From positions 186,001 to 250,000 of the forward strand of contig CAJXOG010000003.1 of NCBI GenBank assembly GCA_913057775.1: a DNA stretch of 64,000 nucleotides, written 5' to 3'. Made by a program: the position numbers and the translations under genes. The notes under the pieces are model-generated. The model was given only the letters and a program-made list of their open reading frames with translations. It ran no database searches and was not told the DNA's origin. Source of the DNA: an uncultured Fodinibius sp. Its GTDB lineage: Bacteria > Bacteroidota > Rhodothermia > Balneolales > Balneolaceae. Shown in pieces: positions 1 through 64,000 of this stretch. Within the stretch, counting starts at the first letter, position 1; every line of letters begins with the position of its first letter.

Positions 1-1124
1 CTGGGATAAATAATGATTAATAAGATCCCCAGCAATGCAGCAGCCAGTGTGCTGATTCGAGTTAGAGTATTGTTTTGTGTATTCGGAAAGATCTTTACCA
101 GCAGATCACGCCCAAGTGTTTGTCCGGATAAAAACAGGTAACTGTCAAGTGTTGACATGATGGTAGCAAGCAATGCTACAAAGAACAAACCCTTTAATCC
201 GATTGGTAAAATCTCGTTCGCCAGGTATGGATAAACCATGATGGGTTCGGCTAAGGAATCGCCCAAGATAGCAAAGCCGTACATCCCGCTAAACACTGTC
301 AGGAAATCAAAAACTGACCATAATAAGATGGAAATGAAGATTCCTTTCTTAGCGGTTTCAGGAGATTTTGCTGCCGCGGCGCGTTGATGAAAGCTGGGAT
401 CTACAAAAGTCCAAAGCGCAATAAAAAACCAAACAAGAATATATTGGACGTCTTGGCCGCCGGTGATATCCCTGAAGTCGGGTGGTACAAAAGACCATAA
501 CTTTCCAAAGCCTCCGAACTCCATGCCGGCAAAAATAATCAAAACGGTAAATCCACCGAACATGAGAGCGATTTGCAGCATATCGGTGTGGACAACGGCA
601 TTAAATCCTCCAAAGATAACATAGGCAACAGAAAATAGTGCTACAGCGCTGGCATACCATAGAAAATGCCCGGCGCCTCCGGTGAGGTATTGGAAAATTA
701 ATCCGAGCATGAGAATGTAGGGAGCCGGACTCACGAGAATAAAAATGGGAATAGCAGAGAAGCGACCGGCAGTATCCCCATAGAAATTACCAACAGCTTC
801 GGGCAGCGATAGAGCTTTATTCATACGTATTTTGCCGGCAAGCAGCCAGGCAAAAAGAGCGGAAAACACATAAAAGGGGAACCCTAAAATAAGCCAGGTA
901 GAGATCCCATTTTGGTAGCTGTATTCTCCAATGCCCAGAATGCCGCCATACCAGGTTGAAACCAGCGTGGCTACAAAAGCAGCCAGACTCATTTTTCGTC
1001 CCGATAGCAAAAACGACTCTTCATCGGTTTCTTCCCAGTCGCGTTGCCAGGTGAGATAAACCAAGAGTGCAAAATAACATAGAATCAGGCTCCAGTCGAA
1101 CAGCGTAAATTGTAGTTCAGTCAA
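1..1124 (-). CDS. Sodium:solute symporter (SSS family), partial at window edge
   Basis: I translated the minus strand from a TTG at 1124-1122. The frame stays open to base 1 (about 374 codons), so the C-terminus lies outside the window. The protein is strongly hydrophobic with many membrane helices. It has SSS-like stretches such as STWYGGILGIGEY and the later FFVALLATIMSTLDSYL, the usual SSS region before the core Na+ site helices. A stop codon sits two codons upstream of the TTG, so the start cannot lie further out; the next ATG is well inside the first helix region. It follows thiamine pyrophosphokinase by 53 bp in the same direction, so the two are probably cotranscribed. The substrate is unknown. 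The linkage suggests, but does not show, a thiamine-related cargo. Confidence 0.85.
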   Translation of the reverse strand, partial: MTELQFTLFDWSLILCYFALLVYLTWQRDWEETDEESFLLSGRKMSLAAFVATLVSTWYGGILGIGEYSYQNGISTWLILGFPFYVFSALFAWLLAGKIRMNKALSLPEAVGNFYGDTAGRFSAIPIFILVSPAPYILMLGLIFQYLTGGAGHFLWYASAVALFSVAYVIFGGFNAVVHTDMLQIALMFGGFTVLIIFAGMEFGGFGKLWSFVPPDFRDITGGQDVQYILVWFFIALWTFVDPSFHQRAAAAKSPETAKKGIFISILLWSVFDFLTVFSGMYGFAILGDSLAEPIMVYPYLANEILPIGLKGLFFVALLATIMSTLDSYLFLSGQTLGRDLLVKIFPNTQNNTLTRISTLAAALLGILLIIIYP

Positions 1125-1177
1125 CGGTCAATGATTATTTCAAAATGGGTGGAAGATATCTGAATAAGTATAGGTGG

Positions 1178-1804
1178 TCAATCGTTATTATGTTTTACAA
1201 ACATCAACAAGTCTCCTTCTTCATGATTGATCTGGACCGGGTTTTCAATGACTTCATTAGAGGATCCGTCTCGCACGCCATTTTCAAGGAATTCATTTTC
1301 GAGCGGATATTTTAATCCTTGTGTGGTAATGCCGGCTACTTTTCCCGATAGGGGGAATAGCGACAACTGCGTTCCAATAGCAAAATCATCTGAGAAAGAC
1401 GGAGGCAGTAATCTCGTTTCACCAAAATTGTCAGCTATACGGATCTGCTGGAATTGTGGAGAAAATTGTTTGAGGACGGATAGGTTTTTGAGCGTTTGAT
1501 CAAGCCGGTGTCCGGTAGCACCTAAAATGTAAATATGTGTACCATCCTTTTTTCGGGCGTGCTGCAGTGCTTTTTCCAAATCGTTGAACTCTTGGCTCGG
1601 CCGAAAGATAATTTCCGATTGCTCCTTTTCTGACCCGTTATAACTGTCCAGGTCGCCAATAATTACATCGGGTATGGCACCCAGCTTTAGTGCTATATTG
1701 GCTCCTCCATCAGCAGCAATAAAGCGATCTGTTTTCGCTCGATATTTGCTAAATAATTGTTCTGATGGCGGACTGCCATTACAGAGAATTAAAATCGATT
1801 TCAT
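1178..1804 (-). CDS. thiN: Thiamine pyrophosphokinase
   Basis: This 208-residue protein transfers pyrophosphate from ATP to thiamine to make thiamine diphosphate in the cytosol. Family motifs are clear: DGGAN at residues 32-36, GDLDS at 50-54 (acidic metal/phosphate-binding loop), NDLEKAL at 74-80 and GATGHRLDQTL at 95-105. The length is normal for bacterial ThiN. The ATG at 1804 follows a 147-bp gap shared with the divergent nrnA gene, so this gap must hold its promoter. I looked for a TPP riboswitch there and saw no recognisable THI-box. The next gene in the same direction is a sodium:solute symporter, which may supply its substrate. Confidence 0.93.
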   Translation of the reverse strand: MKSILILCNGSPPSEQLFSKYRAKTDRFIAADGGANIALKLGAIPDVIIGDLDSYNGSEKEQSEIIFRPSQEFNDLEKALQHARKKDGTHIYILGATGHRLDQTLKNLSVLKQFSPQFQQIRIADNFGETRLLPPSFSDDFAIGTQLSLFPLSGKVAGITTQGLKYPLENEFLENGVRDGSSNEVIENPVQINHEEGDLLMFVKHNND

Positions 1805-1951
1805 GAAAAACGTCTTTAAATGATTTTAAAACTGGTTTGTGCGTTATAATACAGTAAAATGAAGTAAGATTTTGCCAATAAAAAAATATTGCTTTCTTCA
1901 AAGCTATCTACCATTTTATTAGGCTTATTTTTCGCGCTATAAACAGCCATT

Positions 1952-2935
1952 ATGTTTGAAGAACTCATCCAAAAATTACAAGAATTCGACACCGTGGGTG
2001 TTTTTTCGCATATCCGTCCCGACGGTGATTGCATTGGTGCCCAAGTGGCGGCTTGTCTCTGGTTGGAAAAGAATGGGGTGAACGCTATTGGGTTTAATGA
2101 TGATGATGTTCCATTAAACTTACAATGGCTTGCTAAATTTTATCCAATCCAAGAACCGGACGAGAAATCTCTTAATAAATGCGATGCTTTTTTGGTGTTG
2201 GATGGGAACTCTCCAAAGCGTTTTGGCAGCTATTCTGATTATATTCAGGACTATCCCAAACCGTCGTTTATGGTTGACCATCATCCCGATCCGCATGATG
2301 GTTTCGATTTGAGTATATCGGTTGAGGAGGCGTCATCAACGTGTGAGCTAATCTTTCATCTCTTTTTACAAAATGATATCTCACAGGTAGATGAGAAAGT
2401 GGCAAAGGCTCTTTACACCGGCATTTTAACGGATACAGGGTCGTTGCAATACGACAGCGTTACACCCGAAACAATGAACATCGCTTCTGAGTTACTAAGA
2501 TTAGGTGAATTTCGTCCCAACGAGGTAGCCGAAAAAGTGTTTTCAACGAAAAGCCTTAACCAGCTGCATTTGCTTAGCAAGGCAATGAGTACGATAGAGT
2601 TATTTGAGGACAATCAAATAGCTATTATGTACGTTACCAAAGAAATGCTGGAAGAAACCAATACTACCAACGACGATTGTGAAGGATTTGTAGCCTATCC
2701 ACTGAGTGTGGCTGGTATTAAAGCCGCAATTTTATTTAAGGCTCTGGGTGATGGTGTTAAGATGAGCCTTCGCTCCAAAAGCAATGATGTTGACGTTAAT
2801 AAATGGGCACGCAAGGTGGGCGGTGGAGGCCATAAAAAAGCGTCGGGTGCATGGCATCCGGGACCGCTTGAAAAAGCGATTGAAGATTTGGTAGAGATTG
2901 GCGCCGAACAGCTTGTTAGCGTAGATAAGTCGTAA
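1952..2935 (+). CDS. nrnA: DHH-family phosphoesterase, NrnA-like oligoribonuclease/pAp phosphatase
   Basis: This 327-residue cytosolic protein has the DHH/DHHA1 architecture of NrnA, which degrades nanoRNAs and dephosphorylates 3'-phosphoadenosine 5'-phosphate. Metal-binding motifs are visible: HIRPDGD at about 20-26, an Asp at 84 in LVLDGN, the DHH signature at 109-111, and GILTDTG further on. The DHHA1 domain near the C-terminus carries GGGGHKKASGA, which binds substrate. It is divergent from thiN and lies 21 bp upstream of an HtrA-like protease in the same direction, so the two may be cotranscribed. pAp is a by-product of PAPS-dependent sulfur reduction. The nearby reductase gene is therefore a possible functional link, but this is inference. 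Confidence 0.92.
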   Translation: MFEELIQKLQEFDTVGVFSHIRPDGDCIGAQVAACLWLEKNGVNAIGFNDDDVPLNLQWLAKFYPIQEPDEKSLNKCDAFLVLDGNSPKRFGSYSDYIQDYPKPSFMVDHHPDPHDGFDLSISVEEASSTCELIFHLFLQNDISQVDEKVAKALYTGILTDTGSLQYDSVTPETMNIASELLRLGEFRPNEVAEKVFSTKSLNQLHLLSKAMSTIELFEDNQIAIMYVTKEMLEETNTTNDDCEGFVAYPLSVAGIKAAILFKALGDGVKMSLRSKSNDVDVNKWARKVGGGGHKKASGAWHPGPLEKAIEDLVEIGAEQLVSVDKS

Positions 2936-2956
2936 TAAATTTGAGTCCTTCTTTTA

Positions 2957-4216
2957 ATGGTTAAGCAATCCGTTTTAAGTATAGCGGTTCTCCTGTCTGT
3001 TTTGGTAGCGGGATGTTTAGATAAGCAATCCCATTCTCAATCAAGCAATAATTCTGCCGTATCAGAAGCATCGGGAACGAGCATATCTCCCTATTCAGGA
3101 GATTCCATGTCTGCTTCTGATTCGAAAGTTTCTGTTAGTGCTGAAAGTGGATATCAGCAGCGGGTTGAGAATACCCAAAATCCGAATGAGCAAATTAATA
3201 CGAGCCGGCAAACAGCTATAACCAGAGCGGTAAAGAAGGTAAGTCCGGCTGTCGTGAGTATTACAGTGACAGAAATGGTACAGGGCGGACGCCGGCTTGA
3301 GTTTAGTGAATATTATAATCGATTTGTTCCGGTACCCATCGAGCGTGAAGTTAGTAGTATGGGGTCGGGATTTATTATCAGCTCGGACGGACTTGTAGTT
3401 ACCAATCAGCATGTGGCCAACCAGCAGGCCAAACGGGTAGTCGTTTCTTTGCCGGATGGTTCGCAATATGAGGCGGAAGTTTTAGGTGAAGATGAGCTTG
3501 CCGACCTGGCATTGTTACGAATAAATGCAGATAAAGCCTTTCCTACTGTAGAGTTTGGTAACTCTGACAGTGTGTTAGTGGGCGAATGGTCGCTGGCTGT
3601 TGGGAATCCCTTTGGGCTTTTTGAGTCGGCCAAACCATCGGTGACAGTAGGGGTAGTTAGTGCCATAAATCGCGATTTTCGCCCCAATCCCAACGAGCCT
3701 CGCGTGTATATGGATATGATTCAGACTGATGCTGCAATTAACCGAGGTAATTCAGGAGGGCCATTGGTGGATAGTGAAGGAAAAGTAATTGGGGTCAATA
3801 CCTTCATCTTTACCGGCGGCACCAGCGGTGGAAATGTGGGACTTGGGTTTGCAATACCGAGCAATCGCGTACAAAAAATCATAAAGCAGCTTTCCACTAC
3901 AGGAGAAGTTACCCTCTCATACGATCCAGGCTTTAGTACGGTTGAAATGACACGTCAATTAGTGTTGAAATACAATCTGCCGGCAACGCGTGGATTGCTT
4001 GTCAATAGTGTTAATAAAGACGGGCCAGCTTTTGAGGCAGGGATTGTTCCTGGAGATATTATTTTGAAAATCGGGAAAGAACGTATCCAAAGTAAAATGC
4101 ACGCACAGGCTCTTTTCCGGGAGTATCAGGAAGGGGATTCCATGCGGGTAGAATTATTTCGTAAAGGCGATCGCTATGAAACCAAAATGTACCTGCGCAA
4201 AAAAGTGAAAGAATAG
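2957..4216 (+). CDS. HtrA/DegP-like S1C serine protease, predicted lipoprotein
   Basis: This 419-residue trypsin-fold envelope protease probably clears or refolds damaged periplasmic proteins. The N-terminus is a lipoprotein signal with the lipobox V17-A18-G19-C20. It is followed by a Ser-rich, low-complexity linker to about residue 85. The catalytic triad is His152 (in TNQHVAN), Asp183 (in LADLALL) and Ser266 (in NRGNSGGPL). One PDZ domain covers about 320-415. Family members such as DegP have two PDZ domains, so the one-PDZ layout is DegS/HtrA-like. Lipid anchoring, rather than a transmembrane anchor, is the distinctive point. It is 21 bp downstream of nrnA and convergent with the crotonase gene (4-bp gap). 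Confidence 0.93.
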   Translation: MVKQSVLSIAVLLSVLVAGCLDKQSHSQSSNNSAVSEASGTSISPYSGDSMSASDSKVSVSAESGYQQRVENTQNPNEQINTSRQTAITRAVKKVSPAVVSITVTEMVQGGRRLEFSEYYNRFVPVPIEREVSSMGSGFIISSDGLVVTNQHVANQQAKRVVVSLPDGSQYEAEVLGEDELADLALLRINADKAFPTVEFGNSDSVLVGEWSLAVGNPFGLFESAKPSVTVGVVSAINRDFRPNPNEPRVYMDMIQTDAAINRGNSGGPLVDSEGKVIGVNTFIFTGGTSGGNVGLGFAIPSNRVQKIIKQLSTTGEVTLSYDPGFSTVEMTRQLVLKYNLPATRGLLVNSVNKDGPAFEAGIVPGDIILKIGKERIQSKMHAQALFREYQEGDSMRVELFRKGDRYETKMYLRKKVKE

Positions 4217-4220
4217 CGTT

Positions 4221-4985
4221 CTACTGGTTCTGCTTCCGATTTAAAAACTTTTCCACACGCTCTTCATGTAGGTCGCTTTCCCAAAATTGAGCGAATGAAT
4301 CCAGTTCAGCTTCGATAGCCTCCCATCGCGCGTGGGTGATACGCATGGCGCCCTGTTTTAGATTCTTGATAAATGGGCGATCATTTCTCGTAATATTTTG
4401 AGCCCGTTCCCATACTTCATCTTGCCAATCGCTGCTTTCTGTTATATGATCAATAAGATTGTGGTGGAGAGCAGTTTGAGAGTCTATCACTTTCGCCTCG
4501 GCCAGCCAAAGCAGGGCGGTAGAACGGCCCACCTTTTCCACTAAACGGGTAAGGCCGCCCCAGCCCGGGGGTAAATAGAATTTGCCTTGTGTAAATCCAA
4601 AAGTTGCGCGCGGGGCTGCCATTCGAAAGTCAAAAGCCAGCATTATTTCGCAGCCACCTCCATAAGCTGCGCCGTTAATAGCAGCAATAGTCCAGCAAGG
4701 CAGTTGTTCAATACGCTTTAAAATAGTAAGCATGCGCCGAGCCATAGGCTTTGCTTCTTCTGCTGTTTTGATGGTATGGAACTCCCGTAAATCGCCACCT
4801 GAGACAAAGGTTTTTTGGCCTGATCCTGATAATATAAAACAGCGAATATTAGAATCTTGCTCGAGATTATCGAGCAGGTTTTCAAGTTCATCCATGACCG
4901 CAAAGTTGATTGCATTATGTGATTCTGGGCGATCGATAGTGGCCTGACAAATATGATTTTTCTGTTCGATTTTTACAGTACTCAC
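4221..4985 (-). CDS. Enoyl-CoA hydratase/isomerase (crotonase) family protein, atypical active site
   Basis: This 254-residue crotonase-fold protein has the family's CoA and oxyanion-hole motifs: SGGDLREF at about 62-69 and INGAAYGGGCEI at about 104-115. The first catalytic glutamate of hydratases normally sits just before the P-G-x-G-G loop. Here that stretch reads TQGKFYLPPGWGGLTRLV, with no obvious Glu. The PGWGG loop resembles ECHDC1-type ethylmalonyl/methylmalonyl-CoA decarboxylases more than hydratases. That recollection of the family needs an alignment. A hydratase assignment is therefore unsafe. The window also encodes methylmalonyl-CoA mutase, which would make a repair decarboxylase plausible. 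It is convergent with the protease gene and divergent from cysH. Confidence 0.8.
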   Translation of the reverse strand: MSTVKIEQKNHICQATIDRPESHNAINFAVMDELENLLDNLEQDSNIRCFILSGSGQKTFVSGGDLREFHTIKTAEEAKPMARRMLTILKRIEQLPCWTIAAINGAAYGGGCEIMLAFDFRMAAPRATFGFTQGKFYLPPGWGGLTRLVEKVGRSTALLWLAEAKVIDSQTALHHNLIDHITESSDWQDEVWERAQNITRNDRPFIKNLKQGAMRITHARWEAIEAELDSFAQFWESDLHEERVEKFLNRKQNQ

Positions 4986-4999
4986 TGTTAGATTAAGGC

Positions 5000-5689
5000 T
5001 TGTTTAAAATTGAGTATGAAAATGGAATCTATATGTATCTTGCCAATAAAGAAAAGATAAATCGGTCGCTTACGGCAAAAATCGTTGATGCTCGCGTAGC
5101 CCAGGTATTTAATACGTTTAAGGAGGTACTGGTAACCTCGTCATTCGGTACCACTTCGGCTGTTCTGCTGCATTTGGTAAGCAGAATTAAGCCCGGTTGT
5201 CCTATCTATTTTATTGATACCGGATACCATTTCGAGCAAACTATTGCTTACAAAGAGCGGCTAACACGCTTGCTGGATTTAAATGTGATTGATCTACGTC
5301 CCGATCCGGCACAACATGCTCATACGCTTAAAGATGAGCTCTGGGAAGATAATCCTGATAAGTGTTGCGATATTAACAAGGTTGAACCACTGGATCGTGT
5401 TAAGGATCAATACAAGGTCTGGATGTCCGGTCTTATTGGTTTCCAGAATCGCCACCGTAATAGTTTGCCTATTATGGATGATGATAACGAACTTATTAAG
5501 TTCTATCCCCTTATTGACTGGAACTCATCCCTGGTCGAAGAATATATTGAAAGCCACGGTTTGCCTGAACATCCCCTTAAAGAAAAAGGATTTCATTCGG
5601 TTGGCTGTACGCACTGTACCTCAAAGGGCGAAGACCGTAATGGCCGTTGGAGTGACCTCTCAAAAACCGAGTGTGGATTGCATCGCTGA
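5000..5689 (+). CDS. cysH: Phosphoadenylyl/adenylyl-sulfate reductase, APS-reductase type
   Basis: This enzyme reduces activated sulfate (APS or PAPS) to sulfite using thioredoxin or glutaredoxin. The 229-residue frame has the P-loop-like SSFGTTSAVLLHL near 47-59 and the catalytic ECGLH motif at the extreme C-terminus (Cys225). It also has the four-cysteine set CC (122-123) and CTHC (203-206), which binds a [4Fe-4S] cluster in APS reductases. The cluster motif favours APS as substrate. The longest start is a TTG at 5000, only 14 bp from the divergent crotonase start. The ATG at 5033 (MYLANKEK) leaves more room for a promoter and keeps all motifs, so I prefer it. No other cys genes adjoin it. 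It converges with cutA. Confidence 0.92.
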   Translation: MFKIEYENGIYMYLANKEKINRSLTAKIVDARVAQVFNTFKEVLVTSSFGTTSAVLLHLVSRIKPGCPIYFIDTGYHFEQTIAYKERLTRLLDLNVIDLRPDPAQHAHTLKDELWEDNPDKCCDINKVEPLDRVKDQYKVWMSGLIGFQNRHRNSLPIMDDDNELIKFYPLIDWNSSLVEEYIESHGLPEHPLKEKGFHSVGCTHCTSKGEDRNGRWSDLSKTECGLHR

Positions 5690-5693
5690 TGGA

Positions 5694-6065
5694 TTATATA
5701 TCCGGCTGAACATCTTCCACTTCGTAATCAATTTCTTGCTTTTGGGAGTTTTTGAGTAGCCATTTCTGATACTCTTTGTTCCCTTCCTGTTCGGTTAGTT
5801 GCAGTGTAATAATGCAGGGACACTCATAGCTGTGCAAATCCTTTACGCGTTTGGTAAGATCTCTCACGTTGTGGTAAGGGGTTTTAGCAATCAGGATAGC
5901 TTCAGTATCTTCAATAATTTCACCCTCCCAGCGGTAGATGGTTTCCATGCCGTCAACAATATTGACGCAAGCTGCCAGGTTTTCTTTTACAAGCTTTTTG
6001 CCAATGGATTTGGCTTCTTGTTTGTCTTTTGTGGTGATATAAACCAAGCGAAGGTTATAGAACAT
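5694..6065 (-). CDS. cutA: Divalent-cation tolerance protein CutA
   Basis: This 123-residue protein matches the small trimeric CutA1 family, whose cellular role remains loosely defined (copper and other metal tolerance). Recognisable stretches are the N-terminal LVYITTKDKQEAKSIGKKL, then AACVNIVDGMETIYRWEGEI at about 32-51, and SYECPCIITLQL near 78-89, which form the ferredoxin-like fold of the family. The C-terminus has about 10 residues beyond the usual end. It is encoded opposite to cysH with a 4-bp gap between stops. It stands alone, with a 184-bp gap to the tRNA on its upstream side. Confidence 0.93.
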   Translation of the reverse strand: MFYNLRLVYITTKDKQEAKSIGKKLVKENLAACVNIVDGMETIYRWEGEIIEDTEAILIAKTPYHNVRDLTKRVKDLHSYECPCIITLQLTEQEGNKEYQKWLLKNSQKQEIDYEVEDVQPDI

Positions 6066-6077
6066 GGGTATGGATCG

Positions 6078-6146
6078 TCAGTGTTGGTGTTCAGATGAAT
6101 ATTGAAAGTACAAAATTGAAGTTATGACTCATAGTCTCAACACTGA
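6078..6146. repeat. 9-bp inverted repeat upstream of cutA and tRNA-Leu
   Basis: TCAGTGTTG at 6078-6086 is repeated exactly as its reverse complement CAACACTGA at 6138-6146, with 51 bp between. A third partial copy, AGTGTTG, lies at about 6163-6169. The elements sit in the shared upstream region of cutA (minus) and the tRNA (plus), so an operator role is conceivable. Nothing else in the sequence supports it, and the arms are short enough to be chance. Confidence 0.3.
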
Positions 6147-6249
6147 AAATTTGCGTATTATTAGTGTTGATATCAGAAGAAAAAAGCCATATTTTTCGAG
6201 ACTCTCAAAATCTGGTAATTGTAAATATTTGCTGATTTATTGAGCACTT

Positions 6250-6332
6250 GCGAGAGTGGCGGAATTGGTAGACGCGCTAGATTTAGGATCTAGTGCCTTT
6301 AAGGCGTGGGGGTTCGAGTCCCCCCTCTCGTA
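6250..6332 (+). tRNA. tRNA-Leu (anticodon UAG)
   Basis: A class II tRNA of 83 nt. The acceptor stem GCGAGAG (6250-6256) pairs with CTCTCGT (6325-6331), ending in a G-U pair. The D-loop region is GGCGGAATTGGTAGACGCG. The anticodon stem CTAGA/TCTAG encloses the loop TTTAGGA, giving anticodon TAG for Leu. A short variable arm (TGCCTTTAAGGCGT) follows. The T-arm is GGGGGTTCGAGTCCCCC. The discriminator is A, and CCA is not encoded. It stands alone, 55 bp upstream of tig. Confidence 0.96.
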
Positions 6333-6387
6333 CATATATCTTTTATCACTTTTACCGTTCTAATAAAATACTATTTGGAGTAGTCTT

Positions 6388-7671
6388 GTGGAAATAACAA
6401 TCAATGACATCACCGCTGTAGACAAAGAGTTAATTATTTCGGCCGATCGCGAAGATTTAGAGCCGAAGTTTAAAGAGGCTTATAAAAAATATAAAGGGCA
6501 GATTAATATGCCGGGTTTTCGTCCTGGAAAAGTGCCTACAAAGATTATTCGTAAACGTTTTGGAGACGAAATAGAGCAAGAAGAAGTAAGTAACTATGTT
6601 CAGGAGGTTTTTGAAAATGAGGTGGTTCCTGAATATGAGCCGGTAGGCGAAAGCCAGATGCTGGAGCTGAACTGGGAAAATGATGAGCTCGAGGCGAAAT
6701 TCAAGATTGGAGCCCGACCAGAATTTGAGCTGACTGATCTCAGCGAGATTGAAGTGGATCGTCTTGTTCATGACGTTACGGATGAAGAAGTGAAAGAAGA
6801 GCTCGATCGACAGCTGAAGCAGCAAGGTAACTGGGAAGAAGTCGAAGAGGAGATTACCGAAGATAACCGTGTTACTGTTGATGCTGTTCCATTGGAAGAT
6901 GGAGAGCCCGATGAAGAGAATAAAACAGAAGAAACCATTGATCTGACGAAAGAAGAATCAGACCAGTTTCGGGATGACCTTCTCGGCCATGAAGTAGGCG
7001 ATGAAGTTGATGTTGAAATAGGTCACGATGACCATTCCCACAGCTTTAAGTTGATTGTTAAAAAGGTTGAAAAACTCCATAAAGCAGATTTGACGGATGA
7101 GTTTGCCAAGCAGGCTTCAGATGGTGAAGCTAAAAATGTTGATGAGTTTAAGAGCCTGATCAAAAGTAAGATTCAGAACTATTACGATCAGTCGGCAGAC
7201 GACCTATTTAAGAACGATATAATTGATTCGCTTGTTGATAAACATGACTTTGACGTTCCTGAAGTGTTTAAGAAACAAGTGCAAAACCAATATGTTGAAC
7301 GTGTAAAGCAGCAGTCACAGGGACAATTACCCCCTGATTTTGATGAAGAAGAGTATAAGGAAAATATGGAGGATCGCGCGATCCGTGATGCCAAATGGTT
7401 TTTCCTTAATGAAAAGCTGCAAGAAAAATTTGACGATATCGAGATAAAACCCGAAGATATAGATCAGCACTTAGAGGCTGAGGCTTCACGTTATGGTATT
7501 GAGGTTGATCAAATGCGGAATATGTTTGCACAGAATCCGGAACAGCTTGAGAGTTTAAGAAACAGTATTCGCGAAGACAAGGTGTTTGATAGGTTGAAGG
7601 ATGAGGTCAAAATAAATGAGATTGACAAAGAAACCTATCAGGAAAAGCACGACGAAGATATTGAGGCATAA
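6388..7671 (+). CDS. tig: Trigger factor (ribosome-associated chaperone, peptidyl-prolyl isomerase)
   Basis: This 427-residue cytosolic protein meets nascent chains at the ribosome exit tunnel. The N-terminal ribosome-binding domain (about 1-115) contains the signature GFRPGKVPTKIIRKRFG at about 43-59. A FKBP-like domain follows at about 155-235, and then the long helical C-terminal arms. The FKBP insert is unusually acidic (EDGEPDEENKTEE). The start is a GTG at 6388, preceded by a TTGGAG ribosome-binding site at 6375-6380; no ATG fits better. It heads the conserved tig-clpP-clpX order, with 48 bp to clpP, and is probably transcribed with the proteases. Confidence 0.96.
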   Translation: MEITINDITAVDKELIISADREDLEPKFKEAYKKYKGQINMPGFRPGKVPTKIIRKRFGDEIEQEEVSNYVQEVFENEVVPEYEPVGESQMLELNWENDELEAKFKIGARPEFELTDLSEIEVDRLVHDVTDEEVKEELDRQLKQQGNWEEVEEEITEDNRVTVDAVPLEDGEPDEENKTEETIDLTKEESDQFRDDLLGHEVGDEVDVEIGHDDHSHSFKLIVKKVEKLHKADLTDEFAKQASDGEAKNVDEFKSLIKSKIQNYYDQSADDLFKNDIIDSLVDKHDFDVPEVFKKQVQNQYVERVKQQSQGQLPPDFDEEEYKENMEDRAIRDAKWFFLNEKLQEKFDDIEIKPEDIDQHLEAEASRYGIEVDQMRNMFAQNPEQLESLRNSIREDKVFDRLKDEVKINEIDKETYQEKHDEDIEA

Positions 7672-7719
7672 CGCCCAAAACATTAGTTATTGAATTAAAC
7701 TATTACTTCTGATTCACTT

Positions 7720-8376
7720 ATGGAAAAGCAACCATTATACGAAATGCCAAACGATGCAGGGAATACAGACCGAATCCAGAATAATAATCTGGTACCGATG
7801 GTCGTCGAAAAGACGGAACGCGGGGAGCGGGCCTTTGATATTTATTCGCGCCTGCTTAAGGATCGCATTATCTTTTTGGGTACGCCTGTAAATGATGCGG
7901 TGGCAAGCTCTATTGTAGCACAGATGTTATTTCTTGAATCAGAAGATCCCGAGAAGGATGTTAATTTATATATTAACAGCCCGGGAGGGGTCGTATCTTC
8001 AGGTTTTGCCATCTATGATACGATGCAGTATGTTAAATGTGATGTTGCTACTACTTGTGTAGGTATGGCCGCATCGATGGGAGCGCTGCTGTTAGCAGGT
8101 GGAGCGGCAGGTAAACGAAATCTATTACCTAATTCCCGTGTTATGATTCACCAGCCTTTGGGCGGTGTACGTGGCCAAGCGAGTGATATTGAGATTGAGG
8201 CTCAAGAGATTTTGCGCATCAAGAAACTAATTAGCGAAGTGCTGGCTGAGCACAGCGGAAAATCGGTAGATCAAGTTATGGAAGATACCGACCGTAATAA
8301 ATGGATGGCTGCTGAGGAAGCAAAAGAGTACGGACTGATTGATAATATTATGAAGCGCAATAAAAAAGAAGAGTAA
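7720..8376 (+). CDS. clpP: ATP-dependent Clp protease proteolytic subunit
   Basis: This 218-residue protein is the serine peptidase subunit of the ClpXP barrel. The active-site Ser119 lies in [11 protein letters not shown], and His144 in VMIHQPLGG. The catalytic Asp is expected around 193. INSPGG (85-90) forms the oxyanion-hole region. The N-terminus is about 20 residues longer than in E. coli ClpP after propeptide removal. [20 protein letters not shown] begins the conserved core at 24, so a short propeptide is likely. It lies between tig and clpX (24 bp upstream of clpX) in one operon and works with ClpX. Confidence 0.97.
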
Positions 8377-8400
8377 TTTTAAGACTTCAGTAAGAGGACA

Positions 8401-9663
8401 ATGAGCGACCAAGAAAATAACAACGACAAAACAATTCACTGTTCGTTTTGTGGACGTTCAAGCCATGAAGTAAACAGCATGGTCGCCGGCCCTAACGACG
8501 TGTATATCTGCGATCGATGTGTGGCTGACGCTTCTGGAATTGTAAAAAGTGATCTGGCTTCCATGTCAGAAAAGCGGGAAAAGAACTATAAACCCCTGTT
8601 AAAGCCAGCCGAGATCAAATCCCGACTGGATGAATATGTTATAGGTCAGGAAGGTGCTAAAAAAACACTTTCGGTAGCGGTCTATAATCATTACAAGCGT
8701 ATTAGTACGGAGTTGGGTGATGAGTTTGACGACACTGAAGTAGAAAAAAGTAATATTGTTCTACTCGGCCCAACGGGTTGTGGGAAAACACTATTAGCTC
8801 GCACGATGGCTAATATTATTGATGTGCCTTTTACCATTGCGGATGCAACGGTACTAACCGAGGCCGGTTATGTGGGAGAAGATGTTGAAAGCATTCTATC
8901 AAGTTTGTTGCAGGCATCTGACTATGATGTAGAGCAGGCCAAGCGTGGTATTGTCTATATTGATGAGGTTGACAAGGTGGCTCGTAAAAGTGATAACCCC
9001 TCTATCACGCGCGATGTTTCCGGTGAGGGAGTGCAGCAGGCTCTGCTTAAAATTTTAGAGGGAACAGTAGCAAATATTCCGCCCAAGGGTGGACGTAAGC
9101 ATCCGGAGCAGAGTTTTATTCAGGTTGATACCTCGAATATCCTGTTTATTTGCGGTGGTGCCTTTAGTGGATTGGAAGAAATTATTGCCAAGCGCCTGTC
9201 AGTAAGTTCCCTCGGATTCCATTCCGAAGAGCAGGTAACCTTCGACAAGGATGATCCCGATATTTTTACGCATGTTGAAGCACAAGATCTACAGCGCTAC
9301 GGTTTGATCCCAGAGTTGATCGGTCGTTTACCTGTAATTTCAGGATTGCATCAGCTTGATGAGGATGCAATGATTAAAATTTTGGTCCAGCCCAAAAATG
9401 CTCTCGTAAAACAGTATAAGAAGCTTTTCCAGATGGAAGGAGTCGAGCTTGTTTTCGAAGAAGATGCCCTCGAAATTATTGTCGAAAAGGCTCTTGAACG
9501 AGGTACAGGTGCGCGTGGATTACGATCCATTATGGAGAAATCAATGTTGGATATTATGTACACTCTGCCATCAATGGATAACATTGAACGATGCGTAATC
9601 ACACGTGAGACGGTTCTTGATGAAGCGCCTCCCGTTTACGAAAAACGCAAAGCTTCTGCTTAG
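8401..9663 (+). CDS. clpX: ATP-dependent Clp protease ATP-binding subunit ClpX
   Basis: This 420-residue AAA+ unfoldase recognises and feeds substrates into ClpP. It has the N-terminal zinc-binding domain with Cys14, Cys17, Cys37 and Cys40. Walker A is GPTGCGKT at about 121-128, and Walker B is IVYIDEVDK. The pore-loop region has GYVGEDVES, and [14 protein letters not shown] is the IGF/sensor region shared by ClpX proteins. It is the last gene of tig-clpP-clpX, followed immediately by a strong intrinsic terminator. The length is typical and nothing is missing. Confidence 0.97.
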
Positions 9664-9685
9664 AAAATAAATCATATTTTTTTTG

Positions 9686-9716
9686 AAGGCATCATCGATT
9701 CGGTGATGCCTTTTTT
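9686..9716 (+). terminator. Rho-independent terminator after clpX
   Basis: The stem AAGGCATCA (9686-9694) pairs with TGATGCCTT (9704-9712) across a 9-nt loop and runs into a T-tract. It begins 22 bp after the clpX stop and closes the tig-clpP-clpX operon. Confidence 0.9.
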
Positions 9717-9772
9717 ATTTTGTAAAATATACCAGTATATCTTTTAAGAGGTTATATTCTATCCGCATTGGT

Positions 9773-11089
9773 ATGAAAATTCAACTTACATCCAACAGAA
9801 TAAATATTGTTTTAGTGGGATTTCTTATTCTGCTTGGGATTGGATCGTTTGTTTATAATCAGTATTTGGTTAATAGAATTCTTACCCAGGAGCGGTCGGG
9901 TATAGAACTGTGGGCCAAAGCTATAGAGTATACCGGAAATCCTACCCAGGAGGAGATTAGCCAGAATTTGTTAGCTGCCTCTAATTATCTTAAGACCAAT
10001 GCCAGTGCTGCAGTACCCGACAGTGTGATAGAAATGATTGAAGAGGCTGAAGCCGATCGTACTTCTCAAACCTTTGTTACGCAAGAGATTCTCCTTAGTG
10101 AAGATCGTTTTCAAGTACCACGTATTATTGTTGACGAGCGCGGTGAAATTATGTTTGCCAACCATGTTGATGCACCGTTAAACCAGGAGCTGATTGATCG
10201 ATTTTCTGCGATTAATGATCCCATCGAAATTAAGTTGGGCAATGAGCAGTATTCGCAAACACAGTACGTGTATTATGGTGAGAGTCCTACGGTGCGTTAT
10301 CTACGGTACTTTCCCTATATACAGTTGAGTTTATTGGCGGTACTGCTGGGTATTGGCTATGTCAGCTATCGGGCGATCGCAAGGTCAGAACAGTCTAATT
10401 TATGGGTAGGGATGACCAAAGAGGCCGCCCACCAGCTTGGAACCCCCTTATCGAGTTTGTATGGATGGGTGGAGCTGCTTCGAGAGGAAAAGGGTGATGA
10501 TTTTACGCAGCGAATATGCAATGAGCTTGAAAATGATATTAGCCGATTACGGGACGTGGCCGAACGGTTTAATAAAATTGGATCGGAACCGGAGTTAAAT
10601 GCCCAAAAGTTGAAACCTATTTTGGAAGAGGTCATGGATTATATGGAGCAGCGGTTGCCCCAGCTGGGGAAAAATGTGGATGTTTTGCGTCATATCGATT
10701 CCAATGTACGGGCGAAGGTCAACCCCGATCTTTTCCAGTGGGCCCTAGAAAACTTGATTAAAAATGCGATGGACGCTATCAAATCCAATACCACAAAATC
10801 ATACGTGTCGGTTAAGTTGGAGCGGGTGGAGAATGAGGTGGTTATCGATATTACCGATTCGGGTGTAGGCATCGAAAAGAAATATCAAAGCGAGGTTTTT
10901 AAGCCAGGATACAGCACTAAGAAGCGGGGCTGGGGATTGGGATTAAGCCTGACTAAACGAATTATCGAGGAGTATCACAAAGGGACACTGATTGTCCATA
11001 AATCGGAGCTGGGTGAGGGAACAACCATGCGTATTATACTTAAGGCTATTGAAAAGCCGAAATCGTTAGAGGATGAAGCCAAAGCGTAG
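9773..11089 (+). CDS. Two-helix membrane sensor histidine kinase, orphan
   Basis: This 438-residue kinase has a transmembrane helix at about 11-29, an extracytoplasmic sensor region of about 150 residues, and a second helix at about 181-199. The kinase core follows. The phosphoacceptor His220 lies in KEAAHQLGTPLSSLYGW. The N-box is NLIKNAMDAI, G1 is DSGVGIEK and G2 is GWGLGLSLTKRI. There is no HAMP domain visible between the second helix and the H-box. No response regulator gene adjoins it, so its partner is encoded elsewhere. It is convergent with the ECF sigma gene (14-bp gap). The signal is unknown. Confidence 0.9.
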   Translation: MKIQLTSNRINIVLVGFLILLGIGSFVYNQYLVNRILTQERSGIELWAKAIEYTGNPTQEEISQNLLAASNYLKTNASAAVPDSVIEMIEEAEADRTSQTFVTQEILLSEDRFQVPRIIVDERGEIMFANHVDAPLNQELIDRFSAINDPIEIKLGNEQYSQTQYVYYGESPTVRYLRYFPYIQLSLLAVLLGIGYVSYRAIARSEQSNLWVGMTKEAAHQLGTPLSSLYGWVELLREEKGDDFTQRICNELENDISRLRDVAERFNKIGSEPELNAQKLKPILEEVMDYMEQRLPQLGKNVDVLRHIDSNVRAKVNPDLFQWALENLIKNAMDAIKSNTTKSYVSVKLERVENEVVIDITDSGVGIEKKYQSEVFKPGYSTKKRGWGLGLSLTKRIIEEYHKGTLIVHKSELGEGTTMRIILKAIEKPKSLEDEAKA

Positions 11090-11103
11090 CGAGCTGTATA
11101 GTA

Positions 11104-11679
11104 TTAATCTTCTTTGTAGCCCCGTTTTTCGGCATATTCTTTAAGCTGGGCTTTTAACAGATTTCGTCCGCGATGTAGTCGTGACCTGATGGTGCCTATG
11201 GGTACATCCAGCATGTTGGCAATTTCTTCGTATGTAAATCCTTCCACATCACAAAGTAATACAACAGTGCGGAAATCTTCCGGTAACTCCTCCAGGGCCT
11301 GAGAGATATCATCATCAACAAGCTCGCGAAACATTTTATCCTCAAGATCAGAAGTGTCCGTCCGGTCGGCTCGAATGGTTTCGTAAAATTCCGAAACCTC
11401 ATCGTAATCAACCTGGTTGGGCTGCTTGGACTGTTTTCGGTAATTGTTGATGTAGGAGTTTTTGAGGATACGGAATAACCAGGCTTTGGCATTCGTACCT
11501 TTTTCGTAGCTGCTGAAAAAGCGAAATGCCTTTACAATAGTGTCTTGCACAAGATCTTCGGCATCACTTGGATCAGAAGTAAGGCGAAGGGCAAAGTTAT
11601 ACATAGCATCCAAATGAGGAACAATTTCTTCCTCGAAATCTTCCTGTTTTTGGATCTCCTCTTTTGTTAATTCGGCCAT
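11104..11679 (-). CDS. RNA polymerase sigma factor, ECF subfamily
   Basis: This 191-residue sigma-70-family factor has sigma region 2 at about 20-95, including SDAEDLVQDTIVKAFRFFSSY and AKAWLFRILKNSYINNYRK. Region 4 is at about 130-180, with the helix-turn-helix YEEIANMLDVPIGTIRSRLHRGRNLL. It resembles SigR/RpoE-like ECF proteins in layout. No anti-sigma factor gene lies next to it, and the upstream side is a 265-bp gap without genes, so its control is not evident from this sequence. It is convergent with the kinase gene. The regulon is unknown. Confidence 0.92.
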   Translation of the reverse strand: MAELTKEEIQKQEDFEEEIVPHLDAMYNFALRLTSDPSDAEDLVQDTIVKAFRFFSSYEKGTNAKAWLFRILKNSYINNYRKQSKQPNQVDYDEVSEFYETIRADRTDTSDLEDKMFRELVDDDISQALEELPEDFRTVVLLCDVEGFTYEEIANMLDVPIGTIRSRLHRGRNLLKAQLKEYAEKRGYKED

Positions 11680-11944
11680 CCCGATAGCTTAACTGTTGAT
11701 TGTTAAGTCAATAATGTTCAATTGATGTATTAAGTCAGTAATACCTAAGAGTAACACACTCAAATTAATAGCACTTTCCCTTAAATTGAAATATAACAAA
11801 TCTTATGATATCAATTATGGGTTTAAAACGTAAATTGTTTTAACTGATATACCTGATAGTTAGTATAAATGTTCTGATTCTGATACAGAATCATCTGTAA
11901 CCCAATGATGTTTTCAATTTGTAATTTCTTACGAAATTAAGTCG

Positions 11945-12673
11945 TCAATAAGCGATAATCATAAGATCATAAATGGCATGTGTCCATGCTGCCATGCCAA
12001 ATCCACGCCATAGATAGATGGCGTTGAGTGCAAGACCAAACAAGAAACGAAATAAAAATGAACTTAACGTAAAGGGATCACCGAAAACGCCCACATAATG
12101 AACCAAACTAAAAATTAAAGCAGCCAATAGTATGGCAGAGGCAAAAGCTATCGATTGTTTGGCAAAAACTTTTTTGAAAATAAAGAGCAGGGCTGATACC
12201 AAGATGACCCGAAAAAATAGCTCTTCGTATATACCTGCCCCCAAAGAAAGAGCCAGTTGCTGAAGTGTAGTTAAACTTTCAATTGGTGATATTTGGACGA
12301 CCTGCAACAATCCGCTGACGGTAGTATTTATTAACAGTGCCAGAAAGAAAGCATAGAACGAGGCTTCGATGAGCATGGTAAAAAAGTAGTTCAGCTTTAG
12401 CAAAGATAGCTTCTTTCGTTCACGATAGAGTACCACCATGCCGAAGAGCGCTACTAAAATGAGAGTGATGGAGAGTACATCTCTCCCAAAATATGAAAAC
12501 AGCGTTTTAATCCATACATCAACAGAGATACGGACTACCTGTTCTGAATCAGGTTGAGCCAAAAAAATGAGCACTTCATACAGCAATAACAGTGGAAGGC
12601 TGATTAAGTAGCTGTACAGAAGGGTGTGTGTAGAAGAAAAATACTGTTTTATTGATTGTCGGATATTGCTCAT
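11945..12673 (-). CDS. CPBP-family intramembrane metalloprotease (CAAX protease-like)
   Basis: This 242-residue polytopic membrane protein has about 6-7 hydrophobic segments. The CPBP/Abi signature is present: EE at 150-151 with Arg155 in GAGIYEELFFRV, His192 in FSLVHYVG, and a third motif with His232 in WTHAIYD. These residues build the metal-dependent active site in Rce1-like enzymes. The substrate is unknown; family members process prenylated proteins, peptides or bacteriocin-related factors. Its ATG overlaps the stop of the upstream LysM gene by 4 bp (12670-12673), so the two are translationally coupled. Confidence 0.9.
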   Translation of the reverse strand: MSNIRQSIKQYFSSTHTLLYSYLISLPLLLLYEVLIFLAQPDSEQVVRISVDVWIKTLFSYFGRDVLSITLILVALFGMVVLYRERKKLSLLKLNYFFTMLIEASFYAFFLALLINTTVSGLLQVVQISPIESLTTLQQLALSLGAGIYEELFFRVILVSALLFIFKKVFAKQSIAFASAILLAALIFSLVHYVGVFGDPFTLSSFLFRFLFGLALNAIYLWRGFGMAAWTHAIYDLMIIAY

Positions 12674-13776
12674 TGATTTTGATAAATAGTCACAGTAGGT
12701 AGTTTGCTGCTAAAATTTAGCGTTTTCCAAGCTGCGGATGAAAGTTTGAGCCCGTTGCCGGAATGCCGGTCATTGATGCGAACATATACGCCCCGATTAT
12801 TATCATTGTTTTCAATATAGATAACGGATCCGAGTGAGATGTTGGAATGAGCTGCCGTCAAGTCATTTGGGTTGTAGAGCTCGCCGTTCGTAGTAGGATT
12901 TCCGCGCTCATTTTCACTGTATTGGGATACCGCGGTAGATCCCAAATCCTGCAGGCTGGAACTCATCAAATAAGGGTTTTTGTAAGTTCGGGTAGGCGGA
13001 GCCAGAACGGTAATTTCACTTCCAACTTGGAAACGTTCTTTATCTATCGAGGGATTTAATGCCCTAAACTCCTGTTCATCCATGCGGAATTTATTAAGCA
13101 GGTCTTGCAGCGATTTTGCTTCTCCGGATATGGTATGAACCATAAATTTACCCTGAGGTGAAGATTCAATGTCCTCGTCAGCGACAGAGGGCGGTGGGGC
13201 AGGTTTGCTACGGACCGTAAGTTGTTGTCCCACTCGTATGGTATTGGATGTGAGGTTGTTAAGTGACTTTAGCTGTTCAACCGTCATATCATGTTCTTGT
13301 GCAATCTTATACAGTGAATCACCGCTTTTAACAGTGTAATAGCTATTGCGCTGCGTTTCTTTTTCAACAACCAGCGATTGTTGTTCTTGATTGTTGGCTT
13401 CGGAGGGGTAGATGGTTAATTCTTGTCCCACCTGAAGATTATTAGTAGATAAGTTATTCCAGCTTTTAATTTCGGCAATGCTCACATTATACTGCTTGGA
13501 GATCGAAAAAAGAGTCTCTTGTCGTTGTATGGTATGTGTGATGGCAGAATCAGAGGAAGGGGTACTAACGAGTAGCGTTTGACCGACCGAAAGTTCGTTG
13601 CCGCGCAGATTATTCCATTCACTGATTTGCTCCACTTCGATGTTATACTGTTGGGCAATGCTAAACAGTGTTTCGCCCTGCTTCACGATGTGTGTTTGGC
13701 TTTGAGCCAGAGTGAGTGTTGTAATCCCAAGCAATACCATGAAAAGAAGTAATAATGTTTTATACGGTTTTATCAT
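12670..13776 (-). CDS. Exported LysM-repeat protein with C-terminal RlpA-like DPBB domain
   Basis: This 368-residue protein has a signal peptide (about 1-24). Three clear LysM repeats follow at about 29-72, 79-122 and 145-188, each with G-x-T/S-L-x-x-I and a VGQ-L end. A fourth, diverged repeat is at about 212-257. The last 100 residues look like the RlpA double-psi beta-barrel: GVYVRINDRHSGNGLKLSSAAW corresponds to the V-x-V-x-D-x-G region of lytic enzymes. It probably binds peptidoglycan and may cut or organise it in the periplasm. The Asp of the lytic motif is kept (RINDR). It sits between a TPR gene (5 bp upstream) and the CPBP protease (4-bp overlap). Confidence 0.88.
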   Translation of the reverse strand: MIKPYKTLLLLFMVLLGITTLTLAQSQTHIVKQGETLFSIAQQYNIEVEQISEWNNLRGNELSVGQTLLVSTPSSDSAITHTIQRQETLFSISKQYNVSIAEIKSWNNLSTNNLQVGQELTIYPSEANNQEQQSLVVEKETQRNSYYTVKSGDSLYKIAQEHDMTVEQLKSLNNLTSNTIRVGQQLTVRSKPAPPPSVADEDIESSPQGKFMVHTISGEAKSLQDLLNKFRMDEQEFRALNPSIDKERFQVGSEITVLAPPTRTYKNPYLMSSSLQDLGSTAVSQYSENERGNPTTNGELYNPNDLTAAHSNISLGSVIYIENNDNNRGVYVRINDRHSGNGLKLSSAAWKTLNFSSKLPTVTIYQNQ

Positions 13777-13781
13777 CCTTA

Positions 13782-14129
13782 TCAGCTTGAGCGTTCTTCT
13801 ATTTCTGTTTCAAGTTGTTGCAATGCTTCTTTTAATTCCTTCTCTGTCCGTTGTTCATTCTGTTCATTGGCTACGGTTATCCCTTTTTGATATAAGGTTT
13901 GGGCATCATCCAGGCGATCCAGTGCTTCATATAGTTTACCCAAGTGATAATAAACCCCCACATAGTCTGGATCACTCGACAGAATATCCTCAAATAAAAT
14001 GCGTGCCTTCTTAAATTCTGCTTCTTTTCGGAACTCCAACGCTAGGGCAAACTTCGAAAAGGAGTCGCCGGGATTGTGCTTAATCTGCTTGGCCAGTTGC
14101 TTTATCTTGGATTTTTGATCTGAACTCAT
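13782..14129 (-). CDS. Small tetratricopeptide-repeat protein
   Basis: This 115-residue protein has about two TPR units. The pattern NPGDSFSKFALALEFRKEAEFKKARILFEDIL and then DPDYVGVYYHLGKLYEALDRLDDAQTLYQKGI (read in pieces) shows the helix-turn-helix spacing with A/G at the packing sites. The N-terminus (SSDQKSKIKQLAKQIKHN) is charged, with no signal peptide, so it should be cytosolic. It starts the TPR-LysM/DPBB-CPBP set with a 5-bp gap to the LysM gene. TPR proteins mediate protein contacts; the partner is unknown. Confidence 0.82.
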   Translation of the reverse strand: MSSDQKSKIKQLAKQIKHNPGDSFSKFALALEFRKEAEFKKARILFEDILSSDPDYVGVYYHLGKLYEALDRLDDAQTLYQKGITVANEQNEQRTEKELKEALQQLETEIEERSS

Positions 14130-14229
14130 AACGTGTTAAGGTAACGTTAAAGTTGTACAGGGTATTTTATGTTCCGGTAATAAGATACAGAAATTGGTAA
14201 AGGTATGTGGTATCTACTTATTAGATTGA

Positions 14230-15414
14230 TTAATTATGCTTCTGATACCGTTCCTCAATCTCCTCTATTGAATCCCCACCAAATTTTTCTAAAAATGCGT
14301 TAGCGAGTACGGGCGCAATTACGCTTTCCATCACTACAATAGCGCGGGGCAGGGCACAGACATCTGATCGCTCATATCGGGTATCTTTCTTTTCTTTGGT
14401 TTCGATATCTACCGTATCAATGGGCGTAAGCATGGTGGGGATGGGTTTCATTACCCCACGAATAATCAGTGGCATACCGGTAGTGACGCCCCCTTCGAGT
14501 CCGCCCATGCGGTTGCTTTTACGTTTATATTTGTCATCTTCATACATAATCTCATCGTGTACAACCTGTCCGTGACGTCGGCCGGACTCAAACCCTTGCC
14601 CGATTTCTACACCTTTCATGGCTTGGGTACCCATAATGGCTTGAGCTATTTGTCCTCCAAGCTTGCGATCCCAGTGGACAAAGCTGCCGAGTCCTTCAGG
14701 CAAGCCTGTAACTATTACTTCCCAGTGTCCGCCAAGCGAACTGCCCTCTTTTCGGCGCTTGATGATGAGATCGCGCATTTCTTGTGTAAGCTCTTCATCA
14801 AGACAGCGGACAGGCGATTCATCAGATTTTTCAAAAATATTCTCTGCTCCTTTTTCGGCAAGCGGATCAACAATCTCGCGCACATCTCCCCAAGAGTTTT
14901 CATAACCTACACTGCCGATGCGGGTCACGTGTCCGCCGATCTCAATGCCAAAATACTTTAGAAACTTTCGGGCAACAGAGCTGCAGGCTACGCGCATGGC
15001 GGTTTCGCGTGCGCTGGAACGCTCAATGGCGGGACGTATATCATCATAACGATACTTTTGCACGCCCGTTAAGTCGGCATGGCCGGGACGCGGGACGGTA
15101 ATTTTTTCCACATCTTCACCGTCACCTTCTTTGGCCAATACTTTAGGCCAGTTAGAGTCGTCTTTCTCGTGAGCCCTATTGGGCATCTGCATAGCAATGG
15201 GGGCACCGGTGGTTTTCCCAAACCGAACGCCCGATGAAATTTCAGCATAGTCTTTTTCAAACGCCATACGTCCGCCCCGTCCGTATCCTTTTTGGCGACG
15301 TATCAGGTGTTGGGCAATTTCATCTTCGGTGACAGGGAGTCCGGCAGGTACGCCTTCGACAATGCCTGTAAGTTGTGGACCATGAGATTCGCCGGCCGTT
15401 AAATATCGTATCAT
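14230..15414 (-). CDS. aroC: Chorismate synthase
   Basis: This 394-residue enzyme converts 5-enolpyruvylshikimate 3-phosphate to chorismate with reduced FMN, the last common step to aromatic amino acids and folate. Signatures include the N-terminal TAGESHGPQLTGIVEG (about 6-21), RRQKGYGRGGRM (about 39-50), RSSARETAMRVA, and the C-terminal DVCALPRAIVVMESV. The length fits the long bacterial type. Its ATG overlaps the stop of the upstream K+ channel gene by 4 bp, an odd metabolic pairing that may only reflect tight packing. The gene is isolated from other aro genes here. Confidence 0.97.
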   Translation of the reverse strand: MIRYLTAGESHGPQLTGIVEGVPAGLPVTEDEIAQHLIRRQKGYGRGGRMAFEKDYAEISSGVRFGKTTGAPIAMQMPNRAHEKDDSNWPKVLAKEGDGEDVEKITVPRPGHADLTGVQKYRYDDIRPAIERSSARETAMRVACSSVARKFLKYFGIEIGGHVTRIGSVGYENSWGDVREIVDPLAEKGAENIFEKSDESPVRCLDEELTQEMRDLIIKRRKEGSSLGGHWEVIVTGLPEGLGSFVHWDRKLGGQIAQAIMGTQAMKGVEIGQGFESGRRHGQVVHDEIMYEDDKYKRKSNRMGGLEGGVTTGMPLIIRGVMKPIPTMLTPIDTVDIETKEKKDTRYERSDVCALPRAIVVMESVIAPVLANAFLEKFGGDSIEEIEERYQKHN

Positions 15415-16517
15415 GTGGGTTTTGTATTGCTTTTAGATGGATTCATATTCTGAATGAAATCGTAATTTGAAACTCTTTCTTCAAGAGTTCTGAAATCTTC
15501 GCATCCTTCTTCTCGAAGGTGCTTAATACGTTCAATATCACCCAGGACAATGAGTGAGTCTCCAACAGAAATTTTATCGTCGCTACCGGGATTAAAGCGG
15601 ATATTCTGTTTGTCCTCAGGAATAATAGCAATGATAACCACAAAATATTGTTGACGGATTTGTGCTTCTGCCAGGGTTTTGTCGGCAAGGTCAGAGCCTT
15701 CGAAAATCTTTACTTCATCAAATACGTGATCTTGTGTAGTGCCGCCCAGTATTTGATCCATAAATTGATCAACATTAGGACGCAAAATAACATTCGCCAT
15801 TCGGTCGGCTCCAATTTCATAGGGAGAAATTACTTTATCGGCTCCAGCCCGCTTAATTTTTTTTGTGTTTTGATGATGGTTAGTTCGCACAAGAATAAAG
15901 AGATCAGGATTTAATTCCCGAGCTATAAGTGTCGTAAATACATTATCTTGGTCTCGGGAGAGAGTACATATTAATCCTTTGGCTCGTTCAATGCCGGCCT
16001 CCTTAAGCACTTCTTCTTCTTGGGCATCGCCGTCAACATATAATAGTTTGTCATCTTTAATTCGTTCGATACTGCTTTCTCTGTTATCAATTACTACGAC
16101 GGATATATTAGCATCTTGAAGCACTTCAGCTATGCGATGTCCAATACGACCATAGCCGGCTATAATGTAATGCCGTTCCATTTTTTCCAGTTGCTTTTTC
16201 ATAGCACGTAACCTAAAAATTTCACTTTCAAATATTAGCTGTGTAGTTTGAGAGGCAATATATGAGATGACCCCTATACCCATCACAAAAATAACCATCG
16301 TTAAGATACGCCCACCTTGAGAAAGATTTGTTAATTCTGCAAATCCGATGGTGGTTATTGTTATAAAGGTCATATAAAATCCATCGAAGAATTGCATACC
16401 TTCGATAAGGTGGTAGCCAAGCGAACCAATGATAAAAACAACAACCAAAATACTTACAGCTATAGCAATTCGAAATACTATAATATTATCAATGATATCG
16501 TTGTAAAAACGGAACAT
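15411..16517 (-). CDS. Two-helix K+ channel with RCK (TrkA-N/TrkA-C) gating domains
   Basis: This 368-residue protein has a hydrophobic helix (about 14-33), a pore loop and a second helix (about 70-90). The selectivity-filter stretch is TITTIGFAE (about 53-61), where canonical channels read TVGYGD or similar. The RCK Rossmann domain starts with AGYGRIGHRIAEVL at about 119-132. A TrkA-C domain occupies about 255-350 and would bind a regulatory ligand; in some bacteria this is c-di-AMP. The layout is that of MthK/Kch-like channels, which control K+ flux across the inner membrane. It is divergent from the Mla operon and overlaps aroC by 4 bp. The GFAE filter makes strict K+ selectivity uncertain. 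Confidence 0.88.
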   Translation of the reverse strand: MFRFYNDIIDNIIVFRIAIAVSILVVVFIIGSLGYHLIEGMQFFDGFYMTFITITTIGFAELTNLSQGGRILTMVIFVMGIGVISYIASQTTQLIFESEIFRLRAMKKQLEKMERHYIIAGYGRIGHRIAEVLQDANISVVVIDNRESSIERIKDDKLLYVDGDAQEEEVLKEAGIERAKGLICTLSRDQDNVFTTLIARELNPDLFILVRTNHHQNTKKIKRAGADKVISPYEIGADRMANVILRPNVDQFMDQILGGTTQDHVFDEVKIFEGSDLADKTLAEAQIRQQYFVVIIAIIPEDKQNIRFNPGSDDKISVGDSLIVLGDIERIKHLREEGCEDFRTLEERVSNYDFIQNMNPSKSNTKPT

Positions 16518-16639
16518 ATAATGGTTATTGTTGTAGCTGATTTACAGAAGGGTAATATAGTTGAAAAATTAAAGCGTATGAAATGACAACGACGTATAAA
16601 TTTAATAGTTTCCAGCGTTCTTTTAGCACAACTTGATTT

Positions 16640-17377
16640 ATGGAAGCATTAGAAAAATTAGGAAAATATAGCCTGTTGTTATACAGGTCGCTGCGCTCAT
16701 TATACGAGGTGGATACGTATAAGAAAAACCTTGTTAATGAGCTTTTAAAAATTGGTTACGAGTCGGTGCCCATTGTATTGTTGACGGGCGTTTTTACCGG
16801 CGCCGTAATGACTATCCAGACAGCCTACCAGCTCGAAATTGCCTTCATCCCCATTTCGGTTATTGGCGCTATTACTTCTGAATCTTTGCTTATTGAGCTT
16901 GCAGCGGTGATAACGAGTTTAGTTTTGGCCGGAAAAGTAGGGGCCCGCATTGCTACCGAGCTTGGAACCATGCGTGTGAGCGAGCAGATTGACGCTCTGG
17001 AATCGATGGGATTTAACTCCGTTTCATTTTTGGTGTTGCCTCGTGTTCTTGCTGGATTAATTATGTTTCCTATGTTGTATATTTTTGCCAGTATCTCGGG
17101 AATAGTTGGTGGTATTGTAGCAGGAGCTATGTCCGGAGCTATTCCACCTTCTGAGTTTATACAGGGCGCACGAGAATTTTTCTATCCCTGGGATGTTACC
17201 TTCGGTATTCTTAAAGCTTTTGTGTTTGGTTATGTAATAACGTCCGTTTCATGTTTCAAAGGATACTATGCATCTGGAGGAGCCGAAGGAGTAGGAAATA
17301 GTACCACACAGGCTACAGTTTTAAGTTGTATTTACGTATTATTAGCCGATTTCGTACTGGCCGCAGTATTTTTATAA
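16640..17377 (+). CDS. mlaE: MlaE-family permease of a lipid ABC transporter
   Basis: This 245-residue inner-membrane protein has five or six hydrophobic segments. It also has the MlaE signature region VPIVLLTGVFTGAVMTIQTA (about 38-57), the coupling-like ELGTMRVSEQIDALESMG, and FGYVITSVSCFKGY. Together with the next two genes it forms an MCE-type importer/exporter that moves phospholipids between the inner and outer membranes. The cluster here is E-F-D; MlaB and MlaC are absent. The start ATG at 16640 fits the family N-terminus. A 12-bp gap leads to the ATPase gene. Confidence 0.92.
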   Translation: MEALEKLGKYSLLLYRSLRSLYEVDTYKKNLVNELLKIGYESVPIVLLTGVFTGAVMTIQTAYQLEIAFIPISVIGAITSESLLIELAAVITSLVLAGKVGARIATELGTMRVSEQIDALESMGFNSVSFLVLPRVLAGLIMFPMLYIFASISGIVGGIVAGAMSGAIPPSEFIQGAREFFYPWDVTFGILKAFVFGYVITSVSCFKGYYASGGAEGVGNSTTQATVLSCIYVLLADFVLAAVFL

Positions 17378-17389
17378 GTTTCAAAAAAG

Positions 17390-18130
17390 ATGATAGAGAT
17401 ACGCAATCTTAAAAAAAGTTTTGGCGATCTTCTTGTTTGGGAAGATGTGTCGTTTAATATTGAGGATGGCGAAACAGTAGCTATTATCGGGCGATCGGGT
17501 TGCGGAAAATCGGTACTGGTCAAGCATTTAAATGCGTTGATATATCCTGATTCCGGAGAAGTGATTATTGACGGGGAAAATATATTTGAGCTGGAGTATG
17601 TGGCTTTACGAAAAATGCGCCAGCGATTTGGTGTTTTGTTTCAGGGATCGGCGCTTTTTGATTCACTAAATACCTTTGAAAATATTGCATTTCCGCTGCG
17701 TTACTTTACGGATTTTTCTGATGAGAGGATTACAGAGAAAGTGGAAGAAGCGCTTAGCTTGGTAAATCTTGAAGGAACCGGCGAAAAATCACCTGCAGAA
17801 TTGTCGGGTGGGATGCGCCGGCGTGTTGCCCTGGCCAGAGCAACTATTTTGGAGCCCGATTTTTTAATATATGATGAGCCAACTTCCGGACTTGATCCGC
17901 AGACATCGTCAGAGATTAATAAGCTTATAATCTCAATGGCCGAAAACTTAAATATTACATCTATTGTTGTTACTCACGATATTCACAGCGTGCTCGAAAT
18001 TGCCGAAAAAGTAGTATTCCTTGAAAATAAGGGCTTGTGCTGGTATGGTACGGTGGATGAAATGCGTAGAAGCGACAATGAGGAATTGATGGATTTTATT
18101 ACAGCAAGCGAGTATCAAATAAGAAATTAA
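17390..18130 (+). CDS. mlaF: ABC transporter ATP-binding protein, MlaF type
   Basis: This 246-residue ATPase energises the Mla-type lipid transporter. Walker A is GRSGCGKS (about 34-41), and the Q-loop follows in FQGSALFDSLNTFENI. The ABC signature reads LSGGMRRRVALARA (about 139-152), with the GMRRR variant typical of MlaF. Walker B is LIYDEPTSGLDP, and the H-switch is VTHDIHSV. All catalytic residues are present. It lies 12 bp after the permease and 11 bp before the MCE gene, so the operon is tight. Confidence 0.95.
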   Translation: MIEIRNLKKSFGDLLVWEDVSFNIEDGETVAIIGRSGCGKSVLVKHLNALIYPDSGEVIIDGENIFELEYVALRKMRQRFGVLFQGSALFDSLNTFENIAFPLRYFTDFSDERITEKVEEALSLVNLEGTGEKSPAELSGGMRRRVALARATILEPDFLIYDEPTSGLDPQTSSEINKLIISMAENLNITSIVVTHDIHSVLEIAEKVVFLENKGLCWYGTVDEMRRSDNEELMDFITASEYQIRN

Positions 18131-18141
18131 CAGGAGTTATT

Positions 18142-19071
18142 TTGAAGATTAGTAACGAATTAAAAGTAGCATTAACAATTTTAGCGGCCATTGTGCTGGG
18201 TTTTATCGGATACCGTATGATGAGTGACCTACCTGTGTTTCGCCAGTCTCAGGTTATCCATTCCACATTTGAGCGTACTGATGGACTATCTCCCGGAAAC
18301 TATATTTATATTAATGGCGTAAAAGTTGGGTCGGTTAAAAAGATGGAGCTGACCGAAGATGATAGCGTAGCCGTAACGTTTAGTTTCGAACTTGGGGTAG
18401 ATATTCCCCGCAATTCGGTGGCCTACTTGCAATCATCAGGACTGTTAGATGAGAAAGCCATCGTTGTTGAGCGCGGGGACTCTCCCGAAATGCTTGAATA
18501 TGGAGATACGATAAAAGGAGAATATCGTGCGGGCATGATGGAGACATTAAAAGATGAAGGACAGGAGCTCAGCGAAGATGTTTCGGATTCGTTCGAAAAG
18601 TTAAATCGTTTTCTTGCCCAGCTGAATGAAGTGCTTGATGATGATGCCAGAGGGCAAATAGACAGTGTCTTCCAAAACCTTCACAGTACATCTAATGAAA
18701 TTGCTACTATTTTTGATAACAGGCGTACCGATATAGAGTCAAGCATCAGACATGCCGAACGCTTTTTGGCTAATGTGGATACTATAAGTACCGATAACAA
18801 GGCAAAAATTGATTCTGTACTTACGGGGTTAGAGAAGTCTTTAAAAGAGTTTGAATTGCTTAGTAAAGATTTAAATAAAACGAACAGCGAGCTGCAGGAA
18901 ATCCTCACTAAAATTAATAATGGGGAAGGAAGTCTTGGGAAGATGGTCAATGATCCGGCTCTGTACGACAATTTGGAGAGTATGACCCGGGAGATGGATT
19001 CCCTGATTAAAAACATTAACGAGGATCCACGCAAATACCTTAAGCACATGCGGCTTATTGAGGTATTTTAA
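18142..19071 (+). CDS. mlaD: MCE (MlaD-like) substrate-binding protein
   Basis: This 309-residue protein has an N-terminal membrane helix (about 8-27) and one MCE domain (about 37-115) with the pattern RTDGLSPGNYIYINGVKVGSV. The C-terminal half is a long helical, coiled-coil-like stretch (about 125-300). In this family that stretch can form a hexameric tube carrying lipids across the periplasm. The start is a TTG at 18142. The AGGAG at 18132-18136, with a 5-bp spacer, decides this start. It is the last gene of the E-F-D cluster. Confidence 0.91.
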   Translation: MKISNELKVALTILAAIVLGFIGYRMMSDLPVFRQSQVIHSTFERTDGLSPGNYIYINGVKVGSVKKMELTEDDSVAVTFSFELGVDIPRNSVAYLQSSGLLDEKAIVVERGDSPEMLEYGDTIKGEYRAGMMETLKDEGQELSEDVSDSFEKLNRFLAQLNEVLDDDARGQIDSVFQNLHSTSNEIATIFDNRRTDIESSIRHAERFLANVDTISTDNKAKIDSVLTGLEKSLKEFELLSKDLNKTNSELQEILTKINNGEGSLGKMVNDPALYDNLESMTREMDSLIKNINEDPRKYLKHMRLIEVF

Positions 19072-19140
19072 TGTTTGTGGATCGTCGCTAAGCAATAATC
19101 TTTAGCCAATCTGTTCGTTAATAATTTTTGGGGTTGTCAG

Positions 19141-19172
19141 ATTGCTCTTAGTACTGCCTTCTTGTATATTTG
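19141..19172 (+). promoter_or_regulatory. Candidate Bacteroidota-type promoter for the PpiD-like gene
   Basis: ATTG at 19141-19144 and TATATTTG at 19165-19172 are separated by 20 bp. The second element is a full match to the Bacteroidota -7 consensus TAnnTTTG; the first is 3 of 4 to TTTG. This would start RNA near 19179, about 60 nt before the gene. Found by eye; not tested. Confidence 0.45.
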
Positions 19173-19238
19173 GAGGCTTGTGAACTGCACAATAAGTGTC
19201 ATTTTTTGAACCAATTAAGACGTAGATAAGAGGATTTT

Positions 19239-21014
19239 ATGGGTGTAATGGACAAAATGAGAAAAAGTACCGGAGCTATTCTCTGGATACTTATTTTCTC
19301 ATTCGGAGTGTTATGGATGCTGGCTGATACGAACATGTTTGATGTTATTCAACAGGGGCCACGGACACTTGGATCGGTTAATGGTGAATCAATTTCGCTG
19401 GAAGAATATAATAATCGCCTGCAGTATTATACACAGCAGTACTCTCAGCGAACGGGTAATTCTATGACGCCAGAAGTTCGTGCGCAGTATGAACAACAGT
19501 CGTGGAATGATCTGGTAAATAGCAGATTGCTCCAAGATAAAATGGAGGATCTGGGTATTCATGTAACTGACCAGGAAGTAGTTGATATGATTACTGGTCC
19601 TAATCCCGATCCGCTTATTCGACAGAACTTTTCCAATGAGGACGGAACTATCGATAGGGTAGCGCTGCAATCGTGGGCGGAAGCTCCGGAAAATACGCAG
19701 CTACTTATTTCTATTGAGCAGCAGATGCGTCAAAAACGACAGCAGCAAAAAATGAATAATTATCTGCAGTCGTCGATGGATGTGAGTGATTATGAGATTG
19801 AACAGCATTATATCCGTAATAATACGCGCGTAGATGTTTCTTTTGTACGGTTCCCTTATGCTGATGTTAGTGATAGTGAGATTTCAGTATCAGAAGATGA
19901 GTTGCGTGAGTATTACAATAACAATCAGGATAATTATAAGCGTAAGGAATCATACCGCATCACCTATGTAAGTTTTGATAAAACGCCTACCAAGGAAGAT
20001 ACGACTCGCACATTTGAAGAAATGAATCGTCTGCAGTCTGATTTTGCAACAGCGGAAACCGATTCGCTCTTTTTTAATCGCTATCAGTCGTCTACAGAAT
20101 ACAGTGTAGAAACAATAGGTAAAGATGAAATTCGCGATTTCTATCAGCCTGTATTGGATGTTGAAGAGGGAGAGGTTACTGATGTAATTCAGGATGACGG
20201 ACGACTCTTCTTGATTAAGAAGCTGGATGAAACTGCCAATGAAGTAACGTTTACGGTCTTTAGTCGTGATATTACCGCTGATCCAATTGCAACTATTGAT
20301 GCCCGCGCTGAAACGGCTGATGACTTTAGCTTTTATGCTCAGGAAGATGGTTTCGAAGGTGAGGCGGAACGTCGTGACCTTGAGATAAAAGAAGGATTTG
20401 CTACCAAAGGCAATAACTTTGTGTCAGGTATTGGACAGAGCCAGCAGATCATGCGATTTTTGGATACGGCTCATGAAGGGCAAATATCTGATCCTCTGGA
20501 GCTTAATGAGCAGTTTGTGGTTATTAAAGTAAATGAAATTACTGAAGCTGGAACGGAACCTTTTGAGGAAGTTAAAGACCAAATAGAAACGGTTGTAACT
20601 AATAATAAGCGTAAGCAACAAGTTGTTGCTAATGTTGAAGAGCTTATTGATCAAAATAGTGATCTGCAAACTATTGCACAGGCAGCTGGTAAAGAAGTAA
20701 TGACTGTTGAATCTCTGGCTAAAAGTGCTGCCACAATCGAAGGTGCAGGACGAGAACCCAAAGTCGTAGGGGGTATTTTTGGTTTGAATGAAGGTGATCA
20801 ATCTTCTCCTATTGAAGGTACCTCAGCGGCTTTTGTAGTTCGTTTAGATGAACTTTATGAGGCAGATCTCGATAACCTCACATCTGATGTGCGGCAACGT
20901 ATTCGCCAACAACTACGACAACAGAAAAACCAAGCCTTTATGAATACCTGGATCGAGCAGCTTAAAGAGGAAGCGGATATTGTAGATAACCGAGCCCAAC
21001 TGCTCCGCGGTTAA
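19239..21014 (+). CDS. PpiD/SurA-like membrane-anchored peptidyl-prolyl isomerase chaperone
   Basis: This 591-residue protein has one N-terminal transmembrane helix (about 14-32) and a SurA-N-like helical domain with GSVNGESISLEEYNNRLQYY. Two parvulin-like stretches follow in the middle and C-terminal parts (for example DDGRLFLIKKLDE and LNEQFVVIKVNEI). It fits the PpiD family of inner-membrane-anchored chaperones that help outer-membrane proteins fold in the periplasm. The length is close to E. coli PpiD (623). It is preceded by a candidate promoter and followed by a terminator, so it is probably monocistronic. The prolyl isomerase activity is not certain, since many members are inactive. 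Confidence 0.88.
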   Translation: MGVMDKMRKSTGAILWILIFSFGVLWMLADTNMFDVIQQGPRTLGSVNGESISLEEYNNRLQYYTQQYSQRTGNSMTPEVRAQYEQQSWNDLVNSRLLQDKMEDLGIHVTDQEVVDMITGPNPDPLIRQNFSNEDGTIDRVALQSWAEAPENTQLLISIEQQMRQKRQQQKMNNYLQSSMDVSDYEIEQHYIRNNTRVDVSFVRFPYADVSDSEISVSEDELREYYNNNQDNYKRKESYRITYVSFDKTPTKEDTTRTFEEMNRLQSDFATAETDSLFFNRYQSSTEYSVETIGKDEIRDFYQPVLDVEEGEVTDVIQDDGRLFLIKKLDETANEVTFTVFSRDITADPIATIDARAETADDFSFYAQEDGFEGEAERRDLEIKEGFATKGNNFVSGIGQSQQIMRFLDTAHEGQISDPLELNEQFVVIKVNEITEAGTEPFEEVKDQIETVVTNNKRKQQVVANVEELIDQNSDLQTIAQAAGKEVMTVESLAKSAATIEGAGREPKVVGGIFGLNEGDQSSPIEGTSAAFVVRLDELYEADLDNLTSDVRQRIRQQLRQQKNQAFMNTWIEQLKEEADIVDNRAQLLRG

Positions 21015-21042
21015 GTAGCAGAGAATATTTATTACACTCTCA

Positions 21043-21073
21043 GGGCAAGGAGGAAGACTTCTTGCCCTTTTTT
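21043..21073 (+). terminator. Rho-independent terminator after the PpiD-like gene
   Basis: The stem GGGCAAG (21043-21049) pairs with CTTGCCC (21061-21067), with further weak pairing inside, followed by six T. It ends the PpiD-like transcript before ribD. Confidence 0.88.
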
Positions 21074-21117
21074 GTTTGATGAGAGTTGTTGATACCGCAA
21101 TAGATTGAGAGTTTATT

Positions 21118-22233
21118 ATGAATAAGTCAGATCAAAAATGGATGCAATTGGCGCTTGAGATTGCAGAACGTGGGGCGGGTTATGTATCACCCAATCCCAT
21201 GGTAGGATGCGTAATTGTATCAGCTGAAGGCCAGAAAATTGGGCAGGGGTATCACGAGCGCTACGGTCAGCAGCATGCCGAAAAAAATGCGGTGGATTCG
21301 GTTAACAATCCTGACTTGCTTAAAGATGCTACGGTGTATGTAACGCTAGAACCATGTGCCCATCATGGAAATACCCCGCCTTGCTGTGAGCTGCTTGCCG
21401 ACTTGCCGATCAGCCGGGTCGTAGTAGCGATGGAGGATCCTACTCCTAAAGTGGCCGGGAAAGGCATTCAGCATTTGCGCGATCATGATATTACGGTTGA
21501 TGTAGGACTAATGAAAGAGGAGGCCGAGCAACTGAATGAGTTCTTTCTGCATTATCAGACTCATAATCGTCCGTTTGTAACCCTAAAAATTGCACAAACG
21601 CTGGATGGATATATTGCTGCTCCCGACGGCGATTCAGAATGGATAAGCGGACCGGAATCCCGCGCTTTTGTTCATAAGTGGCGCAGCCAGTACGATGCAG
21701 TTATGGTTGGACGAAATACGGCCTTACTTGATAATCCCCGGCTTACGGTACGCCATGTAGAGGGTCGTCAACCTAAGCGCATTGTCATTGACGGTCCATT
21801 GGACCTGCCCCGTGATTTGAACTTGTTTACCGATCAGTATGAGGAAAAGACGATTGTGCTGACCCACAACAAAGAAAAATTTGAAAACGAAGCCGATCCG
21901 ATGTTGAATATGCTGCAGTCGGATTATTTTCGCGGACAAACGCTGTTAGTGGATAAAAAGGAGGGTCATACTGATCTGGATGAGGCAATGCGTGAATTAG
22001 GGCACCTGCCTGTGACTTCTATCTTGGTTGAAGCGGGGCAGAACTTAGCCTCGGCTTTATTGCGTCAGCGGTTGGTTGATAAAGTGGAGTGCTTTGTTGC
22101 TCCTAAAATGCTGGGCGGTGGAACAAAATCTGTGATCGGAGTAGGTATAAACCGGATGTCCGAAATTATGGAGTTTCGTGATGTACAGTGGCGACAGGTA
22201 GGTAAGGATTTGCTCTTTACCGGATATCTTTAA
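21118..22233 (+). CDS. ribD: Bifunctional riboflavin deaminase/reductase RibD
   Basis: This 371-residue two-domain enzyme carries out two early riboflavin steps. The N-terminal deaminase domain (about 1-145) shows the zinc site His53-x-Glu55 (QQHAEKN) with Cys80 and Cys89 in PCAHHGNTPPCC. The C-terminal reductase domain (about 150-371) has RPFVTLKIAQTLDGYIA and VEAGQNLASALLRQRLVDK. Both active sites are intact. Only 25 bp separate it from ribE, so the two are cotranscribed. No FMN riboswitch is recognisable in the 103-bp gap upstream, which is largely a terminator. Confidence 0.96.
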   Translation: MNKSDQKWMQLALEIAERGAGYVSPNPMVGCVIVSAEGQKIGQGYHERYGQQHAEKNAVDSVNNPDLLKDATVYVTLEPCAHHGNTPPCCELLADLPISRVVVAMEDPTPKVAGKGIQHLRDHDITVDVGLMKEEAEQLNEFFLHYQTHNRPFVTLKIAQTLDGYIAAPDGDSEWISGPESRAFVHKWRSQYDAVMVGRNTALLDNPRLTVRHVEGRQPKRIVIDGPLDLPRDLNLFTDQYEEKTIVLTHNKEKFENEADPMLNMLQSDYFRGQTLLVDKKEGHTDLDEAMRELGHLPVTSILVEAGQNLASALLRQRLVDKVECFVAPKMLGGGTKSVIGVGINRMSEIMEFRDVQWRQVGKDLLFTGYL

Positions 22234-22258
22234 TTATAATAAGAAAAGATTTAGAAAC

Positions 22259-22852
22259 GTGTTTACAGGAATTATAAAATCTGTTGGTACCGTTACCAGT
22301 ATTACACCTTTAGATGATGGTAAAGAAATCACTATCGGCAGTGATTTTGCTAATGAAGTGAGCATTGATCAGAGTATCAGTATTAATGGCGTTTGTCATA
22401 CGGTTACGGCGTGTAATGTAGATACCTTTACCGTACAAAGTGTAGCAGAGACGCTTCGTAAAACGAATATTGGTGATTTGAAGAAAGATGATCCAGTTAA
22501 TTTAGAGAGATCTCTACGTCCGGATCAATTGCTTGACGGGCATATTGTGCAGGGACATGTGGATGCAACTGGCACCATTAAAAAAATAAAGCAGGAAGGC
22601 ACTGATTGGCTGTTTACGATTGAGTATCCCCAAAAACACAGTAAATTGATTGTAGGTCGTGGTAGCATTGCCATTGACGGCATTAGCCTTACGGTTGCCA
22701 ATGAGCAGGATAATACCTTTACCGTGGCTATTATCTCCTATACTTATGATCACACGAATCTCAATGCAAAAGAAAAAGGAGATACGGTAAATCTGGAGTT
22801 TGATGTGCTAGGGAAATACGTTGTTAAGTATTTAGAGAATCGGGGAGAGTAG
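22259..22852 (+). CDS. ribE: Riboflavin synthase alpha chain
   Basis: This 197-residue enzyme dismutates two 6,7-dimethyl-8-ribityllumazines to riboflavin. It has two lumazine-binding repeats: MFTGIIKSVG...SINGVCHTV (about 1-45) and HIVQGHVDATG...GISLTVAN (about 97-148). The GTG at 22259 gives the canonical MFTGI N-terminus, which settles the start. It is convergent with the LptD gene, 56 bp away. A weak hairpin lies between the two stops but has no T-run. Confidence 0.96.
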   Translation: MFTGIIKSVGTVTSITPLDDGKEITIGSDFANEVSIDQSISINGVCHTVTACNVDTFTVQSVAETLRKTNIGDLKKDDPVNLERSLRPDQLLDGHIVQGHVDATGTIKKIKQEGTDWLFTIEYPQKHSKLIVGRGSIAIDGISLTVANEQDNTFTVAIISYTYDHTNLNAKEKGDTVNLEFDVLGKYVVKYLENRGE

Positions 22853-22907
22853 AATTATTAGATGCTCTTATCTTAACAGAAAAAATGCGGAAGGTTAAGA
22901 ATGAGAG

Positions 22908-25634
22908 TTAGAACCCGCGAGGGCGACGGCCGCTGTTGCTGGAAGAACGCTCGAGGTTGTTAAGACCGGGCAGTTTTTGGAAGATGCTCTGCAGTCGTCC
23001 AGCATTTACGCGCAGTGAAAAGAAGTAATACTGGTTTTCTCCAAATGGATTCATCGTGAATGACAGGTCCCAGCAGTGCAGGTTACGGTTCAGCGAAAAC
23101 TGGGAAGGAGTAAGCTCTTTAGCGACAAGATCATAACCGATTTGGGTGCGGAAGTCCCATTTGGGAGTAAGCTTTAAGTTGATATTACGGGCGTTAATAG
23201 TAGCCGATTTAGTGTTATCTGCATTGGGAGCCGGATTTAAATTCCAGCGATAACTGAAATCAATAGAGAAGGAGAGCGGAGAATTAAAGCCCCGCACAGG
23301 CTGCCTGTTAAAATGGGGATCAACCGGATGGAAAATGCTCTGGTTCAGAGGGTTGTACTGCTGTGGATAATGTGGTTTGTCATTTGCTTTAAAGCCCCCT
23401 TCGCCCCATTTCACCGAGTAACTGGTACTGGTGGAAAAGGAAGTGAGCTCAAAAGGTTTGTTTTCTGTTTGAATCAAAAAGTTATCAACACGAGCACCCT
23501 GCTCATTGCGATCATAAAAATTGAAGTTGGCGTTGGCACGAATATTTAGTCCCGGTAAAATCTTTGCTCTTAAGCTTGTATTCAAGTTGCTAAGCTTAAG
23601 ACTGTCTGCAGCAAAATTATAGCTTGAGCTAAGACTTAATTGATCAATAAGATTAATGATGTCTTCTTTTTTTTCACCGGTTGAATCACGCTCTACTTTT
23701 TTAGCTTCGAAGGTATTATTTAGGCTAAAATTGATAGACCGTTGTTCTCTTCCGCTGGGACCTCTAAAGACTTCGTTTTCAAAAATCGAGTAACGTCGTG
23801 TTGGAGGTTCTTGACCCGGCGTGGCAGCAGTATCGGTCTGTACAGTGCGGTAATAGCCCCAAGAGTCACTTTGAAAATTAGGGCTGTAGCTGAAAGAAAT
23901 AGAGGGAGTAAGAACATGGCGGACACTTTGGAAATTGCCTATGTTCAGGTTCATTAATCCATAAAGCTTAGTACTGAAATTTAGACTTGTACTGAATTCC
24001 CGCGCTGAGGTAAATCCGCGGACTTGTTCCTCTTCTACGCGAACAGAGTCGGGATTAAACGTTTTTCGGGTTGAAGTGGGGTACCAGTATTCGGTATAGT
24101 CACCGCTGGCACTAACATTCAAGTACTGGCTGGGGATAAGCTGATTCATTCGCAGATCAACTTGCTGGCGAAATCCGTATTTATAATGATCATTGTTGTC
24201 GGTAGCTTCGCGGTATTTGGAGGGATCGAGTAGCGCTTCGAACCAGTTTACGGTAGCAGAATCACCAGCTGTTGGTTGAAACTCAAAATCTGAGCTGAAG
24301 TTATTTTGATAGTTTATGGTAAGGCTTTCATACCATTTTGATTCTTGTCTGGCACCTTGTTGATCACCTGCAAAGGGTGTAAACCGTTTGGGATTGAATG
24401 TTATTTCAGGCCCGGAAAGCGTAGTTACATTGGTGGCAAAATTCTGGTTATGCCGAATGGATGCATTAAAATTATAGTCGCCTTCGGGATGACGATACCT
24501 ATAATTAAGATTAGAACGAGTACTGGTTTCGGCTCGCTCATCCGGATCATAAGAGTTACGCTGGTAGTAATCCTGCGTACGTAGATTTATATTTGCATCA
24601 ATATTTGCATACGGAGAAAAGTCTTGACTGTGGTTAATGCTGAGTGACTTTTGAACATTCGTTGTAAAATTAGGATCCGTAGGTTCGAGTCCGCTATTCT
24701 CTTTTGAATATCCAATTTCAATATTGCCGTTTAACTTATCACGGATTCGGTAATTTGATCGAGCATTAAAGTAATAAGAGCCGGATGTAAAAATATCGAC
24801 AGAAGCCTGTCCCGTAAGATAGTCATTGAAGTATTGGAACCATCCGAAATTTTGCAGGCCTATACCGCGACTTTGACGCTGTTGATAAGCATAGGTGGGT
24901 TCGAGCAGTCCCGATTGCTTTTGATCAAACTTACCGGGCAGGTAACCAAATGGAAAAATGAGCGGATAGGGAATATCCAGGATAAACAGCCGAGCTCGTT
25001 CAAAGAAAATTTCCTCTTCGTCCACTACTTTCATTTTGGCTGCTTGAATATAATAGTGCGGGTGATCGAGTTGGCAGGTAGAATATATGGCATCCTCGAG
25101 ATAAACCACATGGGGACTTTCATTTTTTACCTTTGTGCCAATCAGGTTGCCATCCTGTACGCCAACCCGGGCAACCTCGAAACGTCCCTTCTCGGTTTTG
25201 TAATTAAAGTCGATCCTGTTGCTGCGAACGCGGTCGCCGTCGCGGATCAGGACGGGTTGTGAAAGCGTATCCTGCGGTGTTTGAGTGTTGGCACTTACCA
25301 AGCTGCTGTCGAGGTTCATAGCGACCTTGCCGGCCTTTAGTTCACCAGAACTGTGGACAACATTGGCAGAACCAAATAGGGTGGCAATGCGCTGTTTTTC
25401 AAAGTCGAAAGTCAGCGAATCGCTGGCTTGAAAATTAACCTGTCCCTCTTGTTCTGGTTGACTTACCGATTGTTGACCCTGCTGTGCTCCAGGCCGGCCT
25501 TCAGGAATCGTTTGTTCTTGCAGAGTATCCCGAACCGCTGTAGTGTCTTGGCCCCAAAGGGGTTGGGTCATCGCTAGGAATAGAAACAGCATCAATCCCC
25601 AATAGCCGCAAAAATATTTGAACGATGTATTCAT
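22908..25634 (-). CDS. lptD: Putative LPS-assembly outer-membrane protein LptD
   Basis: This 908-residue outer-membrane protein has a signal peptide (about 1-29). An OstA-like domain follows (about 70-210; FDFEKQRIATLFGSANVVHS and later YKTEKGRFEVARVGVQDG in pieces). The rest is a large barrel rich in alternating aromatic/polar strands, as in the Bacteroidota LptD group, which is longer than the E. coli protein (784). It inserts LPS or lipooligosaccharide into the outer leaflet. The C-terminus ends in a Ser/Arg-rich tail (SGRRPRGF), not the typical aromatic last residue of barrels, though it does end in Phe. It stands alone, convergent with ribE, 110 bp from the next gene. Confidence 0.88.
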   Translation of the reverse strand: MNTSFKYFCGYWGLMLFLFLAMTQPLWGQDTTAVRDTLQEQTIPEGRPGAQQGQQSVSQPEQEGQVNFQASDSLTFDFEKQRIATLFGSANVVHSSGELKAGKVAMNLDSSLVSANTQTPQDTLSQPVLIRDGDRVRSNRIDFNYKTEKGRFEVARVGVQDGNLIGTKVKNESPHVVYLEDAIYSTCQLDHPHYYIQAAKMKVVDEEEIFFERARLFILDIPYPLIFPFGYLPGKFDQKQSGLLEPTYAYQQRQSRGIGLQNFGWFQYFNDYLTGQASVDIFTSGSYYFNARSNYRIRDKLNGNIEIGYSKENSGLEPTDPNFTTNVQKSLSINHSQDFSPYANIDANINLRTQDYYQRNSYDPDERAETSTRSNLNYRYRHPEGDYNFNASIRHNQNFATNVTTLSGPEITFNPKRFTPFAGDQQGARQESKWYESLTINYQNNFSSDFEFQPTAGDSATVNWFEALLDPSKYREATDNNDHYKYGFRQQVDLRMNQLIPSQYLNVSASGDYTEYWYPTSTRKTFNPDSVRVEEEQVRGFTSAREFSTSLNFSTKLYGLMNLNIGNFQSVRHVLTPSISFSYSPNFQSDSWGYYRTVQTDTAATPGQEPPTRRYSIFENEVFRGPSGREQRSINFSLNNTFEAKKVERDSTGEKKEDIINLIDQLSLSSSYNFAADSLKLSNLNTSLRAKILPGLNIRANANFNFYDRNEQGARVDNFLIQTENKPFELTSFSTSTSYSVKWGEGGFKANDKPHYPQQYNPLNQSIFHPVDPHFNRQPVRGFNSPLSFSIDFSYRWNLNPAPNADNTKSATINARNINLKLTPKWDFRTQIGYDLVAKELTPSQFSLNRNLHCWDLSFTMNPFGENQYYFFSLRVNAGRLQSIFQKLPGLNNLERSSSNSGRRPRGF

Positions 25635-25743
25635 GCGATTGATGCCGGTAGTGCTTTAAGCAATGTTTGGATGTTAAGAATAATGTAAGCTTATATAGTA
25701 TAAGGCAGAAGTGAAAAGAAACGAAGTTTTACGAAGGGCGAAG

Positions 25744-26070
25744 CTAATTAACTTCTTTAATCTTATAAACCGTTTCTCCTTCTTTCTTCATGCCATACTC
25801 TTCGCGGGCAATGCGTTCCAGCAGAAAAGGATCGGTTTCAAGGTTTTCGATTTTCTGCTTAAGGACTTCGGTTTCGCTCTTTAGTTGTTCCTTTTTTTCT
25901 TTGAGCTCGGCTTTCTGCTGGTTGAGTTCAATACGTGCCCAGATGCTATAGGTGTCGATAAAGGTAAACCATACCACAATAATACCGCCCAGAATAAGGG
26001 CCAGAAAAGATTTGCGCCACCGCAAGGGATTTAATAATTGGTAATTCATCAGCGAAGTTGCTTTAAGCAA
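25744..26070 (-). CDS. Septum formation initiator family protein (FtsB/DivIC-like)
   Basis: This 108-residue bitopic protein has a short cytosolic N-terminus, one membrane helix (about 21-43) and an extracytoplasmic leucine-zipper-like coiled coil (about 48-82; QQKAELKEKKEQLKSETEVL). A conserved C-terminal motif ends it: FLLERIAREEYGMKKEGE. This is the FtsB/DivIC plan; such proteins bridge FtsL and FtsQ in the divisome. It is not adjacent to other division genes. The next gene on its upstream side runs in the other direction. Confidence 0.9.
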   Translation of the reverse strand: MLKATSLMNYQLLNPLRWRKSFLALILGGIIVVWFTFIDTYSIWARIELNQQKAELKEKKEQLKSETEVLKQKIENLETDPFLLERIAREEYGMKKEGETVYKIKEVN

Positions 26071-26128
26071 TAGTAATGGCGAACATTAGGGTCGAAAATA
26101 CTACAAATTATAGATCAAACACAACCAA

Positions 26129-26630
26129 ATGAAGGGCAGGTTTTTTCTAATCTGCGGATCCTTATTTTTGTTGCCATTCTATTTGCAGGCAAAAGTGGCT
26201 GTACAGGATAGCAGTTCGACTGAGTGGATCAAGATATACTTTAATCAGCCTGCTGATTATTCAGTTGCATTGCCCGGGAATATGAGCAAAAGTAACGCCG
26301 ATCTAATTGGTTCGCTGGAATCGCTTATGAAGGAGGCAAAAAAACAGTGTGGATTTGGCTATTTACGATTTGTAGCATCCCCGTATTGGTAAGGCCTTGG
26401 CAGCGGCAACCGAGTGGGGCGTGCGGGTTAGAGTGGTGACGGATAATTATAACCGAACCGATGCAGCGTTATTGGAGTTGTTGCCAGGCATGGGTCCTGC
26501 TTATTCTCAGCGAATTGTTAAGTACAGGAAACGTAATGGGCGGTTTACTGCTATCGAGCAGCTCGAAAATATCAGGGGTATTGGTCCCAAGACTATGGAT
26601 AAGCTGCGTCCCAACGTAATTGTGGAGTAG
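26129..26630 (+). pseudogene. Decayed PLD-like nuclease/hydrolase with helix-hairpin-helix C-terminus
   Basis: The remnant starts with a signal-like N-terminus (MKGRFFLICGSLFLLP...) and a PLD-like beginning up to EAKK. A 7-A run at 26338-26344 shifts the frame. With six A it would read on as K-N-S-V-D-L-A-I-Y-D-L, then a TAG at 26373, then HPRIGKALAAATEWGVRVRV and VTDNYNRTD. This is the start of a phospholipase-D-like domain. The sequence then jumps to LLELLPGMGPAYSQRIVKYR, a helix-hairpin-helix tail with a GIGPKTMDKLRP hairpin. The HKD active-site parts are therefore deleted. Three independent lesions (insertion, nonsense, internal deletion) make it non-functional. The HhH part alone (from 26397) may still be translatable. 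Confidence 0.85.
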
Positions 26631-26733
26631 AAATAACTGAGAAATGTGCTAAAATTTGTTTTATTGAAACGCAAGTTTAGGTAGAGGTGGCCGGTTGTAA
26701 TGATGGTAGATCGTGATCTTAATTTGATGAACT

Positions 26734-27660
26734 ATGAATGAATCTATTGATGCCTTGCGCTTGAATTTGGGTGAGGGCGGACTGCTGGTGATGAATATAT
26801 CACTGGCTATAATTATGTTCGGTGTGGCGCTGGAGTTGTCGATTAATGATTTCAAACGCGTTGTTAAAGATCCCAAATCAACCATAGTAGGTATCTTGTC
26901 GCAGTTTTTATTCCTGCCGGCGATAACCTTTCTGCTTGTGTTCTTTTTTGAACCACATCCGAGTATGGCATTGGGGATGTTCATGGTCGCGGCCTGTCCG
27001 GGTGGAAATGTGTCCAACTTCTTTTCGTTGCTGGCCAAAGGCAATGCCGCATTGTCGGTAAGCATGACGGCTATTGTAACTACTTCGGCCATTATTATGA
27101 CTCCCTTTAACTTTACGCTCTGGGCCAGCTTGTATGAACCTACGAGCATCATATTGAAGGATATCCATATCAATTTGTGGGAGGTTTTTAAGATAATCGG
27201 CTTGATCTTGGGTATCCCTCTAATTTTGGGGATGAGCGTTCGCCATTATAGAGAAAAGATAGCCCAAAAAATTTCGAGCTGGATTAAGGGATTTGGAATC
27301 GTCTTTTTTGCGGGATTTGTGCTCGTAGCTTTTGGTATGAATTTTAAAAATTTCCTGAGCTATGTCCATTTGGTCATTGGACTTGTATTTTTCCACAATG
27401 CTTTTGCCCTTTCGGGCGGATATGCGCTGGCATCACTATTTAATCTGCCCTATAAAGATCGAAAATCTATTGCTATTGAAACCGGTATACAAAATTCCGG
27501 ACTGGGACTGCTGCTCATTTTCAACTTTTTTGAAGGATTGGGAGGTATGGCCCTTGTTGCCGCCTGGTGGGGCATTTGGCATATTGTCACCGGCCTGGGA
27601 ATCGGATGGTATTGGTCGATAGGAAAATCAGCTTTACAACAAGTATTTAGCAATGCGTAA
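26734..27660 (+). CDS. Bile acid:sodium symporter family (BASS) transporter
   Basis: This 308-residue membrane protein has about nine hydrophobic segments. It has the BASS signatures ACPGGNVSNFFSLLAKGNAALSVSMTA (read in pieces, about 89-115) and IAIETGIQNSGLGLLL near 246-261, whose polar residues form the sodium-binding crossover. Despite the name, bacterial members carry diverse organic anions such as pantoate or keto acids. The substrate is unknown here. Its last 8 bp overlap the acyltransferase gene, so both should be cotranscribed. It lies 103 bp after the pseudogene. Confidence 0.9.
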   Translation: MNESIDALRLNLGEGGLLVMNISLAIIMFGVALELSINDFKRVVKDPKSTIVGILSQFLFLPAITFLLVFFFEPHPSMALGMFMVAACPGGNVSNFFSLLAKGNAALSVSMTAIVTTSAIIMTPFNFTLWASLYEPTSIILKDIHINLWEVFKIIGLILGIPLILGMSVRHYREKIAQKISSWIKGFGIVFFAGFVLVAFGMNFKNFLSYVHLVIGLVFFHNAFALSGGYALASLFNLPYKDRKSIAIETGIQNSGLGLLLIFNFFEGLGGMALVAAWWGIWHIVTGLGIGWYWSIGKSALQQVFSNA

Positions 27661-28924
27661 GAATTATCTCTGGTATCAATTTTTCAGGTATGGCATTATT
27701 CGTCCGGCATTAAACCTTTTTTATTCAGATATAAAGGTGATTGGAAGGAAGTATGTGCCGGAAAATAAACCGGTCATGTTTATAGGCAATCATCAGAATT
27801 CTTTTCTGGATGCGTTGCATATCGTTAATAATACGAGACATTTTGTTCATTTTTTGACCCGCGCCGAGGCCTATGGCAATCCCTTGTTAGATCGTTTTTT
27901 CTATTCGTTGAACATGCTTCCGGTGTATCGAGCAAGAGATGGTTTTGGAACTATAAAACGCAATGAGCAGATTTTTGAAGATTGTTATGAGCGCCTTGCT
28001 GAGGACGATGCGCTGCTGGTGTTTGCTGAGGCAAGCCATGTTATGGAGCGGCGAATACGTCCGCTTAGCAAAGGATTTACCCGAATCGTATTCGGCGCGG
28101 AAGAGAAATATAATTGGGATTTGGATCTGCAAATTGTACCTGTTGGCATCAGTTATGGAAACCACCGGAAGTCGAGGACGCCTGTGCGCATAGAGTTTGG
28201 AGAGGCGGTTCCGGCTTTGCAATACAAAGAGCAATATCGGAATGATGAACGAGAGGCGGCCCATCAGTTGAAGATGGAGGTTGCCGATCGTCTGAAAAAT
28301 CTGACGCTGCATATCCCCAACAAGAAACACTATGCTTTATACCAATTAATGCTGGATGAGCTGGAGTCGAATAGACAAGAGCTGTTAGATCCCGAACTGG
28401 TGAATCGTCGCGCAAAAACGATTAGCAATCAGCTAAATGGTCCGCTTGTCGAGGAATCGGAATTTTTGCTGGAAAAAGCAAATCAACATGATATCACTGT
28501 TCAGGATTTGACAAACCCCGTTTCGGTTGGTTTGAAGGATGTAGTGCTGAGTCCTCTTTATGCTTTTTCAATGATTAACAATGTGCTGCCTTATCAGCTT
28601 GTACGGTGGCTCGTGAACAGTTATTTGGAAGACGAAGCCTTTGAGGCTTCTGTAAAGTTTTTGGTGGGACTAATGTTGCCGTTCTATTACTTGGTTATTG
28701 CTCTTATCTTGTTTATTGCGGGATTGGAAATGCCATGGATAGCGGGATATATTTTGGGAAGCCTGGCAACTGCTCCTTTATTTGTGCGTGGCAAAGACCT
28801 GTTGGTCTCCAAATTGTTTAGTAAAAAGAAGCGTTCAACGCTATTAGATAATGAGAAATTTGATGAGGAATTGGAGAAGTTTAAAAGCTTGAGGTCCCAA
28901 CTATTTGGTCAACAGGAAGATTGA
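27653..28924 (+). CDS. PlsC-like 1-acylglycerol-3-phosphate acyltransferase family protein, extended
   Basis: This 423-residue protein has an LPLAT/PlsC domain in its first half. The acyltransferase box NHQNSFLD (about 46-53) gives the H-x4-D catalytic pair His47/Asp53. The second motif is VFAEASHVMERRIRPLSKGF. The second half adds a helical region, two or three membrane helices (about 330-385) and a charged C-terminal tail. This extension is longer than classical PlsC (about 245 residues) and resembles membrane-bound Bacteroidota homologues. Its ATG overlaps the end of the transporter by 8 bp. The acyl acceptor is not determined. Confidence 0.88.
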   Translation: MRKNYLWYQFFRYGIIRPALNLFYSDIKVIGRKYVPENKPVMFIGNHQNSFLDALHIVNNTRHFVHFLTRAEAYGNPLLDRFFYSLNMLPVYRARDGFGTIKRNEQIFEDCYERLAEDDALLVFAEASHVMERRIRPLSKGFTRIVFGAEEKYNWDLDLQIVPVGISYGNHRKSRTPVRIEFGEAVPALQYKEQYRNDEREAAHQLKMEVADRLKNLTLHIPNKKHYALYQLMLDELESNRQELLDPELVNRRAKTISNQLNGPLVEESEFLLEKANQHDITVQDLTNPVSVGLKDVVLSPLYAFSMINNVLPYQLVRWLVNSYLEDEAFEASVKFLVGLMLPFYYLVIALILFIAGLEMPWIAGYILGSLATAPLFVRGKDLLVSKLFSKKKRSTLLDNEKFDEELEKFKSLRSQLFGQQED

Positions 28925-28933
28925 GTGCATCAG

Positions 28934-29311
28934 TTATCGTCCCTGTGTAAAGGCATTTTCAAAGTGCTTGATATCAGGGGCCTCATTATTTTTTTGCAGG
29001 ATTGAAACGATATCAAACCGTACCGGTGCACCATCCATCTTTCGCTCGTAAATCCATGCTTCGGCCGCCTTATAGACGTTCTGAATTTTTTTGTCATCAA
29101 CAAATTCTTCCGGTTCGCCGAACGTATTTGAGGAGCGCGTTTTAACTTCCGCGAAAACAATACAGGTTCCATTGTCATAGGCTACGATATCCACCTCGGC
29201 GCGCTCAAAGTGATAGTTCCGTTCCAGAATGGTATAGCCTTTTGATTCAAGGTAGGCAACAGCCAGCTCTTCGCCCTCATCACCAATTTCGCGAGTCGTT
29301 TTTTTACTCAT
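28934..29311 (-). CDS. YraN/UPF0102 family nuclease-like protein
   Basis: This 125-residue protein matches the YraN family, with a restriction-endonuclease-like fold. The likely active-site residues are present: E in GEEGEELAVAYLESKGY, AEVDIVAYDNG with Asp, and FAEVKTRSS giving the E-x-K of the PD-(D/E)xK type. Its function is not established in the family. The N-terminal GDEGEELAVAYLESKGY stretch is the signature. It overlaps the upstream GbsR-like gene by 8 bp on the same strand and is convergent with the acyltransferase. Confidence 0.9.
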   Translation of the reverse strand: MSKKTTREIGDEGEELAVAYLESKGYTILERNYHFERAEVDIVAYDNGTCIVFAEVKTRSSNTFGEPEEFVDDKKIQNVYKAAEAWIYERKMDGAPVRFDIVSILQKNNEAPDIKHFENAFTQGR

Positions 29312-29903
29312 GATGTTGGGATGTTGATGAAGAATCTGATTTTGATCCTGTGATGGTGTGTTTCATTTCGGCCAATTTAACCAGATGCTTCAGGAACTTC
29401 AGGTTTTTCTTGTTGATGTAAGGCAACAGTGCCTCCGTAAACCGTTCGAACATCTCCAGAAACTCGGTAAACTTTTCAATCCGTTCTTGGAAATCTTGCT
29501 CCTCTTCAGAGAGAGATTCTTTCTCTTCAAACAGATCGAGCGTTTTGTTCAGATTTTGGCGGATGGGCGCCACTTCACGCTGTTGCCGCTCCCTGATGAT
29601 CGTAGAAACAATAGTCCAGACATCCTTTTCGGCAGTGTAAAAATCCTTACGGTTACCCTTGAAATGTACCTTGTGGATCAGCTGCCACTGAAGCAGATTC
29701 CGGAGGTTCATGTTGGCGTTGCCGCGAGAAATATCAAGCTGATCCATGATAGCATCGGTATCCAGTGGATCGGATTCGGCATACAACAGAGCATGAATTT
29801 GAGCCATCGTTTTGTTGATGCCCCAGGCCGATGCCATCTCCCCCCAAAGCAAAATAAATTGCTCTAACGCTTCTTCATGTGTTTGGGAGCGAGATTCATT
29901 CAC
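29304..29903 (-). CDS. GbsR/MarR-family transcriptional regulator
   Basis: This 199-residue cytosolic regulator has a winged helix-turn-helix in its first half. MAQIHALLYAESDPLDTDAIMDQLDISRGNANMNLRNLLQW (read in pieces) matches the GbsR group, where LDISRGNANMNLRNL contains the recognition helix. The C-terminal half is helical, with a charged stretch that could dimerise. GbsR-type proteins sense osmolytes such as choline in Bacillus. The ligand is unknown here. It overlaps yraN by 8 bp and follows the FmdB-like gene by 15 bp, so the three form an operon. Confidence 0.88.
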   Translation of the reverse strand: MNESRSQTHEEALEQFILLWGEMASAWGINKTMAQIHALLYAESDPLDTDAIMDQLDISRGNANMNLRNLLQWQLIHKVHFKGNRKDFYTAEKDVWTIVSTIIRERQQREVAPIRQNLNKTLDLFEEKESLSEEEQDFQERIEKFTEFLEMFERFTEALLPYINKKNLKFLKHLVKLAEMKHTITGSKSDSSSTSQHHE

Positions 29904-29918
29904 ACGTTTAGAATTGAA

Positions 29919-30194
29919 CTAGTTGGTTTTTTCAGTTTTTGAAGTAGATCCGTTAGAACCATTTGAGGTTCCATTGGCTTGCTCTTTTTCTTTGGCACGT
30001 TTTTCCTTGCGGTCACTGTCCTTGTAATCTGTAACATAAAAGCCGTCGCCTTTATATACAACGCCGCCACCGCCGGAAATTACGCGTTTCACCTTTTGTC
30101 CGGTTTCGGGGCACTCTTTGAGGGCATCGTCTTTAATACTTTGCTTGATCTCAAAGGTGGTTCCGTCTTCGCGTTTGTACTTATATGTTGGCAT
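29919..30194 (-). CDS. FmdB-like putative regulatory protein with degenerate zinc ribbon
   Basis: This 91-residue protein keeps the FmdB/zinc-ribbon body: PTYKYKREDGTTFEIKQSI, then KRVISGGGGVVYKGDGFYVT (about 38-57). The first CxxC pair is replaced by KYKR, and the second cluster retains only Cys28 in ECPETGQ. With one cysteine it cannot bind zinc in the usual tetra-cysteine way. The tail (about 60-91) is Lys/Glu-rich and then Ser/Asn/Gly-rich and disordered. It probably serves a role in the YraN/GbsR operon that no longer needs the metal site. The function is unknown. Confidence 0.8.
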   Translation of the reverse strand: MPTYKYKREDGTTFEIKQSIKDDALKECPETGQKVKRVISGGGGVVYKGDGFYVTDYKDSDRKEKRAKEKEQANGTSNGSNGSTSKTEKTN

Positions 30195-30281
30195 AGTTGA
30201 TAATACTTAATTTGATTTAATAGCAGTAGAAAATAGCATAAAATGTGCCAAACTCGTTGGCCCGTACAAATTTACAGTACG

Positions 30282-31487
30282 CTATGCTAAGTCTTGCAGT
30301 CCCGTTTTTAATCGTTTAATTGCTTCTTGCAGGTCGTCCATGGATGATGCATAACTGAGTCTCATGCCGTTGGGTTCCCCGAAAGCGTCACCGGGTACAG
30401 CAGCCAGCCCATGCTCCTCAATCAGGTACATGCATAAATCAGTACTTGATTCAATGGTATCTCCATTGGGTGAAGTAGTGCCCAGATAGTGTGAGATATC
30501 GGGAAATACATAAAAAGCACCGGATGGTTTAAAGCATTTGAGTCCATCGATACTTGATAATGCATCTACAATATAATCACGGCGCTTTTTAAATGAGTTG
30601 CGCATGTTCTCTACGGCATTGAGATCACCGCGGTAGGCTGCCTCACCTGCCTTTTGTGAAATGCTGGATGGGGCTGAAGTTTCCTGGCTTTGAATTTTAG
30701 CAACGGCATCGGCAAATGGCTTGGGCGCTGCCAGGTATCCGAGTCGCCAGCCCGTCATCGCAAATCCCTTTGAAAAACCGTTAATGAGTACCGTTCGTTC
30801 TTTGAGTTCTGGTGCGACGTTGAGGATACTTACATGTTCATCCTCAAAAACAATATATTCGTAAATTTCGTCAGAGATAATATTCACCTGGGGATGATCA
30901 GCGAGTACATCTGCCAAAGCCTTAAGTTCATCTGCACTGTAACAGGTACCCGTGGGATTAGAGGGCGAACAGAGCATTATTGCTTTGGTGTTTTCGGTGA
31001 TGGCGTCTTCGAGCTGCTCCGGCGTCATGCGGTAGTTGTTTTCAAATGAGGTGCGCACGGTTACAGGTGTGCCGCCCGCTACATTAACCATCTGCGGGTA
31101 GGAGACCCAGTAGGGCGTGGGGATGATAACCTCATCACCTTCGTCAACCATGGCCAGCATGCTAAAGCCAAGGGCTTGTTTAGCTCCGTTGGTACAGACA
31201 ATTTGAGAAGGGTCATAATTGAGTTGATTGTCGCGCTGTAGTTTATCCGAAATACTCTGCCGCAGCTCGGGCGTGCCGGTGTTCATCGTGTAGCCGTGGA
31301 AGCCGTCATTGATGGCTTTGATAGCAGCTTCGCAAATATGTTGTGGTGTTTCGAAATCTGGTTCTCCGGCACTTAGTGAGACGACAGATTCGCCCTGACG
31401 CGTTAGTTCTTTTGCTTTGGCAGAGATAGCCAGAGTTTCGGAGGGAGAAACAGCTTGCGCTCGTTTTGAGATCATAACGCTATCCAA
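30282..31487 (-). CDS. Class I/II PLP-dependent aminotransferase (aspartate aminotransferase type)
   Basis: This 401-residue enzyme belongs to fold type I. LSAGEPDFETPQHI (about 39-52) is the N-terminal substrate loop of AAT Ib. PSNPTGTCY lies mid-sequence. SDEIYEYIVFED holds the PLP-pyridine Asp. NGFSKGFAMTGWRLGY carries the Schiff-base Lys near residue 240. The Arg binding the substrate carboxylate lies in MRLSYASS near the C-terminus. It most resembles Ib aspartate/prephenate aminotransferases; specificity is not resolved. It is separated from coaD by 153 bp. Confidence 0.92.
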   Translation of the reverse strand: MDSVMISKRAQAVSPSETLAISAKAKELTRQGESVVSLSAGEPDFETPQHICEAAIKAINDGFHGYTMNTGTPELRQSISDKLQRDNQLNYDPSQIVCTNGAKQALGFSMLAMVDEGDEVIIPTPYWVSYPQMVNVAGGTPVTVRTSFENNYRMTPEQLEDAITENTKAIMLCSPSNPTGTCYSADELKALADVLADHPQVNIISDEIYEYIVFEDEHVSILNVAPELKERTVLINGFSKGFAMTGWRLGYLAAPKPFADAVAKIQSQETSAPSSISQKAGEAAYRGDLNAVENMRNSFKKRRDYIVDALSSIDGLKCFKPSGAFYVFPDISHYLGTTSPNGDTIESSTDLCMYLIEEHGLAAVPGDAFGEPNGMRLSYASSMDDLQEAIKRLKTGLQDLA

Positions 31488-31640
31488 TCAGTTCCTTGAG
31501 ATCAGTTTTAGAAAGTACTGAAAATAGAAAAAAGTGTGCTCTATTTCTATGTGTTTATGAGAAGGATATCCTATGAGTGGTAACAGAAAGAAATTAATTG
31601 ACAGCTTTGTGATTTATTACTGAGCGCAGATTAGTCTGGA

Positions 31641-32141
31641 TTACTTCTCTTTATCCTTGAATTTTTCGTGGAGTGCTTGGGCTACATGATCGGGCACAAA
31701 AGAGGATAAATCACCGTCCCAGTATGCAATTTCTCTGACAAGGGAGGCTGATATAAAGGTGAGCTGCTCGTTGGGCATTAGAAAAACGGTATCAACCTCG
31801 GGAGCAAGTCGCCGGTTGGTGAGAGCCATGCGGAATTCGTATTCAAAATCGGATACCTGTCGAACACCGCGTACCAGCGTTTGCGCATCTCGTTCTTTGG
31901 CAAAATCGACCAACAGACCGGTAAACTGTTGAATCTCAACGCGATCTGCCCATGGTTTGTCTGAAAGACATTCTTCAATGAGGGCTTCGCGTTCATCCCC
32001 GGAAAAGACAGTCTCTTTCTTGTTGTTTACGGCAATGGTGATGATGACCTCATCAAAGAGTTCGGTGGCGCGCTCAAGAATATCCAGATGACCGTAGGTG
32101 ATAGGGTCGAATGATCCGGGATAGAGTGCAAGCGTTTCCAT
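31641..32141 (-). CDS. coaD: Pantetheine-phosphate adenylyltransferase
   Basis: This 166-residue enzyme adenylates 4'-phosphopantetheine to dephospho-CoA. PGSFDPITYGHLDILERA (about 8-25) has the nucleotidyltransferase motif (TYGHLD, the HxGH variant). ISASLVREIA near 129-138 is the conserved ISSxxxR motif. The length is typical. The gene starts 12 bp downstream of rsmD, a common pairing in bacteria, and is likely cotranscribed with it and DUF3822. Confidence 0.96.
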   Translation of the reverse strand: METLALYPGSFDPITYGHLDILERATELFDEVIITIAVNNKKETVFSGDEREALIEECLSDKPWADRVEIQQFTGLLVDFAKERDAQTLVRGVRQVSDFEYEFRMALTNRRLAPEVDTVFLMPNEQLTFISASLVREIAYWDGDLSSFVPDHVAQALHEKFKDKEK

Positions 32142-32153
32142 AAATAGCAGGGT

Positions 32154-32708
32154 TTAAAATTCAATTCCAGGTTGATCAAGAAAAATACTTACATGGGTGC
32201 GTCCATATTCTTTGTAGTAGGCGCAGTGTGGATGATCGGTAAAATCATGCCGCTTGTCGTGCTCCAGAATTAACCATCCGCCTTCTGCAAGCCAGCCGTC
32301 TGTGGTAATGGTTTCGATCATCTCGTGCATATAGGCATAATCGTAGGGGGGGTCTGAGAAAATAATATCGTAGGGAAGGGGCATGCCTTCCAAAAATTTT
32401 TCTACCGGCGATGTCACCGCCCTGATTTGGTCACTTACATTAAAATCGCGTGCCACACTTTCGATATGCTTGATGTTCCTGCGGTCGCTATCTACAAATA
32501 GCACTTTTGATGCCCCTCGAGAAATAGCCTCAAATCCCAGGTTGCCTGATCCGGCAAAAAGATCTAAAATATTGGCGTTACGGATATATTTTCGGGCATC
32601 AAGTATAGAGAAAAGCCCCTCTTTGGTACGGGCTGCCGTGGGACGTACGTTTAATGTGTTTGGAATATTTATTTGTCGGCCTTTTAGCGTGCCGGTAATA
32701 ATGCGCAT
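32154..32708 (-). CDS. rsmD: 16S rRNA (guanine(966)-N2)-methyltransferase
   Basis: This 184-residue SAM-dependent methyltransferase modifies G966 of the 16S rRNA. It begins MRIITGTLKGRQI and has VRPTAARTKEGLFSIL, then the SAM loop LDLFAGSGNLGFEAISRGA (about 46-64) and the catalytic motif SDPPYDY (about 119-125). All match the RsmD family. It lies 12 bp before coaD and 90 bp after DUF3822. Confidence 0.94.
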   Translation of the reverse strand: MRIITGTLKGRQINIPNTLNVRPTAARTKEGLFSILDARKYIRNANILDLFAGSGNLGFEAISRGASKVLFVDSDRRNIKHIESVARDFNVSDQIRAVTSPVEKFLEGMPLPYDIIFSDPPYDYAYMHEMIETITTDGWLAEGGWLILEHDKRHDFTDHPHCAYYKEYGRTHVSIFLDQPGIEF

Positions 32709-32798
32709 GGCTGCTTAGTCTGTTTCTGAAAACCTTATTTAGGTGCAAAGGTACAAAAAATAATACTGGCAGAGATAATTGCCGAATCAACGTTGCTA

Positions 32799-33662
32799 TC
32801 AATCGTAATCGAGAGCTAACATTATCGCCGGAAAAGCTGATTCGAGGTTGAAGCCATAGGTTTGTTCATCAGCTTCGATCTGTATTTTGTCTAGTGTATC
32901 CATTTTGGTGATAGTTCCGGCATCATCCCAAAAGGGTTCAAGAATCTCAATAACTTGGAAAGCATTTTCGCCATAGACGTAAATCTCTTCGTGCAGGCCA
33001 CTCATCCAGTTAAGTTGCTGGGTATGTTGCAACCACAAATAGGGGAGATCCTGAACTTCGTCGTAGGTTATATAGGTAGCACCGCGTAGCTTGCCGAGTA
33101 TAAATGAAGCTACAGAAATGCAGTTTTGGTAACAGCAGATAGTCATAAATGATCCGCCGGGATTTGCATGTTGTATCCAGCGCAACCCTATTTCAAAATC
33201 ACTAATCAAGTCGGTTGTAGAGGTGTTACCAGCTAATTTCTGAAATCCTTCGAAGGATTTATTATTGCGTAGCAACAGAAATTTATAATCTTGATTGCTT
33301 AACGGGTACCAAGTAGGCTGGATATTCTTGCGGTCGACCCCGCTCATCAAGATATTGATATGCTTTTCGCGTTCATCGGAATCGTCATAAACGATTTTGG
33401 GGACCGATGTCCAGCATTCTTGAGAAGGAAGTGAAAGAATACGCAGATGCCGAATTTCGTATTCTTCCTTGAATTGATCAACGGTTCGCTTGATACCCCG
33501 AAAATGCTGCTCGGAATTACCAAGCAGCGTTTCGGTAATATCAAAGTTGAAATCGTAACATCCTATACGTGCCAGCTTTTGTGGACTTGTTGGATCGTTG
33601 ACAGCATAAAAAAGCTGATTATCAAAAAAGCAAAGTCCTAAGCTAGGATGTTGTTCCTCCAT
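32799..33662 (-). CDS. DUF3822 family protein
   Basis: This 287-residue protein has no signal peptide or membrane helix. Stretches such as CFFDNQLFYAVNDP near the start and WTSVPKIVYDDSDEREKHI near the middle match the DUF3822 group, which is common beside rsmD/coaD in Bacteroidota. The fold is thought to be actin/FtsA-like with two halves, but the function is unknown. It is the second gene of a set starting with the pseudopilin-like protein (6-bp gap) and continuing to rsmD-coaD. Confidence 0.75.
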   Translation of the reverse strand: MEEQHPSLGLCFFDNQLFYAVNDPTSPQKLARIGCYDFNFDITETLLGNSEQHFRGIKRTVDQFKEEYEIRHLRILSLPSQECWTSVPKIVYDDSDEREKHINILMSGVDRKNIQPTWYPLSNQDYKFLLLRNNKSFEGFQKLAGNTSTTDLISDFEIGLRWIQHANPGGSFMTICCYQNCISVASFILGKLRGATYITYDEVQDLPYLWLQHTQQLNWMSGLHEEIYVYGENAFQVIEILEPFWDDAGTITKMDTLDKIQIEADEQTYGFNLESAFPAIMLALDYD

Positions 33663-33668
33663 CTGTCA

Positions 33669-34148
33669 TTATTCCCAACTGGCAGCGTTAAGTTCGGTCG
33701 TGTTTTCAAGCGACCCGATACGATCTTCGGTATCCGGATCTTCGAGTAGGTAGATTTCCGGACGGAGGGTATCGTTGAGCGTATACTCAAATTTGTTGTG
33801 GGGTGGACGCGGTGAATATACTAGCGAATCCGGATTGTAAGTTTCATTTGGTTCTATGGGTGCGAAAAGAGAATCCCCATTAGCAACCATTAGCGAATCC
33901 GTTTTTAAGTAACTCACAAGGGTATCGAGCCCGCCATCAGTGGGAGGAAAGTTATCTTTATCTTGTTCGTATTGGACCAAAGCATCGCGAACAAGTCCCA
34001 TTTGATGACGTACTTTCTCAGTCATCTGTTCGCGTTCAATAACTTCTTCGTAAGGATCAATAATTGAGTGGTACAGCCAATACCCTAATACAACGATGAC
34101 TATTCCCAGTACAATACTTAATATTCTATTACGCTTTTCAATATCCAT
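33669..34148 (-). CDS. Bitopic membrane protein with pseudopilin-like periplasmic domain
   Basis: This 159-residue protein has an N-terminal charged stretch, a helix (about 9-27) and then a helix-plus-strand domain. The segment VRDALVQYEQDKDNFPPTDG and the following GLDTLV closely track the GspG/T2SS major pseudopilin pattern (AL-x2-Y-x2-D-N-x-YP-T-x2-GL-x-AL). The canonical prepilin peptidase site G-F-T-x3-E is missing, so it should stay membrane-anchored. The C-terminal 60 residues are acidic. It is 6 bp from DUF3822. No other type II secretion or type IV pilus gene is nearby. The role is unknown. Confidence 0.6.
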   Translation of the reverse strand: MDIEKRNRILSIVLGIVIVVLGYWLYHSIIDPYEEVIEREQMTEKVRHQMGLVRDALVQYEQDKDNFPPTDGGLDTLVSYLKTDSLMVANGDSLFAPIEPNETYNPDSLVYSPRPPHNKFEYTLNDTLRPEIYLLEDPDTEDRIGSLENTTELNAASWE

Positions 34149-34283
34149 GTGCAGGTACGTATATAATTAAAGTGGTTTTTGAAAATATGACTTTGAAAAT
34201 ACATGCCGACTTACTGATATGCAACTGCAAGTCTAAAATGGGAGTTTTTTTTCGATATTGATTTTCATGCCTAATGTATGTTC

Positions 34284-34952
34284 TTATCCCCTATTTAATG
34301 GTTTCAGGAGAAAAACCTTTTCTATTAGATATGAAGATAACCCTCTTTGCTTAAATTGCTGCAGTTCTTCTAGCTTTGATTGTTCGTGTAAGCATGTAAG
34401 TTTAAACCGGTGGCCAAACAGCTTTCTTAACTCTTGTTCATCCAACGAAAAAGGCGGCCCGTTCATCTCACTTTGATCATATTCAAAGGTCTGTATCAAT
34501 ATTTGAGTATCAAAATTACTGAGTTCGATAATTTTTTCTGCATGCTGTTGTCGTTTTTCAACAGGCAGTGCTATGATAGATGCTTTATCGTAGATCAGAT
34601 CTTGAGGGGGAATTTGGTCAGCCGGCAGCTTTGCAAAGTCTCCCTCCCATAGCTCCAGCGAATCGGAACGGTAAATGGTAAAGCCATGGCTGGTCTCCTT
34701 CATAAATGACTCGTTGTGTTGTTGCATAACATGCGAAACGGCTTTTGGGGATATCTCAACGCCGGTAACGGTACCACAATGATCTGCAAGCCATAGCAGA
34801 TCCAGTGATTTGCCACAGAGTGGTACAAGAACCCGGGCATGAGATTTAATATCGAGATGGCTCCACAGTTGGGGGAGCGGTGGATAAACAGTATCCATAT
34901 GCCAGCCGGTATTTCCTTTTCGCCATCGGCTTTGCCAGTAACTTAGTTCCAT
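34284..34952 (-). CDS. Thiopurine S-methyltransferase family (TPMT) protein
   Basis: This 222-residue SAM-dependent methyltransferase has the TPMT N-terminus (SYWQSRWRKGNTGWH at about 4-18), then RVLVPLCGKSLDLLWLAD (about 39-56), where GKS is the SAM-binding loop, and VTGVEISPKAV. Later IYDKASIIALP marks the family active region. In bacteria, TPMT homologues methylate selenite or tellurite derivatives and thiols; the natural substrate is unknown. It is divergent from the MATE gene with a 201-bp gap, and no other gene is cotranscribed with it. Confidence 0.9.
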   Translation of the reverse strand: MELSYWQSRWRKGNTGWHMDTVYPPLPQLWSHLDIKSHARVLVPLCGKSLDLLWLADHCGTVTGVEISPKAVSHVMQQHNESFMKETSHGFTIYRSDSLELWEGDFAKLPADQIPPQDLIYDKASIIALPVEKRQQHAEKIIELSNFDTQILIQTFEYDQSEMNGPPFSLDEQELRKLFGHRFKLTCLHEQSKLEELQQFKQRGLSSYLIEKVFLLKPLNRG

Positions 34953-35153
34953 TGGAATTAGGTAGTCTGATTTCTGTATGAAAGTAAAATAATTGTATGG
35001 TGATATACTCTAACTATCCCAATAAATAAAGAAGGTAAATAACTGGTTTTACAAAATCGTAATTCTATCGCGATTAGGTTATATTTAGCCATTTCGAAAA
35101 TTCCTGTGTTACAATTCATACGCTAATGTAAACGACAAATTTCAGCAAGTTCG

Positions 35154-36467
35154 TTGAACCGGAAAGTCCTAAATCTGGCCATTCCCAATATTATCAGTAA
35201 TCTTTCCGTGCCCCTACTCGGAGCTGTTGATACGGCGTTGGTAGGGCATCTCGAAGAAGCCTATTACCTGGGAGCGATTGCTGTAGGGAGTATGATCTTC
35301 AACTTTATATTTTGGGGATTTGGCTTTCTACGGATGGGCACAACCGGAATTACAGCGCAGGCTTTTGGAGAGAAAAATCAGACCCAAAGCATTATGACGC
35401 TGGCACGGGCGTTAACGGTTGCCATTGTTTTCGGGATTTTAATTGTGTTATTGCAGGCATGGATTGCCGATCTCAGTTTTTGGCTCGTGGAAGCTTCACC
35501 CGAAGTGGAGCGCTACACCCGCATCTATTTTGAGATACGTATTTTTACCGCCCCGGCAACACTATCACTTTATGCTATTAACGGTTGGTTTCTGGGGATG
35601 CAGAACGCCCGTTACCCAATGATAGTAACTATCTTTTTAAACAGCCTTAATATTGGGCTCGATGTGCTGTTCGTTTACGGCATGGGCATGACCGTAGACG
35701 GTGTTGCACTGGGAACGCTTATTGCTCGCTACGCCGGAATAACGCTGGCAGTCATACTGCTTATTTACAAATATCGAAACTGGCTGAGCGGTTATGTTCA
35801 TGATCTTTTACTTGAGCTGGAAGCCATCAAGAATTTCTTTTCGGTAAATCGGGATATTTTTATCCGTACGCTCTGCCTTATTTTCACCTTTTCCTTTTTT
35901 ACTGCAAAATCTGCTGAGTTCGGAAATGTAGTGCTGGCCGCTAATTCTATTTTGCTGCAGCTCTGGATGCTGGTTTCCTACGGCATTGACGGATTTGCAT
36001 ATGCCGCAGAAAGTTTAATCGGTCGTTATACTGGTTCCAATCAGCAAAAGCGAGTAAAACTGGCCGTAAAATACTGCTTTATTTGGGGGATAGGTATTGG
36101 GCTGGCGGCGTCGCTTGTGTATGCTGTTTTCGATGTACAAATACTACAGATTTTTACCAACCAGCAGGATGTCATCGATACCGCTATGGTTTATTTTCTG
36201 TGGACGATTGCCGGACCTACGGTGAGCAGTTTCTCATACATCTGGGATGGCATTTTTATTGGAGCTACGGCAACCGGTCCCATGCGCGACTCTATGATTA
36301 TCGCTACACTGGTAGTATTTCTGCCCGTCTATGCTATTGGTGTTCATTATTTTGGCAATCACGCACTGTGGTTGGGATTGACGCTTTTTATGTTAGCTCG
36401 CGGTGCTACTCTCACCTATTTTGCTCCCAAACATATTCTCAAAATAAATTTGTTCTCAAAAGCGTAA
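35154..36467 (+). CDS. MATE family efflux transporter (DinF-like)
   Basis: This 437-residue polytopic protein has 12 membrane helices. It has the MATE/DinF opening LAIPNIISNLSVPLLGAVDTALVGHL (read in pieces, about 8-33), then WGFGFLRMGTTGITAQAFG. Later DGFAYAAESLIGRYTG is the second-half signature. It expels cationic drugs or metabolites using the sodium or proton gradient. The start is a TTG at 35154; no ATG is near the family N-terminus. A likely promoter region lies in the 201-bp gap from the divergent methyltransferase. Confidence 0.92.
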   Translation: MNRKVLNLAIPNIISNLSVPLLGAVDTALVGHLEEAYYLGAIAVGSMIFNFIFWGFGFLRMGTTGITAQAFGEKNQTQSIMTLARALTVAIVFGILIVLLQAWIADLSFWLVEASPEVERYTRIYFEIRIFTAPATLSLYAINGWFLGMQNARYPMIVTIFLNSLNIGLDVLFVYGMGMTVDGVALGTLIARYAGITLAVILLIYKYRNWLSGYVHDLLLELEAIKNFFSVNRDIFIRTLCLIFTFSFFTAKSAEFGNVVLAANSILLQLWMLVSYGIDGFAYAAESLIGRYTGSNQQKRVKLAVKYCFIWGIGIGLAASLVYAVFDVQILQIFTNQQDVIDTAMVYFLWTIAGPTVSSFSYIWDGIFIGATATGPMRDSMIIATLVVFLPVYAIGVHYFGNHALWLGLTLFMLARGATLTYFAPKHILKINLFSKA

Positions 36468-36515
36468 TTTGACAATGGAACTTAGGGTAGGTTTTAATGT
36501 AAGAAGTAGAAAATT

Positions 36516-37028
36516 ATGAAGACAATAATGTTGATGCGCCATGCCCAATCATCGCATGGAACTGGAAATCAAAAAGACTTTGATCGGCCGTTGGCCAAAC
36601 AGGGTAGTATTGATGCATCGCGGATAGGATTGTTTATCAAGAAAATCGGTGTCCAGCCTGCATATATTGAGGGTTCTACTGCGAAGCGTGCACAAGAGAC
36701 GATCGATCTTCTGATAAAGGCTGCTGATTTGCAATCTGATATCGTTAGGGAGAATGAAGACCTCTATTATGGCGGTGCACGTGATTATCTGTCGGTGGTA
36801 CAAAAGGCTTCTGATCATACAGATAGAATCATGATTGTAGGGCATAATCCGCTGCTCGAAGAAACAGTTTCTCTATTGTGTAATGGAGAAGGAGAATATG
36901 TGGCAAGAATACCTTCAGGCGGATTAGTTTGCATTGAGCATCCGGCTATAAAATGGAAGCAGATAAAGCCTGGAACGGCACGTTTTCGGTGGATGATGAT
37001 ACCCGAGCTGTTACAAAAAATGAATTAG
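36516..37028 (+). CDS. SixA-like phosphohistidine phosphatase
   Basis: This 170-residue histidine phosphatase has the RHG-type motif LMRHAQSSHG (Arg8, His9 in MRHA). The acidic and second-His parts are ENEDLYYGGARDYLSVV and VGHNPLLEE. SixA removes phosphate from the HPt domain of phosphorelay kinases; other members act on small molecules. It is 48 bp downstream of the MATE gene and convergent with the SulP gene (3-bp gap). The orphan sensor kinase at 9773 is not an HPt protein, so no specific partner can be named. Confidence 0.87.
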   Translation: MKTIMLMRHAQSSHGTGNQKDFDRPLAKQGSIDASRIGLFIKKIGVQPAYIEGSTAKRAQETIDLLIKAADLQSDIVRENEDLYYGGARDYLSVVQKASDHTDRIMIVGHNPLLEETVSLLCNGEGEYVARIPSGGLVCIEHPAIKWKQIKPGTARFRWMMIPELLQKMN

Positions 37029-37031
37029 TGC

Positions 37032-38765
37032 TTAGCCAATCACATCTTTATAATTAGACAGACGAGAACTTTTATCCTCTTCGTCAATAAGCTCAAGAAT
37101 GTATGAAACGGCTTCGTGAGGATCGCGATAAAAATGATTTTCGCCCACAAATTCGCGTAATCCTGATTTGTCGACCACATCACGTATCGGCCCTTTAAGT
37201 CCGGTGATATAGAGTTCAATATCCCAGTTTTTAAGGGTACCTACCATCGTTTTTATTTGTTCAATAGCTGTGGTATCGAGCGTATTAATGGTACTTCCAT
37301 CAATAATAACATAGCGTGTTGATTTATTTCGCTCCCGGCTTTTCTCGATGATATAATCCCGGAAAAAGTCAGCATTAACGAAAGAAAAAGAGGCATCTAC
37401 GCGAAGAATCAAGAGTCCATCGATGGGTTTGGCTTCGGGATTACGCTTTAGGTTTTTAAACAGACGGGTACCCGGTATAATCCCCAGCTCTGCTACATTG
37501 GGACGACTGTATTTATATAGCATGTGAATCATGGAGGCGACGACCCCAAGCAGAATACCTTCTTGTATGCCAATTAATAGAGTACATGCAGCGGTAAAAA
37601 TTGCGATGAGTCCCTCGCTTGGCTTGGTTCTATAGAGAAATTTAAATTCTCCTATATCAATGAGGTTGAGGGCCGAAACAATAATTATAGCCGCCAGTAT
37701 TGGCATTGGCAGGAAGTAGAAAATAGGTGTTAAAAACAGAAGTGTGGCGATGATGACGACAGAGGTGATTATATTGGCCAGTGGTGTTTGGACGTTAGCC
37801 TGTTCGGATGCCGCCGAACGGGAAAAGCTGCCGGATACGGGAATGGATTTAAAAAAACTGCCAAAGAAGTTGGAGGCGCCAATGGCTACCAGTTCATGAT
37901 TGGCATCTATGATGTAATTATGGCGTTTGGCAAAAGTTTGTCCTAGTGATGCTACGCTCATAAACTGCACCAGCGCCAAGGTAAGGGCGGTAGGTAAAAG
38001 CTCGCGCATATTATTGAAATTTATTGCGGGCAGTGAAAGTGCGGGCAATCCTGTTGGAATATCCCCCACCAGCTGAATGCCGAGTTGACCGGCTCCCACC
38101 ATCCACGACAGAAGGATGCTGATGCTTAAGATAACAACCGAAATTGGAAATATAGGTTTCACATATCGAACAATAGCCATTATAAAAATAGCGATAATAC
38201 CCCAGGTAAATGTTTGCCAATGTATCTGATCAAACTCTTGGGTTAGTTCTTCAATAAGGACAAAAACATACTGGCTTTGAGAAAGCTCAATCCCAAACAA
38301 ATTATTGACTTGGCTAAATGCAATAATGATAGGAGCAGCAAGTGTAAAGCCGGCAATAACCGGGCGTGAAAAGATATTGAGTACGGATCCCAGCCTCATT
38401 GATCCCATTAACAGCTGCATACCGCCCGCCATCATCGTAAGTAAAATTGTGAGCGTGATATAGCGATCCGTGTTGGGTTCTGCGAGGAGACTAACACCCG
38501 CGGCGACAATCAACATATCAATAGCGACGGGACCGATGGATAAGTTTTTAGACGTACCTAACAGTGGGTAGATGAGCAGAGGAATGACGCCGGCATAGAG
38601 GCCATAGATGGGAGGAACACCCGCAATTACGGCATAGGCCATCCCCTGTGGTATAAACATGATGCCGGTTGTTAGACCGGCTGTGAGATCACCACTAAAC
38701 TTATTGCTGTCATAATTGGGCAGCCACTCTGCAATTCTAAATGTTTTTCGTAGCCATTCTTCCAT
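37032..38765 (-). CDS. SulP-family anion permease with STAS domain
   Basis: This 577-residue protein has about 12-14 membrane helices (to about residue 420) with the SLC26/SulP signatures DLTAGLTTGIMFIPQGMAYA (about 26-45) and GSFSRSAASEQANVQTPLANI. A C-terminal STAS domain (about 440-560) contains YVIIDGSTINTLDTTAIEQI, the conserved Asp/Ser/Thr loop of the domain. Substrates in the family include sulfate, bicarbonate and dicarboxylates; the sequence alone does not decide. It is followed by 221 bp and then an SLC13-type permease in the same direction. Confidence 0.92.
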   Translation of the reverse strand: MEEWLRKTFRIAEWLPNYDSNKFSGDLTAGLTTGIMFIPQGMAYAVIAGVPPIYGLYAGVIPLLIYPLLGTSKNLSIGPVAIDMLIVAAGVSLLAEPNTDRYITLTILLTMMAGGMQLLMGSMRLGSVLNIFSRPVIAGFTLAAPIIIAFSQVNNLFGIELSQSQYVFVLIEELTQEFDQIHWQTFTWGIIAIFIMAIVRYVKPIFPISVVILSISILLSWMVGAGQLGIQLVGDIPTGLPALSLPAINFNNMRELLPTALTLALVQFMSVASLGQTFAKRHNYIIDANHELVAIGASNFFGSFFKSIPVSGSFSRSAASEQANVQTPLANIITSVVIIATLLFLTPIFYFLPMPILAAIIIVSALNLIDIGEFKFLYRTKPSEGLIAIFTAACTLLIGIQEGILLGVVASMIHMLYKYSRPNVAELGIIPGTRLFKNLKRNPEAKPIDGLLILRVDASFSFVNADFFRDYIIEKSRERNKSTRYVIIDGSTINTLDTTAIEQIKTMVGTLKNWDIELYITGLKGPIRDVVDKSGLREFVGENHFYRDPHEAVSYILELIDEEDKSSRLSNYKDVIG

Positions 38766-38986
38766 ATATCAAATAGACCAAAATATTGTAGACCAGTTCA
38801 AGAAGATAATAGTTATAAAATTTTTTCTGTATTGAAATAAATAATTGCTCATAATATAGATTTTATAATGGCCATATTATAGGTGCTATAAATGATTATA
38901 ATAATCAAAGTATTATGCCAAGGCTGATCCTTCTAAATTCTTCTAATATGTTAATTAAAATGACGAGCTAAACGATCTCTTCAAAT

Positions 38987-40765
38987 TTATAAAGGCCAGA
39001 TGATGGGAATAAAGATGGTAGCGAGAATCCAGAAAAGGAGGTTTAATGGAAGGCCTACCTTTGTGAAATCGGTAAATTTGTATTGTCCGGCACCATAAAT
39101 AAGGGTATTGGCATGATGCCCGAAAGGGGTAATAAAAGTCAGGCAGGCGGCATAACTAACCGCAAGAACCATAGGTTCGGCATTCACTCCAATCTGATTA
39201 GCTACTTGAATGGCAATAGGGGCGAGTAAGGCAACAGAAGCGTTCGTTGAAATAATGGCCGTTATCGACATGGTGAGCAGATAAAATCCAGATAAGACTG
39301 CAATGGGTCCGAAATCATACAATACAGAAATTAGAGATTCGGCTATTAATCCTGCAGCACCTGTTTTATCCATGGCAGTACCCAGAGGAAGCACTCCAAC
39401 AAGAAGCATAATTACTTTCCAGTTGATGGCATTATAGGCTTCTTCTGTGGTAATGCAACCGGTTAATATCATCAAGATAACTCCGGCTGGGGCACTGACT
39501 ACAATGGGGAGCAGGTTAAAGGCAGCGGTGCCCACAACAACAGCTAATATGGCTAATGCGATATTAGTTTTATTTGTGCGCGGACGCATTATATCCACTT
39601 CTGATGATATGACAAATGAGGGATCGTTGCTGATATCTTGTAGACGATCACTGCTAAGGCTGAGCAGAAGCGTATCGCCGCCGGAAATACGGACTTCTTT
39701 TAAGTCCTCCTGTTTGAGTTCTCCGTGATGGCGAATAGCCAACGGAATAGCTCCAAATCGTTCATAGAAATCAATATCCTTAAGTTTTCGTCCCTCCAGT
39801 GTTGATTCGGGGGCAACAGCGGCCTCAACCAGCTCGTCGCGACCGTGCTCAAGATCTACATCAACCCACTCTGAGCTGGGAACAAGAGAAAGGTCTTCGC
39901 GCCTGAGAAGCTTATCGATTTCTGATACGCTTCCCCGAACTCGAAGAATATCGCCGGCTTCGATCTTTGTTTTAGTACGTGTAGCGGAAGAGTCACTGGC
40001 TGTTTTAAAAATCCGCAGTATGTCAAGGTCAAGTTCACTGGTGAGGTTTTCTTCATCTAAAAATTCGCCGACCAGATAAGATTCCGGCTCAACCAATAAG
40101 TCGGTAAGGTAGCCCTGCATTTGAAAGTCGGCTGTCAGATCTTCGTCTTTGCGACGAGCTGGAATAAGATTATAACCTGTTAAATACAGGTAAAGAAATC
40201 CGCCTGAAAGCAATATGAGTCCCATCGGAGCAAAATCAAACATTGTAAAGGCTTGTCCCCCGCGCTCCTGAACAATAGAGCTAACAAGCAGATTTGTAGA
40301 AGTGCCGATGAGCGTGTTAATTCCTCCCATTATACCTGCAAAAGCCAGGGGCATTAACAGTTTGGAGGCACTGACGCCAATTCTGGCAGCTATATCAATC
40401 ACAACCGGAATGAATATCATAATCACGGCTGTGTTGTTCATAAATGATGAAGCAAAACTGACAAACAGCAGCATTATAAATAGCCATAGCCAGAAGTTTT
40501 TCTCCATCTTATCGCAAAAAAAGTTGCCGGCTTTATTCAGCAGCCCCGTTCTTCGCACCCCTTCGCTGATGACAAACATGGCTGCAATAGCAATGGTTGC
40601 GGGATTGCTGACCCCTGCAAATCCCTCTTGAGGTGTAAGGATACCCGAGGCTAAAAGACAAACCAGCAGAATAATAGATGCGACATCAAAGGATACATAG
40701 TCGGTCGCAAATAAGAATAAGGCAACTCCCAGAAGGGCAAAAACAAAGATTATTTCGAATGACAT
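38987..40765 (-). CDS. SLC13/DASS family permease with two TrkA-C domains
   Basis: This 592-residue membrane protein has N-terminal helices, including GILTPQEGFAGVSNPATIAIA (read in pieces) and LPLAFAGIMGGINTLIGTSTNLL. The motif GTSTN is the SLC13 sodium/substrate loop. Two RCK-C/TrkA-C domains follow at about 215-300 and 310-390. More helices follow, with the second motif ATIAIAAMF-like repeat near NASVALLAPIA and FITPFGHHANTLIYG. This TrkA-C type includes algal and bacterial Na+/sulfate transporters, so sulfate is plausible. It is on the same strand as the SulP gene. The upstream gap of 434 bp has no annotated gene. Confidence 0.9.
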   Translation of the reverse strand: MSFEIIFVFALLGVALFLFATDYVSFDVASIILLVCLLASGILTPQEGFAGVSNPATIAIAAMFVISEGVRRTGLLNKAGNFFCDKMEKNFWLWLFIMLLFVSFASSFMNNTAVIMIFIPVVIDIAARIGVSASKLLMPLAFAGIMGGINTLIGTSTNLLVSSIVQERGGQAFTMFDFAPMGLILLSGGFLYLYLTGYNLIPARRKDEDLTADFQMQGYLTDLLVEPESYLVGEFLDEENLTSELDLDILRIFKTASDSSATRTKTKIEAGDILRVRGSVSEIDKLLRREDLSLVPSSEWVDVDLEHGRDELVEAAVAPESTLEGRKLKDIDFYERFGAIPLAIRHHGELKQEDLKEVRISGGDTLLLSLSSDRLQDISNDPSFVISSEVDIMRPRTNKTNIALAILAVVVGTAAFNLLPIVVSAPAGVILMILTGCITTEEAYNAINWKVIMLLVGVLPLGTAMDKTGAAGLIAESLISVLYDFGPIAVLSGFYLLTMSITAIISTNASVALLAPIAIQVANQIGVNAEPMVLAVSYAACLTFITPFGHHANTLIYGAGQYKFTDFTKVGLPLNLLFWILATIFIPIIWPL

Positions 40766-41199
40766 TTACGAATTTCTCTTCTTTTTTGGGATAAAAAAGT
40801 TTTTGCAGTGTAGTGTTTTATTTACTCACTATCTGTTATTAGGGTATTTTCTCTCAAAATCTGCATTTCTCTTAACAAATTGAAGCCATCTCAAAATTCC
40901 GAAATTTGTTAGACAATATGCCAATATTCATCGTTATAGTTTGGGGTAAAAAGTGGGGCGCCGATTCGGGATTCACCATAAAATCCTTTGTGAATGTATT
41001 TTTGGGTATGATATCCGAAAAAAGTAGCAGGATAGGTGAAAATGAGTCCCGTAATTTTTTTTGAGGATGGTTATTTTCAAGAAAAATGTGTGTCAGATAA
41101 AATTTTGTGGATGAAGAATTACGAAGGTGCGTAGATTTTTTCTTACATTAAAGCGGTTTGAATGTTATTAGTATTAAAAATTGACTAAGGTTTTAGATT
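40766..41199. other. Gene-free gap of 434 bp with two weak coding candidates
   Basis: No gene here is convincing. On the minus strand, 41070-40909 is an open frame of 54 codons with protein-like composition and no usual start codon. On the plus strand, 41042-41152 could encode 36 residues (MSPVIFFEDGYF...), after AGGATAGGTGAAA. They overlap, so at most one is real. The promoter of the next plus-strand gene probably lies in the last 100 bp. No hairpin stands out. Confidence 0.4.
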
Positions 41200-41550
41200 A
41201 TGAATTACAAGCACAAGCTTTTTTATCTCTGTAAAACCCCACTTAGCGCTGAAGGTCCCAAGGATGTTGAAGTAATCGACCGGGCCGAAAGCAGTGATGA
41301 GTTTCCTGAGCTTTTCAAGGAGTACGAGGAACGGCGTGCTCATGCGTTTAATGAAGATAAGCTCTATAGTATTATCCGCGCGGATGATGTATTTGAGCTA
41401 CTGCGTACAGGGACGGAACAAGAGGCCAAAGAGATGGCTTTTGACAAGGCCCAGCAAGAAATTATCACAAACTTGCAGCACCGGGTAATGCAGAAGGATG
41501 ATAAAGAGGCTAAAGCTATTCTTAAGGAAGTGCATGATGTTGAATCGTAA
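41200..41550 (+). CDS. Small conserved-looking protein of unknown function
   Basis: I do not recognise this 116-residue protein. It starts MNYKHKLFYLCKTPLS, is hydrophilic and mostly helical in character, and has no signal peptide or membrane helix. Acidic and Lys-rich segments (KDDKEAKAILKEVHDVES) dominate the second half. Codon use looks like that of its neighbours. It precedes the pseudouridine synthase by 36-39 bp in the same direction, so cotranscription is likely. Function cannot be stated. Confidence 0.75.
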   Translation: MNYKHKLFYLCKTPLSAEGPKDVEVIDRAESSDEFPELFKEYEERRAHAFNEDKLYSIIRADDVFELLRTGTEQEAKEMAFDKAQQEIITNLQHRVMQKDDKEAKAILKEVHDVES

Positions 41551-41586
41551 GTGATTTGATATTATCTGCAGTTTCGGACTCGGTTT

Positions 41587-42297
41587 GTGATGGCTAAAAA
41601 ACGACCTTTCTATATTGTTAAGCAGGACAAAGATATTTTTGTCGTCGACAAGCCGGCGGGATTGCTTGCGGTGCCTATTCCCGATAGTAACGTCAAGAAT
41701 TTATATGACCTTGTTGCTGATCACCTTGCCAAGCACGGTGTTCGCGTGGGCGTAGTGCATCGTATTGATCGTTTTACCAGCGGGCTGATGGTGTTTGCGA
41801 AAAATGAGCGCGCGTACAATGATCTTGTTGAAAAGTTTCGCAATCATGAGCCCAAGCGGACCTATCTGGCAGTTGTGCGTGGGATAGTTGAGCAGGATGA
41901 GGGCGTCCTAGAGCACCACCTGAAGCTTATTAAAGATGGGTTTCGCAATATTGTGGTTGATCCCAATGAAGAGGGCGCTACCCCGGCGCGATTGTCTTAC
42001 AAGGTAAAAGAACGGTTTTTGGAGAATACATTGGTGGAAGTACAGTTGGATACGGGATTGAAAAATCAGATCCGCGTACAGTTTGAGGATATCGGTCACC
42101 AATTGGTAGGCGATCAGCATTATGCACCGGAAGAAGAGGGAGAGCCGTTGATTAATCGTCAGGCGTTGCATGCTTATCAATTGGCATTTAAGCATCCGCG
42201 TCATGGAAAGGAGGTACAGTTTGAGGCCAAGATTCCCGCCGATATGATGCGCCTGATCGATCGATTTCGGTGGAAAAAGGAAGCTCAATCCGGATAA
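41587..42297 (+). CDS. RluA-family pseudouridine synthase
   Basis: This 236-residue enzyme isomerises uridine to pseudouridine in rRNA or tRNA. The catalytic Asp61 is in VVHRIDRFTSGLMVFAKN (about 56-73). DKPAGLLAVP near 21-30 is the conserved N-terminal strand. The N-terminal S4 RNA-binding domain of many RluA proteins is absent, so it is the single-domain type. The frame starts with GTG at 41587 directly followed by ATG at 41590; the ATG is the likelier start. The specific RNA target is unknown. Confidence 0.9.
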   Translation: MMAKKRPFYIVKQDKDIFVVDKPAGLLAVPIPDSNVKNLYDLVADHLAKHGVRVGVVHRIDRFTSGLMVFAKNERAYNDLVEKFRNHEPKRTYLAVVRGIVEQDEGVLEHHLKLIKDGFRNIVVDPNEEGATPARLSYKVKERFLENTLVEVQLDTGLKNQIRVQFEDIGHQLVGDQHYAPEEEGEPLINRQALHAYQLAFKHPRHGKEVQFEAKIPADMMRLIDRFRWKKEAQSG

Positions 42298-42307
42298 GTC
42301 TCTTGGG

Positions 42308-42332
42308 TTGTTATATTTTGGCTTTATAACAA
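42308..42332. repeat. AT-rich hairpin between rluA-like gene and porin gene
   Basis: TTGTTATA (42308-42315) pairs exactly with TATAACAA (42325-42332) across 9 nt. There is no GC-rich stem and only a weak T-rich tail, so it is a poor terminator. It lies 46 bp before the porin start and could instead be an operator. Confidence 0.3.
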
Positions 42333-42377
42333 TATCTTATTGGAAATAAATAAGCTCATCAACGAATACTACATATT

Positions 42378-43421
42378 ATGAAGACAGGTGCTAAAAAAAT
42401 TATTGGATCGATTCTTCTTTTTGGTCTTCTCTTTTTTATCGGAGTATCGGTTCAAGCCCAGGATCAATCCCCATCTGATTTTGAGCAGTTTAGAGATCAG
42501 TTTAAAAATGAATATTTCTCAGTCGCAGGGTTACTCCAAACGATAGGTGGCTATCAGTTTGAGCGTGTCATTGGAGAAAATGGATTTTCGGTGGGCAATG
42601 CACGTCTACAGATCTACGGAGAGTTTGACGATAAATTTGGTTACCAGCTTCAGACAAATTTTGTGAGTAGTACTCCTCTGCTTGATGCGAATATGTATTA
42701 TAATCTGACGCCAAGTTTTTCAGTAAAAGCGGGATTGTTTAAGGCTCCCTTTAGTTATGAGTATTTAACGGGAGCAGCGGCTACTGATTTTGTCAATCGG
42801 TCATCGGTAGTTAACCAATTGGCTCCGAAGCGACAGGTGGGACTTCAGTTTGAGGGAAAGTTGGCTGATGGAAAGTTTAAGTACAGCGGTGGCATGTTTA
42901 ATGGCAATGGTTTTGGTCCGAATCAAAATGATGATGACCGGTTCTTGTATACGGCGCGATTGGAGACAAAATCTGGCTTAGGAAGTAATTCGGAAGATGG
43001 TTTTATGATGGGATTAAATGCCTCTTACGAGCAGAGCGAAAGTGCTACAACCGGGGCGGGATTACTGTCACAGGTTGAAGGTGAACAGCTGTTGCTTGGT
43101 GCTGATACGCGCATCAGCTATAATAAAATGATGTTGGCCGGTGAATTTATTTACTCAACGATTAATGCTGATTCCGGCGCTGAATATAACCCCTTCGGGT
43201 ACTATTTGACGGGCGGGTACTTTGTAACGCCAAAGACACAGCTGCTTGCCCGTTGGGATTACTTTGATGGAGATTTTATCGGAGCCAGCTCAGAGTCTAT
43301 TATTGGTGGAATCAATATCTTTCCATCGGACTTTTCTGAAGTGCAGCTAAACTATATTTATCCACTCGAAGACGGTGCTGAATTTTCCCAGATTCTGCTA
43401 AATCTACAAATTAATTTTTGA
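42378..43421 (+). CDS. Outer-membrane porin, phosphate-selective porin (OprP/OprO)-like
   Basis: This 347-residue outer-membrane protein has a signal peptide (about 1-27, ending VQAQ). Beta-strand repeats typical of the OprP/O family follow: NARLQIYGEFDDKFGYQLQTNF near 74-95, MYYNLTPSFSVKAGLFKAPFSYEYLTGA in pieces, and GGINIFPSDFSEVQLNYIYPLED near the end. It ends LLNLQINF, a terminal aromatic as needed for Bam assembly. It probably forms an anion-permeable channel. It is followed by a 270-bp region with hairpins before dps. Confidence 0.82.
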   Translation: MKTGAKKIIGSILLFGLLFFIGVSVQAQDQSPSDFEQFRDQFKNEYFSVAGLLQTIGGYQFERVIGENGFSVGNARLQIYGEFDDKFGYQLQTNFVSSTPLLDANMYYNLTPSFSVKAGLFKAPFSYEYLTGAAATDFVNRSSVVNQLAPKRQVGLQFEGKLADGKFKYSGGMFNGNGFGPNQNDDDRFLYTARLETKSGLGSNSEDGFMMGLNASYEQSESATTGAGLLSQVEGEQLLLGADTRISYNKMMLAGEFIYSTINADSGAEYNPFGYYLTGGYFVTPKTQLLARWDYFDGDFIGASSESIIGGINIFPSDFSEVQLNYIYPLEDGAEFSQILLNLQINF

Positions 43422-43573
43422 TAGTTTCGCTTCTGCAATTCCTAATTCATCAGGGAATGTCTATATTGGTTATAAGTACCTTCTATTGGTTTCTTGGAAT
43501 GATTACCCCCATATTCCTGTATTCATAATGTGATAGAAATAAAAATAGAGTAACATGTTATTACAGGACATAA

Positions 43574-43595
43574 AAGAGTTCTTTTGCGAACTCTT
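43574..43595. repeat. Perfect 8-bp hairpin upstream of dps
   Basis: AAGAGTTC (43574-43581) and GAACTCTT (43588-43595) with a 6-nt loop. No T-run follows, so it is not a normal terminator. It lies about 97 bp upstream of the dps start and may be an operator or an RNA hairpin. Confidence 0.4.
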
Positions 43596-43630
43596 GAAAG
43601 AGTATTTTAAGAATAAAAATGAACCTTATT

Positions 43631-43650
43631 ATTGCAGCATAAACTGCAAT
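43631..43650. repeat. Perfect 7-bp inverted repeat directly upstream of dps
   Basis: ATTGCAG (43631-43637) and CTGCAAT (43644-43650) spaced by 6 nt. The symmetry is of the kind bound by dimeric regulators. It ends 41 bp before the dps start, which fits an operator overlapping the promoter. Confidence 0.4.
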
Positions 43651-43691
43651 TGTAGAAAGCATTAGAATAAAAAGTATTAAGGTGTTCAGTT

Positions 43692-44189
43692 ATGAGTACC
43701 ATGACAAAGGGAGATAAAAAAATGGAAATTAATATTGGTATAAGTGAAGAGAATCGTAAAGAGATCGCTGATGCACTTTCCAGGGTGTTGGCAGATTCAT
43801 ACATGTTATATTTAAAAACACATAATTATCATTGGAATGTAACTGGTGAGTTGTTTCATTCGCTCCACGAACAATTTGAAGAACAGTATACCGAGTTGGC
43901 AGACGCCATTGATGAAATTGCCGAACGTATTCGAGCGCTCGGTTATCGGGCACCCGGAACATTTAAAGAGTTCAATGAATTAACTTCTATTGATGAACAG
44001 CAAGATGAGCCGGAAGCAATGGAGATGGTTCGGCGTTTAGCCGTCGGTAATGAGCAGGTGCTTAGAACAGCACGTGAGGCATTGGAACCAGCGAATAATG
44101 CAGAAGATGAGGCAACAATTGATCTTTTGACTGAACGCTTGCACGTACACTCCAAGACGGCCTGGATGCTTCGCAGCCATCTGGAATAA
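43692..44189 (+). CDS. dps: Dps-family DNA-binding ferritin-like protein
   Basis: This 165-residue protein belongs to the Dps family, which forms 12-mers that oxidise and store iron and protect DNA during oxidative stress and starvation. The ferroxidase site at the subunit interface is recognisable: THNYHWNVTG (His47) and HEQFEEQY (about 59-66), followed by ADAIDEIAERIRALG. Sequence LRTAREALEPAN and LHVHSKTAWMLRSHLE complete the bundle. The ATG at 43692 gives a charged leader; another ATG lies at 43722. It is followed by two other stress-type genes on the same strand. Confidence 0.92.
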   Translation: MSTMTKGDKKMEINIGISEENRKEIADALSRVLADSYMLYLKTHNYHWNVTGELFHSLHEQFEEQYTELADAIDEIAERIRALGYRAPGTFKEFNELTSIDEQQDEPEAMEMVRRLAVGNEQVLRTAREALEPANNAEDEATIDLLTERLHVHSKTAWMLRSHLE

Positions 44190-44224
44190 ATCCGAAATCA
44201 ACTAATATAAAAACACTATTAATT

Positions 44225-44515
44225 ATGGCTAAACGAGAAGAGTACATTGATAAGTTGGAAAAGCAACTTCGAGAATGGAATACCCAGATTGATAAGCTCC
44301 AAAAGCGTGTTAATGATGAGTCTCAGGATCTGAAGGCCAAACTCGACGAGCGAATGGACGAGCTGAGAAAAAAACGTTCTCGTCTGCGTTCAAAATTGGA
44401 CAAAATAAAGGACTCGGGCGATGATGTGTTTGAGGAAATAAAAGCGGATAGTGAAAAGCTTTGGAAAGACGTTAAGAAAGGCTTTTCCGAAATTCGTGAA
44501 ATCGTAAAAGAATAA
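44225..44515 (+). CDS. Small charged coiled-coil protein, sll1863-like
   Basis: This 96-residue protein is almost entirely a predicted coiled coil: EYIDKLEKQLREWNTQIDKL and KLDERMDELRKKRSRLRSKL show heptads of Leu/Ile and alternating Lys/Glu. There is no signal peptide. It resembles the sll1863 family of stress-induced coiled-coil proteins, though such similarity is easily biased by composition. It lies 35 bp after dps and is followed by a terminator, so it ends the dps transcript. A role in stress or membrane association is only inferred. Confidence 0.65.
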   Translation: MAKREEYIDKLEKQLREWNTQIDKLQKRVNDESQDLKAKLDERMDELRKKRSRLRSKLDKIKDSGDDVFEEIKADSEKLWKDVKKGFSEIREIVKE

Positions 44516-44540
44516 TACTGAATTTATTAATATACTGTGA

Positions 44541-44570
44541 GGCAGTCCATTAGGGCTGCCTTCTTTTTTT
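44541..44570 (+). terminator. Rho-independent terminator after the coiled-coil gene
   Basis: The stem GGCAGTCC (44541-44548) pairs with GGGCTGCC (44553-44560), one G-T pair allowed, followed by TTCTTTTTTT. It separates dps and its neighbour from the MscS gene. Nearly the same hairpin recurs at 53672. Confidence 0.9.
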
Positions 44571-44601
44571 GAATAAAATCTAAAGTTAAGGGGATTAGAG
44601 C

Positions 44602-45423
44602 ATGGAAAATGTTAATTCAATTGTTGAAAGTATTGTACCAATATTAGTTCAGTATGGGCTTAAGGTATTAGCCGCTGTTTTTGTGCTTATTGTAGGATGG
44701 AGTGTAGCCGGTTGGCTAAGTAAGAAGGTGCGAAGGCAGTGCGAAAAGTCAGAAACGATTGATGCCACCTTAACTCCTTTGCTGGCCAAGATTACTAAAA
44801 TAGTTGGTCTTACCGTCGTTGTTATTTTTGTGTTAAACATGGTGGGCATTCAAACGGCCAGTTTAGTTGCCGTTCTTGGTGCCGCAGGTTTAGCTATTGG
44901 TCTAGCCTGGCAAGGTACACTTGCAGATGTTGCAGCCGGAGTGATGCTGCTGGTGATGCGTCCTTTTAATGTTGGTGATTCGGTTGATATTGCCGGAGTT
45001 TCGGGTACGGTAAAAGAAATCGGTCTTGTAACCACCAAGATGAATACCTTCGATAATGTAGCCATGGTATTGCCAAACTCTAATGTGTGGGGTACAAACA
45101 TCAAAAATATGTCAGAGAATGATATCCGCCGCTTGGATATGGTAATCGGCTTCGGGTATGATGATAATATTGATCACGCTATGGAAACGATTAAAGGTGT
45201 GCTTGATGGTGAAGATCGCATTTTGGATGATCCGGCTCCACAAATTGCGGTTTCGGAGCTTGGAGGAAGTTCGGTAAATGTTATTGTGCGTCCATGGACC
45301 ACAAAAGAGGATTACTGGTCGCTGAAGTTTGATTTAACCAAGCGAATAAAAGAACGGTTCGACGAAGAGGGCATCAACTTCCCTTATCCTTCCCAAGATG
45401 TTTATATTCATAACGACAATTAA
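44602..45423 (+). CDS. Small-conductance mechanosensitive channel (MscS family)
   Basis: This 273-residue inner-membrane channel relieves hypo-osmotic shock. It has helices at about 11-33, 60-80 and 88-112. The pore helix is rich in Gly/Ala (VAVLGAAGLAIGLAWQGTLADVAAGVMLL, in pieces), and the MscS signature PNSNVWGTNIKNMS lies at about 158-171. The soluble beta/alpha domain completes it. The length is that of the minimal MscS. It is downstream of the dps terminator, so it is transcribed separately, and it ends in its own terminator. Confidence 0.94.
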   Translation: MENVNSIVESIVPILVQYGLKVLAAVFVLIVGWSVAGWLSKKVRRQCEKSETIDATLTPLLAKITKIVGLTVVVIFVLNMVGIQTASLVAVLGAAGLAIGLAWQGTLADVAAGVMLLVMRPFNVGDSVDIAGVSGTVKEIGLVTTKMNTFDNVAMVLPNSNVWGTNIKNMSENDIRRLDMVIGFGYDDNIDHAMETIKGVLDGEDRILDDPAPQIAVSELGGSSVNVIVRPWTTKEDYWSLKFDLTKRIKERFDEEGINFPYPSQDVYIHNDN

Positions 45424-45450
45424 TTTCTGATCCACAAAAGGATTACTTGA

Positions 45451-45479
45451 AAGCCGATCCGTCAGGGTCGGCTTTTTTT
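45451..45479 (+). terminator. Rho-independent terminator after mscS
   Basis: The stem GCCGATCC (45453-45460) pairs with GGGTCGGC (45465-45472), with one G-T pair, followed by seven T. It ends 28 bp after the MscS stop. Confidence 0.9.
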
Positions 45480-45611
45480 ATTTTGGGATGTTTTGATATC
45501 CCAGATGGATTGTAATAAGTTCCATAGAAATATTATCTTACTTAAACTCTCGAGGAGCTAAGAGTTTAGAAGCATAATTTCGAATCGCCAAGCGTTATAA
45601 TAGAGGTACTT

Positions 45612-47939
45612 GTGAAAACTACTATGGAAGAGAACAAGGAAACATCCCAACATGTGTATGAGGATGAATACGTAATTTTAACTCAAAACAATGAGCTTTT
45701 TCTGAAAGGGGACGAGCGAGATGCCCGCAAGAAACTTTGCGAAGTAAGCCCCGAAGATCTTGAGGAGAAACTTTCAGAGCTCAGGGATGCTTTTTCAAAG
45801 CTCCAGTCGAAGGTTGAAGAAACGCTTGCCGGAGATGTGACCGTTGAAGATTTAGCAGCGCTTGAAGATAAGATTAATAGCAGTAACGCTGTAGGAGATT
45901 ACAGCGCATTGAAAGAGCAGATCGAAGATAAAAAGTCGGGCTTGGCTGAGAGCGAAACCGACGATACTTCAGCTGAAGAAGAGAAAGGGGAAGAAGCTCC
46001 TGAAGTAGCAGAAGATGAAGCTGAGTTAGAGCAGGATGATGGCTCTCCTGCGCCAGAGGCTTCGGAGACTAAAGCAGAAGAAGTTGAAGCACAAGAAGAA
46101 AAAGCAGATGAAGAAGTAGAAGAAGTTGCTGACGAGGAGACAGAAGAAGTAGAAGCTGAGGTTGAGCAGGACGAAGAAAGCACTACTGAAAGTGAGGCCG
46201 AAGAGCAGCAAGAAGTAGTTGTCGAAGATGAGGCTGATGAAGAAGCTTCAGAGGAAGAGAGTCCGCTGGATTATTACAAAGAAATTGTAAACAAGGCACA
46301 AGAGTTGGCCAAGCAGAATGATTGGTCATACGTTTCGGTAGAGCTCGATAATTTAAGTCACCGATGGGCCGAAGGTCCCGATGCTGATGATGATGAGCAG
46401 GTGAAAAAGCTCTACAAAAAGTTCAATGATATTGTTGATGATTTTGAGGAACGTAAAGAGCAGCATTATGATGACCTTGAAAAGAAAAAGCAGGAAAATC
46501 TCGAGACTAAGAAAGAACTCCTGAAGGAATTTGAGGGTATTGTATCCAATGAAACTTGGACGGCAACCCGTCGGGTAAATCAGATGAAGGGACAATGGAA
46601 AAGCACGGGTCCGCTACCCAATGGAAAAGGGGAGGAGCTTGATAATCGTTTTGAGGAGCTGCTCGATGTTTTCAATGATCATAAGGTAGATCGCTTGGTT
46701 CAGAAGCGTCAGGAAGAGGAAGATAACCTGATGCTTAAATTGACGGTTCTCGAAAAGATGGAAAATGTCACGGAGTCGATGACCCACGAGACGGAAAACT
46801 GGGATGAGATTGAGGAAAAGTTTGAAGACCTGACAAAGCAGTGGAAGAAAATAGGTCGGGTACCAAAAGAAAAGTCAAACGAAGTTTGGGATCGTTATAA
46901 GAGTGCGCAGGATGAGTATTACGACCGGAAATATAAATACGATCCTGATCACCAGAGCAAAGTAGATAAGTTTACTCACAAGAAGGAAAAAATTATTGAA
47001 GAAGCAGAAGCGTTGCTGGAAGAGGATGACCTGGCGACGGCTGCTCGAAAAATTAATAAGCTTCACCGACGGTGGAAGAAGGTAGGCAACTTGCCACAGC
47101 GTGCTGAGGATAAACTATGGTCACGGTTTAAGTCGGCTACGGATGCATTTAATGAGCGGAAGGCGAATAATCAGGATAAAATTCATGAGCAGGAAGAGGA
47201 GCATTATGAGCAAAAGCTTGAGCTTATTGACAAAGCCAATGAAGTAAAGCATACTGATGATTTTGAGAAGGGCCATTCACAGATGCAGAGCTTTATGGAT
47301 CGATGGAAAAAGATTGGACCGGTACCGCGTGATAAGTCAGAAAAAATATGGAAGCAGTTTAAGGGGGCAATGGATGAGTTTTATGATCGCCGCCGCGAGC
47401 ACTTTAAAGAGGTAAAAGAGGAGCGCAAAGAAAATCTCGAAAAGAAGAAAGAAATCCTTGAGAAACTTCGCGAGCTGGGTAAGCATGATGATCCTATTGA
47501 GGCTGTAGATATTGCCAAAGGATTGCAGGAAGAGTTTAAAAATGCAGGTTATGTACCCATTAAACATAAGAATAAAATGTGGAAGGAGTATCGGGAGGCT
47601 TGTGATGTAATATACGATCGCATGCGTGCAGCAAAATCAGGGGATAAGTTTGATCAAGAGTTGGCTAAAGCCGATTTGGACCCTGAAGACAGGAGTAAAA
47701 TCCAGAAGCTGCGCAAAGAGTATAACAATGTTAAAAAAGAAGCCAAGCAGTTAGAAAAAGAAGTTCTGCAATACAAAGAGAAAAAAACCTATTTTAAACC
47801 TTCCAGCGGTGGGAATAGTTTGCTCGATGAGGTCGAAAGTAGAATTGATGAGGTTGAGAAAAAGTTAGAAAACAAGCAGGAAAAGATGGAATCAATCACC
47901 GAAAAGATGGATCAGATTCGCGAAGAATCAGGTGATTAA
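45612..47939 (+). CDS. Large DUF349-repeat protein with acidic N-terminal region
   Basis: This 775-residue cytosolic protein starts with a hydrophilic helical region. It then has a very acidic, low-complexity segment (about 110-220, mostly Glu/Asp/Ala). A series of about five DUF349 repeats follows between roughly 230 and 640, each with W-K-x2-G-x-[VL]-[PH] and a later W-x2-[FY]-x6-[FY]-[YF]-[DE]-[RK] pattern (examples: RWKKIGPVPRDKSEKIWKQF and WKKVGNLPQRAEDKLWSRF). The C-terminus (about 650-775) is a long coiled coil. The start is GTG at 45612, or ATG at 45624. The function of DUF349 is unknown; it is common in Bacteroidota. Confidence 0.88.
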   Translation: MKTTMEENKETSQHVYEDEYVILTQNNELFLKGDERDARKKLCEVSPEDLEEKLSELRDAFSKLQSKVEETLAGDVTVEDLAALEDKINSSNAVGDYSALKEQIEDKKSGLAESETDDTSAEEEKGEEAPEVAEDEAELEQDDGSPAPEASETKAEEVEAQEEKADEEVEEVADEETEEVEAEVEQDEESTTESEAEEQQEVVVEDEADEEASEEESPLDYYKEIVNKAQELAKQNDWSYVSVELDNLSHRWAEGPDADDDEQVKKLYKKFNDIVDDFEERKEQHYDDLEKKKQENLETKKELLKEFEGIVSNETWTATRRVNQMKGQWKSTGPLPNGKGEELDNRFEELLDVFNDHKVDRLVQKRQEEEDNLMLKLTVLEKMENVTESMTHETENWDEIEEKFEDLTKQWKKIGRVPKEKSNEVWDRYKSAQDEYYDRKYKYDPDHQSKVDKFTHKKEKIIEEAEALLEEDDLATAARKINKLHRRWKKVGNLPQRAEDKLWSRFKSATDAFNERKANNQDKIHEQEEEHYEQKLELIDKANEVKHTDDFEKGHSQMQSFMDRWKKIGPVPRDKSEKIWKQFKGAMDEFYDRRREHFKEVKEERKENLEKKKEILEKLRELGKHDDPIEAVDIAKGLQEEFKNAGYVPIKHKNKMWKEYREACDVIYDRMRAAKSGDKFDQELAKADLDPEDRSKIQKLRKEYNNVKKEAKQLEKEVLQYKEKKTYFKPSSGGNSLLDEVESRIDEVEKKLENKQEKMESITEKMDQIREESGD

Positions 47940-48089
47940 TTGCCTATTTGTTTTTTTCTGATTCATTCTGTCATTGATATAATATATTAGTACATCTATC
48001 GCTGTACTGGGGATACAGTGAAATACTGGAACAGTGAATAAAAGATAATAATCTGCAGCGGGTCAAAGTTCAATAAATGATAAGATTTA

Positions 48090-48956
48090 ATGGGCAAAGC
48101 TAAGCAAGAGACAACTATCACTTTTTGGGGCGTTCGCGGTTCCACTCCCTGTGCTAATAAAAAAAATATGGAGTATGGAGGAAATACCTCTTGCTTAGAA
48201 ATTGATGTGCCTGGGACAGAGGAGATGTTAATTCTGGACAGCGGAACGGGCATACGTAATCTTGGGAATAGTATTATAGACCGGCCGGATGAAATTAGAG
48301 GTCGTATTTTTATCACACATCCGCATTGGGATCACATTCAGGGATTTCCCTTCTTTAAGCCTATTTACGGATCTAAAAATTATTTTGCTATTCATATGCC
48401 CGACCAGGGTGAAGAAGGCGAATGCAAAGATATTTTAGACGGTCATCTCACCAAGACATTTTTTCCGGTTACCCTGGATATGATTGATGCCAACCTGGAG
48501 TATGTAACCCAGCCGCAAGACCGGATAAATTATGAGCATTATGAAGTTGAGTTTATACTGGCTAATCATCCCGTTCAAACTGCTGTGTACAAAATACATG
48601 TGGACGATAAACAGATAGTTTACTGTCCCGATAATGAGTTGGGAGCCATAGACGAGCAGGAGTCGGTTTTTCAAACCCGTCTGAAAGAGTTTATTCAAGG
48701 CGTAGATTTGTTAATTCATGATGGGCAGTATAATCGCAAATCCTATCAAGAGAAAGAAGGGTGGGGGCATTCGGCCTGGGAGCATGTAGTAAAATTTGCA
48801 AAAGCGGCAGAAGTCCAGCGCCTTTTTATTACGCATCACGACCCGGACTCCGACGATGAAAAACTTCTGGCGCTGGACGAATACCTGCGAGTGGAATATG
48901 GGGAGTTATTTATAGAGGTGGGGTTGGCCAAAGAAGGTGAAAAAATACTGATTTAG
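48090..48956 (+). CDS. MBL-fold metallo-hydrolase
   Basis: This 288-residue metallo-beta-lactamase-fold hydrolase has TFWGVRGSTPC near the N-terminus, then the metal site THPHWDHIQG (HxHxDH, about 76-85). Further metal ligands appear in NHPVQTA and VDLLIHDGQYN, and ITHHDPDSDD is near the end. The start (GVRGSTP) is typical of cyclic-nucleotide phosphodiesterase/PhnP-like MBL enzymes. Substrate is unknown. It stands alone between DUF349 and a hairpin, 150 bp after the former. Confidence 0.9.
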   Translation: MGKAKQETTITFWGVRGSTPCANKKNMEYGGNTSCLEIDVPGTEEMLILDSGTGIRNLGNSIIDRPDEIRGRIFITHPHWDHIQGFPFFKPIYGSKNYFAIHMPDQGEEGECKDILDGHLTKTFFPVTLDMIDANLEYVTQPQDRINYEHYEVEFILANHPVQTAVYKIHVDDKQIVYCPDNELGAIDEQESVFQTRLKEFIQGVDLLIHDGQYNRKSYQEKEGWGHSAWEHVVKFAKAAEVQRLFITHHDPDSDDEKLLALDEYLRVEYGELFIEVGLAKEGEKILI

Positions 48957-48960
48957 CTTA

Positions 48961-48994
48961 AAAAGGGATGCCTGAATATTCAGGCATCCCTTTT
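48961..48994. terminator. Bidirectional terminator between MBL hydrolase and outer-membrane protein genes
   Basis: AAAAGGGATGCCTGA and its complement TCAGGCATCCCTTTT form a 15-bp stem with a 4-nt ATAT loop. The A-run on one side and T-run on the other let it stop both the plus-strand MBL gene and the minus-strand gene ending at 49022. Confidence 0.9.
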
Positions 48995-49021
48995 GGTAAT
49001 TGATTTCCTAAAAATTAATAA

Positions 49022-49495
49022 TTAAAAGTAAAAGCGAGCACCCAGCGTACCATCAATATCAAAGTCTGTTGATGGTGCAAGGTTCAGTATTGGCGCAGCT
49101 TCCAGGAATAGACCTACAGGCGCATCCTCAAAAAGGTAGTTGATACCTACTGGTACTCTGGCACCGATATAGGAGTCATCTTCTCCCAGAACCAGACGCC
49201 CGCCAATACCATAGTATAAGGGTAAACTTCCCTGATCAACTTCACTGAACACATTGTAGTTGTGCCATAAATAGTCTGCTTGCAAAGTAATGGCATCGTA
49301 CCGTCCAAACGACCAGGCAACACCGAGGTCAATAGCATTGCCGCCCCCTGTCCATGATTTGGCAGTTAGGCCTGTTGGTTCACCTACCATAAAGCCAACG
49401 CCCAGATCTTTGCTGGCGTCTTGCGCATTGCTAATAGTATTTAATGAAAATGTTAGAAAAACCGCTAATAAAGTAACGGATAGTAATTTTTTCAT
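49022..49495 (-). CDS. Small outer-membrane beta-barrel protein
   Basis: This 157-residue protein has a signal peptide (about 1-24, ending SNAQD). Alternating strands follow: GVGFMVGEPTGLTAKSWTG, AIDLGVAWSFGRYDAITLQA, YYGIGGRLVLGEDDSYIGARV and LFLEAAPILNL. It ends LGARFYF, a terminal-Phe barrel signature. It probably forms an eight-stranded barrel, like many small Bacteroidota outer-membrane proteins. The function is unknown. It is transcribed away from the TonB-dependent receptor. Confidence 0.82.
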   Translation of the reverse strand: MKKLLSVTLLAVFLTFSLNTISNAQDASKDLGVGFMVGEPTGLTAKSWTGGGNAIDLGVAWSFGRYDAITLQADYLWHNYNVFSEVDQGSLPLYYGIGGRLVLGEDDSYIGARVPVGINYLFEDAPVGLFLEAAPILNLAPSTDFDIDGTLGARFYF

Positions 49496-49977
49496 AGATG
49501 AATTAGTTACTTAAAGTTTGTTCAAAATATTTTCAACATTACTTAAAATGAAAACAAGTTAGAAAGTTCCGAGAAAAGTGAAAAATAAGGGTAAAGCCAC
49601 GTATTTTATGCTTATCCGGATATTACAGGAGCAAATTCATAATTAAAGGGATTGAAATATTATCTACGCACAAAAATATGATCAAAATATTGAGGAGGTG
49701 TTTTAATATTGCCTTTAATTCCTGTAAAGCACTTTCTGTAAACAGAATAAATCAGAGAGTTAACATTGTGCTAATCTTAGGATTTGTATACTTATATTCG
49801 TGAGACGGGAGTATAATAAGTCACTCAAGTTTTTTATATTAGCGACCGATTGAGAGCGACTAAGTCAATTTATTGTCTTCTGTTCTCAGCGGCCTGTTAT
49901 TTTAAATTTTGCTTAAAAATCACGTGCTCTAAAGGCACATTCTAATCACTAATCAAAACGAACATATCTATCTGATT
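49496..49977. other. Gene-free 482-bp leader region upstream of the TonB-dependent receptor
   Basis: This region separates the divergent small barrel gene from the receptor. It is AT-rich and holds at least one promoter for each side. A near-match TATATTCG at 49793-49800 follows an ATTG at 49765-49768, but with 24 bp between, which is long. AGGAGGTG at 49693-49700 is a full anti-SD complement. No recognisable riboswitch or tRNA is present. Confidence 0.5.
49693..49803 (+). other. Perfect Shine-Dalgarno followed by a possible 31-codon ORF with ATT start
   Basis: AGGAGGTG at 49693-49700 is followed, 7 nt later, by an ATT at 49708 and an open frame of 31 codons ending TGA at 49801. The reading runs into a hydrophobic end (IVLILGFVYLYS). 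A TTG in another frame gives only 10 codons. ATT starts are rare, so this is a weak candidate for a leader peptide or small membrane protein. Confidence 0.2.
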
Positions 49978-52900
49978 ATGAAACGTTACTTACTTTTACT
50001 GGCAGCAATGTTTTTGCTACCGATGGTGATGTTTGCTCAAGGTACTACATCAGGTTCAATTGAAGGAACTGTTGTAGATACTCAAGGCGAACCGCTACCC
50101 GGTGCAAACGTTGTAGCTATACATCAACCTACTGGTACCCGATATGGTACCGCAACTCGACCTAATGGTCGTTACTCATTTAAGAGCGTACGAGTTGGCG
50201 GCCCTTACGAAATACAAGTTACATTCGTAGGGTTTAATGCCAACAAGAAGGAAATTTCTGAAGTTCAGCTTAGCGAAACGGTTGAGGTTAACTTTACCCT
50301 GGAAGAAGGTGAAATGTCACTCGACGAAATTTCTGTAGTTGCTCAAGCTGACGAAACCTTTAACCGTGACAGAACGGGTGCAGGTACGAACATCAGCAGT
50401 GAAGAAATTAGCCAGACACCAACGCTATCTCGTTCTCTTGGGGACTTTACGCGCTTAACTCCGCAAGCAACCGGTGGAGGTAGTTTTGGCGGAGATAATG
50501 ATCGCTATAATAACCTTTTGGTTGACGGTGCTACATTAAATGATGTATTTGGCTTGGGCGAAGGAACTCCAGGTAGCCAGGCAGGCGTAAGCTCTCCCAT
50601 TAGTATTGACGCTATCGAAGAGTTTAATGTAGATATTGCTCCTTTTGAGGTTACGAACAATAACTTTACAGGTGGACAGATTAATGCTATTACCAAGAGT
50701 GGTACCAACACATTAAAAGGAGGAGCCTATTACCAGCTTCGAAACGAAAGTTTTGTTGGAAATTATATAACAGAAGACGGAGATGTTTCTGAAGATGTAC
50801 AATCTTTTGATGAGCAGTATTTAGGGATTAACTTAGGTGGACCTATTATTAAGGATAAATTGTTCTTCTTTGTAAATGCTGAATTTAAGCGAGAAACAGC
50901 TCCTATAACGGGCGGTATCCTTGGAAGTGGTCAGGACAATAGTTTTGATATTCCTGCTTCTACTTTTACTGAGATTCAAGATATTGCACAGAATCAATAT
51001 GGGTATAATCCCGGATCATTCGGAAATACCATTGATCAGACGCAGGATAACAACAAGATTCTTGCAAAGATTGACTGGAATATCAATCAGGATCACAAGT
51101 TAACGTTCCGCTATAACCATGTTGATGCTACTGATGAAGAAGGTATTGGACGTGGTTCTTCGTCATACAGCTTTTCTAATCGCCAGTATAACTTTAACAG
51201 TGCACAAAATTCTTTTGTCGCTGAGCTGAACAGTAGTTTTGGCAATAACATGTCTAATACCTTCCGTGCGGTGTATACACGTATTCGTGACTCCCGGGAT
51301 GTGGTTGCTCAGTCTTTTCCTGAAGTCAGTATTAGTCTACCACTGCAAAATAATACGGGTAATTTTGGGAGCATTAGCATGGGAATTGATCGATTCTCGC
51401 AAGCGAATGCCCTTGATCAGGATTTGATCGAAATTACGGATAATTTTACCTACATTCGTGGGGATCACGAATTTACGATCGGTACTAGTAATCAAATCTT
51501 TAAGTTCCGAAATCTCTTTATACAGGATGACTTTGGTTCTTACACATTTTGGAGTGTCGATGATTTCAGAGATGGAAACCCTGTAGAATATAACTACAGC
51601 TATCTCTTAGGGGGTGGTAATCGAGCTGCAGAATTTAACGCTATTCAGTTAGGGGGATACATTCAAGACAAATGGACGGTTCAGCCCAACTTGAAGCTGA
51701 CCTTTGGTTTGCGTGTGGATGTTCCCATCATGCCCGATGATCCAACATTTAATATTAATGTTTCAGGACGTGGAGAACCCGGCGATGCTGCTTATGTAGA
51801 ACCAGCATTTCCAGGCTATAGTACGGATCGTGTAGCGAGCGGCAATATTCTCTGGTCTCCACGTTTTGGCTTTAACTGGGCGCCCAATACCGGTGAATAT
51901 ACTACCCAAATTCGTGGTGGTGCTGGAATCTTCTCCGGAACGCCTCCCTTTGTTTGGATTTCCAACCAGTACAGCAATACTGGGGCAGACTTTGGACGAG
52001 TTGATGCTTTTAATCCCGGTGGGCTTGGTAATGGACTTTTTAGTTCTAATCCTGATGTACAGCCCAAACCTGGTGAAAATCCAAACTTGAGTCGTATTAC
52101 TACGACTGAGGTTAATTTAATTGAGCAGGATTTCAAATATCCACAAGCAGCGAAGTTTAACCTTGCGGTAGACCAAGATCTGCCCTATGGTATCACGGCA
52201 ACCTTAGAAGGTATTTACTCCAAGTCTATTAATGCTGTGGTTTACAGAAACATTAATATAAGTCAAACTGGAACCTCTGCTTATGGACGACCAATCTATG
52301 GTGACTTGTTTTACAATCCTGATTTCAATAATGTTTCTGGGAGCCCAAATCGTGTAGATCCTCGTTTTACAAATGCCTTGGTCTTGGATAACACCGACAA
52401 AGGTTATAACTACAGCATTACTGCAGAGCTGAATAAGCAGTTTGACTGGGGCTTGCGAGCTAATGTTTCGTATACCTATAATCGTGCCGAAAGCATAAAC
52501 AACGGAACATCCAGTCGCGCGATCTCCAACTGGCAATTTAATGAAAACAAAGACGTCAATAATCCTCGAATCGGTACGGCCGACTTTGAGCGACGTCATC
52601 GTATTTTGGCCAATTTGGGTTATACCTTCTCATGGGCCGATCGCATGCGTACGACCATCTCGGTTATCTTTGATGGCCGATCTGGAACACCATTTAGCTG
52701 GATTTACAGTGGGGATGCTAATGGTGATAGCCAGTTTGCTAATGACTTAATATATGTTCCAGAATCATCTGAGGAAGTTGTTCTTACCAGCAATAACTGG
52801 GATGAGTTAAATGACTGGATCGCAAGCGAATCGTCGCTGAATGAATATCGCGGAGAAGTAGTACCTCGTGGTACAGCACGCGAACCGTGGTCAAACTTCC

Positions 52901-53229
52901 TTGATTTCCGTATCAATCAGGAAATTGAAACATTCAGTGGTCAAAAACTGGAAATAACAGCCAGCATGTTTAACGTGCTTAACTTCCTCAATGAAGAGTG
53001 GGGTCTGCGTGAAAGCGTAAGCTTTAATAATTATCAAGCTCTGAATTCTCAAGGTTATGTTGATCAAGAGTTTATCAATAATAATCCTCAGTATAATTTA
53101 GGTTCTGATGATATTGATAAACCAATTGTATCTTTTAGTTCAAATAATGTAACTCGTGACGAACTATATAACACGAGTAACCTTGGATCAAGATGGCAAT
53201 TGCAAGTTGGGCTACGTTATAGCTTCTAA
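49978..53229 (+). CDS. Oar-like TonB-dependent outer-membrane receptor with carboxypeptidase-regulatory N-domain
   Basis: This 1083-residue protein has a signal peptide (about 1-21, ending FAQG). A CarboxypepD_reg-like domain (about 26-110) begins SGSIEGTVVDTQGEPLPGAN and includes PNGRYSFKSVRVGGPYEIQV. A plug domain (about 120-240) holds YNNLLVDGATLNDVFGLG and NNFTGGQINAITKSGTNTLK. A large barrel follows, ending LGSRWQLQVGLRYSF. This is the Oar/adhesion-type receptor layout. It has no clear TonB box at the very N-terminus. Oar-like proteins are implicated in export or adhesion as well as uptake. A 126-residue lipoprotein follows at 36 bp and is likely a partner. Confidence 0.92.
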   Translation: MKRYLLLLAAMFLLPMVMFAQGTTSGSIEGTVVDTQGEPLPGANVVAIHQPTGTRYGTATRPNGRYSFKSVRVGGPYEIQVTFVGFNANKKEISEVQLSETVEVNFTLEEGEMSLDEISVVAQADETFNRDRTGAGTNISSEEISQTPTLSRSLGDFTRLTPQATGGGSFGGDNDRYNNLLVDGATLNDVFGLGEGTPGSQAGVSSPISIDAIEEFNVDIAPFEVTNNNFTGGQINAITKSGTNTLKGGAYYQLRNESFVGNYITEDGDVSEDVQSFDEQYLGINLGGPIIKDKLFFFVNAEFKRETAPITGGILGSGQDNSFDIPASTFTEIQDIAQNQYGYNPGSFGNTIDQTQDNNKILAKIDWNINQDHKLTFRYNHVDATDEEGIGRGSSSYSFSNRQYNFNSAQNSFVAELNSSFGNNMSNTFRAVYTRIRDSRDVVAQSFPEVSISLPLQNNTGNFGSISMGIDRFSQANALDQDLIEITDNFTYIRGDHEFTIGTSNQIFKFRNLFIQDDFGSYTFWSVDDFRDGNPVEYNYSYLLGGGNRAAEFNAIQLGGYIQDKWTVQPNLKLTFGLRVDVPIMPDDPTFNINVSGRGEPGDAAYVEPAFPGYSTDRVASGNILWSPRFGFNWAPNTGEYTTQIRGGAGIFSGTPPFVWISNQYSNTGADFGRVDAFNPGGLGNGLFSSNPDVQPKPGENPNLSRITTTEVNLIEQDFKYPQAAKFNLAVDQDLPYGITATLEGIYSKSINAVVYRNINISQTGTSAYGRPIYGDLFYNPDFNNVSGSPNRVDPRFTNALVLDNTDKGYNYSITAELNKQFDWGLRANVSYTYNRAESINNGTSSRAISNWQFNENKDVNNPRIGTADFERRHRILANLGYTFSWADRMRTTISVIFDGRSGTPFSWIYSGDANGDSQFANDLIYVPESSEEVVLTSNNWDELNDWIASESSLNEYRGEVVPRGTAREPWSNFLDFRINQEIETFSGQKLEITASMFNVLNFLNEEWGLRESVSFNNYQALNSQGYVDQEFINNNPQYNLGSDDIDKPIVSFSSNNVTRDELYNTSNLGSRWQLQVGLRYSF

Positions 53230-53265
53230 ATTTTTCTAAATACGAATATTTAAATCACTAATAAT

Positions 53266-53646
53266 ATGTTGATTAAAAGAAACTTTATACTTGTAGTGTT
53301 AATTGCACTGATGGGTATTAGTTGTGGAACTGATGGTCTTGAAACCACTGATGATGCGTTGTCATATGCTAATGCATCTGATATCCCGGATTATATGCAA
53401 CCAGGATGGACGTATTCATATACATTAAATATTGAAAATGGAATGGCCACAGATGTAAACTTAACCTCTTTTACTGATGGTGGGACTTGGTTAAGTGCTC
53501 AGATTATAAATAATGGTTCAGCAATAGAGTTATCTGGATCTCCCGATAATTCACATGCTGATACTGAGTTCAGTTATTCTATTACTGCGGTAAAGGATAA
53601 TGGCGGAAATGCAGTTACTTCTTTTGCCGTTTATGTTGATGAATAA
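53266..53646 (+). CDS. Small lipoprotein with Ig-like fold, receptor-linked
   Basis: This 126-residue protein has a signal sequence with a lipobox ending in Cys at about 20 (ALMGISCGTD), so it is a predicted lipoprotein. The mature part is beta-rich with the pattern WTYSYTLNIENG...TWLSAQIINNGSAIELSGSPDNS, like the putative-Ig (He_PIG) domains of bacterial surface proteins. It follows the receptor by 36 bp and precedes a terminator. By analogy with SusC-SusD type pairs it may be the receptor's surface partner, though it is not a SusD homologue. Function unknown. Confidence 0.75.
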   Translation: MLIKRNFILVVLIALMGISCGTDGLETTDDALSYANASDIPDYMQPGWTYSYTLNIENGMATDVNLTSFTDGGTWLSAQIINNGSAIELSGSPDNSHADTEFSYSITAVKDNGGNAVTSFAVYVDE

Positions 53647-53671
53647 GCTATAGTGTATAGTAAAACTTAAA

Positions 53672-53698
53672 GGGCAGTCCATTTGGGCTGCCTTTTTT
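53672..53698 (+). terminator. Rho-independent terminator after receptor-lipoprotein genes
   Basis: GGGCAGTCC (53672-53680) pairs with GGGCTGCC (53685-53692), followed by TTTTTT. The stem is nearly identical to the one at 44541. It ends the TonB receptor transcript. Confidence 0.9.
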
Positions 53699-53801
53699 AT
53701 TTTAATTCATTTCACAAAACAAGGCTGTAATAGCTTAGATATTACGTTATCTTTTTATATTGGTGATTTTACAAAGAATTTGAACTTCAATTAATCGTGT
53801 C

Positions 53802-55037
53802 ATGCAGCTTATGCAACGAATAGCTTTTACAATTTTATTTTTGGTAGTATTTGTTGGTTTTATTGGATGCAGTAGCGAGCAGCAATCCGATTCCCCAAAA
53901 ACATTATTGATTTCATTCGATGGTTTTGGGCATGATTATCTGCAAAAAACGGCAACACCCCACTTTGATTCATTAGCTGTCAAGGGCGTTGAGGCCGAAG
54001 GATTGATTCCCGTTTTCCCAAGCAAAACGTTTCCTAATCACTATTCCATTGCAACGGGATTGTATCCTGAGAACAGTGGCTTTGTAAATAACACGATGTA
54101 CGATCCCAAGTGGGAGGAGTGGTATCGCATTGGTGATCGTGAAGCTGTGGAAGATGGCAAGTGGTACGGCGGGGAGCCGATCTGGAATACGCTTGAAAAG
54201 CAGGGCATTAAAACCGGAACCATGTTTTGGGTAGGTTCCGAGGCTGATGTTCAGGGCATGTATCCCACTCACTGGAAAACCTATGATGGAGATATGCCTG
54301 GTAAGGCGCGCATAGATACGGTCATAAAATGGATGACGGCACCCGGTGGTGATACCGCAGACTTTGCTACGCTTTATTACAGTGATGTGGACAGCAAGGG
54401 GCATCGTTACGGTACGAAATCAGATTCGGTAAAGCAGGCAATTCAACGAGCAGATCGGCTCATGGGCTACTTGAAACAGGAAATGAAAGCAAAGAATCTT
54501 TGGGATGATACAAATATCGTTATCCTCTCTGATCATGGTATGGTGGATCAGTCGGCGGATAAGTTAATACGGTTGGATAAAATTATTGATATGGATGATA
54601 CTGAGCGCGTTATATGGGGACCTGCAACAATGATCCAGCCCAAAGAAGATCGAAAGCAGGAGGTTTATCAGGCGTTAAAATCTGCCGAAGAAAACTATCG
54701 CGTATTTAAAAAAGAAAATCTGCCCGAGCGTTATCATCTTAAAAATCATCGTCGTGTTGAAGATATCGTAATGGTAGCTGATTTGGGTTATACCATTCTG
54801 GATGAGGATTATCAGGATGATTTTATAGAATCATTGCCCCGCGCTACGCATGGATATGACAACAACGAAAAAGCCATGCAGGCGTTCTTTATCGCTCACG
54901 GGCCAGCGTTTAAACAGGGAGAAAAGGTTGATCCGTTTCAGAATATTCATATCTACGAGCTGATTAATCATCTGATGGATACCAAGCCCGCCACTAATGA
55001 CGGATCGCTTGATAGTGTAAGAGTTTTGCTGAAATGA
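53802..55037 (+). CDS. Alkaline phosphatase superfamily NPP-type phosphodiesterase, lipoprotein
   Basis: This 411-residue enzyme is a nucleotide pyrophosphatase/phosphodiesterase homologue, with a lipobox FIGC (Cys23) for lipid anchoring. The active-site Thr76 is in FPSKTFPNHYSIATGLYPE (about 72-90). Asp40 (LISFDGFG) and the two metal sites in YYSDVDSKGHRYG, LSDHGM and THGYDNNE are all present. It should hydrolyse phosphodiester or pyrophosphate bonds of extracellular nucleotides or lipids. It starts about 100 bp after the terminator of the receptor transcript, so it has its own promoter. The substrate is not determined. Confidence 0.9.
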   Translation: MQLMQRIAFTILFLVVFVGFIGCSSEQQSDSPKTLLISFDGFGHDYLQKTATPHFDSLAVKGVEAEGLIPVFPSKTFPNHYSIATGLYPENSGFVNNTMYDPKWEEWYRIGDREAVEDGKWYGGEPIWNTLEKQGIKTGTMFWVGSEADVQGMYPTHWKTYDGDMPGKARIDTVIKWMTAPGGDTADFATLYYSDVDSKGHRYGTKSDSVKQAIQRADRLMGYLKQEMKAKNLWDDTNIVILSDHGMVDQSADKLIRLDKIIDMDDTERVIWGPATMIQPKEDRKQEVYQALKSAEENYRVFKKENLPERYHLKNHRRVEDIVMVADLGYTILDEDYQDDFIESLPRATHGYDNNEKAMQAFFIAHGPAFKQGEKVDPFQNIHIYELINHLMDTKPATNDGSLDSVRVLLK

Positions 55038-55304
55038 TGATTATCAATCATAATTACAAACGATATAGGGTATTTGATTAATGTAAGGTTCTGAAAAGAA
55101 CAAAATCTACGATTCCCCGACAGTTTTTTCGTTCATTTTTTGCTGACAAAAAATGGACACTTAATAAGCAGGTATTAATAAGTAAATCTTTCAAAGTTAA
55201 GAGTCCATCTAAATTAGTTTTTGTAAATATAAAACGTTGCATCTATCCACAGAAGCCGTGATATTTAGTCCAATTTGTAAACATCAAAGAATTTTTGATA
55301 TCCA

Positions 55305-55643
55305 ATGGCATATGTAGTAACAGAACCATGCATCAACTGCAAATACACCAACTGCGCGGCGGTTTGTCCGGTTGATGCTTTTCGGGAAGGACCAAACTTT
55401 CTTACCATTGATCCAATCGAATGTATTGATTGTGATGCTTGCGTAGCAGAATGTCCTGTTGAAGCCATTTATCCCGATGACGAAGTGCCCATGGAGTGGG
55501 AGCATTATATTGATCTTAACGAGCGACTGGCTGAAGAATGGGCCGACCACGTAATTAATCAGACCAAGGAAGATTTTCCTGATGCTGACGAGTGGGCAGA
55601 AGTAGAAGATAAGCGAGAACATCTTCAGGAAACCTGGGATTGA
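55305..55643 (+). CDS. fdxA: 7Fe-8S ferredoxin (FdxA type)
   Basis: This 112-residue ferredoxin has the Azotobacter FdI pattern. Cys9, Cys17 and Cys50 would bind the [3Fe-4S] cluster. Cys21, Cys40, Cys43 and Cys46 would bind the [4Fe-4S] cluster, as in CINCKYTNCAAVCPVDAF and CIDCDACVAECPVEAI; Cys12 corresponds to the free cysteine of FdI. The C-terminal acidic tail (about 62-112) is typical of the longer FdxA. It carries electrons in the cytosol. It precedes folP by 76 bp, with no sign of coupling. Confidence 0.94.
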   Translation: MAYVVTEPCINCKYTNCAAVCPVDAFREGPNFLTIDPIECIDCDACVAECPVEAIYPDDEVPMEWEHYIDLNERLAEEWADHVINQTKEDFPDADEWAEVEDKREHLQETWD

Positions 55644-55719
55644 ATCTTAGTGGTTAGGTGATGAAGTAATTAAGGAAATAACGTAATCACTTATTTACCT
55701 ACTCACACTTATAAGTTCA

Positions 55720-56577
55720 ATGAAAAAGAATAAGCCTAACAAGAAGTCCCTCTCCATTCGAGATAAAACGCTCGACCTTTCTTATCCCCAATTAATGGGG
55801 ATACTTAACGCCACCCCCGATTCCTTTTCCGACGGTGGTAACTTTAATGAAGTAGAAGCAGCTCTGGGTCGTATTGGGCTCATGATTTCCCAGGGTGCTC
55901 ATATCATAGATGTCGGCGGAGAATCAACCCGGCCGGGTTCCGAACCCGTAACCGAGCAAGAGGAACTCGATCGTGTGCTGCCGATTCTCGAAAGAGCCAT
56001 TTCACAATTTTCTGATACCTTCTTTTCGATTGATACAACCAAATATCGTGTGGCCGAAGAAGCCCTTAAGCTTGGGACTCATTTTGTCAACGATGTAAGC
56101 GGACTCCAAAAAGAGCCTCGCTTTGTGGATTTATGCGTGCAGTATAATGCAGGGTATGTGATGATGCATTCGCAGGGTAATCCCAAAACAATGCAAAAAG
56201 ATCCTGACTATGATAATGTGATCGCTGATATAAAGCAGTTTCTGAAAAGTCACGTAAATCAAGCCAGAGAAAAAGGACTGGAAAATATCATCATCGATCC
56301 CGGTATTGGGTTTGGGAAAACTTTGGAACATAACCTAAAGTTGATTGCTAAACTCAAAGAATTTCAGGATCTGGGATGCCCCATATTAGTAGGTGCTTCC
56401 CGTAAATCAATGATCGGCCAGATTCTTAATGATCGCTCTGTTGATGATCGTCTCACAGGCACTATAGCCGTCCACTACCATGCAATGATTAACGGAGCCA
56501 ACATCATTCGCCTACACGACGTCAAAGAAGCTCACGACTCGCTTCAGGTATTTAACGCCATTTCATCTGCAGAATAA
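55720..56577 (+). CDS. folP: Dihydropteroate synthase
   Basis: This 285-residue TIM-barrel enzyme joins p-aminobenzoate to dihydropterin pyrophosphate. It has MGILNATPDSFSDGGNF (about 26-42), IIDVGGESTRPGSEPV (about 62-77), HFVNDVSGLQ, and GASRKSMIGQIL near the end. The length is normal. It is 115 bp upstream of cdaA in the same direction, an arrangement I know from other Bacteroidota. Confidence 0.97.
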   Translation: MKKNKPNKKSLSIRDKTLDLSYPQLMGILNATPDSFSDGGNFNEVEAALGRIGLMISQGAHIIDVGGESTRPGSEPVTEQEELDRVLPILERAISQFSDTFFSIDTTKYRVAEEALKLGTHFVNDVSGLQKEPRFVDLCVQYNAGYVMMHSQGNPKTMQKDPDYDNVIADIKQFLKSHVNQAREKGLENIIIDPGIGFGKTLEHNLKLIAKLKEFQDLGCPILVGASRKSMIGQILNDRSVDDRLTGTIAVHYHAMINGANIIRLHDVKEAHDSLQVFNAISSAE

Positions 56578-56692
56578 TATGAACTGGATTGCGGTATTAC
56601 TTTTTAGCAGAACGAATCTTCTCCTCGTCTAAAACTTCGCCAAATAATAGTTATATTCTTCTAAACAACATCCAGAAAAACGAGGTACACCG

Positions 56693-57511
56693 TTGATTCC
56701 CATTGGCTTCCTTGAATTTGGCATCCGGGACTTTGTAGAAGTCCTGATCATCACGATGGTACTGTTCTACCTGTACCGGTGGATCCGCGGCACATTTGCC
56801 ATTCAAGCCGCCGTAGGTCTCGTTTTTATCATTATTATAAATGCGGCCGTCAGTGCACTTGGGCTCACCACCATCAATTTTATACTTCGTGGTATTTTAG
56901 ATGTGGGAATCTTGGCTGTATTCATCATTTTTCAGCCCGAAATACGTAAGCTGCTCTATAGCCTGGGACAGAATACGAATCTCGACCGCTTTTTCGTGCG
57001 CTCCAATCCCAATACTATTATTGATGAAGTCATCGATGCCGTCCGTGATATGTCTCATACCAAAACCGGGGCGCTGATTGTATTTGCGCGCACTTCAACG
57101 CTGCAAGACTTAGTCGACGTTGGGGTAAAACTGGATGCAAAAGTAAACAGCGAGCTCCTAAAAACAATATTCAACAAAAATACGCCACTGCACGATGGGG
57201 CTATAGTGATTCGCAATAACCGAATTGTAGCCGCAAGTTGTTATCTGCCTATCTCACAAAATCAAAATATCTCGTCGGTATTTGGGACGCGTCACCGTGC
57301 AGCAGTAGGTATTACCGAAACCAACAACGTGTTTGTGGTCGTGGTATCCGAAGAAACGGGACGTATCTCCATTGCTAAAAATGGATCGCTTACCAGCGGG
57401 CTGACAATCCAGAAACTTCGCAGTGAAATGCAAGAAGCACTCGGAGATCAAGATATTGATGAGGATGATGTCGCTTTTTCATCCGCGCAGAGTGAATTGA
57501 AGCTTAGTTAG
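56693..57511 (+). CDS. cdaA: Diadenylate cyclase (c-di-AMP synthase), CdaA type
   Basis: This 272-residue enzyme makes cyclic di-AMP from ATP. Three N-terminal helices (about 10-30, 37-57, 60-80) anchor it. The DAC domain (about 100-235) holds LHDGAIVI (the DGA motif) and GTRHRAAVG (the RHR motif). The start is a TTG at 56693. No CdaR partner gene adjoins it. The predicted target class, RCK-C proteins, is represented twice in this window (the channel at 15411 and the permease at 38987). Confidence 0.94.
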   Translation: MIPIGFLEFGIRDFVEVLIITMVLFYLYRWIRGTFAIQAAVGLVFIIIINAAVSALGLTTINFILRGILDVGILAVFIIFQPEIRKLLYSLGQNTNLDRFFVRSNPNTIIDEVIDAVRDMSHTKTGALIVFARTSTLQDLVDVGVKLDAKVNSELLKTIFNKNTPLHDGAIVIRNNRIVAASCYLPISQNQNISSVFGTRHRAAVGITETNNVFVVVVSEETGRISIAKNGSLTSGLTIQKLRSEMQEALGDQDIDEDDVAFSSAQSELKLS

Positions 57512-57585
57512 TAGCTTCGATTGCTATAACAATTCTGCACATTTTGCGTAGGCTTATTTTCAACTTTAAATAAAGCTTTTCCTAT

Positions 57586-58461
57586 ATGAAATTTTCTGTC
57601 TCTATAATGATTACAGCTTTGCTATTGTTCGGGGCATTGTCTGTAGAAGCCCAAGACAACGAATATAATTTAGATCAGGATTATGGTATTGCCGCAGATG
57701 GAACAGTCTTTCTGGATAGCGATGATGCGGAAGTTAACATAATTGCAAGTGATCGATTTGATGTCAATGTCAATGTTTACCATCGTGTTGATGTGGATGG
57801 AATTGAGTGGGGATCTGACGGTGAATTTAAGATGATTGTAAAACAGCGGGATGGCGATCTTTACGTTGAAGAAGCCGAGCGTAACAACAATAGCTTTCGC
57901 ATTGGTAGTATTGATAGGGAATATCGAATTACTATCAGGATTCCCAGAGGTGTATCACTAGATGTAAAAGGGGACGATGGGACCTACGAAATATCAGATG
58001 TTGGAGGTGCAATCAGTATGGTTGCAGATGACTCTGATATCCGGGTGAAAAATGCTACGGGAGAAGACTTTTCATTTAAGGTTGATGATGGTGCTATCCG
58101 GATGGATAAAGGGCAGGGTAAACTGTCTGTAACTCTTGACGATGGAGAGTTTCGAGTAGATAACGGGCAGTTTAACGAAATTGATGCTACTGGCGATGAT
58201 GCAGAACTTTATTTTGCTACTAGATTATTAGAGACCGGGAAATACTACTTTGATATAGATGACGGTGATCTGGAGCTAAATATTTTAGATGGAGGTGGCC
58301 GTATTGATATTGCTCATGATGACACTGATATCAACGCTATCGGGGAGTTCTCAAAAATAAGTGATGAAGAGGAAAGAACCGTTTACGATTTGAAGGGTGG
58401 AGGTGCCAGCGTTGAGATTAAAAGTGATGACGGAGATATCGTATTGCGAAATAATGAATAA
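57586..58461 (+). CDS. Exported DUF4097-like beta-strand repeat protein
   Basis: This 291-residue protein has a signal peptide (about 1-22, ending VEAQD). It then has a beta-solenoid-like body with repeated short strands and turns of the form V-x-[GD]-D-[DS]-G-x-[YFI] (KGDDGTYEISDVGGAISM, VADDSDIRVKNATG, KVDDGAIRMDKGQG, TLDDGEFRVDNGQ). The many Asp-Asp-Gly turns could bind calcium. It resembles the DUF4097 family of probable adhesins. It is a short distance (74 bp) after cdaA and convergent with meaB. Function unknown. Confidence 0.78.
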   Translation: MKFSVSIMITALLLFGALSVEAQDNEYNLDQDYGIAADGTVFLDSDDAEVNIIASDRFDVNVNVYHRVDVDGIEWGSDGEFKMIVKQRDGDLYVEEAERNNNSFRIGSIDREYRITIRIPRGVSLDVKGDDGTYEISDVGGAISMVADDSDIRVKNATGEDFSFKVDDGAIRMDKGQGKLSVTLDDGEFRVDNGQFNEIDATGDDAELYFATRLLETGKYYFDIDDGDLELNILDGGGRIDIAHDDTDINAIGEFSKISDEEERTVYDLKGGGASVEIKSDDGDIVLRNNE

Positions 58462-58518
58462 CAGTTTGATGTCATACAGAATTACTCGGTGCGAAGATCG
58501 GGTTGGTATTGGATAATT

Positions 58519-59640
58519 CTACTTTTTCATCTCTTTAAAATATAAATCAAGTAGCTTTTGAGCAGCTTTAAATGAACTCATCTCTCCATTTAGTACCTGT
58601 TGTTCGATCTGCTGCTGCTTTTTTTTCACGGCGGGATTGTCATAAAAATGTTCCGTCAACCGACTGGTAATCGTATCGTACATCCAGTGTTTGGCCTGGC
58701 GGTTTCTGTTATTTTTAAAATAACCGTTCTTCTTTGTTTGCTGTATGTACTCCTGAACTATTTCCCAGATATCAGGAATTCCTTTTCCTGTTAATGCAGA
58801 ACAAGTAGTCACTTTAGGAGCCCATTCCGATTTGGTTTCGGGATACAAGTGCAGGGCGTTTTTGTATTCTCGCACAGCCTGGGTGACCGCCTTTTCATTA
58901 GCTTCGTCCACTTTGTTGATTGCAATAGTGTCGGCCATTTCCATGATCCCGCGTTTGATTCCTTGCAGTTCATCTCCGGCCCCGGCCAGCATTAGCAGCA
59001 GAAAGAAATCAACCATTGAGTGTACAGCGGTCTCAGATTGTCCCACCCCTACTGTTTCGATAAAAATGGTATCGTAGCCGGCGGCTTCACACAGATAAAT
59101 AGTTTCACGTGTTTTTCGGGCAACGCCTCCCAGTGAACCGCCCGTGGGAGAGGGACGAATGAATGCATTATCATTATTTGCAAGCGTTTCCATACGCGTC
59201 TTGTCGCCGAGAATGCTCCCCTTGGTGCGTGTGCTGCTCGGATCGATGGCTAATACCGCCAATTTATTTCCCTGATCAATGATGTGGTTGCCCAGTGATT
59301 CAATAAAAGTGCTTTTACCTACACCCGGTACGCCGGTAATTCCTATTCGTATGGAGTTACCTGTATCCGGCAAACATTGCTCGATGATATCCTGTGCCAG
59401 CTCACGGTGGTCTGCCTTGGTGCTTTCTATGAGCGTGATAGCACGGCTTAAAATGGTTCGATTGCCTGACTTGATGCCATTGACATACTCATCCAGAGAA
59501 AGGGATGAGCCTCTATTTTTAAAACGTTGCAATCCTTGGGTATTGATAGCGCTGTTTTGTTCAACACCCTCGCTCACCGAAAGGGAAGAATCGTTATTTT
59601 TGTTCTTATTAGAAGTCAAGTGTTCGGAATTTTTTACCAC
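58519..59640 (-). CDS. meaB: Methylmalonyl-CoA mutase-associated GTPase MeaB
   Basis: This G-protein chaperone protects and reloads the cobalamin of methylmalonyl-CoA mutase. It has the P-loop GVPGVGKST at about 103-111, then the switch and Walker B region [19 protein letters not shown] and [11 protein letters not shown], and NKVDEAN as the base-binding loop. The 373-residue frame starts with GTG at 59640, directly after an in-frame TAA. About 45 residues before [14 protein letters not shown] are unaligned with typical MeaB. The start codon falls inside a repeat element, so a later start is possible. It is the last gene of the mut operon. Confidence 0.93.
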
Positions 59641-59681
59641 TTAGGCACTAAGATCACTTAGTGTTTTAAGTGTCTTAGTGG
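59637..59681. repeat. Palindromic repeat filling the mutB-meaB gap
   Basis: CCACTTAGGCAC at the left and GTGTCTTAGTGG at the right form an imperfect inverted repeat. An inner hairpin CACTAAG/CTTAGTG lies between. The whole 45 bp occupies the space from the mutB stop (59683) to the meaB GTG (59640), overlapping the GTG. Similar CACTAAG-type repeats are common in Bacteroidota-related genomes, but that is recollection, not a search. Confidence 0.75.
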
Positions 59682-59682
59682 T

Positions 59683-61815
59683 TTACTTTTGTGCATCAAT
59701 TAAAATCTCCAAAATCTGTTGGGCGGCAAGAGAAATAACGGTTCCCGGACCAAAAATACCGACAACACCTTTATCATAAAGAAACTCATAATCTTGCTCT
59801 GGCACTACGCCACCAACAATCACCATGATATCGTCTCGACCCAGTTCTTCAAGTTCATCAAGTACTTGCGGCACCAACGTTTTGTGGCCGCCGGCTAGGC
59901 TTGAAACGCCCAAAATATGAACATCATTTTCGGCGGCTTGGCGTGCGGCTTCTTCTGGCGTTTGGAAGAGCGGACCAATATCCACATCAAAACCGAGATC
60001 GGCGAAGCTGGTTGAGATCACTTTCGCTCCGCGATCGTGGCCGTCCTGCCCCATCTTTGCTACCATGATGCGGGGACGTCGTCCCGCAAGATCGGCAAAT
60101 TCATCGGCCAGCTGCTGAGCTTTTTTAAAGTTTTCGTCTTTATCTATTTCTGAAGAATACACACCTGATACTGATCTTACGGTTGCGGTATAACGTCCGA
60201 ACGCTTTCTCCATCGCATCGGATATTTCTCCCAATGTTGCTCGCTTGCGAGCTGCTTTAACTGCCATATCGAGCAGATTACCATCGCCCGATTCTGCTAC
60301 TTTTGTAATGGCGCCAAGCGCTGATTGTACTTCTTCTTCGTTGCGTTCCGCTCGCAGTTTATCAAGCCGGTCTAACTGCGCTTTTCGGACTTTCTCATTA
60401 TCCACCTCAAGAATGTCAATCGGCTCTTCTTTGTCAAGCTGATATTTATTAACGCCTACAATCGTTTCTTTGCCGGAGTCGATACGCGCTTGCTTCTTAG
60501 CAGCAGCTTCCTCAATCCGCATTTTGGGAACCCCTGTTTCAATGGCTTTGGCCATGCCGCCGAGATCCTCTACTTCTTCAATGAGTTCCCATGCGCGACG
60601 AGCAATACGATCAGTAAGATATTCAACATAGTATGAGCCTGCCCATGGATCTACGGCTTTGGTGATGCCGGTTTCTTCCTGCAGGTAGGTTTGTGTGTTG
60701 CGAGCAATGCGGGAGGAAAAATCGGATGGTAAGGCAATTGCTTCGTCGAGGGCATTGGTATGCATCGATTGGGTGTGTCCCAGTGCCGCAGCCATAGCCT
60801 CAATGGTGGTTCGCGCCACGTTGTTGTAGGGATCTTGCTTGGTGAGGCTCCAACCCGATGTTTGGCTGTGCGTACGCAGGGACATCGATTTGGGATTTTC
60901 CGGATCAAACTGTTTGACCAGCTTGGCCCAGAGCATGCGGGCAGCCCGCATCTTGGCGATCTCCATAAAGTGATTCATCCCGATGGCCCAGAAAAACGAG
61001 ATACGTGGAGCAAAATCATCAATCTCGAGTCCGGCATCAATACCGGTGCGCAGATATTCGAGCCCATCCGCCAGGGTGTAGGCCAGCTCGATATCGCAGG
61101 TAGCGCCCGCTTCCTGCATGTGATAGCCCGATACCGAAATAGAGTTGAACTTTGGCATATGCTTGGAGGTATATTCAAAAATATCTCCAATAATGTGCAT
61201 CGACGGTTTGGGGGGATAAATGTAGGTGTTGCGCACCATGAATTCTTTAAGAATGTCGTTCTGAATGGTACCTGCCAGCTGATCTTTGGATACGCCCTGT
61301 TCCTCGGCCGTGACAATATAAAACGCCATTATTGGGATGACGGCACCATTCATAGTCATGGAGACCGACATCTCATCCAGTGGAATCTGATCAAAAAGAA
61401 CTTTCATGTCCAAGATGGAATCGATAGCCACTCCAGCTTTGCCAACATCACCGGATACCCGCGGATGATCAGAGTCGTAGCCGCGATGCGTAGCCAAATC
61501 AAAGGCGACAGAAAGCCCTTTTTGTCCCTGTGCCAGTGCCTTGCGATAAAATTCGTTGGATTCTTCAGCGGTAGAAAATCCGGCGTATTGGCGAATAGTC
61601 CACGGACGGAAGGTGTACATGGTTGAGTACGGTCCGCGCAAGTAGGGCGGTATGCCGGCTGCATAATCGAGATGCTCGAGGTTTTCGATATCCGATTCTT
61701 CGAATTGTGGCTTTACCGGAATCTGTTCAGCGGTGTTCCATGATTCTTCGCTGTTTGCTTTGTGGTCAGCAGAAATCGAAGAATTAAATTCTATGTCAGA
61801 AAAATCTGGTCTCAT
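59683..61815 (-). CDS. mutB: Methylmalonyl-CoA mutase large (alpha) subunit
   Basis: This 710-residue adenosylcobalamin enzyme interconverts succinyl-CoA and (R)-methylmalonyl-CoA. The substrate TIM barrel (to about 560) includes YMTFRPW-like [21 protein letters not shown] (in pieces) and [19 protein letters not shown]. The cobalamin-binding domain in the last 130 residues has the DxHxxG ligand motif in [14 protein letters not shown] and the later GGVVPEQDY. All signatures are intact and the length is standard. It follows mutA by 102 bp (a repeat element lies there) and precedes meaB by 42 bp. Confidence 0.97.
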
Positions 61816-61829
61816 AATAATCGCTTTTG

Positions 61830-61910
61830 TGTCACCCTGAACTCGTTTCAGGATCTATTAATCATTAGGTATTTATTGGCAACAGATGCCGAAACAAGTT
61901 CGGCATGACA
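61830..61910. repeat. Pair of inverted REP-like elements between mutA and mutB
   Basis: Left unit 61830-61856 (TGTCACCCTGAACTCG... with CCTGAA/TTCAGG hairpin) and right unit 61884-61910 (reverse complement begins TGTCATGCCGAACTTG, with GCCGAA/TTCGGC hairpin) are about 27 bp each and in opposite orientation, 27 bp apart. This is the layout of bacterial REP/BIME elements. The sequence TGTCATnCCGAACTTG resembles repeats I associate with Bacteroidota genomes. Confidence 0.85.
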
Positions 61911-61917
61911 TATGATC

Positions 61918-63945
61918 TTAATTTCCAATTATGTTTAACTTCTGTTGAAATCTTTTTAACGTTTCCAGAACGTTGCATTTTGCGTAAATAAATTCATCAA
62001 CGCCGCTCTTTTTGTAGGCTTCCACATCTTTTTTCGGATATCCGGCAAGCACTAAAATCGGTGGATTTTCAAGATTCGAAACAGCGTCAGCAATAGTTGG
62101 GACAAGTTCTTTGTATTCCTCATCCGAGCTGCAAATCACAGCAATGTCGGGTTGTTGTTCTTTAATTGTATGAATAGCTTCGTCCGCATCCCCAAAACCA
62201 ATGGGATCTTCGATGTGATAGCCGGCACAACCGAAGAGGTTGGCTGAAAAGGTTGCCCGCCCTTTGCGCCATTTCTTGTTGCCCAACGGCAGATTTAAAA
62301 CCGTGGGTGTCGAATGGTGCCTTTCGGTAGCCAGACGCAATTCCTCAAATAACTGTGGGCCTCGATAAGGAGCTACAGTTCGGTATTTCTGTCTTCCAAA
62401 ATCAAAGAGCCTATCGATCACATCAGCAATATTAGCATCCTGAGAAAAGGCCTCAGAAAGATATGATATAAGATTTTCGGCCTCACTTTCAATGTTACTA
62501 TCTTCCGATCCTCGTAGGGCCATTGTTTGTTCAGTTTTTCCAATATCGTCGCTCATGTTTTCATCAGCGTTGGTATACTGGTTTGTACCTACAAATGTTC
62601 GCCCTCTTTTGGCGATGGCCTGATTGCGCTGTTTTTGTGATTTTTGTATAGCTGATTGGACAGTACCATTTTCAATAGCTTTGAACAGGCCGCCTTCTGT
62701 TTCAACGTCTTGAAAAATATTCCAGGCCTTTTCAGCAATTTTTTCAGTCAGCTTATCGATGTAGTAGGATCCCGCGGCCGGATCTTCAACTTTATTTAAA
62801 TAAGCTTCCTCACTCAGAATTAGCTGTTGGTTACGGGCAATGCGTTCTGAAAACTCATTGGGCTGACGGAAATGTTCGTCAAAAGGTAATACTGTCAGGG
62901 AATCACATCCCGCAATAGCACCGGCCATACTTTCGGTGGATGTACGCAGCATATTAGTATATGGATCATAGAGTGTTTTATTCCACCGGGAGGTTTCTCC
63001 ATGTAAATAGGCGGCGTTCGCTTCTGGATCTGCACCATATGCTTCAATCAGATTTTTCCAAAGCAGTCGGGCAGCACGGTATTTGGCAATTTCCAGAAAG
63101 TAGTTTGATCCTATTGAAAAGTTAAAAGATAATGACTGCACGGCATCCTCAATAGAAAGATCATTATCGGTTAATATTGCCAAATACTCTGAAGCCGCAG
63201 CCATGGCATATCCTAATTCCTGTGTGATGGTGGCACCGCTGTTGTGATAAAATCGTGCATCGACACCCAGCGGTCGAACGGTTGGCAGATTCTTAGCAAA
63301 AAATTGTGTGATATGATAGATATCACGCTCAATATCTTTTTTGTCTCTTGAGTAGTGTCCGTGCTGAAGCAGGTAGACAAAGGGATCATAGCTAAAGGTT
63401 GCCTGTACCTTTTGGGGATCAAGGTTTTGGGTTTGTATATCATTCCAAAGCATAGCCAGCAGCGCAGGAGAAGCCAAGCCTGTATCAAAATGGAGGGGAA
63501 TATTCTCCAGGGGAATTTCATTCAAAAGTGCTGCAAGATCGGACTGGCTTTGAATTGGCAATCCCTGAATATCACCATCGAGCATTCCTTCTGTACGGCG
63601 AAGGGTCATTTGAAATTGTAAGGCATCGGCCCCGCGATCGAGCGCATTACGGGCTGCTTTATTCGCTTCGGAAATATCATTCTCGAAAATGGGTTCCCGT
63701 ATTTCCCAACTGTTGGCTTCGGTGTTGGTATATGCTTTTGGGATGGGAGTGGGACGGTGAATATCGTCCATATCATCATTCCTGTAAAAGGGAAGCGGTT
63801 CAATGCCTTCGCCAGTTTTCCAGCGGAGCTTTTCTTTATAGTCGGCTCCCTTTAAATCTTTCTCAATGACTTCTTCCCATTCCTCAGTTGAAACGGGAGG
63901 AAATTCTTCGAAAAGCGATTGATTGGTAGAATCAGAGTTGCTCAT
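61918..63945 (-). CDS. mutA: Methylmalonyl-CoA mutase small (beta) subunit
   Basis: This 675-residue protein pairs with MutB. It has the family N-terminus (LFEEFPPVSTEEWEEVIEKDLKG) and a TIM-barrel with LDRGADALQFQM and WNKTLYDPYTNMLRTSTESM, in parallel to MutB. The C-terminal domain has lost the cobalamin His motif: the region reads FGCAGYHIEDPIGFGDADEA and there is no DxHxxG. This is normal for the small subunit, which is catalytically silent. The ATG is at 63945; upstream to the window end lies only a hairpin-bearing leader. It is the first gene of mutA-mutB-meaB. Confidence 0.94.
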   Translation of the reverse strand: MSNSDSTNQSLFEEFPPVSTEEWEEVIEKDLKGADYKEKLRWKTGEGIEPLPFYRNDDMDDIHRPTPIPKAYTNTEANSWEIREPIFENDISEANKAARNALDRGADALQFQMTLRRTEGMLDGDIQGLPIQSQSDLAALLNEIPLENIPLHFDTGLASPALLAMLWNDIQTQNLDPQKVQATFSYDPFVYLLQHGHYSRDKKDIERDIYHITQFFAKNLPTVRPLGVDARFYHNSGATITQELGYAMAAASEYLAILTDNDLSIEDAVQSLSFNFSIGSNYFLEIAKYRAARLLWKNLIEAYGADPEANAAYLHGETSRWNKTLYDPYTNMLRTSTESMAGAIAGCDSLTVLPFDEHFRQPNEFSERIARNQQLILSEEAYLNKVEDPAAGSYYIDKLTEKIAEKAWNIFQDVETEGGLFKAIENGTVQSAIQKSQKQRNQAIAKRGRTFVGTNQYTNADENMSDDIGKTEQTMALRGSEDSNIESEAENLISYLSEAFSQDANIADVIDRLFDFGRQKYRTVAPYRGPQLFEELRLATERHHSTPTVLNLPLGNKKWRKGRATFSANLFGCAGYHIEDPIGFGDADEAIHTIKEQQPDIAVICSSDEEYKELVPTIADAVSNLENPPILVLAGYPKKDVEAYKKSGVDEFIYAKCNVLETLKRFQQKLNIIGN

Positions 63946-63968
63946 AGTATGAATTTCGTCTTAGTTAT

Positions 63969-63989
63969 AGCTCTTGAAAATAAAGAGCT
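63969..63989. repeat. 7-bp inverted repeat in the mutA leader
   Basis: AGCTCTT (63969-63975) and AAGAGCT (63983-63989) flank a 7-nt loop, 24-44 bp upstream of the mutA start. It could be an operator or an RNA hairpin. The upstream gene is outside the window. Confidence 0.3.
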
Positions 63990-64000
63990 TGCCGTTACTT

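Follow-up and report, generated by a model that had tools for sequence, protein, structure and literature searches.

The described systems closest to the locus studied here include salt-tolerant DNases that carry helix-hairpin-helix (HhH) tails. In the available excerpts of one report, fusions of DNaseI-family enzymes to HhH or lamin-tail domains are said to be restricted to halophilic or halotolerant species, and the HhH domain is described as conferring resistance to salt (PMC4486849). According to the accessible sections of a second study, HhH tails raise the salt tolerance of DNaseI, strongly so when they come from a halotolerant DNase; with the B. subtilis ComEA tail, DNaseI benefited at low salt only (PMC4777378) and, as a consequence, not every tail of this kind gives activity at high salt. 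In addition, a halophile has been reported, in the available portion of the paper, to use extracellular DNA as a phosphorus source (PMC3929857). Among the best matches listed in a search of open-licence papers, there was none on a protein combining phospholipase D (PLD), staphylococcal nuclease-like (SNase) and HhH domains; the nearest was a figure legend, in the accessible part of PMC4777378, that includes PLDc_SF among the domains found in proteins with ComEA-like HhH domains. As far as the literature searched can tell, the intact PLD-SNase-HhH family is uncharacterised.

The window (the whole stretch of 64,000 nucleotides of Fodinibius DNA that was analysed, G000:C3:186001-250000) holds a broken member of this family at 26129-26630 of the forward strand. 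Reading of the sequence and alignment with relatives identified it as a decayed copy of a gene for an apparently exported PLD-SNase-HhH protein, and it is almost certainly the pseudogene of a protein of roughly 650 aa. The coordinates of its parts and of the neighbouring genes are given in Table 1.

Table 1. Parts of the broken gene and its neighbours in the window.
Feature	Position	Strand	Evidence
ftsB/divIC (PF04977), divergent neighbour and synteny anchor	25744..26070	-	Pfam, synteny
Surviving head in the ATG frame: signal-peptide-like N-terminus and start of first PLD half	26129..26337	+	Profile positions 4-74
A7 run with one surplus base relative to the two closest intact copies, causing a frameshift	26338..26344	+	Alignment
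Ancestral-frame segment remaining from first PLD half, upstream of first HKD motif	26346..26465	+	Profile positions 69-116
In-frame TAG of the ancestral frame	26373..26375	+	Sequence, alignment
TAA closing the shifted ATG frame (87 aa)	26390..26392	+	Sequence
Deletion junction GATGCAGC, about 1,443 nt gone	26460..26467	+	Alignment with genus orthologues
ComEA-like HhH tail with two HhH motifs, including stop codon	26468..26630	+	Pfam HHH_3
SBF gene (sodium/bile acid symporter family, PF01758), intact	26734..27660	+	Pfam, synteny
Acyltransferase gene (PF01553), intact	27653..28924	+	Pfam, synteny

The ATG frame with the hydrophobic start comprises 87 codons (26129-26392) and departs from the ancestral frame at the A7 run. 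A preliminary description of this DNA had attributed the shift to a one-base insertion in the seven-A run, and the alignment with the two closest intact copies does require one extra base at this point. The in-frame TAG that it reported was also found, at a position that is a sense codon in both of those copies. Past this TAG the ancestral frame is open across the deletion join and up to the stop at 26628-26630, with the codons for ...VTDNYNRTDA directly joined to those for ALLELLPGMGP.... When searched with a profile of intact relatives, the pseudogene was hit in three separate stretches, at model positions 4-74, 69-116 (this one containing stops) and 594-649. The match of its HhH tail to Pfam HHH_3 (65.2 bits against a cut-off of 27, E 5.8e-18) cannot be due to chance. 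The TTG-started frame of 77 codons that had been noted exists as well (26397-26630) and includes this tail.

The internal deletion said to join VTDNYNRTD to the HhH tail was borne out by comparison with the genus orthologues, in 7/7 of which the two places meeting at the junction stand 1,443 nt (481 codons) apart; the deletion is thus in frame. The codons at both places specify Asp in six orthologues, and in the remaining one Gly is found at the second place. According to alignment and profile, both HKD motifs are absent from the pseudogene and fall in the deleted stretch. Going beyond the preliminary description, the deletion also took the whole SNase-like domain, which could not be inferred from the remnant, and PININTA, the conserved lead-in of the HhH region. 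P585, N589 and A591 of this lead-in are invariant in 44/44 family members (set A2, i.e., 44 of the 48 family loci, leaving out L072, a near copy of L070, the interrupted L080, and L095, L098 (contig-end cut); set A3 comprised 42 of those 44, L068 and L090 being left out). Since the lead-in has been deleted, the tail of the remnant is an incomplete HhH unit. The junction GATGCAGC is identical over 8 bases to the left place of L036 and, if one internal mismatch is allowed, extends into the right place as found in L035; short similar words (GATGC-GC) are present at both deletion ends in relatives. The matches to L036 and L035 fit a deletion between short similar words, which could have occurred through recombination or slippage.

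The three lesions are carried by one genome only, and the one in the A7 run could by itself be a sequencing error. That one of the three sits in a homopolymer is the point in favour of regarding all of them as an assembly or sequencing artefact, an explanation that we consider scarcely credible. The homopolymer lesion differs in kind from the nonsense codon and from the deletion of roughly 1.4 kb and, because neither of these depends on it, both stand whatever the status of the A7 run. In addition, the contig is 350 kb long, the source genome (3.11 Mb) has a completeness of 100% and a contamination of 0.12%, and the genes on either side are intact. Rescue of the gene through slippage at the A7 run was considered and rejected, as the TAG sits in the frame that slippage would reach. 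A single exported product holding the HhH tail is likewise excluded, since both the frameshift and the nonsense codon come after the signal peptide and before the tail.

An exported PLD-like ancestor with a C-terminal HhH domain had been proposed from the remnant, together with a search of relatives for an intact protein with a signal peptide, HKD motifs and this tail at the same locus. Such a protein, with two HKD motifs, a signal-peptide-like start and apparently exported, was found divergent from ftsB in 20/20 relatives fetched (ORFs of 638-713 aa). The alternative that relatives would contain two separate short genes, which had been named as a reason to abandon the proposal, was rejected, as all 20 loci, chosen for long matches, hold one long frame. 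The SBF gene lies downstream in 7/7 genus genomes having the family gene, and the acyltransferase gene was matched in the fetched stretch of four of those seven. ftsB adjoins the family gene at 41 of the 48 named loci (L055-L102). The loci lacking an adjoining ftsB (L087, L089, L091-L093, L096 and L098, the last starting too near a contig end for this test) are all labelled Crocinitomicaceae or Flavobacteriales. Several hosts of the family gene have names or sources pointing to saline places, and the congeners include Aliifodinibius salipaludis WN023 and Fodinibius halophilus 2W32. The sole RNA gene found in the window with Rfam (gathering threshold) or ARAGORN was a tRNA-Leu (tag anticodon) at 6250-6333.

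The intact proteins consist of a signal-peptide-like start, two PLD/HKD halves, an SNase-like domain and a ComEA-type HhH region, in this order. Pfam analysis of five of them gave two PLDc_2 stretches, SNase and HHH_3 over cut-off in all cases (5/5), with 33-48.5 bits for SNase (PF00565, cut-off 21), while TIGR00426, for the ComEA HhH region, was over cut-off in one of three and slightly under it in the other two. Two HxK(x)4D...GSxN motifs per chain place these proteins in the two-HKD PLD superfamily; the H, K, D, G and N of both motifs are invariant in 44/44, and Ser179 is Ser in 39 and Thr in 5 of the same 44. As regards the central domain, the catalytic residues of SNase, which we take to be numbered Glu43, Arg35 and Arg87, were located through alignments. 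Glu is found at the position of Glu43 in 0/44 (Arg 24, Ser 18, Trp 1, Lys 1), and Arg occupies the place of Arg35 in 21/44 and that of Arg87 in 18/44, so that the residue set of an active SNase is incomplete in the intact relatives. As the HKD sets are complete and the SNase Glu is never present, the PLD part is likely the enzyme and the SNase-like part likely a binding module.

AlphaFold2 modelling of the 647-aa A. salipaludis protein gave a mean pLDDT of 88.4, and the middle part and tail folded alone reached 91.1. In the latter model, the SNase part superimposed on staphylococcal nuclease with Z 16.9 (132 aligned, rmsd 2.6) and, together with the PF00565 matches, this assigns the domain to the SNase fold. 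The full-length model contains an N-terminal helix at residues 2-21 and the intact proteins have hydrophobic starts by eye; the protein is thus apparently exported. The PLD part matched PLD3 with Z 32.7 (333 aligned, rmsd 3.3), tied with PLD4 (Z 32.3) and phospholipase D 7e0m (Z 32.4). Among PDB sequences, the nearest to the intact protein were EEPD1 (its HhH), ComEA, endonuclease 1byr, mitochondrial cardiolipin hydrolase, NucT and SNase, EEPD1 and ComEA being the closest solved sequences to the HhH tail.

Nuclease-like sequence matches, the PLD3/4-like fold, two further nucleic-acid-type domains and hosts that in several cases point to saline places led us to consider that the ancestor was probably a nuclease. 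The preliminary description had mentioned this as a possibility, and the reading is now strengthened by sequence and model, short of proof. An exported phospholipase or other phosphodiesterase, with the HhH tail as a general anchor, would be an unlikely alternative, although its support is structural as well: the best Foldseek match of the intact protein is 7e0m, titled phospholipase D (E 2.8e-19), which also ties with PLD3 by Z, and vaccinia F13, another PLD-fold protein, is close behind by Z (31.6). The tie with 7e0m leaves room for a lipid substrate. However, two more nucleic-acid-type domains are present in the same chain, the sequence profiles of the PLD part match endonuclease 1byr (Nuc), mitochondrial cardiolipin hydrolase and NucT, and PLD3 and PLD4, which are among the tied structures, were solved in complex with single-stranded DNA.

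If the ancestor was a nuclease, it might have served natural transformation, the PLD part cutting or trimming incoming DNA in the periplasm and the ComEA-like tail passing it to the uptake machine, a role of which part has been proposed for NucT. The nearness of the HhH tail to ComEA agrees with such a role, and NucT, a periplasmic PLD nuclease, is tied both to transformation, with a mild effect, and to purine salvage in the available excerpts of PMC5714352. However, ComEC was found in 12/12 genus genomes, including the source genome and the four where the family gene was not found, and the source genome has a separate and intact ComEA-like protein (184 aa, its N-terminus looking hydrophobic by eye) encoded about 29 kb away. 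Loss of the family gene does not track these competence genes, and we regard a role in transformation as improbable. The nuclease would rather have acted on extracellular DNA as follows. The two HKD halves would form one PLD3/PLD4-like active site cutting nucleic acid, the SNase-like domain, devoid of the catalytic Glu, would act as a binding module, and the HhH tail would hold the DNA and enable activity at high salt, an effect shown for a halotolerant DNase that bears such a tail. The extracellular DNA would be broken down for phosphate, nucleotides or carbon.

The distribution of the family was studied first in 58 genomes (own included), which were searched with the HhH tail and then with the profile of intact relatives. 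In the order as a whole, 54 of 128 genomes have a match at E 1e-250 or better; these include G079, with an internal TAG, and G057, whose match is partial near a contig start. Beyond the 54, G115 has two partial pieces on two contigs. L080, apparently the locus G079:C162:2625-4553, is interrupted by one internal TAG and otherwise full length (longest ORF 371 aa), and may represent either genuine early decay or an error in the MAG.

Of the 12 genomes of the genus, seven have an intact gene and the source genome (G000) the broken one, while none was found in four (G001, G006, G008 and G011). In these four, the search gave no family match; ftsB is followed by an ORF resembling, by eye, the UPF0102 gene of the window, with no PLD gene between the two, and no SBF or acyltransferase match was detected within the fetched 5.1-5.2 kb. 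Remnants were searched for in the ftsB neighbourhoods of 15 of 21 other genomes (only 1.7 kb, cut by the contig end, in G024), and tblastn with the intact proteins gave weak matches only. A candidate in G030 (E 0.006) was discarded, as it falls in an unrelated open frame; the matches in G006 (E 0.012) and G001 (E 0.49) are over 3 kb away from ftsB, that in G017 (E 0.61) falls within ftsB, and that in G014 (E 0.17) covers 23 residues. Nevertheless, immediately past ftsB the G014 sequence can be aligned to the region where the gene starts in the intact locus of its congener G032 (score 56, best of 200 shuffles 36), and it aligns with this locus again from 6 bases past the gene stop (score 284, best of 200 shuffles 30). 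Since both flanks align and about 160 bases are left between them (L163, G014:C5:560900-566000), the gene was lost in place. Judged from these alignments, G014, which belongs to another genus, is an independent second loss in place, and it strengthens the case for repeated loss.

Replacement of the lost enzyme by other PLD proteins was also considered. Open frames of 389-404 aa with PLDc_2 are present in G001, G006, G008, G011 and G003, and G000 alone of the 12 genus genomes has no PLDc_2 match over the Pfam cut-off, its one sub-threshold match being in a 1,082-aa frame. The idea was rejected, as two of the five frames, when read, look cytosolic and of what is presumably the cardiolipin-synthase type. 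A separate PLD group of about 1,020-1,110 aa (L118, L121, L123, L125, L131, L133) occurs in Balneolales and other lineages; in L121, the one member scanned, DUF5689 and a Por_Secre_tail domain (type IX secretion) were identified.

When 394 genomes sampled from the phylum were searched, 32 had a match at E 1e-100 and every one of these belongs to the same order, which indicates that family members are rare in Flavobacteriales. In a tree of 45 of the 48 family loci plus two Bacillaceae rows, the copies without ftsB other than L098, six of the seven, are placed within Balneolales (100/99) and have L084 as their sister. This nesting of Crocinitomicaceae/Flavobacteriales copies suggests a horizontal transfer of the gene from Balneolales to Flavobacteriales.

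To what extent the remnant has decayed was evaluated in three ways. Over the remaining codons, comparison of the pseudogene with the two nearest intact copies gave dN/dS values of 0.116 and 0.127, the ratio between these two copies being 0.106; with a third copy as reference it was 0.117 for the pseudogene and 0.099 and 0.058 for the intact ones, several dS values in these comparisons being saturated. The nonsynonymous:synonymous counts, for which 15 sites where all three sequences differ were set aside, were 21:28 on the pseudogene branch and 11:23 and 14:25 on the intact ones, and over all segments relaxed selection gave no significant signal (21:28 vs 25:48, Fisher p 0.35). Finally, 4 of 46 conserved positions are altered over the whole remnant versus 0-2 in eight intact copies, a comparison that favours the intact copies because they helped to define the positions. 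The inactivation hence looks recent. A low dN/dS of the remnant is predicted by a recent loss but would be compatible, too, with part of the remnant still being under selection.

It could be argued that the HhH remnant is still made from the TTG at 26397 as a 77-aa DNA-binding protein and kept by selection, for its frame is open and constraint on the tail codons is visible (dN/dS 0.130-0.157 against the two nearest intact copies). However, the tail value between the two intact copies is only 0.048 (dS 2.3, saturated), and the tail branch has 9 nonsynonymous and 6 synonymous changes versus 5:11 and 5:13 on the intact branches, small numbers that give a hint that the tail alone is relaxed and that stand beside the non-significant test over all segments. 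Besides, the remnant has neither a signal peptide nor the PININTA lead-in, and the altered conserved positions, with the bias already mentioned, also speak against its maintenance. A surviving 77-aa product is hence highly improbable.

Taken as a whole, the locus is probably best explained as the pseudogene of an exported salt-tolerant nuclease that degraded extracellular DNA, was dispensable and has recently been lost; the use of extracellular DNA would be a dispensable trait that the source genome gave up recently. More tentatively, and perhaps less probably than not, the family could be an exported all-in-one device encoded next to ftsB in Balneolales, in which a two-HKD, PLD3/4-like nuclease, a dead SNase acting as DNA clamp and a ComEA-type receptor tail, joined in a single chain, would capture and process DNA from outside the cell at high salt, as food and perhaps also for uptake. 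Such a device would have passed to Crocinitomicaceae (Flavobacteriales) and been lost repeatedly, one such loss being seen under way in the window. Taken by itself, the broken gene is a case of ordinary gene decay and its value is that it points to an uncharacterised family which, in 54 of the 128 genomes of the order, couples an intact PLD active site to a degenerate SNase domain and a ComEA-like tail. The family is a possible source of salt-tolerant nuclease, and the genus, with seven intact copies, one broken copy and four genomes without the gene, provides a natural set for asking when the enzyme is dispensable.

Comparison with known systems revealed partial similarities in each case. With ComEA, which is behind EEPD1 among the best PDB sequence matches, the family has the HhH_3 tail in common; the HhH repeat region is all that they share, and in the family it is fused to enzyme domains. 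The NCBIfam comEA subfamily model was not passed by any of three intact proteins (best 67.5 bits, cut-off 152.35). Nuc and NucT are HKD nucleases like the family, NucT being extracytoplasmic, and profile matches to NucT and 1byr were obtained, but according to the accessible part of PMC5714352 they are small and have one HKD motif, unlike the two-HKD family. The NCBIfam NucT equivalog was passed by 0/3 intact proteins (best 43.4 bits, cut-off 297). To our knowledge, Nuc and NucT have no HhH tail. PLD3 and PLD4, described as exonucleases on single-stranded DNA, share the two-HKD fold with the family (Z 32.7, 333 residues aligned with PLD3) and are located outside the cytosol, as the family apparently is, but they are proteins of the animal lysosome and have 15-16% identity to the family over the aligned PLD part. 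We know of no SNase or HhH domain in PLD3 or PLD4.

Other known proteins resemble the family in how a catalytic part is combined with a putative DNA-binding one. Hvo_1477 of Haloferax volcanii, in the available portion of PMC3929857, is an SNase-type protein with a lipobox and a lamin tail that is important for the use of extracellular DNA at high salt; its thermonuclease active-site pattern is annotated, whereas the SNase-like domain of the family has no catalytic Glu and is accompanied by a PLD part. Bacilli of saline habitats have PLD proteins that are about 30% identical to the family in the PLD part and also carry an extra putative DNA-binding domain; in L103, the only one scanned, this is an N-terminal lamin tail domain (LTD) instead of HhH, and no SNase domain was found. 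This distant relative thus displays the same two-way pattern of tails on a different catalytic fold. The Bacilli proteins among L103-L134 are labelled Rossellomorea, Halobacillus, Pontibacillus, Bacillus and kin. Finally, the DNaseTA-type halotolerant DNases, as presented in the excerpts of PMC4486849 and PMC4777378, join a nuclease-type domain to a C-terminal ComEA-like (HhH)2 tail in salt-loving hosts, as the family does. They have an EEP/DNaseI fold, whereas here a PLD fold is found with an SNase-like domain in between, so that the likeness is one of architecture and habitat only. The family offers an independent test, on an unrelated catalytic fold, of whether an HhH tail permits nuclease activity at high salt.
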